The notes below the pieces were generated by a model. It was not told the DNA's origin, searched no databases, and saw only the letters and a list, made by a program, of their open reading frames with translations. Shown one piece after another: positions 1 through 64,000 of a DNA stretch of 64,000 nucleotides. Position numbers and translations under genes: made by a program. The stretch is from Poseidonocella pacifica. Lineage in GTDB: Bacteria > Pseudomonadota > Alphaproteobacteria > Rhodobacterales > Rhodobacteraceae. Each line of letters opens with the position of its first letter. The first letter of the stretch is position 1. The stretch lies in the NCBI RefSeq assembly GCF_900111875.1, contig NZ_FOJU01000002.1, positions 661,842-725,841 of the forward strand. The letters are read 5' to 3'.

Positions 1-853
1 TATCCCCGTCCGAAGAGAAGGACAGCGCCCAGATCGGCCCACGGAGCGTCGCGTGAAAATCATGGACGATCCGCCAGAGCGCGGTATCAATAACCATGAT
101 GTACCCGTGCCCGTCCCCGACGGCGAGCAACGGCACGCTCGGGGACTGATCCATGGCGAGGATCGGCCGACGGTCAAACGAAAAATCCTTGAGGGGCGCC
201 GCATCGGGCAGAGAGACCACGCGGGTCGCGCCATCCACGGCCCCAAAGGCGAGCCATTTACCAGCCCGGTCCACGGCAAGCCGATTGATGCCAAAGCCAT
301 TGCCCAGAAGGACGCGCCCTTCGCCAGAAGCGATATCCCAAACACGGATCGTTCCATCCGCCGACGCGGATAGCAGCTCGCCCCGGGCGGAGAATGCCAC
401 GTCATTGACTGCTCCATCGTGCCCTTCGAGGAAACGTGGCGGCCCGCCCCCAACTGGCCAAAGCCCGATCGTACCATCCCAGCTCGCCGAGGCGATCAGG
501 TCAGCTTTGGGGGAAAGCGCCAGAGAGGCGACCTTTCCCTTATGGCCCTCAAGCCGCTGGGGGCTATCCCCCCAGAGTATGATATCGAAGTCGTCGCCGC
601 CCGATACGAGCCGACCATCGGGCAACCACAGCAGAGCGACCACGGCCGCATCATGCCCTTCGCGCCAAGCTGGTTCCGTTTCCGTCCATAGACCGATGGA
701 ATTGTCAAAGCTGGCGCTCGCCACCACATCGGTTCGGGGGTTCACGGCGATATCCATGATGGGACCGCCGTGCCCCTTCAGCGTTGCAAAGCCTTCGGCC
801 GCCGCCGCATAAGGCAGGACCGAAAGCACCAACCCAAAACCCGCGTTCCTCAT
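1..853 (-). CDS. WD40-repeat periplasmic protein of the formate dehydrogenase locus (C-terminus cut by window)
   Basis: The reading frame is open from an ATG at 853 to the window edge, giving 284 visible codons. Residues 1-20 form a signal peptide (MRNAGFGLVLSVLPYAAAAE). Successive WD-type blades follow, each with a GH near its start and a final W (for example LKGHGGPIMDIAV ... DNSIGLW; LEGHKGKVASLAL ... DGTIGLW; LEGHDGAVNDVAF ... DGTIRVW). The ATG overlaps the stop of the gamma-subunit gene (ATGA), so it is the last visible gene of the fdh operon. In related Rhodobacteraceae loci such a WD40 protein carries a C-terminal cytochrome c domain; that part lies outside the window, so the haem domain is inferred. 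It may be an exported electron-transfer or scaffold partner of formate dehydrogenase. Confidence 0.8.
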   Translation of the reverse strand, partial: MRNAGFGLVLSVLPYAAAAEGFATLKGHGGPIMDIAVNPRTDVVASASFDNSIGLWTETEPAWREGHDAAVVALLWLPDGRLVSGGDDFDIILWGDSPQRLEGHKGKVASLALSPKADLIASASWDGTIGLWPVGGGPPRFLEGHDGAVNDVAFSARGELLSASADGTIRVWDIASGEGRVLLGNGFGINRLAVDRAGKWLAFGAVDGATRVVSLPDAAPLKDFSFDRRPILAMDQSPSVPLLAVGDGHGYIMVIDTALWRIVHDFHATLRGPIWALSFSSDGD

Positions 854-2049
854 TCCGCGGGGGTCGCACCTTTTGGCGGTGCCTTACCCTTTTCCTCCAA
901 CTCTTCGAGCCAGAGGCCGTGGTGTTCGCGCGCCCACTGTTCTTCGACCTCGCCGGAACCCATCGCGTCGAAAGCACCCTCCATCCCGAGCGTTCCGATA
1001 TAGATATGCGCGATGATGATCGCCATCAGGACGAAGGCAATGATCGCATGCCAAAGCTGCGAAAGCTGCATTTCCTGATGCGGTGCGAGCGCGGTCGGCA
1101 AGGCATCCATACCGAACCACCCCGGAGCCCCGATCGCATTAAGCTTGGAGAAGGTCGCCGCGAACATCGGAAGCTCAAACGGAAAGAGCAGCGCGAGCCC
1201 GGATACGGAAATGGAAGTGCCGAGGATAATGACGGACCAGAAGATGATCTTCTGCCCGAAGTTGAACTTCTTCGCTGGCGGATGCCCTTTTCCGACAAAA
1301 CCGCCCCCTGCCTTGATCCACTTCAGATCGGTCTTGTTGGGGATGTTCTCACTGACCCACAACACAAAGACAAAGATCAGCGCCACGATGAAGGCCCAGG
1401 ACACATTGTTATGGATCCACTTGGACCCGATAGCGAGCGTCGAGAATGCCTCATGCCCGAAGAGAGGGATCAAGACCTTGCGCCCGAACAGCGTGATCAG
1501 CCCTGTGAACCCAAGCAGCAGGAAAGACCCCGCAAGAAGCCAGTGGGAGAAACGTTCAAAGGCCCGAAAGCGCGTGACAGTGCGACCTGTCTTTGGCCCA
1601 TCGATACGAATGCGTCCCTTTACCAGGTAGAAAAGGGCGAGCAGGACGATCATCCCTCCAAGCAGCATCGCACCATAGTTGGCCAGTGGCCCTTCGCGGA
1701 AACGCAGCCAGCTCATGCCGCTGTCTTGGATCAAGACATCCGTCGCGGGACCGCGCGCCTGCGTGGTGATATCGAGCGCATTGAAGCGCATGCCGCGCCA
1801 AAGGTCCGCGTCCGATTGTCCGCCAAGCGGGCCAAGGCCCGGCGCATTCGCGCCTGCGGCAGGATCATCATTGCCAAACTCGCGGCGGTAGTCATCGTCG
1901 ACCTCCAGCCCTTGCTGACGTCGGAGGATGTCTTCAAGGGTGGTCGCGCCGCCCGTGGCGCTGCGGTCGATGGGTGCGGGCTCCTCCTGAGCGGCAAGTG
2001 GCGCCGCCAGAAACAGGGCCAGAAGCCAGGCCAGCAGGATGCGGATCAT
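850..2049 (-). CDS. Formate dehydrogenase gamma subunit (membrane cytochrome b556)
   Basis: This 399-residue protein would anchor formate dehydrogenase in the inner membrane and pass electrons to quinone. It starts with a signal peptide (MIRILLAWLLALFLAAPLAAQ), followed by a periplasmic linker of about 100 residues. Four hydrophobic segments follow at about 124-144, 168-187, 217-233 and 268-290, and a further one near 332-352. Likely haem-b histidines are His169 (in RFSHW), His213, His334 (in LWHAII) and His348 (in IAHIYIG). The ATG at 2049 was chosen because it begins the signal peptide; the frame stays open upstream but without protein-like sequence. The gene follows the beta subunit and overlaps the WD40 gene by four bases. 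The long N-terminal extension with its own signal peptide matches the FDH3-type gamma subunits of alphaproteobacteria. Confidence 0.9.
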   Translation of the reverse strand: MIRILLAWLLALFLAAPLAAQEEPAPIDRSATGGATTLEDILRRQQGLEVDDDYRREFGNDDPAAGANAPGLGPLGGQSDADLWRGMRFNALDITTQARGPATDVLIQDSGMSWLRFREGPLANYGAMLLGGMIVLLALFYLVKGRIRIDGPKTGRTVTRFRAFERFSHWLLAGSFLLLGFTGLITLFGRKVLIPLFGHEAFSTLAIGSKWIHNNVSWAFIVALIFVFVLWVSENIPNKTDLKWIKAGGGFVGKGHPPAKKFNFGQKIIFWSVIILGTSISVSGLALLFPFELPMFAATFSKLNAIGAPGWFGMDALPTALAPHQEMQLSQLWHAIIAFVLMAIIIAHIYIGTLGMEGAFDAMGSGEVEEQWAREHHGLWLEELEEKGKAPPKGATPAE

Positions 2050-2134
2050 CGCGGGACTCCTCGGAATCTCTGTCGTGAATTTTACTTGGTGGCGAGGCGG
2101 CCCGAAAGCCGCCTCGCGTGATCGACAAGAACGA

Positions 2135-2728
2135 TCAGCCGCCCTTTTGGTCGTAGGCCGTGCCCCAACCCCAAGCGCCCGAGCCGAAGCCACGTGCAAC
2201 GACCCGCTCGCGGTAGATCGCAGAGACGACATCGCCGTCGCCGGCGAGAAGCGCCTTGGTGGAACACATCTCGGCGCAGATCGGCAGCTTGCCTTCCGCG
2301 ATCCGGTTGCGCCCGTACTTGGAGAACTCCGCTTGCGAAGTGTTCTCCTCGGGGCCGCCGGCGCAGAAGGTGCATTTGTCCATCTTGCCGCGGGAGCCGA
2401 AGTTACCCGCTTGCGGATACTGCGGCGCACCGAAGGGGCATGCATAGAAGCAATATCCGCACCCGATGCAGAGGTCCTTGGAGTGCAACACCACACCGTC
2501 TTCGGTCTGATAGAAACAGTCCACCGGACATACCGCCATGCACGGTGCGTCGGAGCAGTGCATGCAGGCGACGGAAATCGACCGTTCGCCGGGCTTGCCA
2601 TCTTCGATCGTCACCACCCGCCGGCGGTTGATGCCCCAAGGCACCTCATGCTCGTTCTTGCATGCCGTGACGCAGGCGTTGCACTCGATGCAGCGCTCAG
2701 CGTCGCAGAGAAATTTAGCTCGTGCCAT
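2135..2728 (-). CDS. fdh3B: Formate dehydrogenase beta subunit, four [4Fe-4S] ferredoxin-type protein
   Basis: The 197-residue protein carries electrons from the molybdopterin subunit to the cytochrome b subunit. Four cysteine clusters are visible: CIECNACVTAC near the N-terminus, CMHCSDAPCMAVCP, CIGCGYCFYACP, and a divergent set with CTFC and PICAEMC near the C-terminus. Length and cluster order fit the FDH3 beta family. The ATG at 2728 is preceded by AAGGAG. There is no signal peptide, so it is presumably co-exported with the Tat-dependent alpha subunit. It sits 14 bases downstream of the alpha gene and 85 bases upstream of the gamma gene. Confidence 0.93.
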   Translation of the reverse strand: MARAKFLCDAERCIECNACVTACKNEHEVPWGINRRRVVTIEDGKPGERSISVACMHCSDAPCMAVCPVDCFYQTEDGVVLHSKDLCIGCGYCFYACPFGAPQYPQAGNFGSRGKMDKCTFCAGGPEENTSQAEFSKYGRNRIAEGKLPICAEMCSTKALLAGDGDVVSAIYRERVVARGFGSGAWGWGTAYDQKGG

Positions 2729-2742
2729 ATCTCATATTCTCC

Positions 2743-5700
2743 TTACGCTGCCGAGATCTTGCAGAGAGTGGCCTTGGTCTCCTGCATCTGGGTCACCGAG
2801 TCATAGCCATAGGTCTGGGCGGTGTTGGTGGATTCACCAAGCACATAGGGATCGGCACCATCGGGATACTTGCTCCTCTGGTCCTCACCCTGGAAATGAC
2901 CGCCGAAGTGGAAGGGCATGAAGGCGACGCCCTCACCCACCCGTTCGGTCACCATCGCCATGACCCGGACCTTGCCGCCTTCCGGGCCTTCGACCCAGAC
3001 CATCGCCCCGTCCCGAACGCCAAGGTTGTTGGCATCGCGTGGGTTGATTTCGACGAACATGTCCTGCTGCAGTTCGGCCAGCCAGGGGTTGGAGCGCGTC
3101 TCATCGCCCCCGCCCTCATATTCAACCAGACGGCCCGAGGTCAGGATGATCGGATAATCCTTCGAGAAATCCTGCTTCTGGATCGATGCGTACATCGTCG
3201 GCAGGCGATAGAATTTCCGGTCCTCATAGGTCGGATAATCCTCCACGAGATCGCGGCGGTTGGTATAGAGCGGCTCCCGGTGCGTCGGGATCGGATCCGG
3301 GAAGGTCCAGACCACGGCGCGGGCCTTTGCATTGCCATAGGGCGCGCAACCATGCTCGATCGCGACCCGCTGGATGCCGCCGGACAGGTCGGTCTTCCAG
3401 TTTATCTTGGAAGCCCGCTCATTGTAGTCCGACGGGAAAGGCGACATCGACTGTTCGCCGACTTCCTCGTTGCTGGCCTGATCACCATTACCGTTGGAAA
3501 CGCCGCCTTCGGAGCTCTGAAACTCCATTCCCGCGGCCCTGCCGATGACCCGCTTTTCCTCTTCTGTGAGATCGCCATCCCAGCCGAGGTCCACGAGCAT
3601 CTGATAGGTGAACTCAGGATAACCGTCCGTCAGTTCGGCACCCGGATTGGAGACACCTTCGGCCAGCAGATTGTCTCCGTTACGCTCCACCCCGTAGCGG
3701 GCGCGGAACGGCAGACCGCCATCCTTGACCGGTACCGAGATGTCATAAAGGTTCGGTGAGCCCGGGTGGTTGATTTCGGGCGTGCCCCAGCATGGCCAGG
3801 GAAGCCCGTAGAAATCACCGTCGGCCGGACCACCGTTCGCACGGAGCGTGGTCTTGTCGAAGGTATGCTGATTTTCCATGTGCATCTTGAGACGCTCAGG
3901 CGATTGGCCCGTATATCCGACCGTCCACATGCCGCGGTTGATCTCGCGCAGCGTGTCCTCGATGTTCGGCGTGATCCCGTCATCCTCAATCGAGATGTTG
4001 CGGAAGATGCGATCATGAAAGCCAAATTTCTTGGAGAAGAGACCGATGATCTCATGGTCGGTCTTGGACTCGAAAAGCGGATCGAAAACCTTGGACCGCC
4101 ATTGAATCGACCGGTTCGACGCGGTGACCGATCCATAGGTCTCGAACTGCGTGGCCGCCGGCAGGAGATAGACCCCGTCGGTGCGGTCATGCAGTACGGC
4201 GGAAACGGTGGGATACGGGTCGATCACGACCAGCATGTCCAGCATCTCCATGGCCTTCTTCATTTCGACCATACGCGTCTGGGAGTTGGGCGCATGCCCC
4301 CAAAGAACCATGGCCCGAAGGTTGTTCGGTTGATCCATGTTCTCCGGCTTCTCCAGCACGCCGTCGATCCAGCGGCTCACCGGGATCCCCGTCAGGGTCA
4401 TGAGCGACTTGTCTTTGCCGTCCTTGTCCTTGACCGTCGCGAACTGGCTCTTCAGCCAATCGGGATCTTCTTCCCAGACGCGGGCCCAGTGGCCCCAAGC
4501 ACCCGCCGTCAGGCCATAGTAGCCTGGCAATGTGTGCGAGAGCACGCCAAGGTCCGTCGCGCCCTGCACGTTGTCGTGGCCGCGGAAGATGTTGGTGCCG
4601 CCGCCCGAAGTGCCCATGTTGCCAAGGGCGAGTTGCAGGATGCAGTATGCGCGGGTGTTGTTGTTGCCGTTGGTGTGCTGCGTGCCGCCCATGCACCAGA
4701 TGACGGTGCCGGGACGGTTATTGGCCATCTGCATGGCCACGCGCTTGAGTTGCTCACCCGGCGCGCCGGTGACACGCTCGACTTCCTCAGGTGTCCACTT
4801 GGCTACTTCTTCGCGGATCTGATCCATCCCCCAGACGCGGGTACGGATGAATTCCTTGTCTTCCCACCCGTTCTCAAAGATGTGCCACAGGATTCCCCAG
4901 ACGAGGGCGACATCGGTGCCCGGACGGAATCGGACATATTCGTCGGCATGCGCAGCCGTCCGCGTGAAGCGGGGGTCGCAGACGATGAGCGGTGCATTGT
5001 TCTGCTCTTTCGCCTTCAGGACGTGCTGAAGTGAGACCGGATGCGCTTCGGCCGGGTTGCCGCCGATGATGAAGATCGCTCTGGAATTGTGAATGTCGTT
5101 GTAGGAGTTGGTCATGGCGCCGTAGCCCCATGTGTTGGCAACCCCGGCAACGGTGGTGGAGTGACAAATCCGTGCCTGATGGTCGACGTTGTTCGTCCCC
5201 CAATAGGCTGCGAATTTGCGGAACAGGTAGGCCTGCTCGTTGTTGTGCTTTGCCGATCCCAGCCAATAGACGCTGTCCGGGCCGCTCTCATCACGGATCG
5301 AGAGCATCTTGTCGCCGATCTCGTTGATCGCCTGCTCCCAGGACATGCGAACCCATTCCCCGGCGACTTTCTTCATCGGGTACTTCAGGCGACGTTCGCC
5401 ATGGGCATGTTCGCGGACCGATGCGCCCTTGGCGCAGTGGGCACCAAGATTGAACGGGCTGTCCCAGCCGGGCTCCTGCCCGACCCAGACACCGTTGGAG
5501 ACCTCGGCGATCACGGTGCAACCAACTGAACAGTGGGTGCAAACCGATTTGACCGTCTCAAGGGCGCCCTCCGCGGCGGTTGCCGCAGTGGCTTGCGTGA
5601 CCGTTCCGCCGGTCGCGCTGATGGCGGCAAGGCCACCAATGGCCAGGCCAGAGCCACGCAGGAACGCGCGGCGGTCTACCGATGTTTCGGAGACTTCGTT

Positions 5701-5757
5701 GAGGATACTTGTCCGCTGGGAGCGTCGCGCAACCCCGTTGGTCTTTTTCCTGAGCAT
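2743..5757 (-). CDS. Formate dehydrogenase alpha (catalytic) subunit, molybdopterin/tungstopterin type, Tat-exported
   Basis: This 1004-residue protein oxidises formate to CO2 at a bis-MGD Mo/W centre. A twin-arginine signal is seen at about 28-60 (DRRAFLRGSGLAIGG, followed by an Ala-rich stretch). A [4Fe-4S] site is formed by Cys73, Cys76, Cys80 and Cys108. The metal ligand position in ARICHS (residue 198) is an ordinary cysteine codon, so this is a non-selenocysteine enzyme. The molybdopterin oxidoreductase core and a C-terminal molydopterin-dinucleotide-binding domain (from about residue 880, TSGRLVEYEGGGDETRS) are complete. GGAGG lies eight bases upstream of the ATG. It heads the alpha-beta-gamma-WD40 gene string. 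The double Arg and the exported partners imply a periplasm-facing enzyme. Confidence 0.95.
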   Translation of the reverse strand: MLRKKTNGVARRSQRTSILNEVSETSVDRRAFLRGSGLAIGGLAAISATGGTVTQATAATAAEGALETVKSVCTHCSVGCTVIAEVSNGVWVGQEPGWDSPFNLGAHCAKGASVREHAHGERRLKYPMKKVAGEWVRMSWEQAINEIGDKMLSIRDESGPDSVYWLGSAKHNNEQAYLFRKFAAYWGTNNVDHQARICHSTTVAGVANTWGYGAMTNSYNDIHNSRAIFIIGGNPAEAHPVSLQHVLKAKEQNNAPLIVCDPRFTRTAAHADEYVRFRPGTDVALVWGILWHIFENGWEDKEFIRTRVWGMDQIREEVAKWTPEEVERVTGAPGEQLKRVAMQMANNRPGTVIWCMGGTQHTNGNNNTRAYCILQLALGNMGTSGGGTNIFRGHDNVQGATDLGVLSHTLPGYYGLTAGAWGHWARVWEEDPDWLKSQFATVKDKDGKDKSLMTLTGIPVSRWIDGVLEKPENMDQPNNLRAMVLWGHAPNSQTRMVEMKKAMEMLDMLVVIDPYPTVSAVLHDRTDGVYLLPAATQFETYGSVTASNRSIQWRSKVFDPLFESKTDHEIIGLFSKKFGFHDRIFRNISIEDDGITPNIEDTLREINRGMWTVGYTGQSPERLKMHMENQHTFDKTTLRANGGPADGDFYGLPWPCWGTPEINHPGSPNLYDISVPVKDGGLPFRARYGVERNGDNLLAEGVSNPGAELTDGYPEFTYQMLVDLGWDGDLTEEEKRVIGRAAGMEFQSSEGGVSNGNGDQASNEEVGEQSMSPFPSDYNERASKINWKTDLSGGIQRVAIEHGCAPYGNAKARAVVWTFPDPIPTHREPLYTNRRDLVEDYPTYEDRKFYRLPTMYASIQKQDFSKDYPIILTSGRLVEYEGGGDETRSNPWLAELQQDMFVEINPRDANNLGVRDGAMVWVEGPEGGKVRVMAMVTERVGEGVAFMPFHFGGHFQGEDQRSKYPDGADPYVLGESTNTAQTYGYDSVTQMQETKATLCKISAA

Positions 5758-5880
5758 TTTCAGAACCTCCCTTGCTTGCTCGGCCTCTTGCGATGGGCCT
5801 CACTCGCTTGGTGACGACGAAGGCATCGGCGGTCGGGCGTCACGCAACCAGTTGCCGGATACCGGGGAATTAGCGTCCGA

Positions 5881-6072
5881 TCAGAATCGGGCGCTCTCGA
5901 GATACGCGCGGGTGTGCGCGGTGTCCTGCATCTTGGTGGATGTCAGGTCTGGCTCCGCGGCCTCGGCCTTGGTGCCCGAAAGCATCGCGGCGGCAGCTGC
6001 AACAGGTGCAGCCGATGCGCCGAGCTTCAGAAAATCGCGACGGCTGCTGCCATCTTCGGTTTTCTTTGTCAT
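5881..6072 (-). CDS. Formate-dehydrogenase-region Tat-signal small protein
   Basis: A 63-residue protein that is almost entirely a twin-arginine signal: SSRRDFLKLGASAAP followed by an Ala-rich hydrophobic stretch ending SGTKAEAAE, then a short hydrophilic tail. It matches the small 'formate dehydrogenase region TAT target' family, which is found beside fdhA in many proteobacteria. Its role is not established. It may be a small periplasmic accessory of the complex. It lies between the TorD-like chaperone gene and fdhA in the same direction, consistent with one operon. Confidence 0.85.
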   Translation of the reverse strand: MTKKTEDGSSRRDFLKLGASAAPVAAAAAMLSGTKAEAAEPDLTSTKMQDTAHTRAYLESARF

Positions 6073-6142
6073 GAAGGTTTCCCTCCTCTGGCTGTGGCGG
6101 CATGGCCGCCGGCTTTGACGGGCACGCCCGCCGATGTGCGGA

Positions 6143-6751
6143 TCACTCCGCGGTCAGTCGAAACCCCTCGGACTCGATCTCCATGAAGACACGGCCAACC
6201 TGGCCTACCGCCGCATAGAGGACCGAGTTCTTGGCGGCCTCCAGATCCGAAAAGAAATGTCCCGCCCAAGGAGAGACATGTTTGTTAAAGAATTGTTTCT
6301 GTTCGCCAATTGACGCAGGGGAACCGAAACGCCCCACGATCAGCCCGGCCATCATCTCCACCAGAGAAGCGATGTTGTCCTCGGGCTCATAGACGTTCTG
6401 GGCGCGGGTGATCCCCTTGGCCGCCATATCGCGGCGCAGGGCGGCGAGCGGTTTCTCATTGAGAAACCCCGTCAGGTAGTAACTCGCATACGGCAAAAGC
6501 TCACCGCGTCCGAGACCGATGAAGAGCGCATTGAATTCGCTGCGCACCGCGCGGGGCTTGGTGACCTTGGCGACTCGGGAAAGTCCGCCGATGGCTTCGC
6601 CCAAAGGCGTTTCATCGCCCGACAAACCGGCACATTGCTGCAACACCGTCTGATCTGGCGGCCCGGAGAGAAGCAATCCAAGGAAATTATACAGATCCGC
6701 CCTGAGGCGGTCCTCCTCCGACACTGTCTGGCTCGCGGCATGCTGGCTCAT
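6143..6751 (-). CDS. TorD/DmsD-family chaperone for the molybdoenzyme
   Basis: The 202-residue, all-alpha protein has the TorD-family core, including the YASYYLTGFLNEKPLAALR region and EPEDNIASLVEMMAGL. Proteins of this family bind the Tat signal of a molybdoenzyme and hold it until the cofactor is inserted. The client is inferred to be the alpha subunit encoded two genes downstream. An AGGAG stands just before the ATG (AGGAGCCTAAATG). It lies 11 bases after the DUF3306 gene, so it is likely cotranscribed with it. Confidence 0.88.
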   Translation of the reverse strand: MSQHAASQTVSEEDRLRADLYNFLGLLLSGPPDQTVLQQCAGLSGDETPLGEAIGGLSRVAKVTKPRAVRSEFNALFIGLGRGELLPYASYYLTGFLNEKPLAALRRDMAAKGITRAQNVYEPEDNIASLVEMMAGLIVGRFGSPASIGEQKQFFNKHVSPWAGHFFSDLEAAKNSVLYAAVGQVGRVFMEIESEGFRLTAE

Positions 6752-6762
6752 TTAGGCTCCTG

Positions 6763-7350
6763 TCAGGTGTCTTCGAATGTGAAACGCATGGATCGACGCG
6801 GCAGGTCGAGCGGCGCAGGCTCTTCCGTCTCGTCGGAGGCGGCAAGCGCGATGCTTGCGTTTTCAGGGTTTGGATCGGAGGCTTCGGAAGAGGCGTCAGC
6901 CACATCTTCCGCCAGATCATCCTCCTCCGGCTCAGCTTTGGAGTCGGGCTCTGCGAACATTTCCCGGAATTGAGAGGCCATGCCCTTGCCGACTTCATAC
7001 GCCGTCTGGAGGTTTTCGATCACGGTCGCGCTGTCCGTATAATCCTCGCCATACTCCACAAGACCATCAACGTTGGCGAGAACCGGATTCGATCGCCACA
7101 GCGCACGAAGAGCCCGCCGACGCAGGCGCTCGGGAACCGTTTCCGTCATGAAACGCTGCAATTCATCCTTGGTGGCCACCGCATCGGGATCTGGCAGATC
7201 AAGCTCCGCCAACAACTCCTCATCCGTACGCTCGGCCAGCTCCTCATCGCGTTTGATCCGCGCAAGTTCACGCTCCTGCTCGCGGACTTCGGCTTCCTCG
7301 GCCTCGACACGCGCCTTGCGGCGGGACCAGAAATCGCCACGGACGCTCAA
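6763..7350 (-). CDS. DUF3306 domain protein of the formate dehydrogenase locus
   Basis: A 195-residue, highly charged protein. The N-terminal half is a probable coiled coil rich in Glu and Arg (residues about 8-50), followed by the conserved DUF3306 core (about 60-115; LRRRALRALWRSNPVLANVDGLVEYGEDYTD in outline). The tail is acidic and low-complexity. The start is a TTG at 7350 that overlaps the stop of the DUF3305 gene (TTGA), with AAGGAG eight bases upstream; no ATG fits as well. DUF3305 and DUF3306 are almost always neighbours in formate dehydrogenase loci. Function unknown; a maturation or assembly role is inferred only from context. Confidence 0.85.
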   Translation of the reverse strand: MSVRGDFWSRRKARVEAEEAEVREQERELARIKRDEELAERTDEELLAELDLPDPDAVATKDELQRFMTETVPERLRRRALRALWRSNPVLANVDGLVEYGEDYTDSATVIENLQTAYEVGKGMASQFREMFAEPDSKAEPEEDDLAEDVADASSEASDPNPENASIALAASDETEEPAPLDLPRRSMRFTFEDT

Positions 7351-7922
7351 TTCACACGCTCCTTGCGACCTTGCTTCAGCGAAGAGGGAGAGCGGTATAC
7401 ATCGGTGGATTGTGCGATACGCGGATCACCGATGCCGTCCTCTTGTGCGGAAATATCCTTCACATCACGACGGCGCTTCTTGAACGCCTCATGAGTGTGG
7501 TGTTCCGCCACGAACCGCTCCACCCACGCAATAAGGGCGGAGGGCATAGGCACCTTCTCGACAAGTTCCTCGCCACTGTCGGTGTAATCCTGCGCCTCAT
7601 AGGGGGACGCGGTCACCAACAGAACCTCCAGCGGCTCGGGGCCGCCTGTTTCACGCAGGATGATGTAAACCGACGGCGCGCCGGTGCGTAGGTTTTCAAG
7701 ATACGCTTCGGTATCGCCCCGAAACAGTTCGAGGTCGCGGGTCGCGGCATGAAACTCAGTGACGCCATCCTGCTCACGCATGACCTTCCAGTCGGCGGAC
7801 GCCGCCCCGGGGAGTACCGCAACAGCCTGCCACGCCCACTTCGCCCACCGGGTCACACCCGGGGCGCGCCTGACGACAACACCCAGACGCATGGCCTGAT
7901 ATATACCGACTGTTTCGGTCAT
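7347..7922 (-). CDS. DUF3305 domain protein of the formate dehydrogenase locus
   Basis: A 191-residue protein of the DUF3305 family, cytoplasmic by appearance (no signal peptide). The conserved part begins GVVVRRAPGVTRWAKWAW and continues through PSVYIILR and EVLLVTASPYEAQDYTDSG. The ATG at 7922 was chosen because GGAGGG directly precedes it and the family homology begins there. An in-frame ATG at 7958 would add 12 residues, but it falls inside a small palindrome in the promoter region. It is the first gene of the leftward fdh operon and is coupled to the DUF3306 gene by a four-base overlap. Biochemical role unknown. Confidence 0.83.
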   Translation of the reverse strand: MTETVGIYQAMRLGVVVRRAPGVTRWAKWAWQAVAVLPGAASADWKVMREQDGVTEFHAATRDLELFRGDTEAYLENLRTGAPSVYIILRETGGPEPLEVLLVTASPYEAQDYTDSGEELVEKVPMPSALIAWVERFVAEHHTHEAFKKRRRDVKDISAQEDGIGDPRIAQSTDVYRSPSSLKQGRKERVN

Positions 7923-8268
7923 TTCCCTCCCGATGCGCTGTACCGCGCCCTTTTGCATACCGTGGTATAGAAACGCCTCCGTTCAAAGCGGAATTTCGCC
8001 CATGGCCGACACCTTGGACAAAATGACCGCCCACGCGTGACCTTGGTCCGCCCGCCGGACGATTTGACCGTATCGCAGTTTGGTTCTGGCGGCTGGGGGT
8101 CAACTCGGGGCAACTTGGTCAGCGAATCGGGCGAATCTTCAGGTTCGCCGCGACCAGAATCGCGCCTTGGCGAAGCTATTTGCAGCGGCGCGCCAACAGG
8201 ACTAGCTTGCAGCTTGGACCGACGCATCGCCATCTTGGCGACGGTTCAGCCGCCACAAAGGGAACGCC
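7923..8268. promoter_or_regulatory. Divergent promoter region between the two formate dehydrogenase operons
   Basis: This 346-base stretch contains no convincing gene and separates the leftward operon (starting with DUF3305) from the rightward operon (starting with the ferredoxin protein). A perfect small palindrome, ATACC-GT-GGTAT, lies at 7957-7968 just upstream of the chosen DUF3305 start and could be an operator. No clear -35/-10 pair could be assigned to either side. Confidence 0.5.
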
Positions 8269-10224
8269 ATGTCCAAGCAATTGATTTTGTGCAACTGTCT
8301 CGGCACTCAGACGCTCGATGCAGAGGCGCTAGAGACGGCAACCGGCCTGCCCTGTTCGAAGGTTCATGACAACCTTTGCATGGGTCAGATGGGCGTAGCG
8401 GCAGAGGCAATGCAAAACGAAGACGCCGTGATCTGCTGTCAGCAGGAGCGCCGCCGATTCGAAGAACTCGCCGATGACCTCGGACTAGAGCATCCAGCCT
8501 TTCTCGACCTGCGGGATCGGGCAGGTTGGTCCGCAGATATGGCCGCGAAACTTCCCAAAATGTCCGCGCTCGTCGCAGAAGCCAAGCTGCCATCGCCTCA
8601 GGTAAAGTCGCTAGATATCGCATCCGAAGGGCTTTGCCTTATCTTCGGAGAGGACGAGGCGGCACTTTCGCTGGCGCGCCAGATCGCGGGACAACTCAAC
8701 GTGACGGTTTTGCTTTCCGACCCAGAGAGCCTGCCGCTGGACCGCGGATTCGATGTCGTGGTCGGGCGACTGCGCCGGGTCGAGGGGGCACTGGGCGGCT
8801 TCTCACTCACCATCGATGCGCTCCGCGAGTTGATCCCCGGCGGACGCGGTCCCTTCGGCCTCACCGAGCCGAAAGACGGTGGAAAATCCGCCTGCGATAT
8901 TCTCATCGACCTGAGTCGCGACGCCCCCATGGTTTCCGCCCCGCAAAAGCGGGAGGGGTATTTGCGCGCCGATCCGCACAGCCCCAGAGCGGTGATGGAC
9001 GTCGCGCTCGAAGCGGTACAACTTGTCGGCACCTTCGAGAAACCGCTCTACGTAAAACTGGAGCCACACCTTTGCGCCCACTCCCGCGCGAACCAGCCGG
9101 CCTGTTCCAATTGCCTCGACATCTGCCCCACCGGCGCGATCACCTCGGCGGGCGAACATGTGGCCGTCGATCCGATGATCTGCGCAGGCTGCGGGTCCTG
9201 CTCCGCCGTCTGCCCCTCCGGCGCGATCAGTTATGACGCGCCCCCCGTTTCGGAAACCTTCCGCCGGATGCAGGTCATGAGCGAGGCCTACCGCGGCGCG
9301 GGCGGCAAAGCTCCCCGGCTTCTGATCGTCGATGAGGCGCATGGACTGGAGATGATCCGCCTTGCCGCACGCTTTGGGCGGGGCCTGCCTGCGGATGTGA
9401 TCCCACTGGAAATCGAGGCTCTTGCCGGGTTTGGACACGCCGAAATGCTCGGGGCGCTCGGATGCGGCTTTGCCTCGGTCGACGTTCTATTGAACCCGCG
9501 CACCGAACGCGACGCACCGGACAGAGAACTTGCACTTGCCGAAGCGATCGCCGGGCCGGGCAAGCTTCGGCTGCTGGACCTGACGGATCCTGACGCGCTT
9601 TCCGAAATCCTCTTTGCGAGTGAAGTTCCCGGGGCGGTCGACACGCCGATGCTTCCCTTGGGAACCCGCCGCCAGATCGCGCGTCTGGCCGCAAGGACGC
9701 TACGCCCCGAAGACAGCAAGATCGACCTGCCGGAGAATGCCCCCTATGGCGCGGTGCTAGTCGACCAGGATGCCTGCACGCTTTGCCTGTCCTGCGTCTC
9801 GCTCTGCCCGTCCGGGGCGCTTGGGGACAATCCCGACAAACCTCAACTCCTGTTTCAGGAAGACGCCTGCCTCCAGTGCGGTCTTTGTGAGAATGCCTGT
9901 CCGGAGGATGCTATCACGCTGCAACCGCGTATGGACCTCACCGACGAAGCTCTCTCGCAACGCGTGTTGAACGAGGAAGAGCCGTTCGCCTGCATCGAAT
10001 GCGGCGCGCTCTTTGGTGTGAAGTCCACAATCGAACGGATCACCGAACGACTGGCCGGCAAGCATTCGATGTTTGCCACGTCCGACGCGGCAAAGACGAT
10101 CCAGATGTGCGACGATTGCCGGGTCCGGGCACAGTTCCGCGCCACGGACAATCCGTTTGCGGGCGGCGAACGGCCACGTCCCCGCACCTCGGATGACTAT
10201 TTCTCACGCCGCCGGGACCACTGA
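8269..10224 (+). CDS. Multi-cluster 4Fe-4S ferredoxin protein of the formate dehydrogenase locus
   Basis: A 651-residue cytoplasmic iron-sulfur protein. The N-terminus has a cysteine-rich patch (ILCNCLG at 7-13, a CC pair near 56). Two ferredoxin-type motifs lie at about 278-320 (CSNCLDICP, CAGCGSCSAVCP) and two more at about 502-545 (CTLCLSCVSLCP, CLQCGLCENACP). A further pair of CxxC motifs near the end (CIECG, CDDC) could bind zinc or another cluster. Between them is a domain resembling a degenerate FdhF/HdrA-like region. It begins the divergent operon with DUF6494 and an Mrp ATPase. A role in electron transfer or in building Fe-S clusters for formate dehydrogenase is inferred from context. 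AAGGGA precedes the ATG. Confidence 0.85.
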   Translation: MSKQLILCNCLGTQTLDAEALETATGLPCSKVHDNLCMGQMGVAAEAMQNEDAVICCQQERRRFEELADDLGLEHPAFLDLRDRAGWSADMAAKLPKMSALVAEAKLPSPQVKSLDIASEGLCLIFGEDEAALSLARQIAGQLNVTVLLSDPESLPLDRGFDVVVGRLRRVEGALGGFSLTIDALRELIPGGRGPFGLTEPKDGGKSACDILIDLSRDAPMVSAPQKREGYLRADPHSPRAVMDVALEAVQLVGTFEKPLYVKLEPHLCAHSRANQPACSNCLDICPTGAITSAGEHVAVDPMICAGCGSCSAVCPSGAISYDAPPVSETFRRMQVMSEAYRGAGGKAPRLLIVDEAHGLEMIRLAARFGRGLPADVIPLEIEALAGFGHAEMLGALGCGFASVDVLLNPRTERDAPDRELALAEAIAGPGKLRLLDLTDPDALSEILFASEVPGAVDTPMLPLGTRRQIARLAARTLRPEDSKIDLPENAPYGAVLVDQDACTLCLSCVSLCPSGALGDNPDKPQLLFQEDACLQCGLCENACPEDAITLQPRMDLTDEALSQRVLNEEEPFACIECGALFGVKSTIERITERLAGKHSMFATSDAAKTIQMCDDCRVRAQFRATDNPFAGGERPRPRTSDDYFSRRRDH

Positions 10225-10326
10225 TCCGGACCCGTTTGATAAGCGGGCGGGAAATACTCATATTGCACCACGAAACACGCGGCGATCCGCCGCCCGCCCC
10301 ATGGGGCCAAAGGAAGGGAGATCAGG

Positions 10327-10521
10327 ATGAGCGACGATTTCAACATGTCGATGCGTAAATTCCTCAAGCAGGTCGGGGTTACGTCCCAGCAGCAGATCGA
10401 GGAAGCCATTCGCGCCAAGGGTAACACCGAAGGGCAAAGCTTTGAGGCGAAGGTCGTGCTGACCATCGACGGGCTTGATCTCGAACACACCGTGACCGGC
10501 ACGATCAAAGGACAGGGCTGA
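10327..10521 (+). CDS. DUF6494 family small protein
   Basis: A 64-residue protein that starts MSDDFNMSMRKFLKQVGVTS and ends with EHTVTGTIKGQG. It matches a small conserved family found beside formate dehydrogenase maturation genes in alphaproteobacteria. An N-terminal helix followed by a short beta-rich tail is predicted by eye. It lies 102 bases after the ferredoxin gene, with GAAGGGAG upstream of the ATG, and is directly followed by the Mrp ATPase gene. Function unknown. Confidence 0.8.
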   Translation: MSDDFNMSMRKFLKQVGVTSQQQIEEAIRAKGNTEGQSFEAKVVLTIDGLDLEHTVTGTIKGQG

Positions 10522-10522
10522 C

Positions 10523-11593
10523 GTGGCATTGACACGCGAAGATGTACTGGGCGCGCTCAAGGGGATCACAGATCCGGTGAGCGGCTCCGATATTGTGAGC
10601 ACCGGAATGGTGCGGGCACTCGCCGTCGAAGAGAGCGGTGCCGTTCGCTTCGTTCTTGAAATTGATCCCAAGCGCGCCGAACAGATGGAGCCGGTACGCG
10701 CCGAGGCCGAGGCAAAGGTAAAAGCGTTGGCGGGCGTGGGGGCCGTCTCGGTCGTGATGACCGCGCATAGCACGCAAAATGCCCCCCCTGACCTGAAGCC
10801 CAAGAAGAAAGCTGAGCCTACCGGCCCGCAAAAGATCGCCGGGATCGAACACATTATTGCGGTCGCATCCGGCAAGGGTGGCGTGGGCAAATCGACCGTC
10901 TCGGCAAACCTCGCCTGCGCGCTCGCCGCCGAAGGCAAGCGGGTCGGCCTGCTCGACGCAGATGTCTACGGGCCTTCACAGCCACGGATGCTCGGCGTAT
11001 CGGGCCGCCCGGCAAGCCCGGACGGCAAGACCATCATGCCGCTCAGGAACCATGGCGTGACCATGATGTCGCTTGGCCTCATGGTCAACGAAGGTCAGGC
11101 GGTTGTCTGGCGCGGTCCGATGCTCATCGGCGCGCTCCAGCAGATGCTGATGCAGGTTCAATGGGGCGCGCTCGACGTGCTCATCGTGGATCTGCCGCCC
11201 GGCACCGGCGATGTCGGCATGACGCTGGCGCAAAAGGCACATATCGACGGCGTGGTTGTTGTCTCGACCCCGCAGGACGTCGCGCTGATCGACGCCCGCA
11301 AAGGGATCGACATGTTCAACCAGCTCAAGACACCCATCTTGGGCATGATCGAGAACATGAGCACCCACATCTGCTCCAACTGTGGTCATGAAGAGCATAT
11401 CTTCGGTCATGGTGGCGTAGCGCGCGAAGCGGAAAAGATCGGGGCGCCACTGCTCGGGGAAATCCCGCTGCACCTCGACATCCGGACCGCGGCCGACGGC
11501 GGCGCACCCATCGTTGTGGCCAAGCCTGAAAGCCCGCAAGCGCAGTCGTTCCGGGAGATCGCACGCAAACTGATGGAGATGGGCGTTACATGA
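10523..11593 (+). CDS. Mrp/NBP35-family P-loop ATPase, Fe-S cluster carrier
   Basis: A 356-residue protein that begins with GTG at 10523, one base after the DUF6494 stop. Residues 1-80 are a MIP18-like (DUF59) domain. The ATPase domain follows, with a deviant Walker A motif (SGKGGVGKST near 118), LLDADVYGPSQPRMLG, and a switch region IVDLPPGTGD. A C-terminal CSNC motif (in THICSNCGHEE) is the bridging [4Fe-4S] site of this family. Mrp proteins carry Fe-S clusters to apoproteins; here the likely clients are the formate dehydrogenase iron-sulfur subunits and the neighbouring ferredoxin protein, an inference from position. Its stop overlaps the next gene by four bases. Confidence 0.92.
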   Translation: MALTREDVLGALKGITDPVSGSDIVSTGMVRALAVEESGAVRFVLEIDPKRAEQMEPVRAEAEAKVKALAGVGAVSVVMTAHSTQNAPPDLKPKKKAEPTGPQKIAGIEHIIAVASGKGGVGKSTVSANLACALAAEGKRVGLLDADVYGPSQPRMLGVSGRPASPDGKTIMPLRNHGVTMMSLGLMVNEGQAVVWRGPMLIGALQQMLMQVQWGALDVLIVDLPPGTGDVGMTLAQKAHIDGVVVVSTPQDVALIDARKGIDMFNQLKTPILGMIENMSTHICSNCGHEEHIFGHGGVAREAEKIGAPLLGEIPLHLDIRTAADGGAPIVVAKPESPQAQSFREIARKLMEMGVT

Positions 11594-12306
11594 TCGACGC
11601 CGCACCGCAGTTCCCACCGTTGTTCCAGGGCCTCGCCGTGGAGCCGGGCATCGACCCCTTCGCCAAGGCCTGCGCCAAGGGCGCGATGGGCTGCGACGCG
11701 GGGCTCGTGGTGCATCGTCTCGCGGCGGACCGGATGTCTGCCGCAGTCGTGCTTGCGCCCGAGGTTCCGCTCGAAGAGGCCGTGGCGATGCTCCCGCTCT
11801 CGGGGGTCGCCTTTCAGAACGCGCTGGGCGCACTTGCCCCGCCGGAGGTCGCGGTTCATCTCGAATGGACGGGCGGCATCCGGGTCAACGGGGCGCGTTG
11901 CGGTGATCTGCGGATCGCGGCGGGAACAGGCGATCCAGACGCGCAACCGGAATGGCTGGTTGTCGGACTGGACCTGCCGCTTTGGCCCGAGGATCTCGAC
12001 CGCACGGGCGATACGCCGGATCAAACAGCGCTTTATGCCGAAGGCTGTGCCGATGTGGACGCAATCGCCCTACTGGAAAGTTGGGTTCGGCATCTGCTGC
12101 TCTGGATTTCCCGGTGGGAGGAAGCGGGCGCAAAGCCGATCCACGCGGAGTGGCGGGGACTGGCCCACGGTATGGGTGAGGATATGTCCATCGATGGGCG
12201 TTCGGGCACCTTTCTGGGGGTGGACGAAAGATTTGGACTGCTACTTCGGGATGCGGAGACAACGCATCTCATCCCGCTGAGCACTAGGTTGGAGACGATG
12301 ACATGA
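11590..12306 (+). CDS. Biotin/lipoate-protein-ligase-fold protein (DUF4444-type)
   Basis: A 238-residue protein related to the biotin/lipoate A/B ligase fold, with an N-terminal ligase-like domain (FPPLFQGLAVEPGIDPFAKA; HLEWTGGIRVNGARCGDLRIA) and a C-terminal segment of the DUF4444 kind (DGRSGTFLGVDERFGLLLRD). In true ligases the first part carries the substrate lysine and the GRG(R)xGR loop; that loop is not seen here, so classic ligation is doubtful. It is coupled by overlaps to the Mrp gene before it and the DUF6505 gene after it. The acceptor, if any, is unknown. Confidence 0.75.
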   Translation: MIDAAPQFPPLFQGLAVEPGIDPFAKACAKGAMGCDAGLVVHRLAADRMSAAVVLAPEVPLEEAVAMLPLSGVAFQNALGALAPPEVAVHLEWTGGIRVNGARCGDLRIAAGTGDPDAQPEWLVVGLDLPLWPEDLDRTGDTPDQTALYAEGCADVDAIALLESWVRHLLLWISRWEEAGAKPIHAEWRGLAHGMGEDMSIDGRSGTFLGVDERFGLLLRDAETTHLIPLSTRLETMT

Positions 12307-12788
12307 AGCTCGCACGGGCGATCCACTTCGATGAAAGCGACCAGCGCGTCTTTCATTCGCCGGCCCGCACCGGGGAATGGTGCATCACCGGGGGTTTTGA
12401 GTTTTCCAACTGGGGAGAGGCGGACCTTGTCGGCAAGGCACGGCAGGCATTTTCCAACAGTTGGCTTGGAATGGAGACATGGGGCCGCGTGACTTTCGTC
12501 GCCGTGACCCAGATCGAGGCCGCTGAATATGCGCGGCTCGAAGAGCTTCTGACCCTCCACTTCATGGAGATGTACGGCGCCCCGGACCGAGAGGCGGCGC
12601 GGCCCGTGGCACAGGAAGAATTGGCCTATATGGTCGAACTTTGTGAGGATCATCAGCCCAATACGCTGTTGACCGTCGCGCGGGAGTTGACCGAAACAGG
12701 TGTGCGCGAAAGCTTTCGGGCGATTGAGCCTTCCGAGGCCGGGCTGGAGCAATTCGCCATTCACGGTGATCTCGACGACCCCGCGTGA
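12303..12788 (+). CDS. DUF6505 family protein
   Basis: A 161-residue protein beginning MKLARAIHFDESDQRVFHSP; it has no signal peptide and no recognised catalytic motif. It belongs to a small family confined to formate dehydrogenase loci. The start overlaps the preceding stop (ATGA), so translation is coupled. It is the last gene of the rightward operon. A helper role in formate dehydrogenase maturation is inferred only from the gene order. Confidence 0.75.
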   Translation: MKLARAIHFDESDQRVFHSPARTGEWCITGGFEFSNWGEADLVGKARQAFSNSWLGMETWGRVTFVAVTQIEAAEYARLEELLTLHFMEMYGAPDREAARPVAQEELAYMVELCEDHQPNTLLTVARELTETGVRESFRAIEPSEAGLEQFAIHGDLDDPA

Positions 12789-12816
12789 GGTCTACACCCG
12801 CGCTGAAAACCCCGGC

Positions 12817-13728
12817 TCAGGCATCTGTCTGTTCGGCTTGACCTGCTGCCATGGGGAATGCCTCGTGGAACGCCTCTAGGACGCTTGGCTCAGTCTCTGC
12901 GTGGTTGGCGATGAGCCGCGCCTTGAATCCTCCTCGTCCGCGTAACCTGCTGAAGTTGTTGCCATGGTTCGTCATGTAGCAGACGAGCGGAGTGTCGACC
13001 GGGGTCAGGGGGCGGCCAGCGAGACGCGCGAGGTATTCAAACATCCGGTGCTCGTAACTGACCGCGCCGCTGAGAAAATTCTTTGATTTCGGATCGCCCG
13101 GCAGAAGCGGAAACGCCGCGCAAGAGCCGCAGAGCTTCCAGAAAGCTCGCTGGTTCGGGGCCATGAGGCTGCGTGGATTGGCGATGGCGATCTGGCGCTC
13201 CGAAACATCATAGAGATAACCCCGGCGCATCAGATACCCGTTCGGGCTGGCGTCTCGCAGCAGGGTTGCGACCAACTCTGGATGCAGCAGATCGTCCGCA
13301 TCGAGCGGCATGAGATACCCCTCGGGGCCGCGATCCGTCGCAGCGTTGACCAGATGCCGAAGCTTGTCCCATTTGTCGAAGCTCTCATCCGCCTTCACGT
13401 AGGGCAGGTGAAAGAGGGTTCTGGACCACGGAAGATCGGGCATATCCTCACAGCAGATCAGCGCTTCCCATCTGGAATCGCTCTGACTGAGGAGACCTGC
13501 CACGGTGGCTTGCAGCCGCGCTTCGACGGCCGCCCAATCCTCGATCAGGCGCCGTCCGACAACGGGAATGACAAACACAACCCGCTCCGGCTGCCGAAGC
13601 CTTGGCGCGGTCCGAAGATCGACCGCCGCCATCTCCGCCGCATCCAGAGACCCGAGCAGTTGGGGAGCGACTCCCGCTGCGAAGGGGCGTAGAAACCGGC
13701 GCCATTTCCCAACCGTCTTGCGTTGCAT
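12817..13728 (-). CDS. Glycosyltransferase family 2-like protein
   Basis: A 303-residue protein with a GT-A-like core. VVFVIPVVGRR near residue 50 begins the nucleotide-binding half, SQSDSRWEALICCED follows the family-2 pattern, and LMPLDADDLLHPELV (about 145) holds the DxDD metal/UDP site. CAGGAG precedes the ATG at 13728. The gene stands alone, convergent with the fdh satellite operon and 70 bases from the next gene on the same strand. The sugar donor and acceptor cannot be told from the sequence. Confidence 0.75.
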   Translation of the reverse strand: MQRKTVGKWRRFLRPFAAGVAPQLLGSLDAAEMAAVDLRTAPRLRQPERVVFVIPVVGRRLIEDWAAVEARLQATVAGLLSQSDSRWEALICCEDMPDLPWSRTLFHLPYVKADESFDKWDKLRHLVNAATDRGPEGYLMPLDADDLLHPELVATLLRDASPNGYLMRRGYLYDVSERQIAIANPRSLMAPNQRAFWKLCGSCAAFPLLPGDPKSKNFLSGAVSYEHRMFEYLARLAGRPLTPVDTPLVCYMTNHGNNFSRLRGRGGFKARLIANHAETEPSVLEAFHEAFPMAAGQAEQTDA

Positions 13729-13798
13729 TCCGCGCTCCTGAAAACATGCCTTGGCTTCTACCTAGCGACCAGACCCTGCGTGGACCAGAGGAAGCGCT

Positions 13799-15220
13799 TC
13801 ACGGAGCATCGAGATCGAGGATTTCACGCAGGATGCGAACATGCTCGGGGGTTTTGTCCGGCGCGTCCGTGCTCATCCTTCTTTCCCCGTTCCAGTAGTG
13901 ATTGTGGGTCACCAGCCCTTCGGGCAGAACGGCAATGTCTCGGGCACCTCGGGCACTCTTCTCCCCCCGCTCCAGCGCAAAAGGCTCCGCCACGGGGCCA
14001 GAAATGAGATCGCCCTTCACGATGCGCGACTGCGGCGAATAGAGGTTGGTCCAGCGCGTATATCCGAACACGGCGCCATGATGCGGACATCGCGGCGCCA
14101 CCGGATCGAATTCCTCCCCTTCGGAGCGCACCACGCCGGATCGGTATGTCCAATGCCGACTGCCGGTGCGGGAATCGTATTCGAGCGCGGGCGGGCAACA
14201 GGGCACGACGCGGCGGCGCTGTAGCTCGCGCAGGTCGTCGCGATCGGCCGCAATCAGAAACTCCGCATGGGTCAACGGCGACCCCATAGAGATGAAGTCT
14301 GTGACCTTCCACGGGTTACCTTGAGAAGAAAGCTCGGCAAGCGCCTTTTTCTGCTGTTCTTGATAGGCGGCCGTGAAATCCTCGGGGGCTTCGCCGTCCT
14401 CCAGCCCCAATGCCACGCGCACCATGGCTTCGAGCTTTGCCCGCTCGGGTTGCGGTCCGATGCGGTCCTTGTTGAAGCGTTTGTTGGTGCGGGCGAAGGT
14501 TTGATTCAGGATATCCAAGGCGACGATGGTGCCCAAAGAATGCGCGGCGACAATGACACGGTCATACTCGTCCGACTCAATCAACCGTTCGAGCAGCGCG
14601 ACCCCGTTTGCGCGTATCTCCTGTCGGCGCGCGACATTGGCGGGCTTGGCCATGACATATCGCGCCACATCCCCAAAGCGGTCGATCATCACCGTGCGCA
14701 AAAGAATAGGCGAGAGTGCGATCACCCCAAGGAGAACCCAGCCAAGCCATGCGGGCAATGGAAGCGCCTCCTTGACCATGGGCAAGGAGGTCCACAGCAG
14801 TGCGAACACCCCCAACAGGACGATGACCCAAAGAGAGATCCATGTCGCAAGAACCGGGCGCGGCACGCGCGTTCGGGGATTTCGCCAGAGCAACGTCCTG
14901 AGCCATGAGGTTACATGCTGCCACGTTGTGCCGTGCATGAGATGCGCCCAGTAGAATTCGTAGAAGTCCGCGCGCCAGCCGTTTTCGGTCCGTTCCGTAG
15001 TGACGCGGCGCAATTCGAAATTGTCATAAGCCGCATCCGGCTTGGCCCAGACGGTATTCTTGGCGCGGGGGCTCTCGCCCGTTTCGCTATCGGGACGGTC
15101 GCGCCGAACAAGCGCATCGTCGGTGGTCCAGACCGTATCAATGAAACTGCGCAAGGTCTGCATGGGGATCTGTTCCCCCATGCCATGCACGATAAGCACC
15201 GCCTGTTTTCTGGTGGCCAT
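13799..15220 (-). CDS. Membrane-anchored alpha/beta-hydrolase-like protein
   Basis: A 473-residue protein. It begins with a hydrolase strand and oxyanion-type motif (QAVLIVHGMGEQ, residues 6-17). Two adjacent transmembrane segments follow at about 125-145 and 158-178. The nucleophile elbow is AAHSLGT near residue 227, with the catalytic serine in HSLG. A His in the C-terminal region (VTHNHYW) is a candidate third member of the triad. The two membrane spans inserted inside the hydrolase fold are unusual. A GGGGAGGGG stretch precedes the ATG at 15220. Substrate unknown; lipase/esterase activity is an inference from the fold. Confidence 0.7.
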   Translation of the reverse strand: MATRKQAVLIVHGMGEQIPMQTLRSFIDTVWTTDDALVRRDRPDSETGESPRAKNTVWAKPDAAYDNFELRRVTTERTENGWRADFYEFYWAHLMHGTTWQHVTSWLRTLLWRNPRTRVPRPVLATWISLWVIVLLGVFALLWTSLPMVKEALPLPAWLGWVLLGVIALSPILLRTVMIDRFGDVARYVMAKPANVARRQEIRANGVALLERLIESDEYDRVIVAAHSLGTIVALDILNQTFARTNKRFNKDRIGPQPERAKLEAMVRVALGLEDGEAPEDFTAAYQEQQKKALAELSSQGNPWKVTDFISMGSPLTHAEFLIAADRDDLRELQRRRVVPCCPPALEYDSRTGSRHWTYRSGVVRSEGEEFDPVAPRCPHHGAVFGYTRWTNLYSPQSRIVKGDLISGPVAEPFALERGEKSARGARDIAVLPEGLVTHNHYWNGERRMSTDAPDKTPEHVRILREILDLDAP

Positions 15221-15288
15221 GCGCCCCTCCCCCCAAATCCCTCAACCAATGCGGGCAGCCTAGCACGAGCGGAAGGGGCGCGGAAGTT

Positions 15289-15591
15289 TTAGAGCGGGCG
15301 CCAGTCCATGCCCTTGAAATCCTCGCGGAAGGCAAAGCGGACGAGGTGATCGTCGATGATATGCCGCGCGCGGGAAAGCCCGGCTTCGTCCGGCCCGGTG
15401 ATCTCTATGCGGAGCATTTCCTGACCTGCGTCCAGCCGCGCGGGGCCGGGTGGCAAGGCGGCGTGACCCGTCTGGCTGTCATACTCAACGTCGATCTTGT
15501 GGGCGAAGTGCTTGCACAGCTGCTGAAGGTATTTGCTGGCATGCTCGGTGGCAAACGTGCCGATTTCGGTCCGAAGTGTTGTTTGGGTCAT
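15289..15591 (-). CDS. DUF2218 family protein
   Basis: A 100-residue protein starting MTQTTLRTEIGTFATEHASK with a conserved core (YLQQLCKHFAHKIDVEY) and the C-terminal pattern HLVRFAFREDFKGMDW. It fits the DUF2218 family, which is often found beside iron-siderophore transport genes, as here (the transporter operon starts 145 bases away, divergently). The frame is open further upstream, but the family sequence begins at this ATG. Function unknown; an iron-uptake link is inferred from position. Confidence 0.82.
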   Translation of the reverse strand: MTQTTLRTEIGTFATEHASKYLQQLCKHFAHKIDVEYDSQTGHAALPPGPARLDAGQEMLRIEITGPDEAGLSRARHIIDDHLVRFAFREDFKGMDWRPL

Positions 15592-15735
15592 CCCCATCGG
15601 TGGGCCTCGTGCTTTCCTGACTCTTTGCGTCAATTTAAGCCTTGCGGCATCTCGGGACAAGGACGTATCCAAGGCCCCGTATCCGCGCCGCCAGCCAGCC
15701 GCCAGCAACGCGCCGTCATTCCGAAGGAGTTCGAC

Positions 15736-16644
15736 ATGACCAGCCGCTTCGTGGCCGCTTTGCTATTGGCCCTTGCCCCCGCCGTTTCTGCTGTTGCCGA
15801 GACCCTCACGCTCGAAACCGCCACCGGCCCGCGTGAGATCGAAGCCGGGCCGGAAAGGGTCGTCGTCTTTGACCCCGCCGCGATCGACACACTGGAAGCG
15901 CTTGGCGTGCCCATCGTGGGCGTACCAAGCCCCATCTACCTCGACTATCTCGCTGACGTCGCAGAGGAAGCCGAGGTCGTGGGCACGATGTTTGAACCCG
16001 ACTATGAAACGCTCGCCGCGCTCCAGCCTGATCTTATCGTTGCGGGAAGCCGCTCTTCCGCTCAGGTGGATGCCCTCTCCCGCGTGGCCCCCACGATCGA
16101 CATGACACTTTGGGGCGAGGATCTGCTGGGCGAAGCACGTGCGCGGACAGAGACCTATGCCGCGATTTTCTCCCGCGAGGCGGAGGCAGACGCACTTCTG
16201 GCCGACTTTGAAGCCAAGATCGAAGATGCCAAATCGGCCGTCGCAGGCAAGGGAAACGCACTCATACTCCTTACCAACAGCGGCAAGATCTCTGCCTATG
16301 GCATTGAGAGTCGTTTCGGATGGATCCACACGGCACTGGACCTGCCTCAGGCCGTGGAGAACGTCAGTGACGAGACCCATGGCGAAGCGATCTCCTTCGA
16401 GTTCATCGCACAGGCCAATCCCGATTGGCTGATCGTGGTGGACCGGGGCGCGGCGATTGGTGCATCGGGCGACTCCGCCGCTGCAACACTGGATAATCCC
16501 TTGGTTGCGGGAACCACGGCCGCGCAAAAAGGCCAAATCATCTATCTCGACGCGGGCCCCATTTATATTGCCGGGGGCGGGATGCAGTCCATGGCGGGCA
16601 CCCTCGATGAGATCATCACCGCGTTCTCCGGGACCGATAGCTGA
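15736..16644 (+). CDS. Iron-siderophore ABC transporter substrate-binding protein
   Basis: A 302-residue periplasmic protein with a signal peptide (MTSRFVAALLLALAPAVSAVA). It has the two-lobed FatB/CeuA-like pattern: EAGPERVVVFDPAAIDTLEALG, LAALQPDLIVAGSR, and FIAQANPDWLIVVDRG. It would bind a ferric siderophore and deliver it to the permeases encoded next. GAAGGAG lies just upstream of the ATG. It is the first gene of a four-gene operon and overlaps the first permease gene. No TonB-dependent receptor is encoded nearby, so the ligand is not known. Confidence 0.9.
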   Translation: MTSRFVAALLLALAPAVSAVAETLTLETATGPREIEAGPERVVVFDPAAIDTLEALGVPIVGVPSPIYLDYLADVAEEAEVVGTMFEPDYETLAALQPDLIVAGSRSSAQVDALSRVAPTIDMTLWGEDLLGEARARTETYAAIFSREAEADALLADFEAKIEDAKSAVAGKGNALILLTNSGKISAYGIESRFGWIHTALDLPQAVENVSDETHGEAISFEFIAQANPDWLIVVDRGAAIGASGDSAAATLDNPLVAGTTAAQKGQIIYLDAGPIYIAGGGMQSMAGTLDEIITAFSGTDS

Positions 16645-17593
16645 CCTCTTGCGACCTGCAATTCTCATAGCGGCCGCGCTCATTGCGTTGACGACGGCGA
16701 GCCTCGCCATCGGGTCGGCGTCGCTATGGGGCGGTGATCTCGGCACCGGCTGGCTCCTTGCGGTGAGCCGCTTCCCTCGCACTGCGGCCGCGCTTCTTGC
16801 TGGGGCGGGCCTCGCCGTCGCGGGAACCGTGGTACAACAGGCCGTTCAAAACAGGCTGGTGGAGCCATCGCTGACCGGGACGACTGAATCCGCTATGCTG
16901 GGCCTTATCGCCATAACCCTGATCGCTCCGGGCATGTCCATCGGGTGGAAGGCCGCCCTCGCCGCTGTCGCCGCCCTCGCGGGCACGGGCGGCTTTCTGA
17001 TGTTGGCCCGGCGCGTTCCCATGCAGGATCCGCTGCTGTTGCCCATCGTGGGATTGATCTATGGCGGCATCCTCAGCGCCATGGCGATCTGGCTCGCGTG
17101 GAATGCCGACCTGATGCAGCTTCTGGGGGCTTGGCGGCTTGGTGAGTTTTCCGGCATCGTGCAGGGGCGCTATGAACTTCTGTGGATCATCGCGGCCCTC
17201 AGCCTGCTTCTCTATACGCTTGCCGATCGGCTCACCCTGCTCGGTCTTGGGGAGACTCAGGCCCGGAGCCTCGGCCTCAACTACACCCAAACCCGCCTGC
17301 TTGCGCTCGCCGTCATGTCGCTTATCGCGTCGCTCGTAACGGTCACCGTGGGCGCCTTGCCTTTCGTCGGGTTGGTGGCTCCAAACCTCATCTCCCGCTG
17401 GCGCGGCGACAATCTTCGCGCCAACCTGCCCTTCATCGCGGCGGGCGGGGGCGGGTTGGTGCTCGCGGCCGACATCGCCGGACGACTGATCCGCTATCCC
17501 TATGAAATCCCCGCTGCCACCGTCTTCTCTGTTTTCGGAGCGGCGATTTTCCTTTGGCTGCTTCACTCCGTTCCGGCGCGATCCCATGGTTGA
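16607..17593 (+). CDS. Iron-siderophore ABC transporter permease (FecCD family), first
   Basis: A polytopic FecCD-family permease (328 residues from the ATG at 16607). The core runs from RFPRTAAALLAGAGLAVAG through AVQNRLVEPSLTGTTESA to VTVGALPFVGLVAPNL, the last being the coupling region for the ATPase. The start is uncertain: the ATG at 16607 overlaps the binding-protein gene by 38 bases, and a TTG at 16649 just after its stop is an alternative; neither has a strong Shine-Dalgarno sequence. The stop overlaps the second permease start by eight bases. Confidence 0.88.
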   Translation: MRSSPRSPGPIADLLRPAILIAAALIALTTASLAIGSASLWGGDLGTGWLLAVSRFPRTAAALLAGAGLAVAGTVVQQAVQNRLVEPSLTGTTESAMLGLIAITLIAPGMSIGWKAALAAVAALAGTGGFLMLARRVPMQDPLLLPIVGLIYGGILSAMAIWLAWNADLMQLLGAWRLGEFSGIVQGRYELLWIIAALSLLLYTLADRLTLLGLGETQARSLGLNYTQTRLLALAVMSLIASLVTVTVGALPFVGLVAPNLISRWRGDNLRANLPFIAAGGGGLVLAADIAGRLIRYPYEIPAATVFSVFGAAIFLWLLHSVPARSHG

Positions 17594-18530
17594 ACGGCGC
17601 GTGCTCTGGTTGGTCGGCGCGCTGATTGCGCTGTCGGCGCTCTTCCTGCTCTGGCAGCTTCGCGCGCCGATGGGCTTCATCCTGTCGCTGCGCGGCACCA
17701 AGCTTGCCTCCCTGATCCTCGTTGGTGCGGCAACCGGCATCGCGACCGTCCTGTTTCAGACGGTGGCGGGCAACCGCCTGCTGACCCCCGGCATCGTCGG
17801 TTTCGACGCGCTGTTCGTGTTCATCCAGACCGCTCTTGTCCTCAGTCTTGGCGGCATCGGCTATGCGACACTTCCCTCCGTGGCCAAGTTCCTTTTCGAG
17901 ACAGGGGCGCTGGTCGGAACGGGCCTGTTGCTGTTCGGGGGCTTGCTGCTTCGCGACGCGCGCGATCTGACCCGCATGATCCTGACCGGGGTGATCCTCG
18001 GGGTCATGCTGCGGGGCCTGGCCGAGATGATGCAACGCGTCATGGCGCCGTCGGAATTCGCCGTCGTGCAGCAGGCGCTTTTCGCAACCTTCGGCGCGGT
18101 CGATACCAATCAACTCTGGATCGCCGGCGCCTTGCTTGGGGCCGCGACCGTTGCCGCGTTACGTCTTGCCCCGGCTCTTGATGTCGCAGCGCTCGGGCGG
18201 GATCGCGCTCGCTCGCTCGGTCTCGGCTACGATTTTCTGATGCTGCAGGCACTGGCGCTTGTCGCCGTGCTCGTGGCCGTCGCGACCGCGCTGGTTGGGC
18301 CGATGACCTTTCTGGGCCTGCTCGCAGCCAGCCTCGCGCGCGAAATCACGGGCACGCATCGCCATGCCGCCGTTCTGCCTGCCGCGGGCCTCATGGGCGC
18401 GCTGATCCTCGTCGCGGGGCAGTTCGGGTTCGAACGTCTGCTGTCACGCCAATCCGCGCTTGCCGTCATGGTCGAATTCTTCGGCGGGCTTCTTTTCCTG
18501 CTTCTCGTGCTCAGACGGAGGTCCGTATGA
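17586..18530 (+). CDS. Iron-siderophore ABC transporter permease (FecCD family), second
   Basis: A 314-residue FecCD-family permease with about nine hydrophobic segments. The family pattern is seen in LRGTKLASLILVGAATGIA, VAGNRLLTPGIVGFDA and ALVGPMTFLGLLAASLARE (the ATPase-coupling loop). It pairs with the preceding permease as a heterodimer, as in CeuBC-type systems. The ATG at 17586 lies inside the end of the previous gene, and its stop overlaps the ATPase gene by four bases. The long C-terminal hydrophobic stretch ends in an Arg-rich tail. Confidence 0.9.
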   Translation: MVERRVLWLVGALIALSALFLLWQLRAPMGFILSLRGTKLASLILVGAATGIATVLFQTVAGNRLLTPGIVGFDALFVFIQTALVLSLGGIGYATLPSVAKFLFETGALVGTGLLLFGGLLLRDARDLTRMILTGVILGVMLRGLAEMMQRVMAPSEFAVVQQALFATFGAVDTNQLWIAGALLGAATVAALRLAPALDVAALGRDRARSLGLGYDFLMLQALALVAVLVAVATALVGPMTFLGLLAASLAREITGTHRHAAVLPAAGLMGALILVAGQFGFERLLSRQSALAVMVEFFGGLLFLLLVLRRRSV

Positions 18531-19285
18531 TCAAGGTCGAAGGCCTGTCTAAAAACGCAGGAGCTGTAGAGATCCTGAAGGATCTGACGCTGAGCATTCC
18601 GCCCGGAGGCATCACCGCGCTTATCGGACCGAATGGTGCGGGAAAATCCAGCTTGCTTCACTGCATTGCGGGACTCGATCGCCCCACCTCAGGGATGGTG
18701 CGCATCGATGGCACGGATCCGTTCTCCTGTCCCGATCGGGAACGCGCGCGGCACCTTGCGTTTCTGCAGCAGTCACAGCCCGTCGTTCCGCGCCTGACCG
18801 TCCGCGACATGGTGGCGTTCGGGCGCTGGCCCCATCATGGCGGGCGTCCGCGCCCCGAAGATGCCGAAGCGACCGAGCAGGCCTTGCGAGCCTTTGAACT
18901 TGAAGACCTGAGCGAACGCCCCCTCGAAGTACTCTCCGGTGGTCAGCGTCAACGCGCCCTCGTCGCCATGACCTATGCGCAGGCGACCCCGTGGCTCTTG
19001 CTTGATGAACCCCTCAACGCGCTTGACCCGCGCCATGCGCATGACCTGATGCGGCGGCTCAATGATCTGAGCCATGCCGCGGATGAGCGCAGCGTCGTGG
19101 TCGTCCTGCATGATATAAACGCGGCCGCACGCTGGGCAGATCGGATCATCGCCATGAAAGACGGTCGGATCGCCGCGGAGGGGCTGGTTGCAGAGGTGCT
19201 GACCGGCGAAGTGCTTCGGGACCTCTACGATACGCCCTTCGACGTACTTGTCCACGGCGGGCGTCCCCTCGTTGTGACGGTGTGA
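18527..19285 (+). CDS. Iron-siderophore ABC transporter ATP-binding protein
   Basis: A 252-residue ATPase of the FepC/CeuD type. The Walker A motif is GPNGAGKSS (about 35-43), the signature is LSGGQRQRALVAM (about 135), Walker B is WLLLDEPLNALD, and the switch His is in VVLHDINAA. It energises the two permeases encoded before it. It is the last gene of the operon; a strong intrinsic terminator follows about 120 bases downstream. Confidence 0.93.
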   Translation: MIKVEGLSKNAGAVEILKDLTLSIPPGGITALIGPNGAGKSSLLHCIAGLDRPTSGMVRIDGTDPFSCPDRERARHLAFLQQSQPVVPRLTVRDMVAFGRWPHHGGRPRPEDAEATEQALRAFELEDLSERPLEVLSGGQRQRALVAMTYAQATPWLLLDEPLNALDPRHAHDLMRRLNDLSHAADERSVVVVLHDINAAARWADRIIAMKDGRIAAEGLVAEVLTGEVLRDLYDTPFDVLVHGGRPLVVTV

Positions 19286-19408
19286 ACCCGGCCCGAAATT
19301 TCCGAGCAATTTCGTCAAGTTTAGAATGATTCAAAAAGACTTGGCAGCGCTGCGAATCCATGTCATGTTGCTTGTGCAAGCCAGCGCAATGCCAGCCAGC
19401 CAATCATC

Positions 19409-19436
19409 CCCCACTCGTTTTCGAGTGGGGTTTTTT
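19409..19436 (+). terminator. Intrinsic terminator downstream of the siderophore transporter operon
   Basis: A perfect nine-base-pair stem (CCCCACTCG / CGAGTGGGG) with a TTTT loop is followed directly by six Ts at 19431-19436. It is the clearest rho-independent terminator in the window and reads rightward. It may end the transporter operon, or a short RNA starting near 19377 (see findings). Confidence 0.9.
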
Positions 19437-19564
19437 GTTTGTGCAGAGCATATTGCGCAAAGGCTTCGCAACGGGTGCCCATAGGATTGCCGCTTTGACA
19501 CGGGGCATTTATGGTCCGCGTGTAGCCGCCCGAAGTTGGGCGCTCCGACACAACAGGATCCTCC

Positions 19565-20713
19565 GTGACCCGCCACCTGATCCATGCTGAAATCCTTTAC
19601 GACGGAACGGGCGCCCCCCCTCAATCAGAATGCTTGGTCGAGGTTCTGGATGGGCGCATTGTCTCCGTTGGCGAAGCGCCCAGTCCCTTGCCCGCGGAAG
19701 CGCGACGGGAAAAGGTAGTCGCTCCGGGGTTCATTGATCTGCAAATCAACGGCGCGGCGGATGTTCAGTTCAACGACACTCCAACGGCCGAAGCCGCCGC
19801 CCGTATTGCGGCCGGGGCCCGATCAGGTGGCGCGGCGCATATCCTGCCGACATTCATCACGGCTCCGGGTTCCGCCTATCTCGGCGCGATCTCCGCCGTG
19901 CAAGAGGCCCTTGCGCGCCAAATTCCCGGCATTCTGGGCTTGCACCTTGAGGGCCCGTTCCTCTCACCCCTTAAACCCGGCATCCATCCCCAGGATGCCA
20001 TCCGCCCGCTAGAGCCGGACGATATTGCGGCAATTCGTTCCGCGCGCCTCCCGCTTTTGCTGACCCTCGCCCCGGAGGCCCAACCTAGGGAAGCGGTCCG
20101 ACAGCTCTCAGAGGCCGGGGTGGTGGTCTTCGCGGGCCACAGCGCCGCGACCGCAGAGGAGCTCGACGCAGCCGCCCGCGACGGGCTTTCCGGCGTTACC
20201 CATCTGTGGAACGCCATGCCCCCGCCCGAAGGCCGCGCTCCGGGCATTGTGTCCCGCGCGCTCACACATCCGATGCTCTTTGCCGGGATCATCGCCGATG
20301 GTCACCATGTGCATCCTCTCAACCTGACACTCGCGGCCAAGATGATGGCGCAGCGCCTGTTTCTAGTGTCCGATACGATGCGGACCTATGCGGGAACCTC
20401 AACGGAATTCGACCTGCTCGGCACGCAAGTCACCCTCGCCGACGGGCGACTGACCGGCCCGGACGGGCGGCTTGCCGGGGCGCATCTAGGGATGGACGAT
20501 GCGGTGCGTTTCATGGTGGCGCATACCGGCGTCGAACCCGAAACCGCGATCGCAATGGCAACCTCAACCCCCGCGCGCGCAATGCGCCAGCAGGAGCATC
20601 TGGGCCGCATCGCACCGGGGTTTCGGGCCAGCCTGACCTTCCTCGACGTCGATCTGCGGGCAAAAGGCGGGATGGTCGACGGCCGATTTTTCGAAGACCT
20701 GCCCGCGATCTAA
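19565..20713 (+). CDS. nagA: N-acetylglucosamine-6-phosphate deacetylase
   Basis: A 382-residue amidohydrolase that removes acetate from GlcNAc-6-phosphate in amino-sugar catabolism. It shows the NagA pattern: APGFIDLQINGAADVQFND, the metal-ligand Glu in GLHLEGPFLSP, His in FAGHSAA, His in THLWNAMPPPEGR, and the catalytic Asp in FLVSDTM. The start is a GTG at 19565. No nagB, transporter or kinase gene is adjacent, so it appears as a single gene. Its TAA stop overlaps the stop of the convergent uxuA gene by four bases. Confidence 0.92.
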   Translation: MTRHLIHAEILYDGTGAPPQSECLVEVLDGRIVSVGEAPSPLPAEARREKVVAPGFIDLQINGAADVQFNDTPTAEAAARIAAGARSGGAAHILPTFITAPGSAYLGAISAVQEALARQIPGILGLHLEGPFLSPLKPGIHPQDAIRPLEPDDIAAIRSARLPLLLTLAPEAQPREAVRQLSEAGVVVFAGHSAATAEELDAAARDGLSGVTHLWNAMPPPEGRAPGIVSRALTHPMLFAGIIADGHHVHPLNLTLAAKMMAQRLFLVSDTMRTYAGTSTEFDLLGTQVTLADGRLTGPDGRLAGAHLGMDDAVRFMVAHTGVEPETAIAMATSTPARAMRQQEHLGRIAPGFRASLTFLDVDLRAKGGMVDGRFFEDLPAI

Positions 20714-21915
20714 CCGTTCGCTGCTGTCAGCGCGGCGATGACCCCGCGCAACTCTGCCAATCCTTTCAGACGCCCGATGGCCGGATAGCCCGGTTGCGCG
20801 TTCCGATCATGATCGTCGAGGATATTCTGTCCGTGATCTGGCCGGAACGGGATTCCCCAATCCGATCGCCCCGAAGCGCGGCGGCGCGTTTCCTCTGCCA
20901 GAACGGCCCGCACGAGCGCCACCATATCTGTATCACCGCTCAGATGCTCATCCTCGAAGAAGGATCCCCGGATCCCCTGCCCTTCCCGCCTGACATTTCG
21001 CAAGTGCAGGAAGTGAACGCGATCCCCGAGCCGTCTCATCATCCCCGGCAGGTCATTGTCGGAGCGTACGCCCAGAGACCCTGAACACAGCGTCAGGCCG
21101 TTGGCGGGGCTATCGACCGCATCAAGGATCGCCCGACAGTGTGTTTCGGTCGACATGATGCGCGGCAGACCAAGCAGCGGAAAGGGCGGATCGTCAGGGT
21201 GACAGCACAGCCGGAGTCCGAGGGACTCGGCAGTCGGGACGACCTCAGTCAGAAAGTCGATGAAATGGCCCCGGAGACGGTCCTCCGAGATCGTGTCGTA
21301 TTCGTGAAGATGTTGCCGCACGTCGTCCAGCGAGAACTTCTCCGCAGCGCCGGGCAAGCCGAAGACAACGTTTCCTGAAAGCTGTTCGCGCGCGGTTTCG
21401 TCCATCTCTTCATACCGGCGGCGGGCGGCCTCGCGCAGATCAGGCTCGTAATCGGCCTCGACCCCGTCGCGAGACAGGATGAACAAATCGAAGGCCGCAA
21501 AGTCGACCAGGTCGAACCGCATGCAAGTGGCCCCGTTCGGGCGACGCCATGACAGATCCGTGCGGGTCCAGTCGAGAACGGGCATGAAGTTGTAACAGAC
21601 CGTCTCGATCCCTGCATCGGCAAGGTTGTGAAGCGACATGCGCCACGCCTCCAGATGGGCGCGCCATTCGCCCTTTTGCTTCTTGATGTCCTCCGACACG
21701 GGCAAGCTTTCCACAACGTCCCAAGTCAGGCCGGAGGGGGTGCCATCGCGAAAGGTCGCAACCTCTCGCTGCCGCTGTGCGATGTCGTCGGCCCGCCATT
21801 CCGTTCCGGTTGGAACATGGTGCAACGCCGTGACGATACCGGTGGCGCCTGCCTGCGCGATATCATCCGTGGAGACCTGATCGGCGGGGCCGAACCAGCG
21901 CCAAGTTTGCTTCAT
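20710..21915 (-). CDS. uxuA: Mannonate dehydratase
   Basis: A 401-residue TIM-barrel enzyme converting D-mannonate to 2-keto-3-deoxygluconate in hexuronate breakdown. The beginning (MKQTWRWFGPADQVS), VCYNFMPVLDWTRTDL, CCHPDDPPFPLLGLPRI, the metal-binding CSGSLGVR and HFLHLRNV, and FRPDHGQ near the end are all UxuA hallmarks. The ATG at 21915 is followed on the other side by a 187-base divergent region shared with acuI. No uxuB or uronate isomerase gene is adjacent. Confidence 0.93.
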   Translation of the reverse strand: MKQTWRWFGPADQVSTDDIAQAGATGIVTALHHVPTGTEWRADDIAQRQREVATFRDGTPSGLTWDVVESLPVSEDIKKQKGEWRAHLEAWRMSLHNLADAGIETVCYNFMPVLDWTRTDLSWRRPNGATCMRFDLVDFAAFDLFILSRDGVEADYEPDLREAARRRYEEMDETAREQLSGNVVFGLPGAAEKFSLDDVRQHLHEYDTISEDRLRGHFIDFLTEVVPTAESLGLRLCCHPDDPPFPLLGLPRIMSTETHCRAILDAVDSPANGLTLCSGSLGVRSDNDLPGMMRRLGDRVHFLHLRNVRREGQGIRGSFFEDEHLSGDTDMVALVRAVLAEETRRRASGRSDWGIPFRPDHGQNILDDHDRNAQPGYPAIGRLKGLAELRGVIAALTAANG

Positions 21916-22102
21916 TGCCGATCCTTTCCTTGCTGATGCCTTCTGTATCAGATGACGAATATGGATGGTAGTATGGAAGTATGCCAGAGAGCGATATCGT
22001 AAAGCATCGGTTTAATGCGTCCCTCATAATCGATATATCTCGGGGCAAATCACTGCGGTCCGCGCCCGGACCGCGATGAGCCATAGGGAGAGGGAGACTC
22101 AG

Positions 22103-23089
22103 ATGTTCAGAGCCGTGCTTGTCGAAAAGTCCGAAGAGGGCCAGACCACCGCCAGCGTTCAGGAGATCGAAGAGGATCGCTTGCCTGAAGGGGACGTCAC
22201 TGTTGACGTCGAATATTCGACCGTCAACTACAAGGACGGATTGTGCATCGGGCCGGGGGGCGGGCTGGTACGGGCCTATCCCCATGTCCCGGGAATAGAC
22301 TTCGCTGGGACCGTCACAAGCTCAGACGATGCGCGCTACAGCCCCGGGGACAAGGTGGTTCTGACTGGCTGGCGTGTCGGCGAAAATCGCTGGGGCGGCT
22401 ATGCGGAGAAGGCACGGGTCAAGGCGGATATGCTCGTTCCGCTGCCCAAGGGCCTTGATACCCGTCAGGCGATGGCCGTGGGCACGGCGGGCTTTACCGC
22501 GATGCTGGCGGTCATGGCGCTCGAAGATCACGGGATCAAGGACGGTCCCGTCCTCGTGACCGGCGCGGCGGGCGGCGTCGGGTCGGTCGCAACTGCAATT
22601 CTCGCACATCTCGGCCATGAGGTGGCGGCCGTGACGGGGCGTGCCGAACAGGAAGACTATTTGCGCGATCTCGGCGCGACCCAGATCGTTCCCCGCGCGG
22701 ATCTCAGCGAGACCACCCGCAAGCCCCTTGAGGCGGAGATGTGGGGTGGGTGCGTGGACGCCGTTGCGGGCGTGATGCTCGGGCGCGTTCTCAAACAGAT
22801 CAAATACGGCGGGTCGGTCGCGGCCATCGGACTGGCAGGAGGTGCGGCGATCGAGGGCGCGCTCATCACCCCGTTCATTCTGCGCGGCGTGAATCTGCTT
22901 GGGATCGACAGCGTGATGCAACCCTACGACGCTCGCTTGCGCGCATGGGAACGTATCGCGCGGGATCTGCCTATGGAGAAGCTCGAAAAGATGGTGCAGC
23001 CGGCGACGCTTGCCGACTTGCCACAGCTTGGAGCGGATATTCTCAAGGGCAAGGTAAAGGGCCGCGTGGTCGTGGATGTGCGCGCCTGA
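22103..23089 (+). CDS. acuI: Acrylyl-CoA reductase (AcuI-type, NADPH-dependent)
   Basis: A 328-residue zinc-free medium-chain reductase. The nucleotide-binding site is VLVTGAAGGVGSVATAIL (about 152-169). The N-terminal half has the YhdH/AcuI pattern VEYSTVNYKDGLCI and YPHVPGIDFAGTV, and GYAEKARVKAD follows. AcuI reduces acrylyl-CoA to propionyl-CoA and protects DMSP-degrading roseobacters from acrylate toxicity; that function is established for the family. No DMSP lyase or demethylase gene is adjacent. The ATG at 22103 has AGGGAG six bases upstream; an in-frame ATG 27 bases earlier lacks this. Confidence 0.88.
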   Translation: MFRAVLVEKSEEGQTTASVQEIEEDRLPEGDVTVDVEYSTVNYKDGLCIGPGGGLVRAYPHVPGIDFAGTVTSSDDARYSPGDKVVLTGWRVGENRWGGYAEKARVKADMLVPLPKGLDTRQAMAVGTAGFTAMLAVMALEDHGIKDGPVLVTGAAGGVGSVATAILAHLGHEVAAVTGRAEQEDYLRDLGATQIVPRADLSETTRKPLEAEMWGGCVDAVAGVMLGRVLKQIKYGGSVAAIGLAGGAAIEGALITPFILRGVNLLGIDSVMQPYDARLRAWERIARDLPMEKLEKMVQPATLADLPQLGADILKGKVKGRVVVDVRA

Positions 23090-23174
23090 TGCAGTGACGA
23101 GCGGGGCCGAAGGGGGGGGTACTGACTGCAATCCCGGCCTCTTCGCCGCCGGACCTGCGCTTGCCATCTGAGCC

Positions 23175-26100
23175 TCAGTGGAAATCCCGGCTCGGAAAGA
23201 GGCGTTTGGCCTGATCCCGAGGGTGCATGGCCCGCGCGGGGTAGCGCGGTGCCCGGGGCGCGTCGTCGGCTTGCGGCTGAGTGATCCCCACCGCCTCATC
23301 CATCGGGTGACCCAGTTCGGAGAGGCAGTGCGAAAGATCCTCGATCTGTTCCGCAATCACATGCACGACGATGCCTTCGCGCTGAATCTGGCCAGTGACC
23401 CGCAAGAGCCGCCCTCCCATCACAGTCCGGCGAAAACGCTCATACACCTTGGGCCAAACGACCACATTCGACACGCCCGTCTCATCTTCCAACGTCAGGA
23501 AAATCACCCCTGAGGAAGTGCCCGGACGCTGGCGCGTGATAACAAGACCGCAGATGCACGTCCGCCCCAGCGGTGCATCGGCAAGCGTCTCATGGGGCAG
23601 GATGCCCGGGATCACAGGGCGCAGCAACTCCATCGGATGGGCCCGAAGCGTGAGCCGCATGGAGACGTAATCCTCTACCACCTCCTCACCCAGATGGGCG
23701 GGGGGCAACACGACGTCCGGCTCTCGGAGGCCTTCGCCATCCAACGGGTTGGCGAAAAGCGGCAAGGGCGCGGGCGCACGGATTGCGCGGACCTGCCAGA
23801 GAGCATCGCGCCGCGTGAAGCCCATCGCCCCGAAAGCATCGGCCTCGGCAAGCCGCTCAAGGACCGACGGGCCGATCCCCGCCCGCAACCAGAGGCTCTC
23901 CGGATCGGGATAGCCATTGCCGCGAGCCGCCGCGATCCAGCCTGCGTCCTCTTCCCGGAAGCCCTTGATCTGGCGGAACCCGAGCCGCAGCGCCAGCGCC
24001 CCATCAGCCCGCCGTTCCAGCAGGTTGTCCCATGCGCTATGGTTGACGCAGATGGGGCGCACCTCCACCCCGTGTTCGCGCATGTCGCGTACGATCTGGG
24101 CCGGGGCGTAAAACCCCATCGGCTGGGAGTTGAGCAGCGCACAGCCAAAGATCGCCGGGTGATGGCATTTAAGCCATGAGGAAACGTAGGTCAGCATGGC
24201 AAAGGCCGCCGCGTGGCTCTCGGGGAAGCCGTAATCGGCGAACCCCTCGATCTGGGAAAAGCACTGTTCGGATACGTCGCGCGTATATCCGTTGCGCGCC
24301 ATCCCCTCGAGGAACCGCTCCCGGTGCGCCCCGATTGTGCCCATTCGGCGGAAGGAGGCGATAGACCGGCGCAGGCGATCCGCCTCTTCTGCCGAGAACC
24401 CCGCCCCAACCACCGCGATCTGCATCGCCTGTTCCTGAAACAGGGGCACACCCAGCGTGCGTTTGGTCACCTCCTCCAGAGCGGAGCCGAAAGGTTCGGG
24501 CCTCTCCATTCCCTGACGGCGGCGGATATAAGGTTGAACCATGCCGCCCTGAATCGGTCCGGGGCGGACAATGGCCACCTCGATCACCAGATCATAGAAG
24601 GTGCGTGGGCGCATTCGGGGCAGAAAGTTCATCTGCGCCCGGCTCTCCACCTGAAACACGCCCACCGCATCAGCGACGCAGAGCATGTCATAGGTCGGCG
24701 CATCCTCTTGGGGCACGGTATCGAGAGTGTGGGTGATCTTCTCGTGTTGCGCCAGCAAATCGAAGGATTTGCGGATACAGGTCAGCATCCCCAGAGAGAG
24801 CACATCGACCTTCAGTATGCCGAGCGCGTCGATATCATCCTTGTCCCATTCGATGATCGTGCGATCCTCCATCGCGGCATTCTCGATGGGGCAAAGCTCA
24901 TCAAGCCGGCCCTTGGTCATGACGAAGCCGCCCACATGCTGACTCAGGTGACGCGGGAAACCGATGATCTCCCCGATGAGGCGCAGCGTCTGCGCCAGCC
25001 GCCTGTCAGAAGGATCAAGGCCGAGTTCGCGCACCCTGTCCGGATCCGCACCACCCTCCGACATGCCCCAGATCTGTCCCGAGAGGCTGGCCGTGACATC
25101 CTGCGACAGGCCCATGACCTTACCCACCTCCCGGATCGCGGCCCGCGAACGGAAATGAATGACCGTGGCGCAAAGCCCTGCACGCTCTCTCCCGTAGCGG
25201 GCATAGATCCACTGGATGATTTCTTCGCGGCGTTCATGTTCGAAATCGACGTCAATATCCGGTGGCTCCCCCCGATAACGCGAAATGAACCTCTCGAAGA
25301 CCATGCCGATCATGTCGGGGGACACATCGGTCACCCCAAGCAGATAGCACAGGATGGAATTGGCTGCGGAACCTCGCCCCTGACAGAGGATGCCGCGTGA
25401 ACGTGCCTCGGCCACGATGTCATGCACAGTGAGGAAATAGGCGGCAAAGCCCAGTTCCTCCACGAGGGCCAACTCCTTGCCCATGAGCGCATAGGTCCGC
25501 GCAGGCGCGCCATCCGGATAACGCCGCTTCAGCCCCTCCTGCACCAACCGCTCCAGCCGCGCCTGCGGCGCCTCACCCCCCGACACCTCGTCAGGGTATT
25601 CATAGCTGAGTTCGCTCAGGCAGAAAGAACAGCGGGCGGCGATTTCCAATGTCCGGCGCAATGCTCCGGGATAGGCGTGAAAGACGCGCGCCATATCGGC
25701 ATGTCCCTTGAGCCGGCGTTCGGCATTGGGCAGGGCGCGGGTTCCGATCTCGTCGATGGAGATATGCTCGCGCATGCAGGTCAGTACATCGGCCATCTGG
25801 CGGCGCGAGGCCCGATGCATCAATACGTCACCCACCGCCACCATCGGCGCTGATGTCCGCTGGGCGAGATGGGCGCAGGCCCGCAGATAGGCCTGATCGG
25901 AGCCGTCATAGCGCGGCGCGGCCCCGAGAAAGACCTGTCCGGGAAAGCGGCGCTGCACCCGCTGGATGGGGACGGCGGCCTCCCGCAACGCGCAACGGGG
26001 GAGGGCGATCAGGATCATGCCCGCCCCTCCCTCCAGCAGATCTTGCAGGTCGAGATGGCAATTCCCCTTTTCCGCCCGGAGCTTGCCTTGTGAGAGCAGG

Positions 26101-26483
26101 CGGCTGAGCCGACTATAGGCGGCGCGATCCTGCGGCAGGGCGAGCCAGTCGACCGGGCTGTCGCGGAGCACGAGCCGGCAACCGATGATCAACTTGGGCA
26201 AGGGACAGGCCGGGGGGCGGGCGATATCTTCGGGATTGCCGATTTCCTGCCGTGAACAGGGATCGGTTTGATGTTGCGAGCGGATGCGGATCATTGCCTG
26301 CGTCTCTTCCCGCAGGGTCTTGAGCGCCGAATAGGCCCGTACCACGCCCGCCAGCGAATTGCGGTCGGTGATCGCGATGGCCGCAAGGCCCAGTTCGGCG
26401 GCGCGGGATACCAGTTCCTCGGGGTGCGAGGCGCCGGTCAGAAAGGTGAAATTCGAGGTCACGCAAAGCTCGGCATAGGCCAT
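23175..26483 (-). CDS. dnaE2: Error-prone DNA polymerase III alpha subunit DnaE2
   Basis: A 1102-residue C-family polymerase, the replicative part of the ImuA-ImuB-DnaE2 mutasome, which copies past DNA lesions with mutations. The PHP domain begins at once (YAELCVTSNFTFLTGASHPEELV). The palm aspartates lie in PPDIDVDFEHERREE, and the segment FERFISRYRGEP is typical of the family. Helix-hairpin-helix and OB-fold regions follow, the last as GLVITRQRPGTSSGVIFLTLEDETG. The ATG at 26483 was chosen because homology begins there and it shares one base with the imuB stop (TGATG); the frame stays open upstream without homology. Confidence 0.95.
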   Translation of the reverse strand: MAYAELCVTSNFTFLTGASHPEELVSRAAELGLAAIAITDRNSLAGVVRAYSALKTLREETQAMIRIRSQHQTDPCSRQEIGNPEDIARPPACPLPKLIIGCRLVLRDSPVDWLALPQDRAAYSRLSRLLSQGKLRAEKGNCHLDLQDLLEGGAGMILIALPRCALREAAVPIQRVQRRFPGQVFLGAAPRYDGSDQAYLRACAHLAQRTSAPMVAVGDVLMHRASRRQMADVLTCMREHISIDEIGTRALPNAERRLKGHADMARVFHAYPGALRRTLEIAARCSFCLSELSYEYPDEVSGGEAPQARLERLVQEGLKRRYPDGAPARTYALMGKELALVEELGFAAYFLTVHDIVAEARSRGILCQGRGSAANSILCYLLGVTDVSPDMIGMVFERFISRYRGEPPDIDVDFEHERREEIIQWIYARYGRERAGLCATVIHFRSRAAIREVGKVMGLSQDVTASLSGQIWGMSEGGADPDRVRELGLDPSDRRLAQTLRLIGEIIGFPRHLSQHVGGFVMTKGRLDELCPIENAAMEDRTIIEWDKDDIDALGILKVDVLSLGMLTCIRKSFDLLAQHEKITHTLDTVPQEDAPTYDMLCVADAVGVFQVESRAQMNFLPRMRPRTFYDLVIEVAIVRPGPIQGGMVQPYIRRRQGMERPEPFGSALEEVTKRTLGVPLFQEQAMQIAVVGAGFSAEEADRLRRSIASFRRMGTIGAHRERFLEGMARNGYTRDVSEQCFSQIEGFADYGFPESHAAAFAMLTYVSSWLKCHHPAIFGCALLNSQPMGFYAPAQIVRDMREHGVEVRPICVNHSAWDNLLERRADGALALRLGFRQIKGFREEDAGWIAAARGNGYPDPESLWLRAGIGPSVLERLAEADAFGAMGFTRRDALWQVRAIRAPAPLPLFANPLDGEGLREPDVVLPPAHLGEEVVEDYVSMRLTLRAHPMELLRPVIPGILPHETLADAPLGRTCICGLVITRQRPGTSSGVIFLTLEDETGVSNVVVWPKVYERFRRTVMGGRLLRVTGQIQREGIVVHVIAEQIEDLSHCLSELGHPMDEAVGITQPQADDAPRAPRYPARAMHPRDQAKRLFPSRDFH

Positions 26484-27949
26484 CAGGCGAACTCTCCCTG
26501 CACGAACCATCCCGGGTTCTGCGGCGTATGATAAAGCCACAGGCGGCGCCCCTCCCGCGTTTCCACGATCCAGTAATCGCGCATCCCCGCGCGCCAGTTC
26601 GGATCGTCCAGCCACCATTCGGGCGTAATCCGCTCCGGCCCCGTGGCACGCCCCGTCGAGAGCGACATGCGCCGCCAGCGAAACCGCGCGGGCGGGCGGG
26701 GGCCGGTGGCGGCGATGGGTTCCGGGGGAAACAGGCTCAGCGGACGGGGCCGCATCACGGACCACGACCCGCCGGGTGTTGCAAAGGCCGCCGGAGAGAT
26801 GAGAAAACTGCGTTCGGGAATATGACTGTCGGCGGGAAGAAACCTCTGGACGTTCTCAAGGCCGATCCGCGTGCCGATGCGGGTGATAAGGTCGCTCAGC
26901 CGGTCCGGGTCGGCCTTGCGCACCGCGCCCACCTGCTGCACCGGCAGATCCTCGACCACCGAAGCTTCCAGCCGCATCTGGTCGATGCCGAAACCCGCGT
27001 CGACATCCCCAACCCCGCGCTCGAAGAGCGGCAGGATGCGTGCCGGATCACGCATCGCGGCAGCGAGACGCAACTCCACCTGTTGGCTACCCTGATCGAC
27101 CCGGCGCAGCGTCAGGGACAGCACCCTTGCCCCCGCTTCCCGCGCCTTGAGCTTTTCGCAAAGCGCGGCAAGAAGGCGCTCGGTTCCCACCATGACATCG
27201 CCCGACAGCCCGATCGGATCGGGAAAACTGAGGCGCACGGCATAATGCGGCGCATCGGCCTCTGGGGAAATCGCTTCGGGTTGCTGGCCCATCGCCTGAT
27301 CGAGGCGCAGCAGCAGGCCCTGACCAAAACGCCGCGCCAAGGGCGCACGTGCGGTTCCCGCCAGATCGCCAATGGTACGCAGGCCCATCCGCTGAAGCCG
27401 CACAACCGTTTGCGCCTCCAACCGCAGGGCCGCGATCGGAAGCCCGGCCAGCGCCGCCTGTTCTTCCCCCGGGTCTGCGATGCCTTGGGCGTGATGCGCC
27501 AGCGCCCAAGCCGCGCCCCGCGTCCCCGCAAGCCCGACGCAAAGCGTCAGCCCCGCCCTCTCGGCACGCATGTGCATGTCCTGAAGCAAGGCGCTCTCCC
27601 CGCCCCACAGATGGGTGGAGCCCGTCACATCAAGCACCAGCCCGTCAGGCCCCTCCGGTCCCACCCATGGGCAATACCGCGTGGCCCAGCGCCCAAGGAT
27701 CCTCAAGAACCGGGCGTCGTGATCAGGCCGGGCCGGGGCGCTCAGCAAATCGGGACAGAAGGCACGGGCATCGGCAAGGCTCATGCCCCGATGCAGCCCC
27801 TCTGCCTCCCCCTGAACGTTAAGGCAGTGGATACGATCGGTATTGCTGTGTCGCTCGGTCAGCGCAAAGGGGCCGAGAACCGGACGTGCGCGCAGAACCC
27901 GGTCAGTCGCCAGCCGGGGGAACCACATGCAAACGATGCGTCTGGTCAT
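26483..27949 (-). CDS. imuB: ImuB, catalytically inactive Y-family polymerase-like protein
   Basis: A 488-residue Y-family relative that bridges DnaE2 and the beta clamp in the mutasome. It begins MTRRIVCMWFPRLATDRVLR, the pattern of ImuB, where the catalytic acidic residues of DinB are missing. The thumb/little-finger region follows, and the C-terminus is Trp/Arg-rich (DYWIVETREGRRLWLYH), the part that contacts partners. The start was chosen at 27949, which overlaps the imuA end by 47 bases; Met at 27928 is the alternative. It sits between imuA and dnaE2 in a compact operon. Confidence 0.9.
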   Translation of the reverse strand: MTRRIVCMWFPRLATDRVLRARPVLGPFALTERHSNTDRIHCLNVQGEAEGLHRGMSLADARAFCPDLLSAPARPDHDARFLRILGRWATRYCPWVGPEGPDGLVLDVTGSTHLWGGESALLQDMHMRAERAGLTLCVGLAGTRGAAWALAHHAQGIADPGEEQAALAGLPIAALRLEAQTVVRLQRMGLRTIGDLAGTARAPLARRFGQGLLLRLDQAMGQQPEAISPEADAPHYAVRLSFPDPIGLSGDVMVGTERLLAALCEKLKAREAGARVLSLTLRRVDQGSQQVELRLAAAMRDPARILPLFERGVGDVDAGFGIDQMRLEASVVEDLPVQQVGAVRKADPDRLSDLITRIGTRIGLENVQRFLPADSHIPERSFLISPAAFATPGGSWSVMRPRPLSLFPPEPIAATGPRPPARFRWRRMSLSTGRATGPERITPEWWLDDPNWRAGMRDYWIVETREGRRLWLYHTPQNPGWFVQGEFA

Positions 27950-28460
27950 CCCATCGAACATTCCAAACCCCAAGTGTTCCCTGTTTGTTCTTTGTAATTT
28001 CCCATCGCATCGGAGTCGAGTCCGCTTGGGGATCAAAGAACGGCGCGACATGCCAGCGGGTTTCGGCGGCATTGCTGCCCATGCCTTCGGGAATGAGACA
28101 CAGGCCGGTCGTCTCTCCTGTCTTGGCGGCCAGTTGCAAGCGCCGTCCCTGTTTGGGATCCAGCGGTCGCGTCAATTCAAGTACCACAGCGGGAATCACC
28201 CCGTCGCGGAGCGCCTCCTCCATGACGGCAAGACCGTCCGCCTGCGTCGGAACCTGCCCCATCAGAAGGCGGGAAACATCGAGAAAGCGGCAAAGGCCCC
28301 CGGGATTTATCATCTCGCCGTGCCAGGATTCGCGCAGCCACAGCACATCGCCCCGCGCGGCGGCGGAGAAAACGGCAGCAAAAGCACGCGCACCGGGGCC
28401 AAAAACCTCGTGTACACGCGCCTTGCGCAACGGCCATGGCAGCTGACGGTCGGCAGGCAT
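27903..28460 (-). CDS. imuA: ImuA, RecA-like mutasome accessory protein
   Basis: A 185-residue protein of the ImuA/SulA-like family. VHEVFGPGARAFAAVFSAAARGDVLWL corresponds, in outline, to the degenerate RecA-fold core, and LELTRPLDPKQGRRLQLAAKTGETTGLCL to its second half. No intact Walker A motif is seen. The ATG at 28460 was chosen; an in-frame TTG at 28469 is possible, and neither has a clear ribosome site. It heads the imuA-imuB-dnaE2 operon, which in alphaproteobacteria is usually SOS-controlled; no convincing LexA site was seen here. Confidence 0.85.
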   Translation of the reverse strand: MPADRQLPWPLRKARVHEVFGPGARAFAAVFSAAARGDVLWLRESWHGEMINPGGLCRFLDVSRLLMGQVPTQADGLAVMEEALRDGVIPAVVLELTRPLDPKQGRRLQLAAKTGETTGLCLIPEGMGSNAAETRWHVAPFFDPQADSTPMRWEITKNKQGTLGVWNVRWDDQTHRLHVVPPAGD

Positions 28461-28543
28461 GGAAAGCAAATTACATCGCCCGAGCGATCAGTTCAAATAC
28501 TGACGTAGGGGGATGGGGCGTCACTGACGCCGAACCGGCCTCT

Positions 28544-29716
28544 TCACGATCCCAAGCGTGCCGCGATCGCCTGTCCCGCGGCAACGCCCGAGGACCAGGC
28601 CCACTGGAAGTTATAGCCCCCAAGCCAGCCGGTCACATCCACGGCCTCCCCTATGGCATAAAGCCCCGGAACGCCGCGCGCCTCCATCGTGCGGGAGGAC
28701 AGATCCTTGGTGGAAATTCCGCCCGCAGTGACTTCGGCCTTGGCATATCCCTCCGTTCCCGTGGGGTGGAAGGTCAGGTGCATCAAGGTTTCCGCCACGC
28801 GGTCAAGCTCGGCATCGGAGGTATTCCCAAGCTCCTGCCCCAGACCGATCCGCGCCGCCAGAACCTCTGCGAGCCGGTTGGGAAGAAGCTCCACCAGCGC
28901 CGCCTTGAGATGGGAGCGGGGCATCCTCCGCCGCGCCTCGCGCAGCCTCTCCGGCGCATCAGCCACCAAGGAGAGGGACACCGTATCGCCCGGCGACCAG
29001 TAGGAGGAGACCTGCAGGATCGAAGGCCCCGAAAGCCCGCGATGGGTAAACAGCGCCGCTTCCCGAAACGACGTGGCCCCCGTCTGCGCCGTGACGGGAC
29101 AGGAAACGCCCGAAATATCCTTGAACGCCTGATCGTCCGGGCCAAGCGTCAGAGGTACAAGCGCGGGACGCGGGGTCACGATCTCAAGACCGAACCGGCG
29201 CGCAATGTCATAAGCAATGCCAGAGGCGCCCATCTTGGGGATCGAGGGGCCGCCCGTCGCGATGACCAGTCGCGGGGCACTCGCCCCCGCGACGGTGAAG
29301 CGCCCATCGCTGTGCCCGATCTCGCCGATCTGTGTGGAGAGCCGGATTTCGACCGCACCGCGCTGGCATTCCTCCAGGAGCATGGCGACGATCTGCCGGG
29401 CGGAGCCGTCACAGAAAAGTTGGCCCAAAGTCTTCTCATGCCACGCGATGCCATGCCGCTCGACGAGTGCGAGAAAATCCCATTGGGTATACCGGCTGAG
29501 CGCGGATTTGGCGAAATGCGGATTCTCCGACAGATAGCACTCCGGCTCGGTGGCGGTATTGGTGAAATTGCACCGCCCCCCGCCGGAAATCAGGATCTTC
29601 TTTCCTGCCTTGTCCGCGTGGTCGAGCAACAGCACGCGCGCGCCTGCCTGTCCGGCGGTTGCCGCCGCCAGAAGCCCCGCGCCGCCAGCGCCCAGAATGA
29701 TTGCATCATATTTCAT
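28544..29716 (-). CDS. HI0933/BaiN-family flavoprotein (NAD(P)/FAD-dependent oxidoreductase)
   Basis: A 390-residue flavoprotein. The dinucleotide-binding site is at the N-terminus (AIILGAGGAGLLAAATAG, residues 5-22). The family motif GKKILISGGGRCNFTN follows at about 39-54, and the C-terminal FAD contact is GLYAIGEAVDVTGWLGGYNFQWAWSSG. These three fit the HI0933 family, to which bile-acid reductase BaiN has been assigned. The substrate here is unknown. It is the leftmost of a short minus-strand group and is not overlapped by neighbours. Confidence 0.85.
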   Translation of the reverse strand: MKYDAIILGAGGAGLLAAATAGQAGARVLLLDHADKAGKKILISGGGRCNFTNTATEPECYLSENPHFAKSALSRYTQWDFLALVERHGIAWHEKTLGQLFCDGSARQIVAMLLEECQRGAVEIRLSTQIGEIGHSDGRFTVAGASAPRLVIATGGPSIPKMGASGIAYDIARRFGLEIVTPRPALVPLTLGPDDQAFKDISGVSCPVTAQTGATSFREAALFTHRGLSGPSILQVSSYWSPGDTVSLSLVADAPERLREARRRMPRSHLKAALVELLPNRLAEVLAARIGLGQELGNTSDAELDRVAETLMHLTFHPTGTEGYAKAEVTAGGISTKDLSSRTMEARGVPGLYAIGEAVDVTGWLGGYNFQWAWSSGVAAGQAIAARLGS

Positions 29717-29793
29717 GCCTGCCTCTTAGAGCGCGGCGACGTTCCCGAAAAGAGGTGAACCCGGCACCTGCAGCAGGGTACCGCGCCCGGGGC

Positions 29794-30285
29794 CTAGACA
29801 GCTTTGGAAATGCCCGCATCCCGAGGATAGGCCTCTGCCCCCTGGGCGGTGATCTTTGCCACCTCTTCGCGGGTCCGTGCGATACCCAGCGCAGCTTCGG
29901 CGGCCTCCCTGCCCTTCTGCACGAAATGCTCGGAGTAGATCCGGGTGTGATGCTCCGTTTCCTGAAAATGGTGCGGCGTGAGCGAAACCGAAAGCACCGG
30001 GACACCGCTTTCCAAACCAGCCTGCATGAGACCGGAAACAACGGCCTGTGCGACGAAATCGTGGCGATAGATACCGCCATCCACCACCAATGCGGCGGCG
30101 GCAACCGCCGCATAGCGCCCCGAAGATGCCAGATCGCGCGCGACGAGCGGCAATTCGAATGCGCCCGGCACGTCGAACACATCGACCGACGCGGGCGGGA
30201 TCACCTGCAAGAACCCGGCAAGCGCCTGATCCACGATCTCGGCGTGCCAGTTTGCCTTGACGAAGGCATAGCGAGGAAGGGTCAT
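29794..30285 (-). CDS. ribH: 6,7-dimethyl-8-ribityllumazine synthase (type II, RibH2-like)
   Basis: A 163-residue enzyme that joins ribityl-aminouracil and dihydroxybutanone phosphate to make lumazine, the penultimate step of riboflavin synthesis. The family pattern is seen in KANWHAEIVDQAL, DVFDVPGAFELPLVAR, VVDGGIYRHDFVA and VPVLSVSLTPHHFQE. The YRHDF in place of the usual TxHxD and the HHFQ end pattern suggest the type II group seen in Brucella RibH2. The ATG at 30285 is preceded by AGGAG. A complete FMN riboswitch lies upstream, so expression should fall when FMN is plentiful. Confidence 0.92.
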   Translation of the reverse strand: MTLPRYAFVKANWHAEIVDQALAGFLQVIPPASVDVFDVPGAFELPLVARDLASSGRYAAVAAAALVVDGGIYRHDFVAQAVVSGLMQAGLESGVPVLSVSLTPHHFQETEHHTRIYSEHFVQKGREAAEAALGIARTREEVAKITAQGAEAYPRDAGISKAV

Positions 30286-30337
30286 CTTGATCTCCTGAGC
30301 AACGACATTTCGGCCAAGGCGATCACACACAGATGCA

Positions 30338-30353
30338 CCACGGATCTCCGTGG
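30338..30353 (-). promoter_or_regulatory. Possible expression-platform hairpin between FMN aptamer and ribH
   Basis: A small hairpin with CCACGG-ATCT-CCGTGG pairing lies between the FMN aptamer (ending at 30363) and the ribH ribosome site. It is not followed by a T run, so it does not look like a simple terminator. It could take part in the switch between open and closed forms of the leader. Its role is inferred from position alone. Confidence 0.4.
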
Positions 30354-30362
30354 AGGCATATG

Positions 30363-30504
30363 CGCATTCTCTTTCATCCGGACTATGACCGTCGGCTCAG
30401 GCATCGCACCTGATCTGCTGACCCTTTCGCAACCGAAAGGCGCTCGCGGGCTCACGGGCAAGCCCGCATACCGCCGGTGGGGAATTTCGCCCCGCCCTGA
30501 GAAT
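30363..30504 (-). promoter_or_regulatory. FMN riboswitch (RFN element)
   Basis: Read on the minus strand this leader has the conserved RFN segments in order: an opening ATTCTCAGGGCGGGG, GAAATTCCCCACCGGCGGT, AGCCCGCGAGCGC, GGTCAGCAGATCAGGTGCGA, GAGCCGACGGTCATAGTCCGG and a closing ATGAAAGAGAAT that pairs with the start. The outer stem and five inner arms can all be drawn. It lies 78 bases upstream of the ribH ATG and is the only riboswitch seen in the window. Confidence 0.95.
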
Positions 30505-30552
30505 GGTGTTCAACTTGCTCATTCGGGCAAGAAAATCAAGCCACGCCCGACG

Positions 30553-32016
30553 TCACCTGTCTGATCGTGCTCGCTGTACCGCAGCTTTCCACGCCGCGCG
30601 CTGCCGGAGACGGTCAGATTCGCTCAGCGAGGGCATGAACCGGCGCATCTCCCCGGCTTCGGGGCGCGCAGGATGACCCAATAACCGCAACGCCATGGCC
30701 GCGACACCTCGCGCGCCCACTTCCGCCATATCGCGGCGGAGGACCGGACGCCCCAGAAGATCGACCTGAAGCTGCATCAGCCAGTCGTTCCCCGAGGCAC
30801 CTCCATCGGCCTTGAGCGTCTCCAACCGCTGTCCGATATCACGCTCCATCGCCTCAAAGACATCCGCCACCTGATGGGCGATGGCTTCGAACGTGGCACG
30901 GGCGAGATGGGCGGGACGCGTTGCCAGTGTCAGACCGCCAATGATGCCTCGTGCGTGATCGTCCCAATGCGGCGCGCCAAGACCAGCCAAGGCGGGTACA
31001 AAGAAGACGCCACCCGTGTCCGGAACCGATCGCGCAAGATCGGACAGCTCAGCAGGGCTCGGGATTCCCAGAAGATCCGCCGCAAACGCCGCCGCCTGTG
31101 CCGAAACGGTGATATTTCCCTCGATGGCATGGGCCGTTTCCCCGCCCTCGCTCCAGGCGATGGTTCCGGACAGCCCATGAGACGATGCCACGCGCTTGGG
31201 CGTCAGGCTCATCAGCGACGACCCCGTGCCGAAGGTTGCCTTCACCTCCCCCGGTGCGCGCACGTCGTGTCCATAAAGCGCAGCGTGGCTGTCGCCCATA
31301 AGACATAGGATCGGCACCCCTTCGGGCAGGGCCGTGGCACCTGCGGCCGTTACTCCGAACCGGGAAGCGCTGGGCAGGGCCTTTGGCAAAACATTCAGAG
31401 GGGCACCAAAGATCTGTGCCAGGTCTTTCGACCAGTTGAGCTTCGCCGTGTCGAAAAGCTGCGTCCGCGAGGCATTCGAATGATCCGTCGCGAAGGCCGT
31501 TCCGCCCGTCAGCTTCCACAACAACCACGAATCCACTGTTCCGGCTCGCAGCCGACTTGAATCATGCAGTTCGGCGACTTCGGGAATATTCCGGATCGCC
31601 CAGCCCAGTTTCGATGCTGGAAACAGCGGATTGATACCAAGCCCCGTCGCCGCCTGGACGGTGGGACCATGACCTCCTGCTATCAGTGCCTCGCAATCCT
31701 GCGCGGTGCGGCGACATTGCCACAGGATCGCAGGACAAGGAGCCGGGCCGCCTGTCGCATCCCACAGGACGAGCGTCTCACGCTGGTTCGAAATCGCGAG
31801 CCCCGCAATGCCGTCTGGCCCCGCCTTTTGCACGATCTCCGCGATGGCGCCGACCACACTGGTCCAAATTTCATCCGCGGATTGTTCGGCCCAACCATCG
31901 TGGGGGTAATCTGTCCGCGTCGGCCTGCTGGCGCGGGCAATGGGAGAGAGGTCCGCGTCGAAGAGCACAGCCTTGGTGTTGGTCGTGCCCTGATCGATCG
32001 CGAGGATACGTGTCAT
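30553..32016 (-). CDS. FGGY-family carbohydrate kinase
   Basis: A 487-residue sugar kinase. It begins with the ATPase phosphate-1 motif ILAIDQGTTNTKAVLFD, has the family pattern NQRETLVLWD and ILWQCRRT like glycerol kinase, and contains the second phosphate motif (ATFGTGSSLM) and the adenosine motif GGASGNDWLMQ. The sequence resembles glycerol kinase, but its place after a sugar isomerase and a split transketolase suggests a ketose substrate. It could be an apulose kinase by analogy with the D-apiose route; that is an inference. Its ATG overlaps the stop of the transketolase gene (ATGA). Confidence 0.88.
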   Translation of the reverse strand: MTRILAIDQGTTNTKAVLFDADLSPIARASRPTRTDYPHDGWAEQSADEIWTSVVGAIAEIVQKAGPDGIAGLAISNQRETLVLWDATGGPAPCPAILWQCRRTAQDCEALIAGGHGPTVQAATGLGINPLFPASKLGWAIRNIPEVAELHDSSRLRAGTVDSWLLWKLTGGTAFATDHSNASRTQLFDTAKLNWSKDLAQIFGAPLNVLPKALPSASRFGVTAAGATALPEGVPILCLMGDSHAALYGHDVRAPGEVKATFGTGSSLMSLTPKRVASSHGLSGTIAWSEGGETAHAIEGNITVSAQAAAFAADLLGIPSPAELSDLARSVPDTGGVFFVPALAGLGAPHWDDHARGIIGGLTLATRPAHLARATFEAIAHQVADVFEAMERDIGQRLETLKADGGASGNDWLMQLQVDLLGRPVLRRDMAEVGARGVAAMALRLLGHPARPEAGEMRRFMPSLSESDRLRQRAAWKAAVQRARSDR

Positions 32017-32966
32017 GCGGAAAGGGTCGCGCGAACCTGTGCTGCGATCCCTTCGGCGGTCAGGCCGGCATCTTCGAACAACCGCTCGGCCGACCCCGTG
32101 GTGCGAAAGCCGTCAAATCCCATGCGGGTCACCCGGCAAGGGTGGTGCGATGCGGTCCATTCCGCAACCGCGCCGCCAAGCCCGCCCCGGACATGCGCCT
32201 CCTCGACGGTGACAATCGCCCCAGTCGCGGCGGCTTTGGCAAGTGCGTCCTCATCGAGCGGGTTGATCGTTGCGACATTCAGAACCCGTACAGATACACC
32301 TTCGGCCTGAAGCAGCTCTGCCGCGTCCCGCGCCAGATGCACACAGGTCCCGCAGGCGAGTATCGCCGCATCCGACCCGTCGCGCACCACCTCGGCCCGT
32401 CCGGGACGGAAACTGCGGTTCGCAATCTCCAGATCCGGCACTTTCATGCGGGAAATGCGCAGATAAACGGGCCCGTCATGCTCAGCCGCCCAACGAACGG
32501 CCTCGGCGGTTTCCCAACTGTCAGCAGGAACGATCACGGTGATCTGTCCAAGTTGCCGCAACCACCCCAGATCCTCGATCGAGTGATGCGTAGCCCCAAG
32601 CTCCCCATAGGCGACACCTGAGGATTGACCGACCAGCTTCACGTTGTACCCCGAATAGGCGACATCGGCCTTGATCTGTTCCAGCGCACGCCCGGTGAGG
32701 AAACAGCCCGCCGCCGAAACGAAAGGAACCTTGCCGCCATTGGCCAGCCCCGCACCGACACCCACCATGAGCTGTTCGGCGATGCCCACATTGACCGTCC
32801 GATCGGGAAAGGCCTTGGCGAACCCGTCAAGCTTGGACGAGCCCAGCGAGTCGTTGACCACGGCGACGATGCGTTCATCCCGCCCGGCAAGATCCGTCAG
32901 CGTTTCGGACCATGCGACTCGGCAATCCTGCGCCTTGGCCGGGGCGGATATAACTGTTTCGGACAT
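32013..32966 (-). CDS. Transketolase C-terminal half (pyrimidine-binding and C domains)
   Basis: A 317-residue protein equal to the second half of transketolase. It holds the catalytic Glu for the thiamine aminopyrimidine (in NVGIAEQLMVGVGAGLA), the substrate-side His motif (GATHHSIEDLGWLRQL) and the C-terminal domain (VRVLNVATINPLDEDAL). It must pair with the 272-residue N-terminal half encoded just before it. Start and stop overlap its neighbours by one and four bases. Split transketolases are common in catabolic loci, including the D-apulose-4-phosphate enzymes AptA/AptB. Confidence 0.92.
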   Translation of the reverse strand: MSETVISAPAKAQDCRVAWSETLTDLAGRDERIVAVVNDSLGSSKLDGFAKAFPDRTVNVGIAEQLMVGVGAGLANGGKVPFVSAAGCFLTGRALEQIKADVAYSGYNVKLVGQSSGVAYGELGATHHSIEDLGWLRQLGQITVIVPADSWETAEAVRWAAEHDGPVYLRISRMKVPDLEIANRSFRPGRAEVVRDGSDAAILACGTCVHLARDAAELLQAEGVSVRVLNVATINPLDEDALAKAAATGAIVTVEEAHVRGGLGGAVAEWTASHHPCRVTRMGFDGFRTTGSAERLFEDAGLTAEGIAAQVRATLSA

Positions 32967-33783
32967 TAGACCAACTCCTCCATGGCTTGGGCCAGTTGGG
33001 CATCAGTGGGAACGCCGTGGTGCCATTTGGCTTGATTCTCCATGTACGACACACCTTTGCCCTTCACTGTATTGGCGATCACCGCGCGGGGCCTCCCCGA
33101 TGGTGCGGCGCCGAGCACTTCGAGCAATTGGGCGCAGTCATGGCCGTCGACCTCGAAAACTTCCCATCCGAAGGCCGCCCACTTTTCCGGAAGAGGGTCG
33201 AGCGAAGAGGTCTGTTCCGTACCTTGCCCCTGCTGCAGGCGGTTGCGGTCGATGATGACGGTCAGGTTTTCAAGTTTCCGATGGCCCGCCGTCATGGCCG
33301 CTTCCCAGTTCGACCCCTCTTGCATCTCCCCGTCCCCCGTCAGGACGAAGGTGCGGTACTCCGCTCCGTCGATCTGCCCCGCAATCGCGATCCCCACCGC
33401 AATGGGCAGCCCATGCCCCAGCGGGCCGGTATTGGCCTCCACCCCGGGAAGATATTGCCGGTTGGGGTGGCCATTCAGCTTTGATCCGGGTTGCATATAG
33501 GTATCCAGCCACTCTTCGGGGTAGTATCCCGCCCGGCACAACGCCGTATAAAGAACCCCGGTCGCATGACCCTTGGACATGACAAAGCGGTCACGGTCGG
33601 GTTTGCGTGGCAGGTCGGCATCATAGCGCAGCACACCGAAGAACAGCGTTGCCACGATATCCGTCGCCGAAAAGTCGCCACCGGGATGCCCAAGCTGCGC
33701 GGCATGCACCATCTGAAAGGCGCGGCGACGCATCCACAGAGCGTTATCGCGGATTGTCGCGACGGTGTTCGAGCGATCCATCA

Positions 33784-33784
<1 letters not shown>
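32966..33784 (-). CDS. Transketolase N-terminal half (thiamine-diphosphate phosphate-binding domain)
   Basis: A 272-residue protein equal to the first half of transketolase. Thiamine and Mg are bound by the motif LTGDGEMQEGSNWEAAM with the Asn at NLTVIIDRNRLQ. His motifs are GHPGGDFSATD and SKGHATGVLYTAL, and GPLGHGLPIAVG is a substrate-loop signature. The ATG at 33784 was chosen over the TTG at 33787 because GGAGG stands five bases before it. It shares one base with the isomerase stop. Together with the next gene it forms a complete two-subunit transketolase. Confidence 0.92.
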
Positions 33785-36427
<2,643 letters not shown>

Positions 36428-36442
36428 TCGCGCCAGAACGGC

Positions 36443-36467
36443 GGGGCGGCCCTATGGTCGTCGCCCC
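36443..36467 (+). terminator. Intercistronic hairpin after the substrate-binding-protein gene
   Basis: A GGGGCG / CGCCCC stem lies just after the binding-protein stop and before the DUF2291 gene. There is no T run, so it probably does not end all transcripts. Hairpins at this position often raise the level of the binding protein over the membrane components by stabilising the upstream mRNA; that role is inferred. Confidence 0.4.
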
Positions 36468-36502
36468 GACCTGTTCCTCCTTCGGCCCACGGGGACCCGC
36501 TC

Positions 36503-37129
36503 ATGATCCGCACCCTCGCCATCGCTGCCCTTGTGGCGCTGCCGCTCACTGCGTGCAAAATCGTCAAGAAGGCCGACGACGCCGACGCCGTCCCGCAGGA
36601 CGATGCGAGCCGTATGGCAGCGCTGGTCGAAGCAGATTGGGATGAGCGCATCCTCCCCGCCCTTTCGGATACAGCCAACCCGGCAGAAGACGTACTCGCA
36701 CTGGTCGGGTCGGATTTCGCCGCAGCAGAAGACCGATACGGCATCGGTGGTTCCGAAGGGGCCCCGAGCAACTTCGTGGTGACCGGAACCGGGACCGTCA
36801 TCGACGCCAATCTGGAAAGCCGCGCCGCGCGCCTCGATGTCGATATAGACGGCGATGGCGAAGCGGACTCTCAGATTCAGTTGGGCCCTGTCATACGCGG
36901 CACGGCGCTGCGCGACACACTGGATTTCTATGTGTTTACCGATTTCCGTGACCAGATCGAATTCGCGAAACTCGCCCGCGCGCTCAATGATGCCGCGCAT
37001 TCATCCCTTGAGCCCGCCCCAGCGCCGGTAGTCGGCCAAACCGTCACCTTCACCGGCGCATTCACCCTCGCCAAGGCGGGCGACCCCGCCCAGATCGTTC
37101 CCGTCCGTTTGTCTTGGGGGGCGGAATGA
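36503..37129 (+). CDS. DUF2291 lipoprotein of the sugar transporter operon
   Basis: A 208-residue protein with a lipoprotein signal: hydrophobic residues 4-15, then the lipobox LTAC with Cys18 as the lipidation site. The body includes GTGTVIDANLESRAARLDVDIDGDG and DFRDQIEFAKLARALND, the core of DUF2291. The family is found almost only inside ribose-type ABC operons, so it may act in sugar capture, though this is not established. Its stop overlaps the start of the ATPase gene. Confidence 0.88.
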   Translation: MIRTLAIAALVALPLTACKIVKKADDADAVPQDDASRMAALVEADWDERILPALSDTANPAEDVLALVGSDFAAAEDRYGIGGSEGAPSNFVVTGTGTVIDANLESRAARLDVDIDGDGEADSQIQLGPVIRGTALRDTLDFYVFTDFRDQIEFAKLARALNDAAHSSLEPAPAPVVGQTVTFTGAFTLAKAGDPAQIVPVRLSWGAE

Positions 37130-38643
37130 CCGACCACCCTATCGGCCTGTCCATCCGCGATGGTGTGAAGGTGTATCCGGGCACGCGCGCGCTCAAGAGT
37201 GTGGACTTTGACGTGCGCATGGGTGCCGTCAACGTCCTTGTCGGAGAGAACGGCGCAGGCAAATCAACACTTATGAAGGTCATTGCAGGTGTCGAAGGCC
37301 TGACCGAAGGACGCATCGAGATGGAGGGACAGGCGGTTTCCTTTTCCACCAAAATCGACGCAGAGCGCGCCGGAATTGGCATCGTCTTTCAGGAGTTGAA
37401 CCTCTTTCCCGACCTGTCGATCACCGAGAACATCTTCATCGGGCGCGAGCGCACCCATCTGGGCCATATCGACCGGGCCGAGCAACGCCGCATCGCACAG
37501 GAGCTTATGGCGCGTCTGGAGCAGGACATCGATGTCGATCAACCCCTCGGCAACCTTCGGATCGGGCAGCAGCAGATCGTGGAGATCGCGAAGGCCCTGA
37601 ACGAAAAGGCGCGCATCCTGATCCTGGATGAACCGACATCCGCATTGTCGCAAACCGAGGTAGACGTTCTTTTTCGCGTGGTGGGAGAGCTTCGCCGCCA
37701 AGGTGTCGGCATCGTCTATATCAGTCACCGGCTCGAGGAACTCATCCGCATCGGGGATTACATCACGGTCCTGCGCGACGGAGAGATTACGGGGGCGCAG
37801 CCAATGCAGGGCGTCGATATCCCGTGGATCGTACACGCAATGATCGGCGACGCGTCAAAAGACTTCCCACCCCGGGCCGATACGATCGGCGAAGAGGTTT
37901 TCCGCGCCGAAGCCGTAACCTTGCCCCGAGAGGCAGGGGGCCTTGCCGTCGATCACGTCAGCCTGTCGGTCAAGGCCGGAGAAATCGTGGGCATCTACGG
38001 CTTGATGGGCGCGGGCCGCAGCGAGTTTCTGGAATGCGTCCTCGGGTTGCACCCCCATGCGGGGGGCGAAATGTGGCTCGACGGGGTGCCCATTGGGCCG
38101 CCCGACGTCTCCAAGCGTATCGACCGAGGGGTCGCCCTGATCCCGGAGGACCGAAAACGCGACGGATTGGTACAGATCATGGCCATCCGCGAGAACATGA
38201 CGCTTTCTTCCTTGCGGCGGTTCACCCGCGGGGTCCACCTGAGCCTGAAGCGGGAGGCCGAAACCGTCCGCGATTTCGTTGCCCGGCTGGGAATAAAGAT
38301 CGCCAGTTCAGAACATCCGGTTTCCAGCCTCTCGGGCGGCAACCAACAAAAAGTCGTCATCTCCAAGGCGTTGATGACCTCGCCCCGCATCCTGCTGATG
38401 GATGAGCCTTCACGCGGGATCGACATTGGAGCAAAGGCCGAAGTGTTTCGCACCATGCGCAGCCTCGCCGAAGAGGGTCTTGCCATCCTGTTTGTCACCT
38501 CGGACCTCGAAGAGGTCACCGGTCTTTCTGATCGGATCATCGTCATGGCGCGGGGGAAGATTACCGGAAAATTCGACGGAACGACGGCCCGAATGGCCGA
38601 CATCGTCGAAGCCGCACAAGTCAAGAAGGACGTAGCCGCATGA
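37126..38643 (+). CDS. Sugar ABC transporter ATP-binding protein (RbsA-type, duplicated)
   Basis: A 505-residue ATPase made of two tandem nucleotide-binding domains. The first has Walker A GENGAGKST, signature LRIGQQQIVEIAKAL and Walker B ILILDEPTSALS. The second has a degenerate Walker A (GLMGAGRSEFL), signature LSGGNQQKVVISKAL and Walker B ILLMDEPSRGIDIG, as usual for RbsA/XylG proteins. The ATG at 37126 gives an ATGA overlap with the DUF2291 stop; an upstream ATG at 37114 adds only four residues. Confidence 0.94.
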   Translation: MTDHPIGLSIRDGVKVYPGTRALKSVDFDVRMGAVNVLVGENGAGKSTLMKVIAGVEGLTEGRIEMEGQAVSFSTKIDAERAGIGIVFQELNLFPDLSITENIFIGRERTHLGHIDRAEQRRIAQELMARLEQDIDVDQPLGNLRIGQQQIVEIAKALNEKARILILDEPTSALSQTEVDVLFRVVGELRRQGVGIVYISHRLEELIRIGDYITVLRDGEITGAQPMQGVDIPWIVHAMIGDASKDFPPRADTIGEEVFRAEAVTLPREAGGLAVDHVSLSVKAGEIVGIYGLMGAGRSEFLECVLGLHPHAGGEMWLDGVPIGPPDVSKRIDRGVALIPEDRKRDGLVQIMAIRENMTLSSLRRFTRGVHLSLKREAETVRDFVARLGIKIASSEHPVSSLSGGNQQKVVISKALMTSPRILLMDEPSRGIDIGAKAEVFRTMRSLAEEGLAILFVTSDLEEVTGLSDRIIVMARGKITGKFDGTTARMADIVEAAQVKKDVAA

Positions 38644-39698
38644 GTGCGATCGACACTGGCCCCAACGGGGCATCGGCCCAGAACCTGCTGCTTTTGCTAC
38701 TGAAAGCTCGCACCTTTATCGCGCTGATCGTGGTGTTCGTGTTCTTTGCCGCGGCGGCTCCGAACTTCCTGACCACGGCCAACATGATCATCATGGCCAA
38801 ACACGTCGCGCTCAACGCCTTTCTCGCCATCGGTATGACCTTCGTGATCATCACCGGCGGGATCGATCTTTCGGTGGGCTCCATCGTTGGGCTCTGCGGG
38901 ATGGTCGCGGGCTATCTGCTCTTGAACGGCGTCGATCTGGGGTATGCGTGGACGATACAGTTCAACACCTTCGAAATTGGCCTGATCACAATTCTGGTGG
39001 GGGTTCTCGTCGGAGTCGTCAACGGTGTCCTGATCACGAGGCTGAACGTCGCGCCCTTCATCGCCACTCTGGGAACGCTCTATGTCGCGCGCGGGCTGGC
39101 GCTTCTGTCCTCGTCCGGCTCGACCTTTCCGAACCTATCGGGCAACGCCGAGTGGGGTTCTGATACCTTTCGCTGGATCGGGGCGGGGAGCATCCTCGGG
39201 ATTCCGGTTTCCATCTGGATGCTGATCCTCGTCGCTTGCGGGGCTGCCTATGTGGCGCGCAACACGCCGCTTGGGCGGCACATCTATGCAGTTGGCGGAA
39301 ATGAGCGGGGCGCGTCGCTGTCGGGCGTAAAGGTCAAGCGCGTTAAGATGTACGTTTATATGTTCTCAGGCTTTTGTGCCGCTCTTGTGGGGTTGATCAT
39401 CGCCTCGCAGCTTCAGGCCGCGCATCCCGCGACAGGAGAGACCTTCGAGTTGAACGCGATTGCGGCGGCGGTGCTGGGCGGCACGTCCATGTCCGGGGGG
39501 CGCGGGCGCATCTTCGGAACGATCGTAGGTGCCTTCGTGATCGGCATCCTGTCGGACGGGTTGGTGATGATGGGGGTCTCTACCTTCTGGCAGACCGTCA
39601 TCAAGGGGCTGGTGATCATCGCCGCCGTTGTGGTCGATCAAGCGCAAAGCCGGTTCGAAGCTCGTGTGGTTCTTCGTCAACAAGCGGCGATGCGTTGA
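38640..39698 (+). CDS. Sugar ABC transporter permease (RbsC-type)
   Basis: A 352-residue polytopic permease of the ribose/xylose group. The pattern ITGGIDLSVGSIVGLCGMVAG, then NGVLITRLNVAPFIATLGTLYVARGLALL, and near the end NAIAAAVLGGTSMSGGRGRIFGTIVGA is the family signature, the last part contacting the ATPase. About nine to ten membrane segments can be counted. The start overlaps the ATPase stop (ATGA). It completes the transporter. Confidence 0.93.
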   Translation: MSAIDTGPNGASAQNLLLLLLKARTFIALIVVFVFFAAAAPNFLTTANMIIMAKHVALNAFLAIGMTFVIITGGIDLSVGSIVGLCGMVAGYLLLNGVDLGYAWTIQFNTFEIGLITILVGVLVGVVNGVLITRLNVAPFIATLGTLYVARGLALLSSSGSTFPNLSGNAEWGSDTFRWIGAGSILGIPVSIWMLILVACGAAYVARNTPLGRHIYAVGGNERGASLSGVKVKRVKMYVYMFSGFCAALVGLIIASQLQAAHPATGETFELNAIAAAVLGGTSMSGGRGRIFGTIVGAFVIGILSDGLVMMGVSTFWQTVIKGLVIIAAVVVDQAQSRFEARVVLRQQAAMR

Positions 39699-39761
39699 TC
39701 CCCGGCCACTTTTGCTACAGATGGTCCAGACAAACAGGCGAAGAAGTCGCGAAAGGGCGCA

Positions 39762-40568
39762 ATGACAAAGGCCGGACCAACACGGGCAAAGACACGCGGC
39801 GGATTGCTGTCGGAAACCCGCCGACGCCGCATCCTCGATTGGCTGGAGGAGGAAGGATCGGCCCGCGTCCGCGATCTGGCGGAGGCCTTTACCGTTTCGG
39901 ACGTGACGATCAGGCAGGATCTCGAACGTCTGGAGGCCGAGGGCCATATCACCCGCGAATATGGCGGGGCCTATCTCAACAACGTGGCAAGTCAGGTCGC
40001 ATCGCTCTCGCTTCAGCACAGCGAAAACATGGACAAGAAGCGCCGCATTGGCGCATTGGCGGCCTCGCTCGTCTCTGATGGCGAAACGCTCATCCTTGAT
40101 GCAGGCTCCACCACCACAGAGATCGCCACGCGCCTGACTGACAAGCGTGATCTGACCGTCATCACCAATGCGCTCAATATCGCCATCATTCTCGGCGCAG
40201 TCCCGAGCGTCGCAGTACATCTGCCGGGCGGACAGTTCAAACCGCCAACCCTGTCCGTCTCCGGCGACAAGGCGGTGGAGTACCTGTCCGATGTCTTTGC
40301 CGGCAAGCTGTTCCTCGCCACGGCGGGTGTCTCTATCGATACCGGGCTAACCTATCCGAGTTTCGCGGATTTGCAGTTGAAGCAGGCGATGATCGCGGCC
40401 GCTAACAAAACGATCCTTGTCGCCGATTCGACCAAGATCAACCTGTCGTCCTTTACGCGCCTCAACACTCTCGAGGTTGTGGACACGTTCATCACCGACG
40501 ACGGCATAAAGGATCGCGACGCGCAAGCCTTCGAAGCACTCGGCATCGAGGTCATGATCGCCGTCTAG
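39762..40568 (+). CDS. DeoR/GlpR-family transcriptional regulator
   Basis: A 268-residue regulator. The N-terminal winged helix-turn-helix is at about 24-78 (RRRRILDWLEEEGSARVRDLAEAFTVSDVTIRQDLERLE in outline). The C-terminal part is a sugar-phosphate sensor domain with LILDAGSTTTEIATRL and VLVADSTKINLSSF. It is the last gene of the transporter operon and probably controls both divergent sugar operons through the CTTTCG repeats. The effector is likely a phosphorylated intermediate of the pathway (inference). Confidence 0.9.
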   Translation: MTKAGPTRAKTRGGLLSETRRRRILDWLEEEGSARVRDLAEAFTVSDVTIRQDLERLEAEGHITREYGGAYLNNVASQVASLSLQHSENMDKKRRIGALAASLVSDGETLILDAGSTTTEIATRLTDKRDLTVITNALNIAIILGAVPSVAVHLPGGQFKPPTLSVSGDKAVEYLSDVFAGKLFLATAGVSIDTGLTYPSFADLQLKQAMIAAANKTILVADSTKINLSSFTRLNTLEVVDTFITDDGIKDRDAQAFEALGIEVMIAV

Positions 40569-40590
40569 GGTCGTGGCCACTTCAGCCCGC

Positions 40591-41481
40591 CTATCCCAAT
40601 TCTGCTGCGAGCTTGCGCACCAGATCCATCAACTGTGCCAGACGTGCCGTCCGGGCGATCCCGCGCCTCGATATCGCCCATAGTTCATGATGCCTACGGT
40701 GCGGCAATTCCACGGTACACAGGCGGTCTCTTTGGGCGAAAGCCTCCACCCCGCTCCGGGGGAGGAGTGTGTACCCCAGACCTTGCGCAACCGGATAGGG
40801 AATTTGGCCGATTTGGTTGATCTCCGTACGGATGTTGAGGCGATCCGCTCCTTTGAACCGCTCAGGAAAGTTTTCCGCGAACAACTCGTCCGCATAGGAA
40901 TACCCGTCCGGGTGCGCCACAAGCCCCCGCGCCTCAAGCCCATCGAACGTCACGGCTTCCCCCTTCGCAGAGGCGGGCAGCACGAGGCAAAGCTCTTCCC
41001 GTCCGATACGCTCGGCATCGAGGCGCGGATGACCGGGCTCCTGCCCCACCACCCCAAGATCGAACCGGTTGTCGAGCACCCCCGCCACGATCCCGGATCT
41101 GGGCGTCGCTTCAAGATGCACGACAAGCTGCGGCGCCCATCGCATCAGATCCACGATGCGCGGATAGAGCAACATCGCGAAACTGCCCGAACAGGCGATC
41201 CGAACTTCCCCAACGTCGGGATCATCCTTGGCAATGACTTCGCGCAGATGACGCTCTTCCGCGCGCCGTGATAGGCCCAGATCCCTGACGGCCCTCCCCG
41301 CGGGCGTGAGTACAAAGCTTTTCCCGTCACGTGCGATAAGCGCTTGGCCGACCTGATTCTCGAGTTTGCGCAGATGCTGCGACACGCCCGGCTGGGTCAT
41401 GTTGAGACGCTCTGCCGTTCGGGTGAAATGGCCCGTTTCGGTCAATACGACAAATGTCTCGAGCCACGTGGCATTCAGCAT
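40591..41481 (-). CDS. LysR-family transcriptional regulator
   Basis: A 296-residue LysR-type regulator. The helix-turn-helix is at the N-terminus (WLETFVVLTETGHFTRTAERLNMTQPGVSQHLRKLE in outline), followed by an effector-binding domain from about residue 90 (GEVRIACSGSFAMLLYPRIVDLM). It faces away from the VOC gene across 102 bases, the usual arrangement of a LysR protein with its target. It is convergent with the DeoR gene. The effector is unknown. Confidence 0.9.
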   Translation of the reverse strand: MLNATWLETFVVLTETGHFTRTAERLNMTQPGVSQHLRKLENQVGQALIARDGKSFVLTPAGRAVRDLGLSRRAEERHLREVIAKDDPDVGEVRIACSGSFAMLLYPRIVDLMRWAPQLVVHLEATPRSGIVAGVLDNRFDLGVVGQEPGHPRLDAERIGREELCLVLPASAKGEAVTFDGLEARGLVAHPDGYSYADELFAENFPERFKGADRLNIRTEINQIGQIPYPVAQGLGYTLLPRSGVEAFAQRDRLCTVELPHRRHHELWAISRRGIARTARLAQLMDLVRKLAAELG

Positions 41482-41487
41482 TAAATC

Positions 41488-41505
41488 ATCATCTCACGTA
41501 ATGAT
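41488..41505. promoter_or_regulatory. LysR-type operator between the LysR and VOC genes
   Basis: An inverted repeat ATCAT-N8-ATGAT lies in the 102-base gap and contains a T-N11-A-like core, the usual LysR site. The gap is notably AT-rich (TTTTTATACAATATGATAATTTT nearby, in separate parts), consistent with a promoter on each side. Confidence 0.55.
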
Positions 41506-41583
41506 TTTTATACAATATGATAATTTTTAGTTTCGACACAACACCCCTACCTTGTCGTCAGACCCAGACACAAGGAAACTGAC

Positions 41584-42081
41584 ATGGCTCCCACCCCCCG
41601 TACCTTTTCGCACATCGGCCTCTCCGTCCCTGACGTTGACAAGGCCGTGAATTTCTACGCTGAGGTCATGGGCTTTTATGTCCTTATGGCCCCGAGCGAC
41701 GTGGTCGAGGACGACAGCGCAATCGGCATGATGTGCACCGATGTGTTTGGCCCGGGCTGGTCGAAGCTGCGCATTGCGCATCTCTCCACTGCCGATGGCA
41801 TCGGGATCGAACTCTTCGAATTTGCCGGGAACGAAAAACCGGAGGAAAACTTCAACTATCGGCGGCACGGCACTTTTCACTTCGCCATACAGGACCCCAA
41901 CCTCGAAAGCCTGCTGGAAAAGATCGTCGCGGCAGGCGGCAAACAACGGATGCCCGTGCGAGAATATTTCCCCCAAGAGAAGCCCTATCGCATGGTCTAT
42001 GTGGAGGACCCTTTCGGCGTCGTCTTCGAGCTTTACAGCCACAGCTATGAATTGACCTATTCAGCCGGAGCCTATTCCTGA
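41584..42081 (+). CDS. VOC (glyoxalase/bleomycin-resistance) family protein
   Basis: A 165-residue protein with two VOC modules. FSHIGLSVPDVDKAVNFYAEVMGF (about 9-32) starts the first; GTFHFAIQDPNLESLLEKI and the end MVYVEDPFGVVFELYSHSYE (about 135-154) make the second. The His, His and Glu at metal-binding positions (H11, H98-region, E151-region) are present, so it may be a metal-dependent lyase, dioxygenase or isomerase. The reaction is unknown. The divergent LysR gene is the likely regulator. Confidence 0.85.
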   Translation: MAPTPRTFSHIGLSVPDVDKAVNFYAEVMGFYVLMAPSDVVEDDSAIGMMCTDVFGPGWSKLRIAHLSTADGIGIELFEFAGNEKPEENFNYRRHGTFHFAIQDPNLESLLEKIVAAGGKQRMPVREYFPQEKPYRMVYVEDPFGVVFELYSHSYELTYSAGAYS

Positions 42082-42093
42082 ATTCCGATTTGA

Positions 42094-42117
42094 GGGTCCG
42101 CAGGTGATTGCGGGCCC
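42094..42117 (+). terminator. Terminator-like hairpin after the VOC gene
   Basis: A nine-base stem (GGGTCCGCA / TGCGGGCCC, with one G-U pair) and a six-base loop lie 12 bases after the VOC stop. There is no T run. It could mark the mRNA end or stabilise it. Confidence 0.4.
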
Positions 42118-42277
42118 GTCCGCTGCCGAGAGGTCGATTCTAGCGGCTCTGGCGCCCCCCCCGAAACCGGCGGCGTAAGTCACCGCTCTAGCCGGTCTGC
42201 GCGCGTGATCCGGTAGGGAATTCTACGACAGAGAGATGGAGCGCCAAAGCAAGCTCATTAGGTGGGCCGCAATCCGG

Positions 42278-43099
42278 TTAGTCACGCCCCCATGTTTCGA
42301 TCGCGTCTATCGCCTCTTCAGCCGTTTCGACGAACCGAAACAGCGACAGATCCGCGTCAGAGATCGTCCCTGCCTCTGCCAACGCTTCGAAATTTATGAC
42401 GCGATCCCAGAATTCCCGCCCGAACAGCAACACTGGCACACGCTCCATCCGCCCGGTCTGGATCAAGGTAAGCGCCTCGAACAGTTCATCCATCGTTCCG
42501 AACCCACCGGGGAAGATACAGATCGCCTCCGCACGCAGGAGGAAGTGCATCTTGCGCAGGCCGAAATAGTGGAAGTTAAAGCATAGTTCAGGCGTCACAT
42601 AGGGGTTCGGGGCCTGTTCATGGGGCAGAACGACGTTGAGGCCGATGCTGCGTCCGCCCGCGTCTGCCGCCCCTCGATTCCCCGCCTCCATGACGCCGGG
42701 GCCGCCCCCTGTCACGATTACATGGGTCGGTTGATCGCCCCCTTCGCGCATCCCCTTTTCTGTCACAAGTCGGGCAAAGCGGCGCGCCTGATCGTAGTAT
42801 TTGGTCAGTTCGGCAAGGTACGGAGTGCGCGCGCTTTCCTTCTGGGCCGGATCGGGAATGCGGGCCCCGCCAAAGAGCACAATGGTTCTTTGGATGCCCA
42901 TCTCTTGTAGCGCCAATTCCGGCTTGAGCATTTCCAGCTGCAAGCGCACCGGGCGAAGCTCTTCACGCCCGATGAAATCGGGATCGTCAAACGCAAGCCG
43001 ATAGGCTGGTGCCCGAGTCTGGGCCGTGTCTGGAATCTGGCGCGCGGCATCGCGATCTTCGTCCGCGTCCGGAAAAGGAGAAGGGCGGTCGTTCGTCAT
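42278..43099 (-). CDS. LOG-family protein (lysine-decarboxylase-like phosphoribohydrolase fold)
   Basis: A 273-residue protein with the LOG signatures: VIVTGGGPGVMEAGNRGAADAGG (about 127-149) and the catalytic PGGFGTMDELFEALT (about 197-211). LOG enzymes release free cytokinin-like bases from nucleotides, and many bacterial members have an unassigned nucleotide-hydrolysing role. The first 75 residues are an extension (acidic, then QLEMLKPELALQ) typical of the longer TIGR00730 group. AGGAG precedes the ATG. Confidence 0.87.
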   Translation of the reverse strand: MTNDRPSPFPDADEDRDAARQIPDTAQTRAPAYRLAFDDPDFIGREELRPVRLQLEMLKPELALQEMGIQRTIVLFGGARIPDPAQKESARTPYLAELTKYYDQARRFARLVTEKGMREGGDQPTHVIVTGGGPGVMEAGNRGAADAGGRSIGLNVVLPHEQAPNPYVTPELCFNFHYFGLRKMHFLLRAEAICIFPGGFGTMDELFEALTLIQTGRMERVPVLLFGREFWDRVINFEALAEAGTISDADLSLFRFVETAEEAIDAIETWGRD

Positions 43100-43152
43100 G
43101 CGAAGCTCCTGAAATGCCTGACAAGCCTAGCGGCTCTTGGCGCTTTGGCCAA

Positions 43153-44187
43153 TCACGCGTTGCGGACGGTCTCCATCATCAGCGCGACGTTTTCAGGATC
43201 GGCATCCGGGGTAATCCCGTGTCCGAGGTTGAAGATATGCGGCCCTCCGCGAAAAGCCTCCACGATCGCGCGTGTCTCGTCGATAAGAGCCTGCCCTCCG
43301 GTCACCATATGACCGGGCGCGAGATTGCCCTGGACACACCCGTCACGCTGAACATGCTCAACCGCCCAATCGCGGGGCAGATCGCTGTCGAGCGCAACGC
43401 AATCCGCACCCGTGGCCTTGGCGAACCCGTCATAGCGTTCCTTGGCTTGCCGCGGGAATGCGATGACAGGAATGGTTGGGTGCCGCTCTTTGAGCGCCGA
43501 GATGATCGCCTTGGTCGGTTCCAGTGCGTACCGGTCAAAATCCGCTCCCTTGAGCGATCCGGCCCAGCTGTCGAAAAGCTTCACCGCTTCGGCACCGGCG
43601 TCGATCTGGGCCGAAAGGTACTCGACCGTGGCCGCCGTAATCCGGTCGATGAGCCGGGAGAATAGCTCTGGCTGCGCATCCTTGAGCGCATGGGCCGGGC
43701 CCTGATCCGGGGTGCCGCGCCCTGCTACCATGTATGTCGCAACCGTCCATGGCGCCCCGGCGAACCCGATCAGAGGGACCTCGGGGGGCAATTCACGCGA
43801 CAGGATCTTGACCGTCTCATAAACCGGGGAAAGCGTTTCATGCACAGCGTCAGCAGGTTTGAGCGCATCGAAATCCGCAGCCTCGTCGATCGTGGAGAGA
43901 CGCGGCCCCTCACCGGTCACGAACCAAAGCTCCGCGCCAAGCGCCTGAGGCACGAGCAATATGTCCGCAAACAGGATCGCGGCATCGAACCCGAAACGCC
44001 GGATGGGCTGCAGCGTCACTTCCGCAGCCAGATCGGGCGTGTAGCACAGGCTCAGGAAATCCCCCGCCTTGGCGCGCGTCGCCTTGTACTCCGGCAGGTA
44101 TCGCCCGGCTTGCCGCATCATCCAGACGGGCGGTGTCGCCTGTGTTTCACCGGCCAGAGCGCGCAGCAGTTTTTTGGATGTGCTCAT
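43153..44187 (-). CDS. hemE: Uroporphyrinogen decarboxylase
   Basis: A 344-residue TIM-barrel enzyme that removes four carboxyl groups from uroporphyrinogen III to make coproporphyrinogen III. The signature [15 protein letters not shown] (about 20-34) and the substrate-pocket motif [18 protein letters not shown] (about 147-164) are intact. GAGGAC precedes the ATG at 44187. It faces hemC across 83 bases, a common arrangement in alphaproteobacteria that joins two steps of haem synthesis. Confidence 0.95.
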
Positions 44188-44270
44188 GTTTGTCCTCGTC
44201 TATGCTCGCGCCCGTCGTCTCCGGGGGGGCGCCGAAAGTCAACCCGGGCAGCAAACCTATAAGGACCGTC

Positions 44271-45215
44271 ATGCCCTCAACTCCTTCGCCAGACTCCCCC
44301 CTTCGCATCGGTACGCGCGGCTCCCCGCTGGCACTGGCACAGGCCGAAGAGACGGCGCGCCGGCTGGGCGAGGCGTTTTCGCTGCCCGCCGAGGCGTTCG
44401 AGATCGTCGTGATCCGCACCACGGGCGACCGGATCATCGACCGACCGCTCAAGGATATCGGCGGCAAGGGCTTGTTCACCCGCGAGATCGAAGAAGCGCT
44501 ACTTGGCGGGGAGATCGACATTGCGGTTCACTCCATGAAGGACATGCCGACCCTGCAACCTGAGGGCCTCGTTCTTGATACCTATTTGCCGCGCGAGGAT
44601 CCTTGCGACGGGTTCGTATCCGACCAGTATGCGGGATTGGCGGAGATGCCGCAGGGAAGCGTGGTCGGCACTTCGAGCCTGCGTCGCAAGGCACAAGTTC
44701 TGAACCGGCGGCCCGATCTCACGGTGGTAGAGTTTCGCGGCAACGTCCAGACACGGCTGCGCAAGCTGGCGGACGGCGTGGCGACCTGTACCTTTCTCGC
44801 GATGGCGGGCCTCAACAGGTTGGAGATGTCTCATATCGCCCGCGCCCGCGTCCGGGCCGAAGAGATGCTGCCCGCCGTGGGTCAGGGCGCGATCGGGATA
44901 GAGAGGCGTATCAACGACGGCGCCACCGCCGAGCTTCTGGCCGCGATCCACGATACCCCGACCTCGCACGCGCTCTCTGCGGAGCGCGCGTTTCTCGCTG
45001 AACTCGACGGGTCGTGCGAAACGCCGATTGCCGGGCTTGCCCTTCTGGATGGGGATGAGCTTTGGCTGCGCGGAGAAGTGCTGCGCCCCGATGGCTCCGA
45101 GCGACTGGATGCCGAAGGCCGGGTTCCCATCGCCGATGGCCCCGAGCTTGGCCGCCGCCTGGCGCGAGAGCTTCTCTCCGCCACCTCGCCGGGTTTCTTC
45201 GATTGGCGCGATTGA
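44271..45215 (+). CDS. hemC: Hydroxymethylbilane synthase (porphobilinogen deaminase)
   Basis: A 314-residue enzyme that joins four porphobilinogens into hydroxymethylbilane. RIGTRGSPLALAQA (12-25) and VVGTSSLRRKAQVL (131-144) are the substrate-binding Arg motifs, with the catalytic Asp in HSMKDMP (about 91). The dipyrromethane cofactor is attached at Cys249 in DGSCETPIAG. The ATG at 44271 follows AAGGA. The upstream frame is open but overlaps hemE antisense and lacks homology. Confidence 0.95.
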   Translation: MPSTPSPDSPLRIGTRGSPLALAQAEETARRLGEAFSLPAEAFEIVVIRTTGDRIIDRPLKDIGGKGLFTREIEEALLGGEIDIAVHSMKDMPTLQPEGLVLDTYLPREDPCDGFVSDQYAGLAEMPQGSVVGTSSLRRKAQVLNRRPDLTVVEFRGNVQTRLRKLADGVATCTFLAMAGLNRLEMSHIARARVRAEEMLPAVGQGAIGIERRINDGATAELLAAIHDTPTSHALSAERAFLAELDGSCETPIAGLALLDGDELWLRGEVLRPDGSERLDAEGRVPIADGPELGRRLARELLSATSPGFFDWRD

Positions 45216-45278
45216 TGGGTAGGCGGGGAGAAATGTGCTTGACGCGCCCCTCCCCCTGCCTTACGTGAGCCGCGTCGT

Positions 45279-45355
45279 GGCGGAGTAGCTCAGGTGGTTA
45301 GAGCAGCGGAATCATAATCCGCGTGTCGGGGGTTCAAGTCCCTCCTCCGCTACCA
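45279..45355 (+). tRNA. tRNA with CAU anticodon (elongator Met, less likely Ile2)
   Basis: A complete 77-base cloverleaf including an encoded CCA. The acceptor arms are GGCGGAG / CTCCGCT with a G1-U72 wobble. The D-arm is AGCTCAGGTGGTTAGAGC, the anticodon stem GCGGA / TCCGC has the loop ATCATAA (anticodon CAT), and the T-arm is GGGGG-TTCAAGT-CCCTC. Elongator Met is favoured, but a lysidine-modified Ile2 tRNA cannot be excluded by sequence. It is the last clearly core gene before the accessory region and is the likely integration site. The 274 bases after it hold no gene. Confidence 0.92.
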
Positions 45356-45629
45356 TTTTTTCCCAATGTTTTCGGCGACTTCCTCCTATATGGGGGTGAT
45401 CTCCGCATGACGGAAACCCTTCTGGGGTGGCGCCGGGGTGGCGAGATCGCGAACCTACTTTCCAGCGTCCGATTCCACGAGCGGAACAATCCGATGGGAG
45501 TGTGGTCGCGGCAAGACCTCTCCGCTTCCCACAAGCCCCAAAGTTTTTTTCGCGGGACGCATGCCGATTTCCTTTTGGCCTTCACAAGACGGTCCAATCT
45601 CCCCTCAGCATAGAGACAAGGAGATCATC

Positions 45630-45836
45630 ATGCATACCACTTCCCCCGCCGCCGATTCCCTGATTGGAATCGCCACACTCGCGGAGATCCTCCAGCGGTC
45701 GCGCGCCAGCATCTACCGGGACATCAAGAACAAGACGCTCCCGAAGCCTTTGAAGCTGGGCAACTCCTCCCGCTGGAGGCTGTCTGAGGTCATGGCGTTT
45801 ATTGACCGGCTCTCCGAAGATCGTGACGAGGACTGA
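45630..45836 (+). CDS. AlpA-family excisionase-like regulator
   Basis: A 68-residue helix-turn-helix protein. LIGIATLAEILQRSRASIYRDIKNK and the end SRWRLSEVMAFIDRLSED match AlpA-like prophage/island regulators, many of which activate excision or the adjacent integrase. AAGGAG lies seven bases before the ATG at 45630. It is the first gene after the tRNA, as in many integrative elements, although no integrase is seen beside it. Confidence 0.85.
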   Translation: MHTTSPAADSLIGIATLAEILQRSRASIYRDIKNKTLPKPLKLGNSSRWRLSEVMAFIDRLSEDRDED

Positions 45837-45845
45837 CCGCCCCGA

Positions 45846-46211
45846 TCAAGTCGCGGCGAGGCGGGCGCAAAGATCCGCCACCCGCGCCCCGGACCAGCGA
45901 ACCGCGCCGTAGACATCGAAAGGCGCGCAGCCTGACATGGCCAGCGCGTCGATCTCCCGGAACGACAGCATGTTCAGGGAGAGCGCGACCTCCGCGAGTT
46001 CGGCCATTACGGCCGACCGGGCGGGTAAAGGGGCAGCACAAAGGCCGACGAGTTCGGCCACCGCGTCGGCCGCCTCCTCATCCCCCAAGGCAGAGAACAG
46101 GTCGTAGAGGGTCATGCCCTCGCGACGGATAAAGTCGACCACATGGAGGACGGCGTCCTCGCGCCGTTCCTGAGCCGTGGAAACGAGGGCGGTGTTGGTA
46201 AGCATATTCAT
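45846..46211 (-). CDS. Unknown small protein A of a three-member family
   Basis: A 121-residue protein with no recognised motif; mostly helical and Ala/Leu-rich. It resembles the next two minus-strand proteins over much of its length, best at the C-terminus (AVRWSGARVADLCARL here, AVRFYGARLGDLSARL in protein B). The ATG at 46211 has GGGAGA upstream; the frame is open further but in non-protein-like sequence. Function unknown; the setting is a mobilisable island. Confidence 0.65.
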   Translation of the reverse strand: MNMLTNTALVSTAQERREDAVLHVVDFIRREGMTLYDLFSALGDEEAADAVAELVGLCAAPLPARSAVMAELAEVALSLNMLSFREIDALAMSGCAPFDVYGAVRWSGARVADLCARLAAT

Positions 46212-46318
46212 GCTGGTCTCCCGGACGACAGTCCGTGGCGGGGGCCACGAAAGATCATCTGTCGTCGTCAAGGCCGTCAGCGCGAGCGCAAGCCGGCGCT
46301 GAGGCATGCAGGCTACAG

Positions 46319-46669
46319 TCATAGCCGGGCACTCAGATCGCCGAGCCGAGCACCGTAGAACCGCACGGCTGCGTCGAGATCGGCGGGGGCACTGCCGTTG
46401 GTCCAAGCTCGGTCGAGCGCTCCGGCTCCGACTTCGGCCAAATTCCGCAGCACAAGATCGAGGTCTGCACGCATGGCAGGCAGGTCTCGAATATCACAGG
46501 TCACGCGCTCGATCAGGCGGACCACGGCTTGGCCGGCCTCGTAGCATTCGCAGGCGACAAGAAGCTCGTGCAACGCTGCGGCTTCGATAGAAAGGAAGCC
46601 GGCCAAGTGTCGGTATCGATCCGTCACATGCGGATCGAGGAAGGATATTTGCGAGGCGTCGTCGGACAT
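46319..46669 (-). CDS. Unknown small protein B of a three-member family
   Basis: A 116-residue, helix-rich protein. It shares the plan of protein A: F-x2-E-x3-L-x2-L, then a long helix with AVVRLIERV, and the matching C-terminal AVRFYGARLGDLSARL. GGAGGA precedes the ATG at 46669. It is 107 bases from gene A and 103 from gene C, all in the same direction. No function is assigned. Confidence 0.65.
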   Translation of the reverse strand: MSDDASQISFLDPHVTDRYRHLAGFLSIEAAALHELLVACECYEAGQAVVRLIERVTCDIRDLPAMRADLDLVLRNLAEVGAGALDRAWTNGSAPADLDAAVRFYGARLGDLSARL

Positions 46670-46772
46670 TAAGTTCCTCCACAACAGCCTGCGGGCGATG
46701 GCCGCGCATCCAATGCTGTCGGTCAAGCGCCGCCGGCCAGGAGGGGACCGGCGACGTGGGGGCGGCGCGGAA

Positions 46773-47174
46773 TTACGCCGCCGAGATACGCGCTGCCGAC
46801 GGATGATCCAGGTCCGTCATTTCGATGGCATCGCGCAAACCGTCGGTGAGAAGACAGATCTCCTCGACGACAGTTGACGCGGGATCAAGGAGAGCGAAAC
46901 GTGCACTTTCCTCACTGTCCAGGTCGTCCACATTCTCCAGCGCGAGGATATTCACCAGCTCGTGCAGGTGGTGCATGTCACGCCGAGTGAGAGGGGCGGC
47001 CCGGGCGAGGGCGTCTGTTACTTCGAGGGCAAGGTGTTCGCCCCGTCGTCCGGCGAGGAGTTCCGCCGCGTGGATGAGCGCCTCTCGATGTTCCCCGGCA
47101 AAAACGCGCAGCGGTGCGGTCTCACCGAGGAGGGTGGGCAATACGATGTCGCAGAAACATTGTTCGTCGAACAT
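46773..47174 (-). CDS. Unknown small protein C of a three-member family
   Basis: A 133-residue protein beginning MFDEQCFCDIVLPTLLGE. It is more distant from A and B but keeps the spacing of helices (HAAELLAGRRGEHLALEVTDAL; VNILALENVDD; VEEICLLTDGLRDAI). GGAGA precedes the ATG at 47174. It is the first of the three genes and lies opposite the oriT-relaxase unit. Unknown function. Confidence 0.6.
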   Translation of the reverse strand: MFDEQCFCDIVLPTLLGETAPLRVFAGEHREALIHAAELLAGRRGEHLALEVTDALARAAPLTRRDMHHLHELVNILALENVDDLDSEESARFALLDPASTVVEEICLLTDGLRDAIEMTDLDHPSAARISAA

Positions 47175-47548
47175 AGCGATCTCCGTGTTCGAGGAGCCGG
47201 CAGATTGGCCGGTGTCAAGATTGTCCTGCTTTTAGCATCCCCTCCCGGCGTGCCTGTCTGGCCGGCTGTCTGATCCGGCTCTCGCCAAGGAGCCGGGTCG
47301 CGGCAGGCGGCCCTGAGCGCGCCCGCCACATTATCTTGTCGTGGGACTGCTGTTCGTCCGCGGGGGTCCAGGGGGACGTCATCCCCCTGGCCGGGGCTGG
47401 GGAGGCCCGAGCAGTGAGGGGTCCGGGGGGAGAGTGCGGAACGACTTCCCCCGGCCGCCGGAGGCGCCGGAGTGCAGGGGTGGCGAACGCCCTGCCGTTG
47501 TCCGCGCAGGACCGCCTCCCCGGCGTGAGGGGCCCTCGGAGAGCCGGC

Positions 47549-47601
47549 GCGTAGTGAGCTCCGAAGGGGCGGCTCGCACTACGCATAGTCGGACACTATG
47601 C
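47549..47601. other. Candidate origin of transfer (oriT) upstream of the MOBV relaxase
   Basis: Two adjoining inverted repeats stand 94 bases upstream of the relaxase gene: GCGTAGTG / CACTACGC (47549-47556 and 47577-47584), and GCATAGT / ACTATGC (47583-47601) with a five-base loop. MOBV relaxases nick next to such a hairpin, and the site usually lies just before the mob gene. The rest of the gap 47175-47694 is very GC-rich and holds no gene I can support. The nick base cannot be assigned. Confidence 0.6.
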
Positions 47602-47694
47602 CTTGTGCGCCCGCCTTCGGGGCGCGTCGCAGACATTTCCAGAGGTGCGCCCATCTTACCTATTTCCCCGTCGCCTCGAACAAAGGAGATGGCG

Positions 47695-49338
47695 ATGAAA
47701 GGTTATCAATTCGCGCGCATGGAGTCGTATTCGGTGCAGGGCGCGCCCGGGAAGAAATCCAATGAACCCAAGTTCCGGAAGAGCGGCGAGCGAGCCTGGA
47801 CAGCGCAAGAGGTGCTGGACGAAGCTGAACGGAAACCTTGGGCCTCGTTCCATGTCAATCCGGGCGGGCTGCCGCCGCAGATCCTGCCCGGGACCGTCAG
47901 CTCATTCGCCGCGGCGCGAGCGGCACATGAAGAAGCGTCGACGGTCAATGAGGTCTACGTCCGCAAGGGCAAGAAGGCGAAGCGAAAGCTGCGTTCTGAC
48001 GCCCGCACGCTCTATTCCTCGGTGGTGTCACTTCCCACGCTCACGGTGGATGCTCTGGCCGATCCCGAACTTCGAGAGGAATGCGTCGCTCTGCTCGCGG
48101 CGGCAATGGAGCATGAGAGGAAGACCGTCGAGAAGGCCGGTGGGGTTCTCCTGATGGGCGTCATTCACTGGGACGAGGATCATGTCCATGCGCATTACCT
48201 TGCAATCGAGCCCCAGCTTGGTCGGGTCGATGCGCTTCACCCCGGCAGAGCTGCCAAGATCGCGTTCAACGAGGCGCACGCGGCAGAGAAGGTGAAGGAC
48301 CCCAAGGCCGTGGGCCAAGGTGCGAACCGCGCCTACCGCGCAGCGATGAGTAAATGGCAGGACGATTTCTACGAAGAGGTCTTTGATGGCGCCGGTCTGC
48401 TCCGGTTCGGGCCCAAACGATGCCGCATGACACGTGCCGAGTATCAGAAGGCCCTGACGGTGAAAGACCGTCAGGCAAGGGATGAGAAGCGGAGGGCAGA
48501 AAGCGCGGCGAAGTTCAACGAGCAGGTCACGGCTATCGAAGGCGAGAAGACCGACCTCCTCCTCCGCGAAACCGAAGCAGCCAGACTGGCGGCGCAGGGC
48601 CAAGCGGAAATCACCCGTGCGGAAAAGCTTGCTTGCTCGGCCGCGGATAGGGCCAAGGCGCTGGAATGCGGGATGAGTGCCATCGAGGCACGCAAGATTG
48701 ACTACCGGCCCGCAACCGAGGAACGTCGGGAGGGGCTCGTGTACGGACCGAACGCGCCCGACGCAGAAGAAGACCGGCGCTCGCTCAAGAAGCGGATCAT
48801 GCCGGCGTTCGATCTGCTGCTCGGCTTCGCCCGCCGGGTCTTTGGGGTCCGCCAGCGTGAGGAGGCCCAGGAAGCGACGGCGGCAGAGCTGCGCCGCGGC
48901 GCGGCTGTTGTGGAAGCGGCGATGTCTCAGTCGCGACAGGTTGTCCCGGAGAGCTTGGCAGCACTGGCAGCTGGAGAAACGGCCCCCCTGGACGAGGAAA
49001 GCTTTCCCGGGGCCTGGGCGATACCGTCCGAGACAGAAACCGCTGCGCTTCGGACACGACTGGAAACCACGACAAATCTGGAGCTCAGGGCCGCATATCA
49101 AGCAACGCGCGATGCCATGCTCCTGACTGAAGAAGACGCCGCGCTTCGCGCGAATTACGTCAGAGGTGTGAAGGTGATCGAGTTGAATGCTGCGGAACGC
49201 GGGTTTGATCTCGAGACCGGTCGACAGGACGTGGAGAACGCCACGGACCCGAAAGTGGCGGCCCTTCACACCGATCAATTTCGCGAGCCGATCAAGGTCC
49301 TTTGGTTGTCTCCGGAGCGCGTTCGCAGGAGGACTTGA
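47695..49338 (+). CDS. MOBV-type relaxase (Mob/Pre-like mobilisation protein)
   Basis: A 547-residue protein that would nick oriT and pilot a strand into a recipient. The N-terminus (MKGYQFARMESYSVQG) and the metal-binding motif HWDEDHVHAHYLA (about 157-169; pattern HxDExxxHxH) are those of the MOBV/Pre family. The second half is a long charged coiled coil (about 265-340) and a further helical region. The ATG at 47695 was chosen because AAAGGAG is six bases upstream. No type IV secretion genes are present, so it would need a helper element. Confidence 0.82.
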   Translation: MKGYQFARMESYSVQGAPGKKSNEPKFRKSGERAWTAQEVLDEAERKPWASFHVNPGGLPPQILPGTVSSFAAARAAHEEASTVNEVYVRKGKKAKRKLRSDARTLYSSVVSLPTLTVDALADPELREECVALLAAAMEHERKTVEKAGGVLLMGVIHWDEDHVHAHYLAIEPQLGRVDALHPGRAAKIAFNEAHAAEKVKDPKAVGQGANRAYRAAMSKWQDDFYEEVFDGAGLLRFGPKRCRMTRAEYQKALTVKDRQARDEKRRAESAAKFNEQVTAIEGEKTDLLLRETEAARLAAQGQAEITRAEKLACSAADRAKALECGMSAIEARKIDYRPATEERREGLVYGPNAPDAEEDRRSLKKRIMPAFDLLLGFARRVFGVRQREEAQEATAAELRRGAAVVEAAMSQSRQVVPESLAALAAGETAPLDEESFPGAWAIPSETETAALRTRLETTTNLELRAAYQATRDAMLLTEEDAALRANYVRGVKVIELNAAERGFDLETGRQDVENATDPKVAALHTDQFREPIKVLWLSPERVRRRT

Positions 49339-49353
49339 GCGCCGGAATGAAGA

Positions 49354-49381
49354 AGAGCCGAGGTAGGGGCGCCTCGGCTCT
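49354..49381. terminator. Bidirectional terminator-like hairpin between the relaxase and kfrA-like genes
   Basis: A perfect ten-base stem AGAGCCGAGG / CCTCGGCTCT with an eight-base loop lies in the 49-base gap between the two convergent genes. There is no long T run on either side. Position and symmetry suggest it stops both transcripts. Confidence 0.65.
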
Positions 49382-49387
49382 GCCTAC

Positions 49388-50077
49388 TTATGCTGCCTCG
49401 TTGTCGAGATCACCGTCGTCCTTATCGCCTTGCTCGAGGTCTTCGTGCACCGCATCACCGCCATCGCCCGTGAGAGGCAGACCCTCCTCGCCCGCCGGAT
49501 CGCCGAAGAGCGGCATCTGGCACGCATCTTCAAGGTCGGTCGCCGCGTTCTTGTCCTCCTTGGCCGCCGCACGTGCGGCTTCCTGCCGACCGAGGAGCCG
49601 ACCCTCCAGTCCTGCGATGACCATCCGAAGATCTGCGACCTGCTCTTCGAGCTCCGCCTTAGCCGCCTCGGCCCCCTGGGCGCGAGCCTTCATCGTCTCC
49701 AGCTCGTCCTCAACGGTGCCGACATTGGTCTCCCATTCGTCCAGATGCTTGCGGAGCTCTGCTACTTCATTCGCATGTGCGCGCCGGCTCAACGCGGCCG
49801 CTTCGTCAGCGGCGCGAAACGCGGTCTCCCAGAGCGCGGTGGAAAGCTCCGCGACCTCATCCGGCATATCAGGAACCTTGCTTTCTGCTTGAGCGCGGGC
49901 TTCCTTCTCGGCGACGATAGCCTTGACGATCGGGGAGAGATCGCGGAACGAGCAACCTCCGATCTGCTCGCGAACGTTCGCATTCGTGATTGGTTTGCCG
50001 AGCTTTTCGAGCTCGATCACTGCCGCCTTGGCCTTCTTCTCCAGTGCAGCGTTCTTCTGATGGGTCTTGGTCGCCAT
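49388..50077 (-). CDS. KfrA-like DNA-binding coiled-coil protein
   Basis: A 229-residue protein. The N-terminal KfrA-type DNA-binding domain (about 5-60; ITNANVREQIGGCSFRDLSPIVKAIV) is followed by a long coiled coil to about residue 175 and an acidic tail. KfrA proteins bind repeats near their own promoter and help plasmid stability. The operator-like repeats at 50095-50152 just upstream fit this. Convergent with the relaxase gene; a plasmid-type accessory of the island. Confidence 0.8.
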   Translation of the reverse strand: MATKTHQKNAALEKKAKAAVIELEKLGKPITNANVREQIGGCSFRDLSPIVKAIVAEKEARAQAESKVPDMPDEVAELSTALWETAFRAADEAAALSRRAHANEVAELRKHLDEWETNVGTVEDELETMKARAQGAEAAKAELEEQVADLRMVIAGLEGRLLGRQEAARAAAKEDKNAATDLEDACQMPLFGDPAGEEGLPLTGDGGDAVHEDLEQGDKDDGDLDNEAA

Positions 50078-50094
50078 CTTTGGCTCCTACCTTT

Positions 50095-50152
50095 GGTAAT
50101 GGTAAGCGCCGGTATTACCGTTACCCGCGCTACCGCCCCGGCGGGGTGGTAG
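50095..50152. promoter_or_regulatory. Operator-like inverted repeats upstream of the kfrA-like gene
   Basis: Two inverted repeats lie side by side: GGTAATGGTA / TACCGTTACC (50095-50104 and 50116-50125, one mismatch) and CTACCGCCCC / GGGGTGGTAG (50130-50139 and 50143-50152, one mismatch). They begin 18 bases from the gene start, the expected place for self-regulation by KfrA. Binding is inferred. Confidence 0.55.
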
Positions 50153-50361
50153 GAAGTAATTGGGTTCGAGTACGAGTGGCGAAAAACAATTTTGCAGCGT
50201 CCCAAAGAATTTTTTCCCAATTATCCACCAAACAAATCAGAACAGCTGCAATGACCCAGTTTTGTATGCCTCGCTTCGGTCCCATGGCCGCCATCACGTA
50301 GACATTTCCGTTTCTCAGAAATCAGCCAATGTTCTGGGTTCTCCTGAAAAGAGGCTGCACA

Positions 50362-51386
50362 ATGATCAACGAGCTGAAGTCCGTCCGCAATGTCTGGAAG
50401 AAAATGCCAACGGAGCATCACGCGCGGGTCTTCCTGGAAAGAGCGATCTGGGGTGATGATCGCTTCTGCCCGCACTGCGGCAGCCTGAGGTCACGACCGC
50501 TCGCAGCGCTTCGGTGCGCTCTGGCCTCTACCAGTGTTCCGAGAAGGAGTGCCGCTGCCAGTTCACCGTAACTACGAAGACGCCGCTCCACGCGACCAAG
50601 CTCGATCTCCGGATCTGGATCGCGGCTATGTTCTTGGTGCTGACCTCTTCCAAGGCCATTTCGTCGGTCGTCATGGCGCGCATTCTGGGCGTCAACCAGA
50701 AGACCGCATGGAAATTGGGCCACGCTATTCGAGAACTAATGGACGACAGGGGGCGGGTTACCGGGCAGTTGTCCGGCGTGGTCGAGGTTGATGAAGCATT
50801 CATCGGGGGGAAGCCCAAGTTCCGTCGCGGGGCCAAGAACAAGCGCGGTCGAGGAACGAAGAAACCGATCGCCCTCGTTGCGGCTGTCCAAAATGGCCAG
50901 GCCCGGGCCATTCTCATCCCGAATGCGAAGGGGCGCACGATGAAACCCATCATGGAAGACTGGATCGATCCGAGTTCAATATTGGTCACGGACAAAAACC
51001 GTAGCTATCGAAAGATCGGCGGATCTTTCGCCGGCCACCTCACCGTGCAACACAACAAGCGACAATACTCCAACCGGAAAACGGGGGCGCATATCAACAC
51101 TGTTGAAGCTGTGAATGCCGTGGTGCAACGCGCACTAATCGGGGTGTATCACCGCCTTGGACGCAAGCACCTCCAGCGCTATCTCGACGAGATTTTGTGG
51201 CGGTGGAATCACCGGGTCCCCGAGACGAAGGTGCGAAAGCTGAAGTCCACCTCGGGGAAACCCTCGTCCGAAACCACGATGGTGTGGAAGCCGATCCCGG
51301 TGGTCGACCAGATGCGGGGCCTTCTGTGCGACGCCGTCGGACGCGAGTTGCGGCGCACCCCTGCCTGGGGCCTTCGACGGCCGTGA
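50362..51386 (+). pseudogene. IS1595-family (ISXO2-type) transposase, frameshifted
   Basis: The N-terminal part with WKKMPTEHHARVFLERAIWG and the zinc-ribbon half CPHCGS is in one frame from 50362. The rest, from about 50520 to 51386 (SGLYQCSEKECRCQFTVTT, GVVEVDEAFIGGK, LVTDKNRSYRKI, INTVEAVNAVVQRAL, YLDEILWRWNHR), is in another frame, so a one-base indel lies near 50490-50515 inside the zinc ribbon. The DDE-type catalytic core is otherwise intact. Clear terminal inverted repeats were not found. It sits between the KfrA-like and ATP-grasp genes. Probably inactive. Confidence 0.8.
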
Positions 51387-51491
51387 TCCCGTGCTCGCGT
51401 CGGGAGATCGGTCCGCGCCAACGGCGGGCGTTGGCTTCACCTTGCCGAAATGATCTTATGCCTCCAATACCCGAGCCGAGAAAGAGAAGCG

Positions 51492-52292
51492 ATGCAGTGG
51501 ATACTTCAGCAATTCGAGGACACGCAGAAACTCGCGGACGCGCTTGAACACCTCGGAATTCGATACTCCTGGCACAAAGTCGTGCCATTCGTTGGCGAGC
51601 TCATTCCCGAGCCGGACGTGCAAGACAAGCAGGCCGTCGTGATGTTCGGTTCCTACACGCTTTGGCGCTACGCCGAATCCAGGGGGTTCAAGCCGGGCGT
51701 ATTTCGGATTCGTCCGTTCGTCCATGAAGAGCCTTGGCAAGCCCATATGCTCAATGGTCCGGGCGCTCTCTTTCTGACAACCAAAGAGATCGCGACCAAG
51801 TTGTCGGACGATGATCGCGCCTGGTTCATTCGCCCTGTCTCGGACAGCAAGGAACAGGCGGGAGCCGTCAAGTCCTCCGCGGAAATCCTCAAGACCGCTC
51901 GCAAAGTCCTCTCACTCGACCCAGACGAGATTCCGAGTGGCTCGCTGCGCCACGACACCCTGATGATGCTGACGGCTCCGGCGCGGATACTCCAGGAATG
52001 GCGTATCTGGATCGTGAACGGTCAGGTCGTCACCTACTCCCTCTACAAGGACGGGACCCGGGTGACTTACCGCCATGAAATCGATCCCGATGCCCTCGAG
52101 TTTGCGCAATCTTTGGCGCGGTTGAATGAAGGCTACTCGCCAGCGTTTGTCATGGACATCTGCCGGACAGTGGATGGGTTGCGTCTTCTCGAAACGAACT
52201 GCATCAACGCTGCCGGCTTCTACGCGGCCGATCTGGTGAAGCTCGCCGAGGTGATCGACGGCATGGCGCGAGATCTTCAACCAGATTCATAG
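51492..52292 (+). CDS. ATP-grasp protein (R2K/DUF4343-like)
   Basis: A 266-residue protein (from ATG 51492). The C-terminal half is an ATP-grasp domain: EWRIWIVNGQVVTYSLYKDG with RIW/S-x-Y pattern, and the metal-binding end VMDICRTVDGLRLLETNCINAAGFY, where D, E and N replace the classical DxN set. It resembles the R2K clade (DUF4343), some members of which are predicted to act in conflict or tagging systems; substrate unknown. A Met at 51450 could add 14 residues but lacks a ribosome site. It lies just after the broken IS1595 element. Confidence 0.72.
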   Translation: MQWILQQFEDTQKLADALEHLGIRYSWHKVVPFVGELIPEPDVQDKQAVVMFGSYTLWRYAESRGFKPGVFRIRPFVHEEPWQAHMLNGPGALFLTTKEIATKLSDDDRAWFIRPVSDSKEQAGAVKSSAEILKTARKVLSLDPDEIPSGSLRHDTLMMLTAPARILQEWRIWIVNGQVVTYSLYKDGTRVTYRHEIDPDALEFAQSLARLNEGYSPAFVMDICRTVDGLRLLETNCINAAGFYAADLVKLAEVIDGMARDLQPDS

Positions 52293-52452
52293 CGTTGTCC
52301 GCTTGCTGTTTCAAGAAAGCCGGCGGCTTCGGCGGTTTGCGTTGCTTTTTTTCGTGGATATTAGGGAATTTTTTGGAGGTGTCCGCAAACCACGTTGGTG
52401 CGCTTCGTCATTTCGCAATAAGGCCTAAATTACTCCGCTTTTCCCGCGGAGG

Positions 52453-52680
52453 ATGCCCTTGCTACACCACGACTTTCGCCGATTTCTCGATACCCTCGAT
52501 CGCTTGAACCCGGCCCAGATCGAGGACGCCCAATCGAAGCACCGACAAACCAAGACTACCATTACCCCTTCTGCGGCGACGAGCGTCGACAGAAGTGGGG
52601 CCGCTCCCGGGCCAAGGTCCACCGCGACAGCTGCACTGCTGCCAAAAGACCCGTTCGGGCAGACCGGGTAGCGCCATCGA
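52453..52680 (+). pseudogene. Remnant of an IS1595-type transposase N-terminus
   Basis: The start (DFRRFLDTLDRLNPAQIEDAQ) is like the N-terminal helices of IS1595 transposases. The zinc-ribbon half (FCGDERRQKWGRSRAKVHRDSC, in parts) continues in another frame, and nothing of the catalytic core remains. The rest of the gap 52293-52926 holds no gene that I can support. This is a second, different IS1595 remnant within 2 kb of the first. Confidence 0.55.
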
Positions 52681-52926
52681 CCGACCAGCAGGAATCGCGC
52701 AAGGGTTCTCGCGAATGGGCCCGGTACTTCGCAAATCCGAAGACGGTCGCACCGCCGCCCCGCCCCAGGTGGGGGGGACTTCACAATGCAGAGGCTGAAG
52801 ATGATGCGAGGCCTCTCGAAGTGGCAGATGCTGCGGCGGACATGAATGGCCCGTATTGTTTCCTTACAACTACAAGAGAACACTTATCCCTTGAGGTAAC
52901 TAACGACTCGGTCTATATTTACCCTT

Positions 52927-53265
52927 ATGGATAACAATAGCCCCGAACTCGATACCATTTTCCTTGCTTTCGCGGACAGCACCCGCAGGGCGGTCTTACG
53001 ACGGCTTGGCGATGGCCCAGCCTCGGTCAGCGATCTGGCCGCGCCCTTCGATATGGCGCTGCCACCGTTTATGAAACACATCCGAACGCTGGAAAACGCG
53101 GGCCTTATCACAACCGAAAAGGTAGGCCGCGTCAGAACCTGCGAACTCAATCCAGAAAAATATGCGGCTGTCGAGGACTGGCTCAAGGAACAGCGCCAGC
53201 AATGGGCATCGCGCTACCGGAAACTCGATCAACTGCTCAAACAACTAAAGGAAAAAGACAAATGA
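52927..53265 (+). CDS. ArsR-family transcriptional regulator
   Basis: A 112-residue winged-helix regulator. AFADSTRRAVLRRLGDGPASVSDLAAPFDMALPPFMKHIRTLENAGLITTEKVGRVR (in parts, about 14-70) is the ArsR fold with the recognition helix. There is no metal-binding Cys pair. The stop overlaps the next gene (ATGA). This ArsR-SRPBCC pair is a common self-contained two-gene unit. Confidence 0.88.
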   Translation: MDNNSPELDTIFLAFADSTRRAVLRRLGDGPASVSDLAAPFDMALPPFMKHIRTLENAGLITTEKVGRVRTCELNPEKYAAVEDWLKEQRQQWASRYRKLDQLLKQLKEKDK

Positions 53266-53762
53266 AACCCGATCTCCACTTCAGTTTTCAGACGGACATG
53301 CAGAGCAATCGACTTACCATCCGGCGCGAGTTCGACGCACCCAAGGACTTGGTGTGGGACTGCTATACCAAGGCGGAACTGCTGGACCAGTGGTTCGCTC
53401 CCGAACCTTTCACGGCCAAAACCAAATCCATGGCATTTGAGGAAGGCGGGCATTGGCATTTCGCCATGGTCGATCCTGACGGAAATGAACACTGGGTCCG
53501 CTTCGACTATAAGAGCATTACGCCGAAGGACGGCTATCGCGCGCAAGACGCCTTCAGTGACGCGAACGGCAGCATCAATCGCGACATGCCCGTATCGACC
53601 TGGGATGTGACGTTCGAGGACGCATCCCCGCGCACGCTCGTCCAGATTAACTCGACCTACGAGACGCCCGAGGCGCTCCAAGAGGTGATCGACATGGGCA
53701 TGAAGGAAGGCATGGAAGCCACCCTCTCCGGTCTCGACAGGCTGCTTGCGAAGCTGAGCTGA
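53262..53762 (+). CDS. SRPBCC/AHSA1-family protein
   Basis: A 166-residue START-like protein of the AHSA1 family. The pattern TIRREFDAPKDLVWDCYTKAELLDQWFAPEPF begins the fold, W-rich and G-rich strands follow (GGHWHFAMVDPDGNEHW), and the last helix is GMKEGMEATLSGLDRLLAKL. Such proteins bind hydrophobic ligands; the ligand is unknown. Translation is coupled to the ArsR gene. Confidence 0.87.
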   Translation: MKPDLHFSFQTDMQSNRLTIRREFDAPKDLVWDCYTKAELLDQWFAPEPFTAKTKSMAFEEGGHWHFAMVDPDGNEHWVRFDYKSITPKDGYRAQDAFSDANGSINRDMPVSTWDVTFEDASPRTLVQINSTYETPEALQEVIDMGMKEGMEATLSGLDRLLAKLS

Positions 53763-53923
53763 GCTGAGCAGGAGCAGGAGCCAAAGCGGACCAACACAGG
53801 TTGCGGACACCCCCAAGATTTTTTTCGGACCCGGCGCGGTCGATCCGTCGGAGGGCATCGTGGCGGGCGCCCGCCCTGCCGGTGATGTCCGGCAGGCACT
53901 TAGGCCGAATGATCATGCGGCGC

Positions 53924-54260
53924 TCAGGTGACATAGCGGCCCTCTTCCGTCATTTCGGCCATGGCGAGGCCGGCCACTGTCTTGAGCGTCGGCGCGACGG
54001 TGGTGGCGCGGCCGCGCAGGAAGGTGCGGGCGACTATTTCGGCGTCGGCCTCACCCAGGTCCTCCAGTGCGTCACGGACGGCGGCGATTTGGTCGGGCAG
54101 CGATTTCGGCCAAGGGGGCCTTGGCGGCGGCGATATCGAGTTTGCCGGTCCGGGCCTCGGCAGCGCGGCCATCCGGGTCCTGGTAGTCGGGACGGAGCCA
54201 GCGGACATGGCCGCGGGCCTCTTCCTCGGCACGCGCGTGATTGAGGGCGGCAGGACACTT
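53924..54260 (-). pseudogene. C-terminal remnant of a class I SAM-dependent DNA methyltransferase
   Basis: On the minus strand the tail pattern of a large restriction-type DNA methyltransferase can be followed across two frames. ALNHARAEEEARGHVRWLRPDYQDP (54245-54180, in parts) is in one frame; after a frameshift near 54120, PPWPKSLPDQIAAVRDALEDLG and FLRGRATTVAPTLKTVAGLAMAEMTEEGRYV run to a stop at 53924. The catalytic part is missing. It is a decayed relic of a restriction-modification gene in the island. Confidence 0.55.
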
Positions 54261-54405
54261 CAGGATGGTGTCCTCAAAGGCACGGCTTCCCCGCCGTCCG
54301 TGACGCAGTTGGATGTGGGGCGCGTCCTCCGCCGGCAGGAGGCTCAGCTGTTCTGCTTCGGCCTTGGGACCGGCTTCCTGCTTGGCCTCCACGACGAAGC
54401 CCGCG

Positions 54406-54570
54406 TCAGTAGAGATCGGTTCGCCGGCGCCCACGGGCGACGGTGTGGGTCTCGGTGACCGAGCGCTCGAACCGATAATGGTTGGTCTGGCCGTCGCTTT
54501 GCGCCGGTTTCGGGCGCGCGAGGACGTGGACATCGGAGAGCTCGCCCGCGAAACTCTGGAAATTGGACAT
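54406..54570 (-). CDS. Unknown 54-residue protein directly after the replication primase gene
   Basis: The ATG at 54570 lies one base after the primase stop (TGAgATG), so the two could be coupled. The sequence starts MSNFQSFAGELSDVHVLARPK and has no known motif. It borders the methyltransferase relic, so it might instead be part of the same decayed region. Reported because of its position; low certainty. Confidence 0.35.
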   Translation of the reverse strand: MSNFQSFAGELSDVHVLARPKPAQSDGQTNHYRFERSVTETHTVARGRRRTDLY

Positions 54571-54571
54571 C

Positions 54572-56167
54572 TCAGTCCCGCCGGTCGCGCTCCAGCGGAT
54601 AATAAACTCGTCGATACTCAAACTCGATCTCCCCCTGCTGCTGTGCAGGTTGCACCCAAGGGTTGGTTTCGACAACGATTTCCTTCAACCCCCCGCCATC
54701 GGGTGCGGAGATCTTTTCCGTTCGCGTCGCCTGCGTCGGCCGGTTGGGGCGGCAGGGGCTTGTGGTGGGGGTGGGGGCACTGGCGGCGGGGCTTCGCCCC
54801 TCCGCCGGCGCCTTCGGCAAGGCAGAGCCCCCTTGTAGCGGGCACGGACCAGTCTCAATGTCCGCGGTTGTCGCAGGCTTGGCCGGTTCGACGATCTGGC
54901 CGGCTTTCCGGCGACGATAGAAGGTGCTTCTCGACATTCCGAGCTCGACCCACGGCTGCCGAGCCTCGCGGTCATTCTCCTCCAGCCACGCATCGCGCGA
55001 CATCGCACCGGCGGCCTGACGCCGCTGGCATTCCCGCTCGGCCTTCCTGCGGGCGCGCTCGCACTTCGGCATCACTTGCTCGAGGCCGAGCGTCCGGGCT
55101 CCTGCCGCGGTCACGCCGAGCATGTCGGCAATGGTGGCGCCGGCATAGTGATACCGCCCGTCAAAGAGAGGCGCACCGCTCTGGGGGAGATCGGCATGAC
55201 GGGCGGCCATCCTCGCGACGCCGGACACTTCGGAGGGGGGAAGGCCAGGGGTGGCCTCGGCGGCCATTGCCTGAACGCGGTCCGGTATTTCCGCGGCGCC
55301 GAATGTGTGGGAGAGGCAAGCCGCATAGAGATGCAGCCAGGTGTTCCGGGTGCCGACCGGCACGTGACCACCCCATGACAGACGCAGGCGATCGAGATCA
55401 CGCAAGACCGCCGAGAATCGCGCGCGCACGGGGAGCCCCCCGGAATGCTTTCGCGCAGCGTGCTGCTTCCGGCGCACCTGCCGATATTTCAGCTCCTCCC
55501 GGGTCGGGCGGCCTGCGGCGATGTAAATGTCGTCGGCCAGCCGATCGAAGTCGTAGCGTTCCAGGGTGCCGCCGATGATCGACGCGATCTTCTGGCTCTT
55601 GCTGTTAAGCGAGCCGGGCAGCCGAGTGATGCGTGCGGCATCACGGCAAGCAGGATCGGCCCCGAGGGAGCGGAAGTGCTCGATCACCACGTTCTGCGCC
55701 TCCTGCCACCGCGGCAGGGCCTTGGGCGGCAGGGGCTTGATTAGCCAGATTGCAGCCAGGCCGCGTCCCGTGGAAAGAAGCACGCTCGGCTGCGGCAGCT
55801 TCAGTGACAGGCAGTGCATCGTCACATCGAGCGACCACGCCCCCACGGACCTGCTGGCGCCGGGTGGCAGGCGGTCAATATCGAGGTCCAGGAACAGGCC
55901 GTTCAAAGCGGCGAGATGGCTCACTTTTCGGGGGCCATGGAAGCGATGGAGGCTGATATATCCGTCGCTATCCAGAAAATTATTGGCCAACACTGGAGCG
56001 GTGGTCAGGGTGTATGTCTTGGAATGTGCCCGTCCGGTCGCATCCTTCGCCATGAGGGTCGTCTTGCCGATCGCATCTTCCGGATGCAGCAGACGGACGT
56101 AGGCTTCAGTGGTGAGTCTCGGCGCTGCCGAGCCCGTCTCGAAATCGGTCTGGTCAAAGTGTTTCAT
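54572..56167 (-). CDS. AEP-type replication primase (RepB-family DNA primase-like)
   Basis: A 531-residue protein. The archaeo-eukaryotic primase core has the metal motif LFLDLDID (D94 and D96), STGRGLAAIWLI at about 132-143 and the RDAARITRLPGSLNSKS motif at about 175-191, as in RepB-family primases of plasmids and islands. A helix-turn-helix (LGMSRSTFYRRRKAG) lies near residue 420. The C-terminus is Pro/Ala-rich. It probably starts replication of the mobile element after transfer or excision. Confidence 0.75.
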   Translation of the reverse strand: MKHFDQTDFETGSAAPRLTTEAYVRLLHPEDAIGKTTLMAKDATGRAHSKTYTLTTAPVLANNFLDSDGYISLHRFHGPRKVSHLAALNGLFLDLDIDRLPPGASRSVGAWSLDVTMHCLSLKLPQPSVLLSTGRGLAAIWLIKPLPPKALPRWQEAQNVVIEHFRSLGADPACRDAARITRLPGSLNSKSQKIASIIGGTLERYDFDRLADDIYIAAGRPTREELKYRQVRRKQHAARKHSGGLPVRARFSAVLRDLDRLRLSWGGHVPVGTRNTWLHLYAACLSHTFGAAEIPDRVQAMAAEATPGLPPSEVSGVARMAARHADLPQSGAPLFDGRYHYAGATIADMLGVTAAGARTLGLEQVMPKCERARRKAERECQRRQAAGAMSRDAWLEENDREARQPWVELGMSRSTFYRRRKAGQIVEPAKPATTADIETGPCPLQGGSALPKAPAEGRSPAASAPTPTTSPCRPNRPTQATRTEKISAPDGGGLKEIVVETNPWVQPAQQQGEIEFEYRRVYYPLERDRRD

Positions 56168-56256
56168 CTGGAGGAACTGGTGCTGAACGCACCTGCCTCA
56201 AAACGTGAACATCCCAACTCTTCCGCGTGAACAACGGCCACCCCCTGCGCGTGGCC

Positions 56257-56739
56257 ATGACGTGGAGGCAAGGCATTTCCGCTCCGAGTCATGTCGACCG
56301 AAATTCCAATCAGGCCGGGCATACCGCCCGGTCTGAAACACTGGAGAACGACACGACCTCGACGAACAACAACCGCCCCAACCCGCTGAATGAGCCGGGC
56401 CGTCCAGACGCGGAAGCGTGCCGGATCGTCCTCACCAACCAGGCGACGATCGATGACGCGGTCGCCACCCTGTCCTCGAGCGAGACGATCGCCGTGGCCC
56501 TCGCCTTTGGTCGGGCCGATCTACTGCCGAGCGACTACCGCGACTTCCGGTCGGCATGGCGCCGGCACAACACGCGCCAGCGCACCCTGATGGATCTTGC
56601 CGCGAAGGCCCGGTGGCCGGGTCGCCATGAAAGGGTTGTTTGCAGAAAGACCACTGGCAACCGGTCGAACTCAAACTGTTGCGCTTGCGCATGGATCGCG
56701 CGCACTCATCAGCAGGTCATCTGGCTGCCCCAAAACTGA
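56257..56739 (+). CDS. Unknown protein of the accessory region
   Basis: A 160-residue frame from ATG 56257 (GTG at 56227 possible). The part VLTNQATIDDAVATLSSSETIAVALAFGRADLLPSDYRDFRSAWRRHN (in parts, about 57-105) looks protein-like, but the start and end do not. No motif was recognised. It is divergent from the primase gene across 90 bases. Confidence 0.35.
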   Translation: MTWRQGISAPSHVDRNSNQAGHTARSETLENDTTSTNNNRPNPLNEPGRPDAEACRIVLTNQATIDDAVATLSSSETIAVALAFGRADLLPSDYRDFRSAWRRHNTRQRTLMDLAAKARWPGRHERVVCRKTTGNRSNSNCCACAWIARTHQQVIWLPQN

Positions 56740-57210
56740 CCCGCCCCCGCACAACGGCGAGAGCGGCTGATTCCAGGCGGTAGTGACTCCCGGCGGATTG
56801 TGTTGAAAAACTCTCCTACAGTGCGCTGAACCAGTTTCGGCAGAACACAATTCCAATCTATGGGAATTTCGGCGGCACCCCTGGGCGCAATTTGCTTGTC
56901 GGAGAACAGCTTCCCGCTTTGTAGAGTTTTGCAATTGCAGCAGGTAGTTTTTCCACGGAATCGGAGGATTGTGGACATTCGCTGCGCAGCAGAGGGTTCT
57001 TCGCATGGAATGCCGAAGGGCCATGCGCGGGTGACGATTCGTGTGCGACCGGAACGTGGGTAGTTCGGGCTAACGCTTGACGCTGCGCCAATAAAACGAA
57101 GGCGATGTTCAACTGGTAAGCCAACTTTTAAATTCAGCGCCGGTGACCGTCTTGCGCATCATTGGCCCGAGGACTACCGTTCTGGCAGTGCTATCACCCA
57201 GAGGAACTCA
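56740..57210. other. Gene-free stretch with an IS-end-like string
   Basis: About 470 bases without a gene that I can support. A string GATTGTGTTGAAAAACTC at 56796-56813 resembles the ends of several insertion sequences, and the surroundings look like decayed IS sequence. The last 90 bases form the leader of the GmrSD-like gene. Confidence 0.35.
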
Positions 57211-58893
57211 ATGAAAACATTTAGCTTCGACGATATCGGAATTGCAAAGATTTTTGCTAATTTCTCATTGGTTATTCCTCCGCACCAACGCGATTATGCA
57301 TGGACTAACGAGGAGGTGGAACAGCTTTTCTCAGACGTCGAAGCGGCGTATCGTGGAAGCTCTGAGTATTTCCTTGGCACTATTGTAGCAATCGAAGGAA
57401 CGGATTCCGGCACACTAAGTGTCGTGGATGGTTAGCAAAGGCTGACGACTACCTATTTGCTGCTTGCTGCTATAAGGGATTACTTACACGAGAAAAAAAT
57501 TGGTGAAGAGATATCTACGTCACTTCAGAATAGCTATCTTTTTAGCAGCGACCGGCGCGAAGGCTTCAAACAGAGGCTCGCTCTAAACACTGATGACAGG
57601 ACCTTCTTCAAAAATCTCACATCAAAGAATACCGAGAAAGATTGGCCCCCGAAAGTTAGCCGGACTTCTCACAAACTCCTAAAGAACGCCTATTTTTGTG
57701 CTGCAAAGCGCGTCGAAAGTATTGCAATTTCGGTCTCGGGTGTTGATGCCCCTGCAACGTTAAATAATTGGATCGACTATCTTGAGAACGCGGCGCAAGT
57801 CATATTGTTGCGTGCGCATGATCAGTCGCGTGCTTTCAAGATGTTTGAGACGTTGAACGACCGCGGGCTGCGGACCTCCCAAGCTGATCTTGTGAAGAGC
57901 TACCTATTCGGCCTCGCCGACAAACAGGTCGGTCTCGCACAATCCAAATGGTCGAACATGTTGGAAAATTTGCAGGACCTTGGAGGTGACGACCCACAAG
58001 TGTCTTTCCTGCGACACTACTTAATTGCTTTTTCTGGGTTTGTGCGCGCCGATGGTGTCTACGACGCAATCCAGAACAGGTATAAAAATGAAGGAACTTC
58101 AATCTCCTTCCTGACATCTTTGGCAGAAACTTCACGCATTTACACGGCGACCTTCAATCCAGAAAGTGAGTTCTGGGATGACTATTCGCCTGCTTCTCGA
58201 AAATACCTTGAGGACTTCAACTTCTTTGATCTCCGGCCGATGAGACCGCTCCTCTTGGCGGTTTCGACCAAGTTCGATAAGAACGAATTTTCAAAATCCA
58301 TCCGATGCCTCAGTTCTCTTAGTTTGCGCCTTGTAATGTCGGCAAGGACCCGCAGTGGCGCGAATGAGCAAGCCTTCGCAGACGCTGCAATAAAAATCAC
58401 TGAAGGTGAGATCGTGAAGCATAAGGATCTTGTCGAAGCATTGAAAAAGATCTTTGTGTCGGATAAAGATTTTCAGGAAGTGTTTGCAAACGCTCGTGTT
58501 TCGAAAGCGGCTCTGGCCCGGTATATCCTAAGAGAGTTGGAACACACTATGTCGCCGGACAAAAAAGAGGAGGAGTGGGTCAACACCGATCCGCAGCAGA
58601 TTACCCTTGAGCACATTCTCCCCAAGACTTTCCCGGAGACTGGCTGGGAGAATTTTGATGCTGATACACACATGGAATATAAAACTCGGCTCGGCAACCT
58701 TTGCCTTCTAAAGAGAAGTGAGAACAACGGCATGTCGAATGACAGCTTCCCAGCCAAGAAACCATTCTTTGCAAAGAGCAGTTTAACCACAACATCCCAA
58801 CTTAGAGAATACGAAGACTGGTCACCACAGAATCTGGAAGATCGGCAGCGGAAACTGGCAACACTGGCACTGCTGACATGGCCTGCTATTTAG
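57211..58893 (+). pseudogene. GmrSD-like DUF262/DUF1524 type IV restriction protein, interrupted by one amber codon
   Basis: Apart from one stop the frame is open for 560 residues. The DUF262 half begins MKTFSFDDIGIAKIFANFSLVIPPHQRDYAW. A TAG at 57433-57435 (codon 75) replaces the first Gln of the NTP-binding/catalytic motif DGQQRLTT; the sequence reads DG-stop-QRLTTTYLL. The C-terminal DUF1524 half has the HNH-like pattern ITLEHILPKTFPETGW (about residue 480) and LGNLCLL...NNGMSNDSF. Fused GmrSD proteins cut DNA with modified cytosines. A single CAG-to-TAG change explains the break. The gene is richer in A+T than its neighbours, suggesting transfer. Confidence 0.85.
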
Positions 58894-58982
58894 TTCGAGA
58901 TCCCTCTGGTGAATTCCCGTGACATGCCATTGAGCGGCATTTAACAAATACCAATGGCCGGAAAGGGCCGGATTCAGACCGC

Positions 58983-59195
58983 GGCTATGTCTGAAAATCG
59001 TGCTGGCGGTGGATCAACTCAGGCCAGTAACGCCCTGAATGCTTCTACGGCATCGCCTTTGCGGCGCGCCACCATCCGACGGGCATAGCCCGCGAGATAC
59101 TTCGTCGCCGGACCTCGGAATGGTGTGCAAAATTTGCTCTTCCACTCAGCATGCAGCCCATTCAATCCTGAGGTGCAAAACTGCCCAGAAATTTT
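58983..59195 (-). mobile_element. Truncated IS end with transposase C-terminus (copy 1)
   Basis: Begins with GGCTATGTCTGAAAATCGTG at 58983, an end shared with 61011 and 63906. On the minus strand a transposase tail reads HAEWKSKF, RGPATKYLAGYARRMVARRKGD and AVEAFRALLA, with its stop at 59019-59021. The tail resembles IS1595-type proteins, whose last part often reads G-x-ATKYL. The other end and catalytic part are missing. It lies just downstream of the FG-GAP/unknown gene pair. Confidence 0.7.
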
Positions 59196-59222
59196 GCGAT
59201 CAACCCAGATTTGAAAGCAGGC

Positions 59223-59552
59223 TCAATTCTGCTCCGTCATTCCGGATTGTTGCATGCATTGCCTTGCAAGCGCATCGGCCCGGATATTGCCAGACTGGGT
59301 CAACAGGCAATCCATCGCCTCTTGCAGCTGCGCCGCATCACAGGAGAGCGCGCCATAGATGCCGGTCAGCCCATCGAGCCGTGCGATGATCGGGTCGGCG
59401 GTCGTGCTGTCCGTCCCGGACAACGCGCCCAGCATTTCCAACCATGACGAGACGGCCATCTGGCCCAGAAGGGCGCAGCGCGGCGGCGTGTCCGCGACGC
59501 CGGGGCCGGCCATCAGCCCCAGCAGGATCGCGCAGGAGGCAAGCCGCCTCAT
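59223..59552 (-). CDS. Small exported protein coupled to the FG-GAP protein
   Basis: A 109-residue protein with a signal peptide (MRRLASCAILLGLMAGPGVADT) and six cysteines in the body plus signal, of which four could form disulfides in the periplasm (CALLG, SCDAAQ, CLLTQ, RQCMQ). Its ATG overlaps the stop of the FG-GAP gene (ATGA). No family was recognised. Coupling suggests it acts with the surface protein. Confidence 0.7.
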   Translation of the reverse strand: MRRLASCAILLGLMAGPGVADTPPRCALLGQMAVSSWLEMLGALSGTDSTTADPIIARLDGLTGIYGALSCDAAQLQEAMDCLLTQSGNIRADALARQCMQQSGMTEQN

Positions 59553-60823
59553 GCAGCGCGCGCTTTGCGCCTGCGGCCGAAGGCCAGCAACCCGGCGGCG
59601 GAGCCGAGCAGCCAGATGCCGGCCGGCAAAGGCACCACGGAGGGATCGGCAGAGGCGAAGACATAGGCGGAGCCGCTGCCGCCGCCGCCATCATCATCTC
59701 CAAATGCGCCCACGATGGCGCTGGTGCCTGAGATCGCGACGGAATACCCGAAGTAGTCACCTGCGGCCGCATCCGATGCGGTCAGCTTGGTGATCTGCGC
59801 ACCGGTGGTCGCGTTGAACAGATAGGCAGAACCGCTGCTACTGCCACCATCATCATCTGCATATGCGCCCACGATGGCGGTGTTGCCTGAGATCGCGACG
59901 GAAGACCCGAAGTAGTCAACTGCCGCCGCATCCGATGCGGTCAGCTTGGCGATCTGCGCGCCGGTGGTCGCGTTGAACAGATAGGCCGAGCCGCTGGTAC
60001 TGCCACCATCATCATCTGCAAATGCGCCCACGACGGCGGTGTTGCCTGAGATCGCGACGGAATACCCGAAGTAGTCAACTGCCGCCGCATCCGATGCGGT
60101 CAGCTTGGCGATCTGCGCGCCGGTGGTCGCGTTGAACAGATAGGCCGAGCCGCTGTTAGTGCCACCATCATCATCTAAATATGCGCCCACGATGGCGGTG
60201 TTGCCTGAGATCGCGACGGACTGCCCGAAGTTGTCGAATGCGGCCCCATCCGATGCGGTCAGCTTGGCGATCTGCGCGCCGGTGGTCGCGTTGAACAGAT
60301 AGGCCGAGCCACTGTCAGAGCCATCGTCATCATCTGCATATGCGCCCACGATGGCGGTGTTGCCTGAGATCGCGACGGAATACCCGAACTGGTCCACTGC
60401 GGCCGCATCCGATGCGGTCAGCTTGGCGATCTGCGCGCCGGTGGTCGCGTTGAACAGATAGGAAGAACCGCTGAGGTTGCCACCATCATCATCTCCAATC
60501 GCGCCCACGATGGCGGTGTTGCCTGAGATCGCGACGGACCACCCGAATCTGTCGCTTGCGGCCGCATCCGATGCGGTCAGCTTGGCGATCTGCGCGCCAG
60601 TGGTCGCGTTGAACAGATAGGAAGAACCGCTGCCGCTGCCATCATCATCATCTGCATATGCGCCCACGATGGCGGTGTTGCCTGAGATCGAGGCGGACCA
60701 CCCGAAGGTGTCACTTGCGGCCGCATCCGATGCGGTTAATTTGAGTTGGTCGATTGACGAGGCCTGCGCGAGCGGTGCCAGCGCAAGCAGCGGGGGAAGA
60801 AAAAGGGCGAGATATGGGCGCAT
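59549..60823 (-). CDS. FG-GAP repeat protein with VPLPA-CTERM sorting signal
   Basis: A 424-residue exported protein. Signal peptide: MRPYLALFLPPLLALAPLAQA. Seven repeats of 53 residues follow, each beginning LTASDAAA and containing FG-x-SVAISGNTAIVGA, an acidic DDD(D/G)G-S-SGS loop that may bind calcium, and YLFNATTGAQI. Seven blades would close a beta-propeller. The end VPLPAGIWLLGSAAGLLAFGRRRK is the VPLPA-CTERM signal of Rhodobacteraceae, for surface sorting. The repeats are nearly identical in DNA with a 159-base period. The ATG at 60823 with AAGGA upstream was chosen. Confidence 0.9.
   Translation of the reverse strand: MRPYLALFLPPLLALAPLAQASSIDQLKLTASDAAASDTFGWSASISGNTAIVGAYADDDDGSGSGSSYLFNATTGAQIAKLTASDAAASDRFGWSVAISGNTAIVGAIGDDDGGNLSGSSYLFNATTGAQIAKLTASDAAAVDQFGYSVAISGNTAIVGAYADDDDGSDSGSAYLFNATTGAQIAKLTASDGAAFDNFGQSVAISGNTAIVGAYLDDDGGTNSGSAYLFNATTGAQIAKLTASDAAAVDYFGYSVAISGNTAVVGAFADDDGGSTSGSAYLFNATTGAQIAKLTASDAAAVDYFGSSVAISGNTAIVGAYADDDGGSSSGSAYLFNATTGAQITKLTASDAAAGDYFGYSVAISGTSAIVGAFGDDDGGGGSGSAYVFASADPSVVPLPAGIWLLGSAAGLLAFGRRRKARAA
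59745..60745 (-). repeat. Tandem 159-bp repeats inside the FG-GAP gene
   Basis: The string GTCAGCTTGG occurs at 59781, 59940 and 60099 and further on at the same 159-base spacing, and long stretches between are identical or nearly so. About six to seven units are present. Such high identity points to recent duplication or gene conversion, and the copy number may vary among strains. Confidence 0.85.
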
Positions 60824-61010
60824 TTCAAAAAATCCTTTTAAGAAAAGTGATTGGTATTTTTGACAACCATAGCGAGAAATGCGATGATCCCGCATCAATT
60901 AGATATCGCAGGACAAATATTAACAAGCAAGCCAAAATGCGAAGTGCTCCTTTTGAGCGACCCGATTGCATGGACGTTCTCACACAATTTGCAACCAAAG
61001 GGTGCGTGTC

Positions 61011-61552
61011 GGCTATGTCTGAAAATCGTGTTGGCGGTGAATTAAATCAGGCCAATATCGCCCTGAATGCGTCTATAGCATCGCTGTTGCGGCGCGCCAC
61101 CATCCGACGGGCATAGCTGTTTGATCCCACGGTTTGATGGTGTGATCTTTTCGCAGAAATGGAAGGAAGCATTATGGGACAAGTTCGTCACGGGCGAGCC
61201 CGTTCGCCCGCTCCAGGTCTTCTCGCAAGTCCGGCAGCGCCAGCGGCGCGCCCTGGTGCGTGTCGTCCCCCACGACGACCGCTCGGAGCTGGCGCAGCGC
61301 GGGCAGGCGCGCTCCGCCGCGGCTGCGTCGATCTCCACCACTGCTTCCGTGCGCCTTCATGCCGTCGCCTACGCGGCTTCGGCCTCAGCGATCTTCCGCG
61401 GAGGCAAGTTGGCGATCGACAACAAGAGGGCGTCGATGACGAACCGAGGGGTGTAGTGCATGCTGTGGGATCTCCGTCTGTGCGCGGAGAGACAATCTTG
61501 GCCGATTACGGCAAAAACGAAGCAACACCAACACGATTTTCAGACATAGCCC
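61011..61552 (-). mobile_element. 542-bp deletion derivative of an IS1595-like element (copy 2)
   Basis: The element is bounded by 24-base perfect inverted repeats: GGCTATGTCTGAAAATCGTG plus TTGG at 61011-61034 and its reverse complement at 61529-61552. On the minus strand it has a transposase N-terminal zinc ribbon (CPRCASSERSS ... RCRTCEKTWSGRTGSP, about 61205-61310) and the C-terminal YARRMVARR part with stop at 61047-61049. The central catalytic region is lost. It could be mobilised by a full copy elsewhere. No target duplication is clear. Confidence 0.75.
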
Positions 61553-61831
61553 AAGATCTTCATATTAAGCAAGTATCGATCATTCGCCTCACCTTGCACT
61601 ATCATTAGTCGCGACCAGAAGCCGGGCCTTGCGAAGGTGATTACAGAACTCAGCGAGTTTGATTAGCCTACCCTAACTGGTCCAGCTTGAATGTTGGCGC
61701 ATGATTGGCCTGCGCCGCTCTGCAAGCCCGCCCAATGGATTTCGCACATCAATTCCAAATCACTCGTTAGGTCGAAAGCGAATACCCCTTCTCAACCAGA
61801 GCATCAAAGAAATGCTCGGACGATCTACCGC

Positions 61832-62932
61832 CTATGGTGTATACGACCAGATGCCCATGCACCCAAATACCAAGCCTCTCACCAGTTCATCAATCTGGCC
61901 TTGCCGGTTTCTGGAACCGTACACCTTAGAGAAACGGGGATGTTGCGAGATGCGGCTGTAGCGGGTTTCGGCGTAATCCTCGACGCACGAACAGATCTCA
62001 TCTACCGTGACCCCATCGCCCTTGTACATCGCCTGACTTTTGGGGCTGCGACAGGCCTTCTGGATGTCGTTGTCACTTGCAATAATGGAGAGACCCGTTC
62101 CGGAGCCCATGCCAGCGGCTACCTTTAGTTGACTTCGTAACTGAATGTCTTCCTCTACCAGTTCCCAAGCATATTCCCCTTTACTATTGACAGCTTTAGG
62201 GTCGGTACCTTTTGAAATTAGCCAAACAGCAATTTTTTGAGCGTCAGGTGTCGTCTCACGGGCAAGATGGTGAAGGAGCGTTTGGCCGGGTGACTTACCA
62301 AAGACGCTTGTTTCGGAGTAATCCGCGTCGGATATACTATCGATTTTTTTTAATATATCTAGTGATGCGTTTGCACTGATAGCTGGCAAGATCCATCCGG
62401 TTTGATTTCGGGAAGTAATTGAAAAATCAGCTCCATATTCAATGATAAGGTCCAGTTTTTCCATGGTGATCTGGGCGTCTCTTCCCATGAATGCCCCGTG
62501 AAAGGCTGTCAAACCATTTTTTGAGACAAGGTTGGGGTCGGCACCAGCTTCCAGCAGCACCTTCATAGTGTGCAAAGAGTGATTTTTGTCCAAATGGGCG
62601 TGGATCGATGCCAGTTGCAGCGGTAAATTCAGGAAGCGATTACTCAATTCCTGATTTGGGTCTGCTCCCTGTGCCAGGATCAGGCCAATAACAGAAGGTT
62701 TGGCACCGCCCGACAAAGCCGCTTCAAGTAAGCTCATCCCATTTTTTCCTTTGCCATCGATCTCGCGTTTGTGCAGAGCGCCGTTGTCAAGGCATTCGCT
62801 GAAGCTGATGAAGTCTATGTTTGTCCAGTCCCAGCCGGGATTTTCAGGTTGGTAACAATACAGCTCAGCGTAGGCGGTGCTGGCAGAAATGAAAATGAAA
62901 ATGGCGCTCAGGGCATTCTTGAGAGTCGTCAT
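61832..62932 (-). CDS. Secreted ankyrin-repeat protein
   Basis: A 366-residue protein with a signal peptide (MTTLKNALSAIFIFISASTAYA). Several ankyrin units follow: GKNGMSLLEAALSGGAKPSVI..ILAQGADPNQ, LPLQLASIHAHLDKNHS..VLLEAGADPNL, NGLTAFHGAFMGRDAQ..LIIEYGADFSI, GQTLLHHLARETTPDAQ..WLISKGTDPKAV. A Cys-containing C-terminal part (ACRSPKSQ, EICSCVEDYAETRYS) follows. The ATG at 62932 starts the signal; the frame extends 51 bases upstream. It is clearly AT-richer than the core genes. Partner unknown. Confidence 0.82.
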   Translation of the reverse strand: MTTLKNALSAIFIFISASTAYAELYCYQPENPGWDWTNIDFISFSECLDNGALHKREIDGKGKNGMSLLEAALSGGAKPSVIGLILAQGADPNQELSNRFLNLPLQLASIHAHLDKNHSLHTMKVLLEAGADPNLVSKNGLTAFHGAFMGRDAQITMEKLDLIIEYGADFSITSRNQTGWILPAISANASLDILKKIDSISDADYSETSVFGKSPGQTLLHHLARETTPDAQKIAVWLISKGTDPKAVNSKGEYAWELVEEDIQLRSQLKVAAGMGSGTGLSIIASDNDIQKACRSPKSQAMYKGDGVTVDEICSCVEDYAETRYSRISQHPRFSKVYGSRNRQGQIDELVRGLVFGCMGIWSYTP

Positions 62933-63107
62933 GTGCACACCGTTTTTAAATATTCGTCGTACAAATTGAACATCTTTCAACAATGCTCAACCTTATTGAT
63001 CAAATTGAAACCATTGAATTTTCTGGTAAAATTGTACAGGTCAGTGAGATTGCAGGTAAAAAATCATGTTTGGACCAAGGGCACGCGCACATTTTGGTGC
63101 TCCCATA

Positions 63108-63905
63108 GGCTTTGTTGCACAAGTCGCGTTCAGCAATGATTCACTGCGTGAACCCAGCGTGCGAGCTGGCGTTCATGAGTAGCTGGACACCTACGACGTA
63201 CAAAACCCGAACCTGGGCGGAGTACAACCTTTCGCTTAAGCAACAGGGATCGCTCGCGATCTGGTTTGATCCTGAGATGGTGTGGGACGCTGCGCCATCT
63301 GATCGACGAGGCCTACAGCGACGCGGCGATACAGGCCTGTCTGAGGCTCAAAGCGGTGTTTGGCTTGCCGTTGAGGCAGACGGCAGGCTTTGTAGCCAGT
63401 CTACTCAAGCTTGTCGGGTTAGGCTGGCCTGTTCCAGACTTCAGCACCCTGCGCCGGCGACAACGAATCTTGTCCGTCGCCATCCCCTACAAGGGCTCAA
63501 CGGGGCCATTGCACTTGTTGATCGATGATACGGGCATCAATGCTGTGGGCGAAGGTGAGTGGAACGCTCGTAAGTATGGAGGCCCCAAACGTCGCGTATG
63601 GCGCAAGATACATATCGGGATTGATGAGCAAACACTGGAATTCCGGGCCATTGAGGTGACGAGCAGCGGTCTCGGGGATGCGTCTATGCTGCCGACCTAA
63701 TCAATCAGATCCCACCGGATCAGGATCTCGGGAGCGTCACGGCGGACGGGGCGTACGATACACGCACATGCCACGAGGCGATTGCGGCGCGCAACGCCGA
63801 TGCTGTCATCCCCCCGCGCAAGCACGCCAAGATGTGGAAGCCAGATACGTCAGGCGCCGGAGCACGCAATGAAGACGTGCGGTCCTCAAAGTACTTGGGC
63901 AGAGC
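63108..63905 (+). mobile_element. IS5-family (IS903-type) element, truncated by another insertion
   Basis: The left end GGCTTTGTTGCACAAGTC at 63108 is typical of IS903/ISL2-group elements. Its transposase gene starts at 63175. The element is cut at about 63905, where the GGCTATGTCTG end of another element begins, so its right end is not in the window at that place. Confidence 0.8.
63175..63905 (+). pseudogene. IS5-family transposase with two frameshifts and a 3' interruption
   Basis: WAEYNLSLKQQGSLAIWFDPEMVW is in the first frame. After an indel near 63318 the second frame gives SDAAIQACLRLKAVFGLPLRQT, the first catalytic Asp (LLIDDTGIN) and RRVWRKIHIGIDEQTLEFRAIEV. After a second indel near 63697 the frame gives DLGSVTADGAYDT (second Asp) and IPPRKHAKMW up to LGRA. 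The catalytic Glu region is missing because of the insertion at about 63905. It is inactive. Confidence 0.85.
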
Positions 63906-64000
63906 GGCTATGTCTGAAAATCGTGTTGGCGGTGGATCAACTCAGGCCAATATCGCCCTGAATGCTACTACGGCATCGCCTTTGCGGCGCGCCACCATCC
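63906..64000 (-). mobile_element. IS end (copy 3), continuing beyond the window
   Basis: This is the same sequence as 58983 and 61011 (GGCTATGTCTGAAAATCGTG, then the C-terminal AFRAILA and ARRKGDAVVA codons on the minus strand). It interrupts the IS5-family transposase and runs off the window. It may be the start of a complete copy. Confidence 0.75.

Follow-up and report, generated by a model that had tools for sequence, protein, structure and literature searches.

A candidate D-apiose isomerase of predicted AraA/FucI fold in a predicted D-apiose transketolase locus of Poseidonocella pacifica

Apiose is a branched plant cell-wall sugar that occurs in rhamnogalacturonan II as well as in numerous plant glycosides. 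The chemistry of the D-apiose transketolase pathway, which involves ApsI, AplK/ApsK, and AptA/AptB, reportedly stems from Carter 2018. PMC13001218 describes the ApsI/kinase/AptA/AptB cluster of D-apiose degradation, reports growth on D-apiose for Escherichia strains, other than E. coli SE15, that carry the Escherichia cluster, and proposes two SDR oxidoreductases as the replacement of ApsI in Escherichia. An earlier note on the DNA analyzed here had considered that a swap of ApsI for a non-homologous isomerase would be new. This may stand in so far as our literature search, with Carter 2018 outside it, found no paper pairing apiose with "fucose isomerase" or "arabinose isomerase", and none joining apiose, "solute binding protein", and "isomerase". 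It does not stand for the replacement of ApsI as such, the two Escherichia SDRs having already been proposed.

The locus lies within a 64,000-nt stretch of DNA from Poseidonocella pacifica (GCF_900111875.1, contig NZ_FOJU01000002.1, 661,842-725,841), which is referred to as the window. On the minus strand, four genes form an operon with the transcription order isomerase, transketolase N half, transketolase C half, and FGGY kinase, in which successive genes overlap by 4, 1, and 4 bases. Divergent from this operon, on the plus strand, are genes for a binding protein (start set at ATG 35489), a DUF2291 protein, an ATPase, a permease, and a DeoR regulator. The features of the locus are as follows.

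33784..35271, minus strand: PF02952 protein of the isomerase family with a predicted FucI/AraA fold, candidate D-apiose isomerase replacing ApsI; likely true start 35250
32966..33787, minus strand: transketolase N-terminal half, AptA-like (PF00456, trees)
32013..32966, minus strand: transketolase C-terminal half, AptB-like (PF02779 and PF02780, trees)
30553..32016, minus strand: FGGY kinase resembling GlpK and AplK/ApsK, predicted to act on D-apulose (FGGY_N/C, kinase tree)
35251..35488, no strand: divergent promoter region, predicted DeoR operator (five WCGAAAG words)
35489..36427, plus strand: ABC sugar-binding protein (Peripla_BP_4), ~79% identical to Rhizobium etli RHE_PF00037 (PDB 5ibq/4ry0)
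36503..37129, plus strand: DUF2291 lipoprotein, encoded with the transporter (Pfam DUF2291)
37114..38643, plus strand: sugar ABC transporter ATPase, CUT2 type (ABC_tran)
38640..39698, plus strand: sugar ABC transporter permease (BPD_transp_2)
39762..40568, plus strand: DeoR-family regulator (DeoRC; closest NCBIfam model AgaR, 211.7 bits vs a cut-off of 260)

ORF positions and Pfam matches bear out the layout given in the earlier note, i.e. overlapping genes for an isomerase, a split transketolase, and an FGGY kinase, with a divergent transporter, DUF2291, and DeoR.

Sequence comparison makes it highly probable that this locus encodes D-apiose uptake and the transketolase pathway, with an isomerase of predicted AraA/FucI fold, of a family other than that of ApsI, likely converting D-apiose to D-apulose, which supports the D-apiose-type route suggested earlier. 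In the pathway that we predict, every catalytic step and the ligand included, the ABC transporter would import D-apiose. Conversion to the ketose D-apulose would be catalyzed by the isomerase, which presumably depends on a metal, as AraA and FucI do. Phosphorylation by the GlpK-like FGGY kinase would then give D-apulose 4-phosphate, from which the split transketolase would transfer a two-carbon unit to glyceraldehyde 3-phosphate, yielding dihydroxyacetone phosphate and xylulose 5-phosphate.

The isomerase matches PF02952 over its C-terminal part only, and structural comparison of its predicted model reveals the AraA/FucI fold over the whole length. Most of the 120 matches listed are 488 aa long, compared with 495 aa for the window ORF, and a GGAGG is found upstream of Met8, so the protein probably starts at 35250. 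Where the relatives listed carry a source name, that name, as far as it is shown, is with few exceptions some version of "L-fucose/L-arabinose isomerase" or "fucose isomerase"; a single relative is named "hypothetical protein". The same predicted fold and the PF02952 domain would fit a conventional operon for an L-arabinose or L-fucose isomerase, a reading that we find barely credible, considering that the protein shares only 11-15% identity with AraA and FucI in structural alignments, that it has no match at E <= 0.001 among PDB sequences or to AraA or FucI in an NCBIfam scan, and that the operon genes include no aldolase or epimerase. A profile search of PDB sequences returned only two chance-like matches (E 0.77-0.83), and the isomerase profile gave no significant alignment with single AraA and FucI sequences. 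As assessed by NCBIfam and structural alignments, the protein is therefore not an L-arabinose/L-fucose isomerase proper by sequence family. Its only NCBIfam match is NF048012 (sulfoquinovose isomerase SftI), and an assignment as SftI was rejected because the score of 93.2 bits is far under the cut-off of 700.

Five residues (E314, D338, H354, H453, and H454) are invariant across 29 aligned isomerase rows. Using what we take to be the ligand and catalytic positions of AraA and FucI, the two AraA histidines fall on H354 and H454 whichever of the three alignments is used, and the three FucI metal ligands correspond together to E314, D338, and H454 in one alignment out of three, the aligners partly disagreeing. 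The ApsI family is a PF01261 TIM barrel, and the non-homologous isomerase put forward earlier in place of ApsI is thus confirmed as a difference of family (PF02952 vs PF01261). The same assignment refuted the suspicion, raised by loci in Rahnella, Sodalis, and a Klebsiella plasmid, that ApsI itself might be FucI-type.

Phylogenetic trees were used to place the remaining operon proteins. In a transketolase tree from which TktA and two long rows had been removed beforehand, 42 Apt-cluster rows, including the window, lie on one side of a 100/100 branch, opposite five other split transketolases. When E. coli TktA is kept, which has a very long branch, the alpha- and gammaproteobacterial Apt rows are not one clade. 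The kinase tree comprised 41 cluster kinases (from 40 chosen loci and the window) and three E. coli outgroups, and in it the window FGGY kinase groups with kinases of ApsI clusters and of E. coli D-apiose clusters. The cluster kinases are not one clade relative to GlpK, XylB, and AraB, and an AU test neither rejects nor shows such a clade (p-AU 0.075). In both trees, FucI-type and ApsI clusters are sisters. Kinase and transketolase phylogeny, to which the earlier note had pointed, thus groups the window with D-apiose (Apt/AplK) clusters and not with another family of known substrate.

For the binding protein, near-orthologues such as R. etli RHE_PF00037 are encoded in loci that also contain oiaX, a gene of the apionate pathway. 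We take the ligand of 5ibq to be D-apiose. Twelve inferred pocket residues, for which ribose-binding-protein contact positions were presumed, are common to the binding proteins of FucI-type and ApsI clusters. In the alphaproteobacterial FucI-type loci L036 and L043, the binding protein is 52-54% identical and has another pocket. The part of PMC8112048 that was available mentions 5IBQ and does not mention apiose. Family models describe the transporter and binding protein as ribose-like, PDB 4ry0 is titled as a ribose transporter protein, and relatives with the PF02952 fold include arabinose and fucose isomerases, all of which would suit an isomerase and operon for another aldopentose (e.g. D-ribose, D-/L-arabinose, or L-ribose), with ribose-type import and a transketolase acting on the resulting ketose phosphate. 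We judge this unlikely, because the binding-protein orthologues occur in apionate-gene loci, because the pocket is shared with ApsI-cluster proteins, and because clusters with closely related kinases and transketolases carry either this isomerase or ApsI. In addition, apionate-pathway relatives adjoin the FucI-type loci L028 and L074. Between D-apiose and the other pentose that the earlier note had allowed for, these sequence comparisons therefore favor D-apiose. A search of the window's own genome for OiaX and lactonase-like genes gave no match, an empty result that by itself shows nothing.

To see how far the arrangement extends, we kept the best 80 of 207 loci with the isomerase, 74 of which (alphaproteobacterial loci) are at least 8 kb long. 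The transketolase pair and the kinase lie alongside the isomerase in 60 of these 74 loci, and in 46 there is a binding protein sharing 70% or more identity with that of the window or of R. etli. Recurring to this extent, the operon arrangement is not due to chance. The other 14 loci have no transketolase and kinase in the stretch examined, some of them ending at contig ends. Twelve of these genomes were checked; ten have an Apt-type transketolase elsewhere (none was found in two), and in seven of the ten that cluster has one or both SDRs. Both the 14 loci and these unlinked SDRs would be expected if the operon served D-apiose, while the isomerase handled a side substrate and D-apiose was opened by another, unlinked enzyme. 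We consider this very unlikely, since the isomerase gene opens the operon of the window and overlaps its neighbor by 4 bases, a search of the same genome for ApsI found no close relative (best 26% identity over part of the length), and FucI-type isomerase and ApsI exclude each other in Enterobacteriaceae. Among 295 genomes of this family, AptA is present in 55, of which 31 have the FucI-type isomerase and nine have ApsI, but never both, a pattern for which p-values are too strong because genomes of the same genus are not independent. SDR pairs occur together with the FucI-type isomerase or ApsI in some genomes (e.g. G559 and G396). The module of isomerase, transketolase, and kinase spans alpha- and gammaproteobacteria to the pectin-degrading Monoglobus in Bacillota. 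The proposed replacement of ApsI by the FucI-type isomerase is widespread, not local.

The promoter region common to both operons (35251..35488) contains five of the 18 WCGAAAG occurrences in the 64-kb window, arranged as two pairs 10 bp apart and one single word. DeoR is likely a repressor of both operons acting at this region, and WCGAAAG as its operator is a lead only, because the word was picked from these same regions. The gammaproteobacterial clusters of D-apiose degradation I have instead a "sugar-binding transcriptional regulator", presumably of SorC type.

The enzyme of predicted AraA/FucI fold is probably an unrecognized D-apiose isomerase and the commonest entry to the transketolase branch. 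One aldose-to-ketose conversion would then have been solved in three unrelated ways, by this enzyme, by the TIM barrel ApsI, and by the redox pair of SDRs proposed for Escherichia. If so, relatives named fucose or arabinose isomerase would become D-apiose isomerases, and the D-apiose pathway could be read in genomes apparently without ApsI (31 of 55 AptA genomes have the FucI-type isomerase vs nine with ApsI). The case is a clean one, with an unrelated enzyme swapped within otherwise orthologous operons and sister clusters having either, and a direct biochemical test is feasible.

Compared with known systems, AraA and FucI differ from the window isomerase in having other operon partners, besides their low identity, and SftI falls far short as a match. 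The oxidative D-apiose/D-apionate pathway of R. etli p42f has a near-orthologous transporter and binding protein, whereas its enzymes are a Gfo/Idh/MocA dehydrogenase, OiaX, and others in place of isomerase, FGGY kinase, and transketolase. We believe the corresponding R. etli gene labels to be ApsD and ApnL, for which the records say Gfo/Idh/MocA oxidoreductase and hypothetical protein. The Escherichia D-apiose cluster (E. coli SE15), as described in PMC13001218, likewise has AptA/AptB, an FGGY kinase, and a transporter with DUF2291, without ApsI; its binding protein is 45% identical to that of the window and has a different inferred pocket. D-apiose degradation I (MetaCyc PWY-8089) likewise has a split transketolase, a GlpK-like FGGY kinase, and a CUT2 transporter with DUF2291, with the same inferred binding-protein pocket, but its first enzyme is the PF01261 TIM barrel ApsI, whereas the window has a PF02952 protein with a predicted AraA/FucI fold.

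The minus-strand operon of the window encodes, in order, a FucI-type isomerase (PF02952, predicted AraA/FucI fold), the N and C halves of a split transketolase, and an FGGY kinase, with successive overlaps of 4, 1, and 4 bases, in agreement with the tight packing (one- to four-base overlaps) described in the earlier note. Divergent from it are genes for a binding protein, a DUF2291 lipoprotein, an ATPase, a permease, and DeoR, corresponding to the ABC transporter and DeoR genes that had been claimed. A length of 488 aa prevails among the 120 listed homologues of the isomerase, and GGAGG precedes Met8, so that translation probably begins at 35250. The locus is likely to specify the D-apiose transketolase pathway, with this AraA/FucI-fold enzyme in place of ApsI, the known D-apiose isomerase, which belongs to an unrelated family (PF01261). 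In this genome (3.62 Mb, 11 contigs), the protein most similar to ApsI aligns along just part of its length, with 26% identity. The divergent region contains five of the 18 copies of WCGAAAG present within 64 kb, arranged as two pairs 10 bp apart and one single copy, and related words rank highest when 8-mers are counted across 39 divergent regions of this kind; because the word was picked from the same regions, it is only a lead to a possible regulatory sequence. Directly downstream of the kinase (29794-30508, minus strand) there is an FMN riboswitch, upstream of a gene that we take to be lumazine-synthase-like, relatives of which are found near the same kind of sugar cluster in L002, L014, L015, L038, and L065.

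The transketolase and kinase were compared by phylogeny, as had been proposed, using loci picked for spread (for the transketolase, 48 loci and the window together with TktA; for the kinase, 40 loci and the window together with three kinases of E. coli). With TktA and two long rows left out, 42 transketolases from clusters of the D-apiose (AptA/AptB) type, including that of the window, fall on one side of a branch with 100/100 support, and five other split transketolases on the other. With TktA as outgroup (branch length 10), the alpha- and gammaproteobacterial Apt sets do not form one clade. The kinase of an alphaproteobacterial ApsI cluster, L161, joins the kinase group of the window (100/98); its transketolase N half and DeoR are 66 and 60% identical to those of the window. 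The FucI-type locus L144 is sister to the ApsI locus L158 (99/94 for the transketolase, 100/96 for the kinase). A single clade of cluster kinases relative to GlpK, XylB, and AraB is neither supported nor rejected (p-AU 0.075).

Among the best 80 of 207 loci with the isomerase of the window, 74, from alphaproteobacteria, span at least 8 kb. Sixty of these 74 contain both transketolase genes and the kinase gene; in 46 there is a binding protein whose identity to that of the window or of Rhizobium etli (RHE_PF00037) reaches 70% or more, and 43 have both features. Twelve genomes were checked for the 14 loci lacking transketolase and kinase, and an Apt-type transketolase was found elsewhere in 10; seven of these 10 unlinked clusters carry one or both of the SDR oxidoreductases proposed to replace ApsI in Escherichia. 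Three hybrid loci (L037, L058, and L066) combine the FucI-type isomerase and one or both SDRs with a single set of kinase and split transketolase, which looks like a pathway with two points of entry. In alphaproteobacterial SDR-type clusters (L058, L076, L163-L165, L167, L195, L198-L203, and L205), SDR1 adjoins a second CUT2 transporter (binding protein ∼30% identical), which may import a polyol or derivative. In a survey of 289 alphaproteobacterial genomes, own genome included, three contain the isomerase (E ≤ 1e-60), five an Apt-type transketolase (E ≤ 1e-78), and two both. The third genome with the isomerase, G620 (1.4 Mb), nonetheless encodes next to it a more distant split transketolase (47 and 39%) and an FGGY kinase (31%). 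The L194 stretch (36% GC; alphaproteobacterial genome of 1.4 Mb) has a diverged isomerase-transketolase-kinase set with its own transporter alongside.

The mature binding protein of the window is ∼79% identical to RHE_PF00037, whose structure 5ibq was reportedly solved with D-apiose bound. The R. etli cluster is of the oxidative type, comprising oiaX, a four-carbon acid sugar kinase, a Gfo/Idh/MocA dehydrogenase, and DhaK/DhaL; oiaX also adjoins near-orthologues of the binding protein in Salipiger and Paracoccus, and a Roseibium near-orthologue adjoins a gene that the annotation assigns to the RuBisCO large subunit family. No match to OiaX or to the R. etli protein that we take to be ApnL was found in the genome of the window. 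L028 and L074 encode relatives of both (38-43% identical) in the same stretch as the isomerase. We compared an inferred pocket of twelve positions, corresponding to those at which the ribose-binding protein of E. coli contacts its ligand. The residues of the window are identical in all three ApsI-cluster proteins, 20/20 gammaproteobacterial FucI-type proteins (19 distinct), 46/48 alphaproteobacterial FucI-type proteins (the exceptions, L036 and L043, are 52-54% identical to the R. etli protein), and 3/4 oxidative-locus proteins, the fourth differing at one site. A different pattern occurs in 16 of the 17 SDR-type gammaproteobacterial proteins, E. coli SE15 included; L160 has the common one. 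In the Escherichia-type clusters (L088 17009-17944, L120-L133, and L172), the difference is NYYNNRHRGNDL against NFFNDRSRWNDQ. Therefore, judging from these positions, their binding proteins may recognize another ligand, e.g. the polyol apiitol, alongside or instead of D-apiose.

Farther afield, Monoglobus pectinilyticus (Bacillota, L208) encodes an isomerase 26-27% identical to that of the window; next in order come the two transketolase halves, N before C, and a GlpK-like kinase. This module adjoins DUF5060, SGNH/GDSL hydrolase, and immunoglobulin-like proteins. Other roles also occur within the isomerase family, since a distant Chlorohelix relative has no transketolase or kinase partners in the stretch seen. 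Apiose is absent from the source names, as far as shown, of 240 listed isomerase relatives.

In 295 Enterobacteriaceae genomes, sampled with the same draw settings for each probe (E ≤ 1e-100 throughout), E. coli AptA matched 55 genomes, the Rahnella FucI-type isomerase 32, and ApsI nine. AptA is present in all nine ApsI genomes and in 31 of the 32 FucI-type genomes, the remaining assembly (G321) being 49% complete. No genome has both isomerases, versus 5.1 expected by chance; the p-values are only indicative because congeneric genomes are not independent samples. Forty of the 56 AptA places were fetched: 18 have the FucI-type isomerase nearby, three ApsI, 14 both SDRs, one a single SDR, and four none within the stretch (G178, G378, G528, and G575), the gene elsewhere in these genomes being FucI-type in one and ApsI in three. 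Fifteen AptA genomes have neither isomerase, and both SDRs were found in all 12 of those fetched (i.e. excluding G372, G487, and G530). An SDR cluster coexists with an isomerase elsewhere in G559 and G396, as does one SDR in G387. The FucI-type isomerase is thus commoner than ApsI in this sample. As far as sequence comparison can indicate, the non-homologous isomerase that the earlier note had envisaged in the place of ApsI is borne out, and the replacement appears to be widespread.
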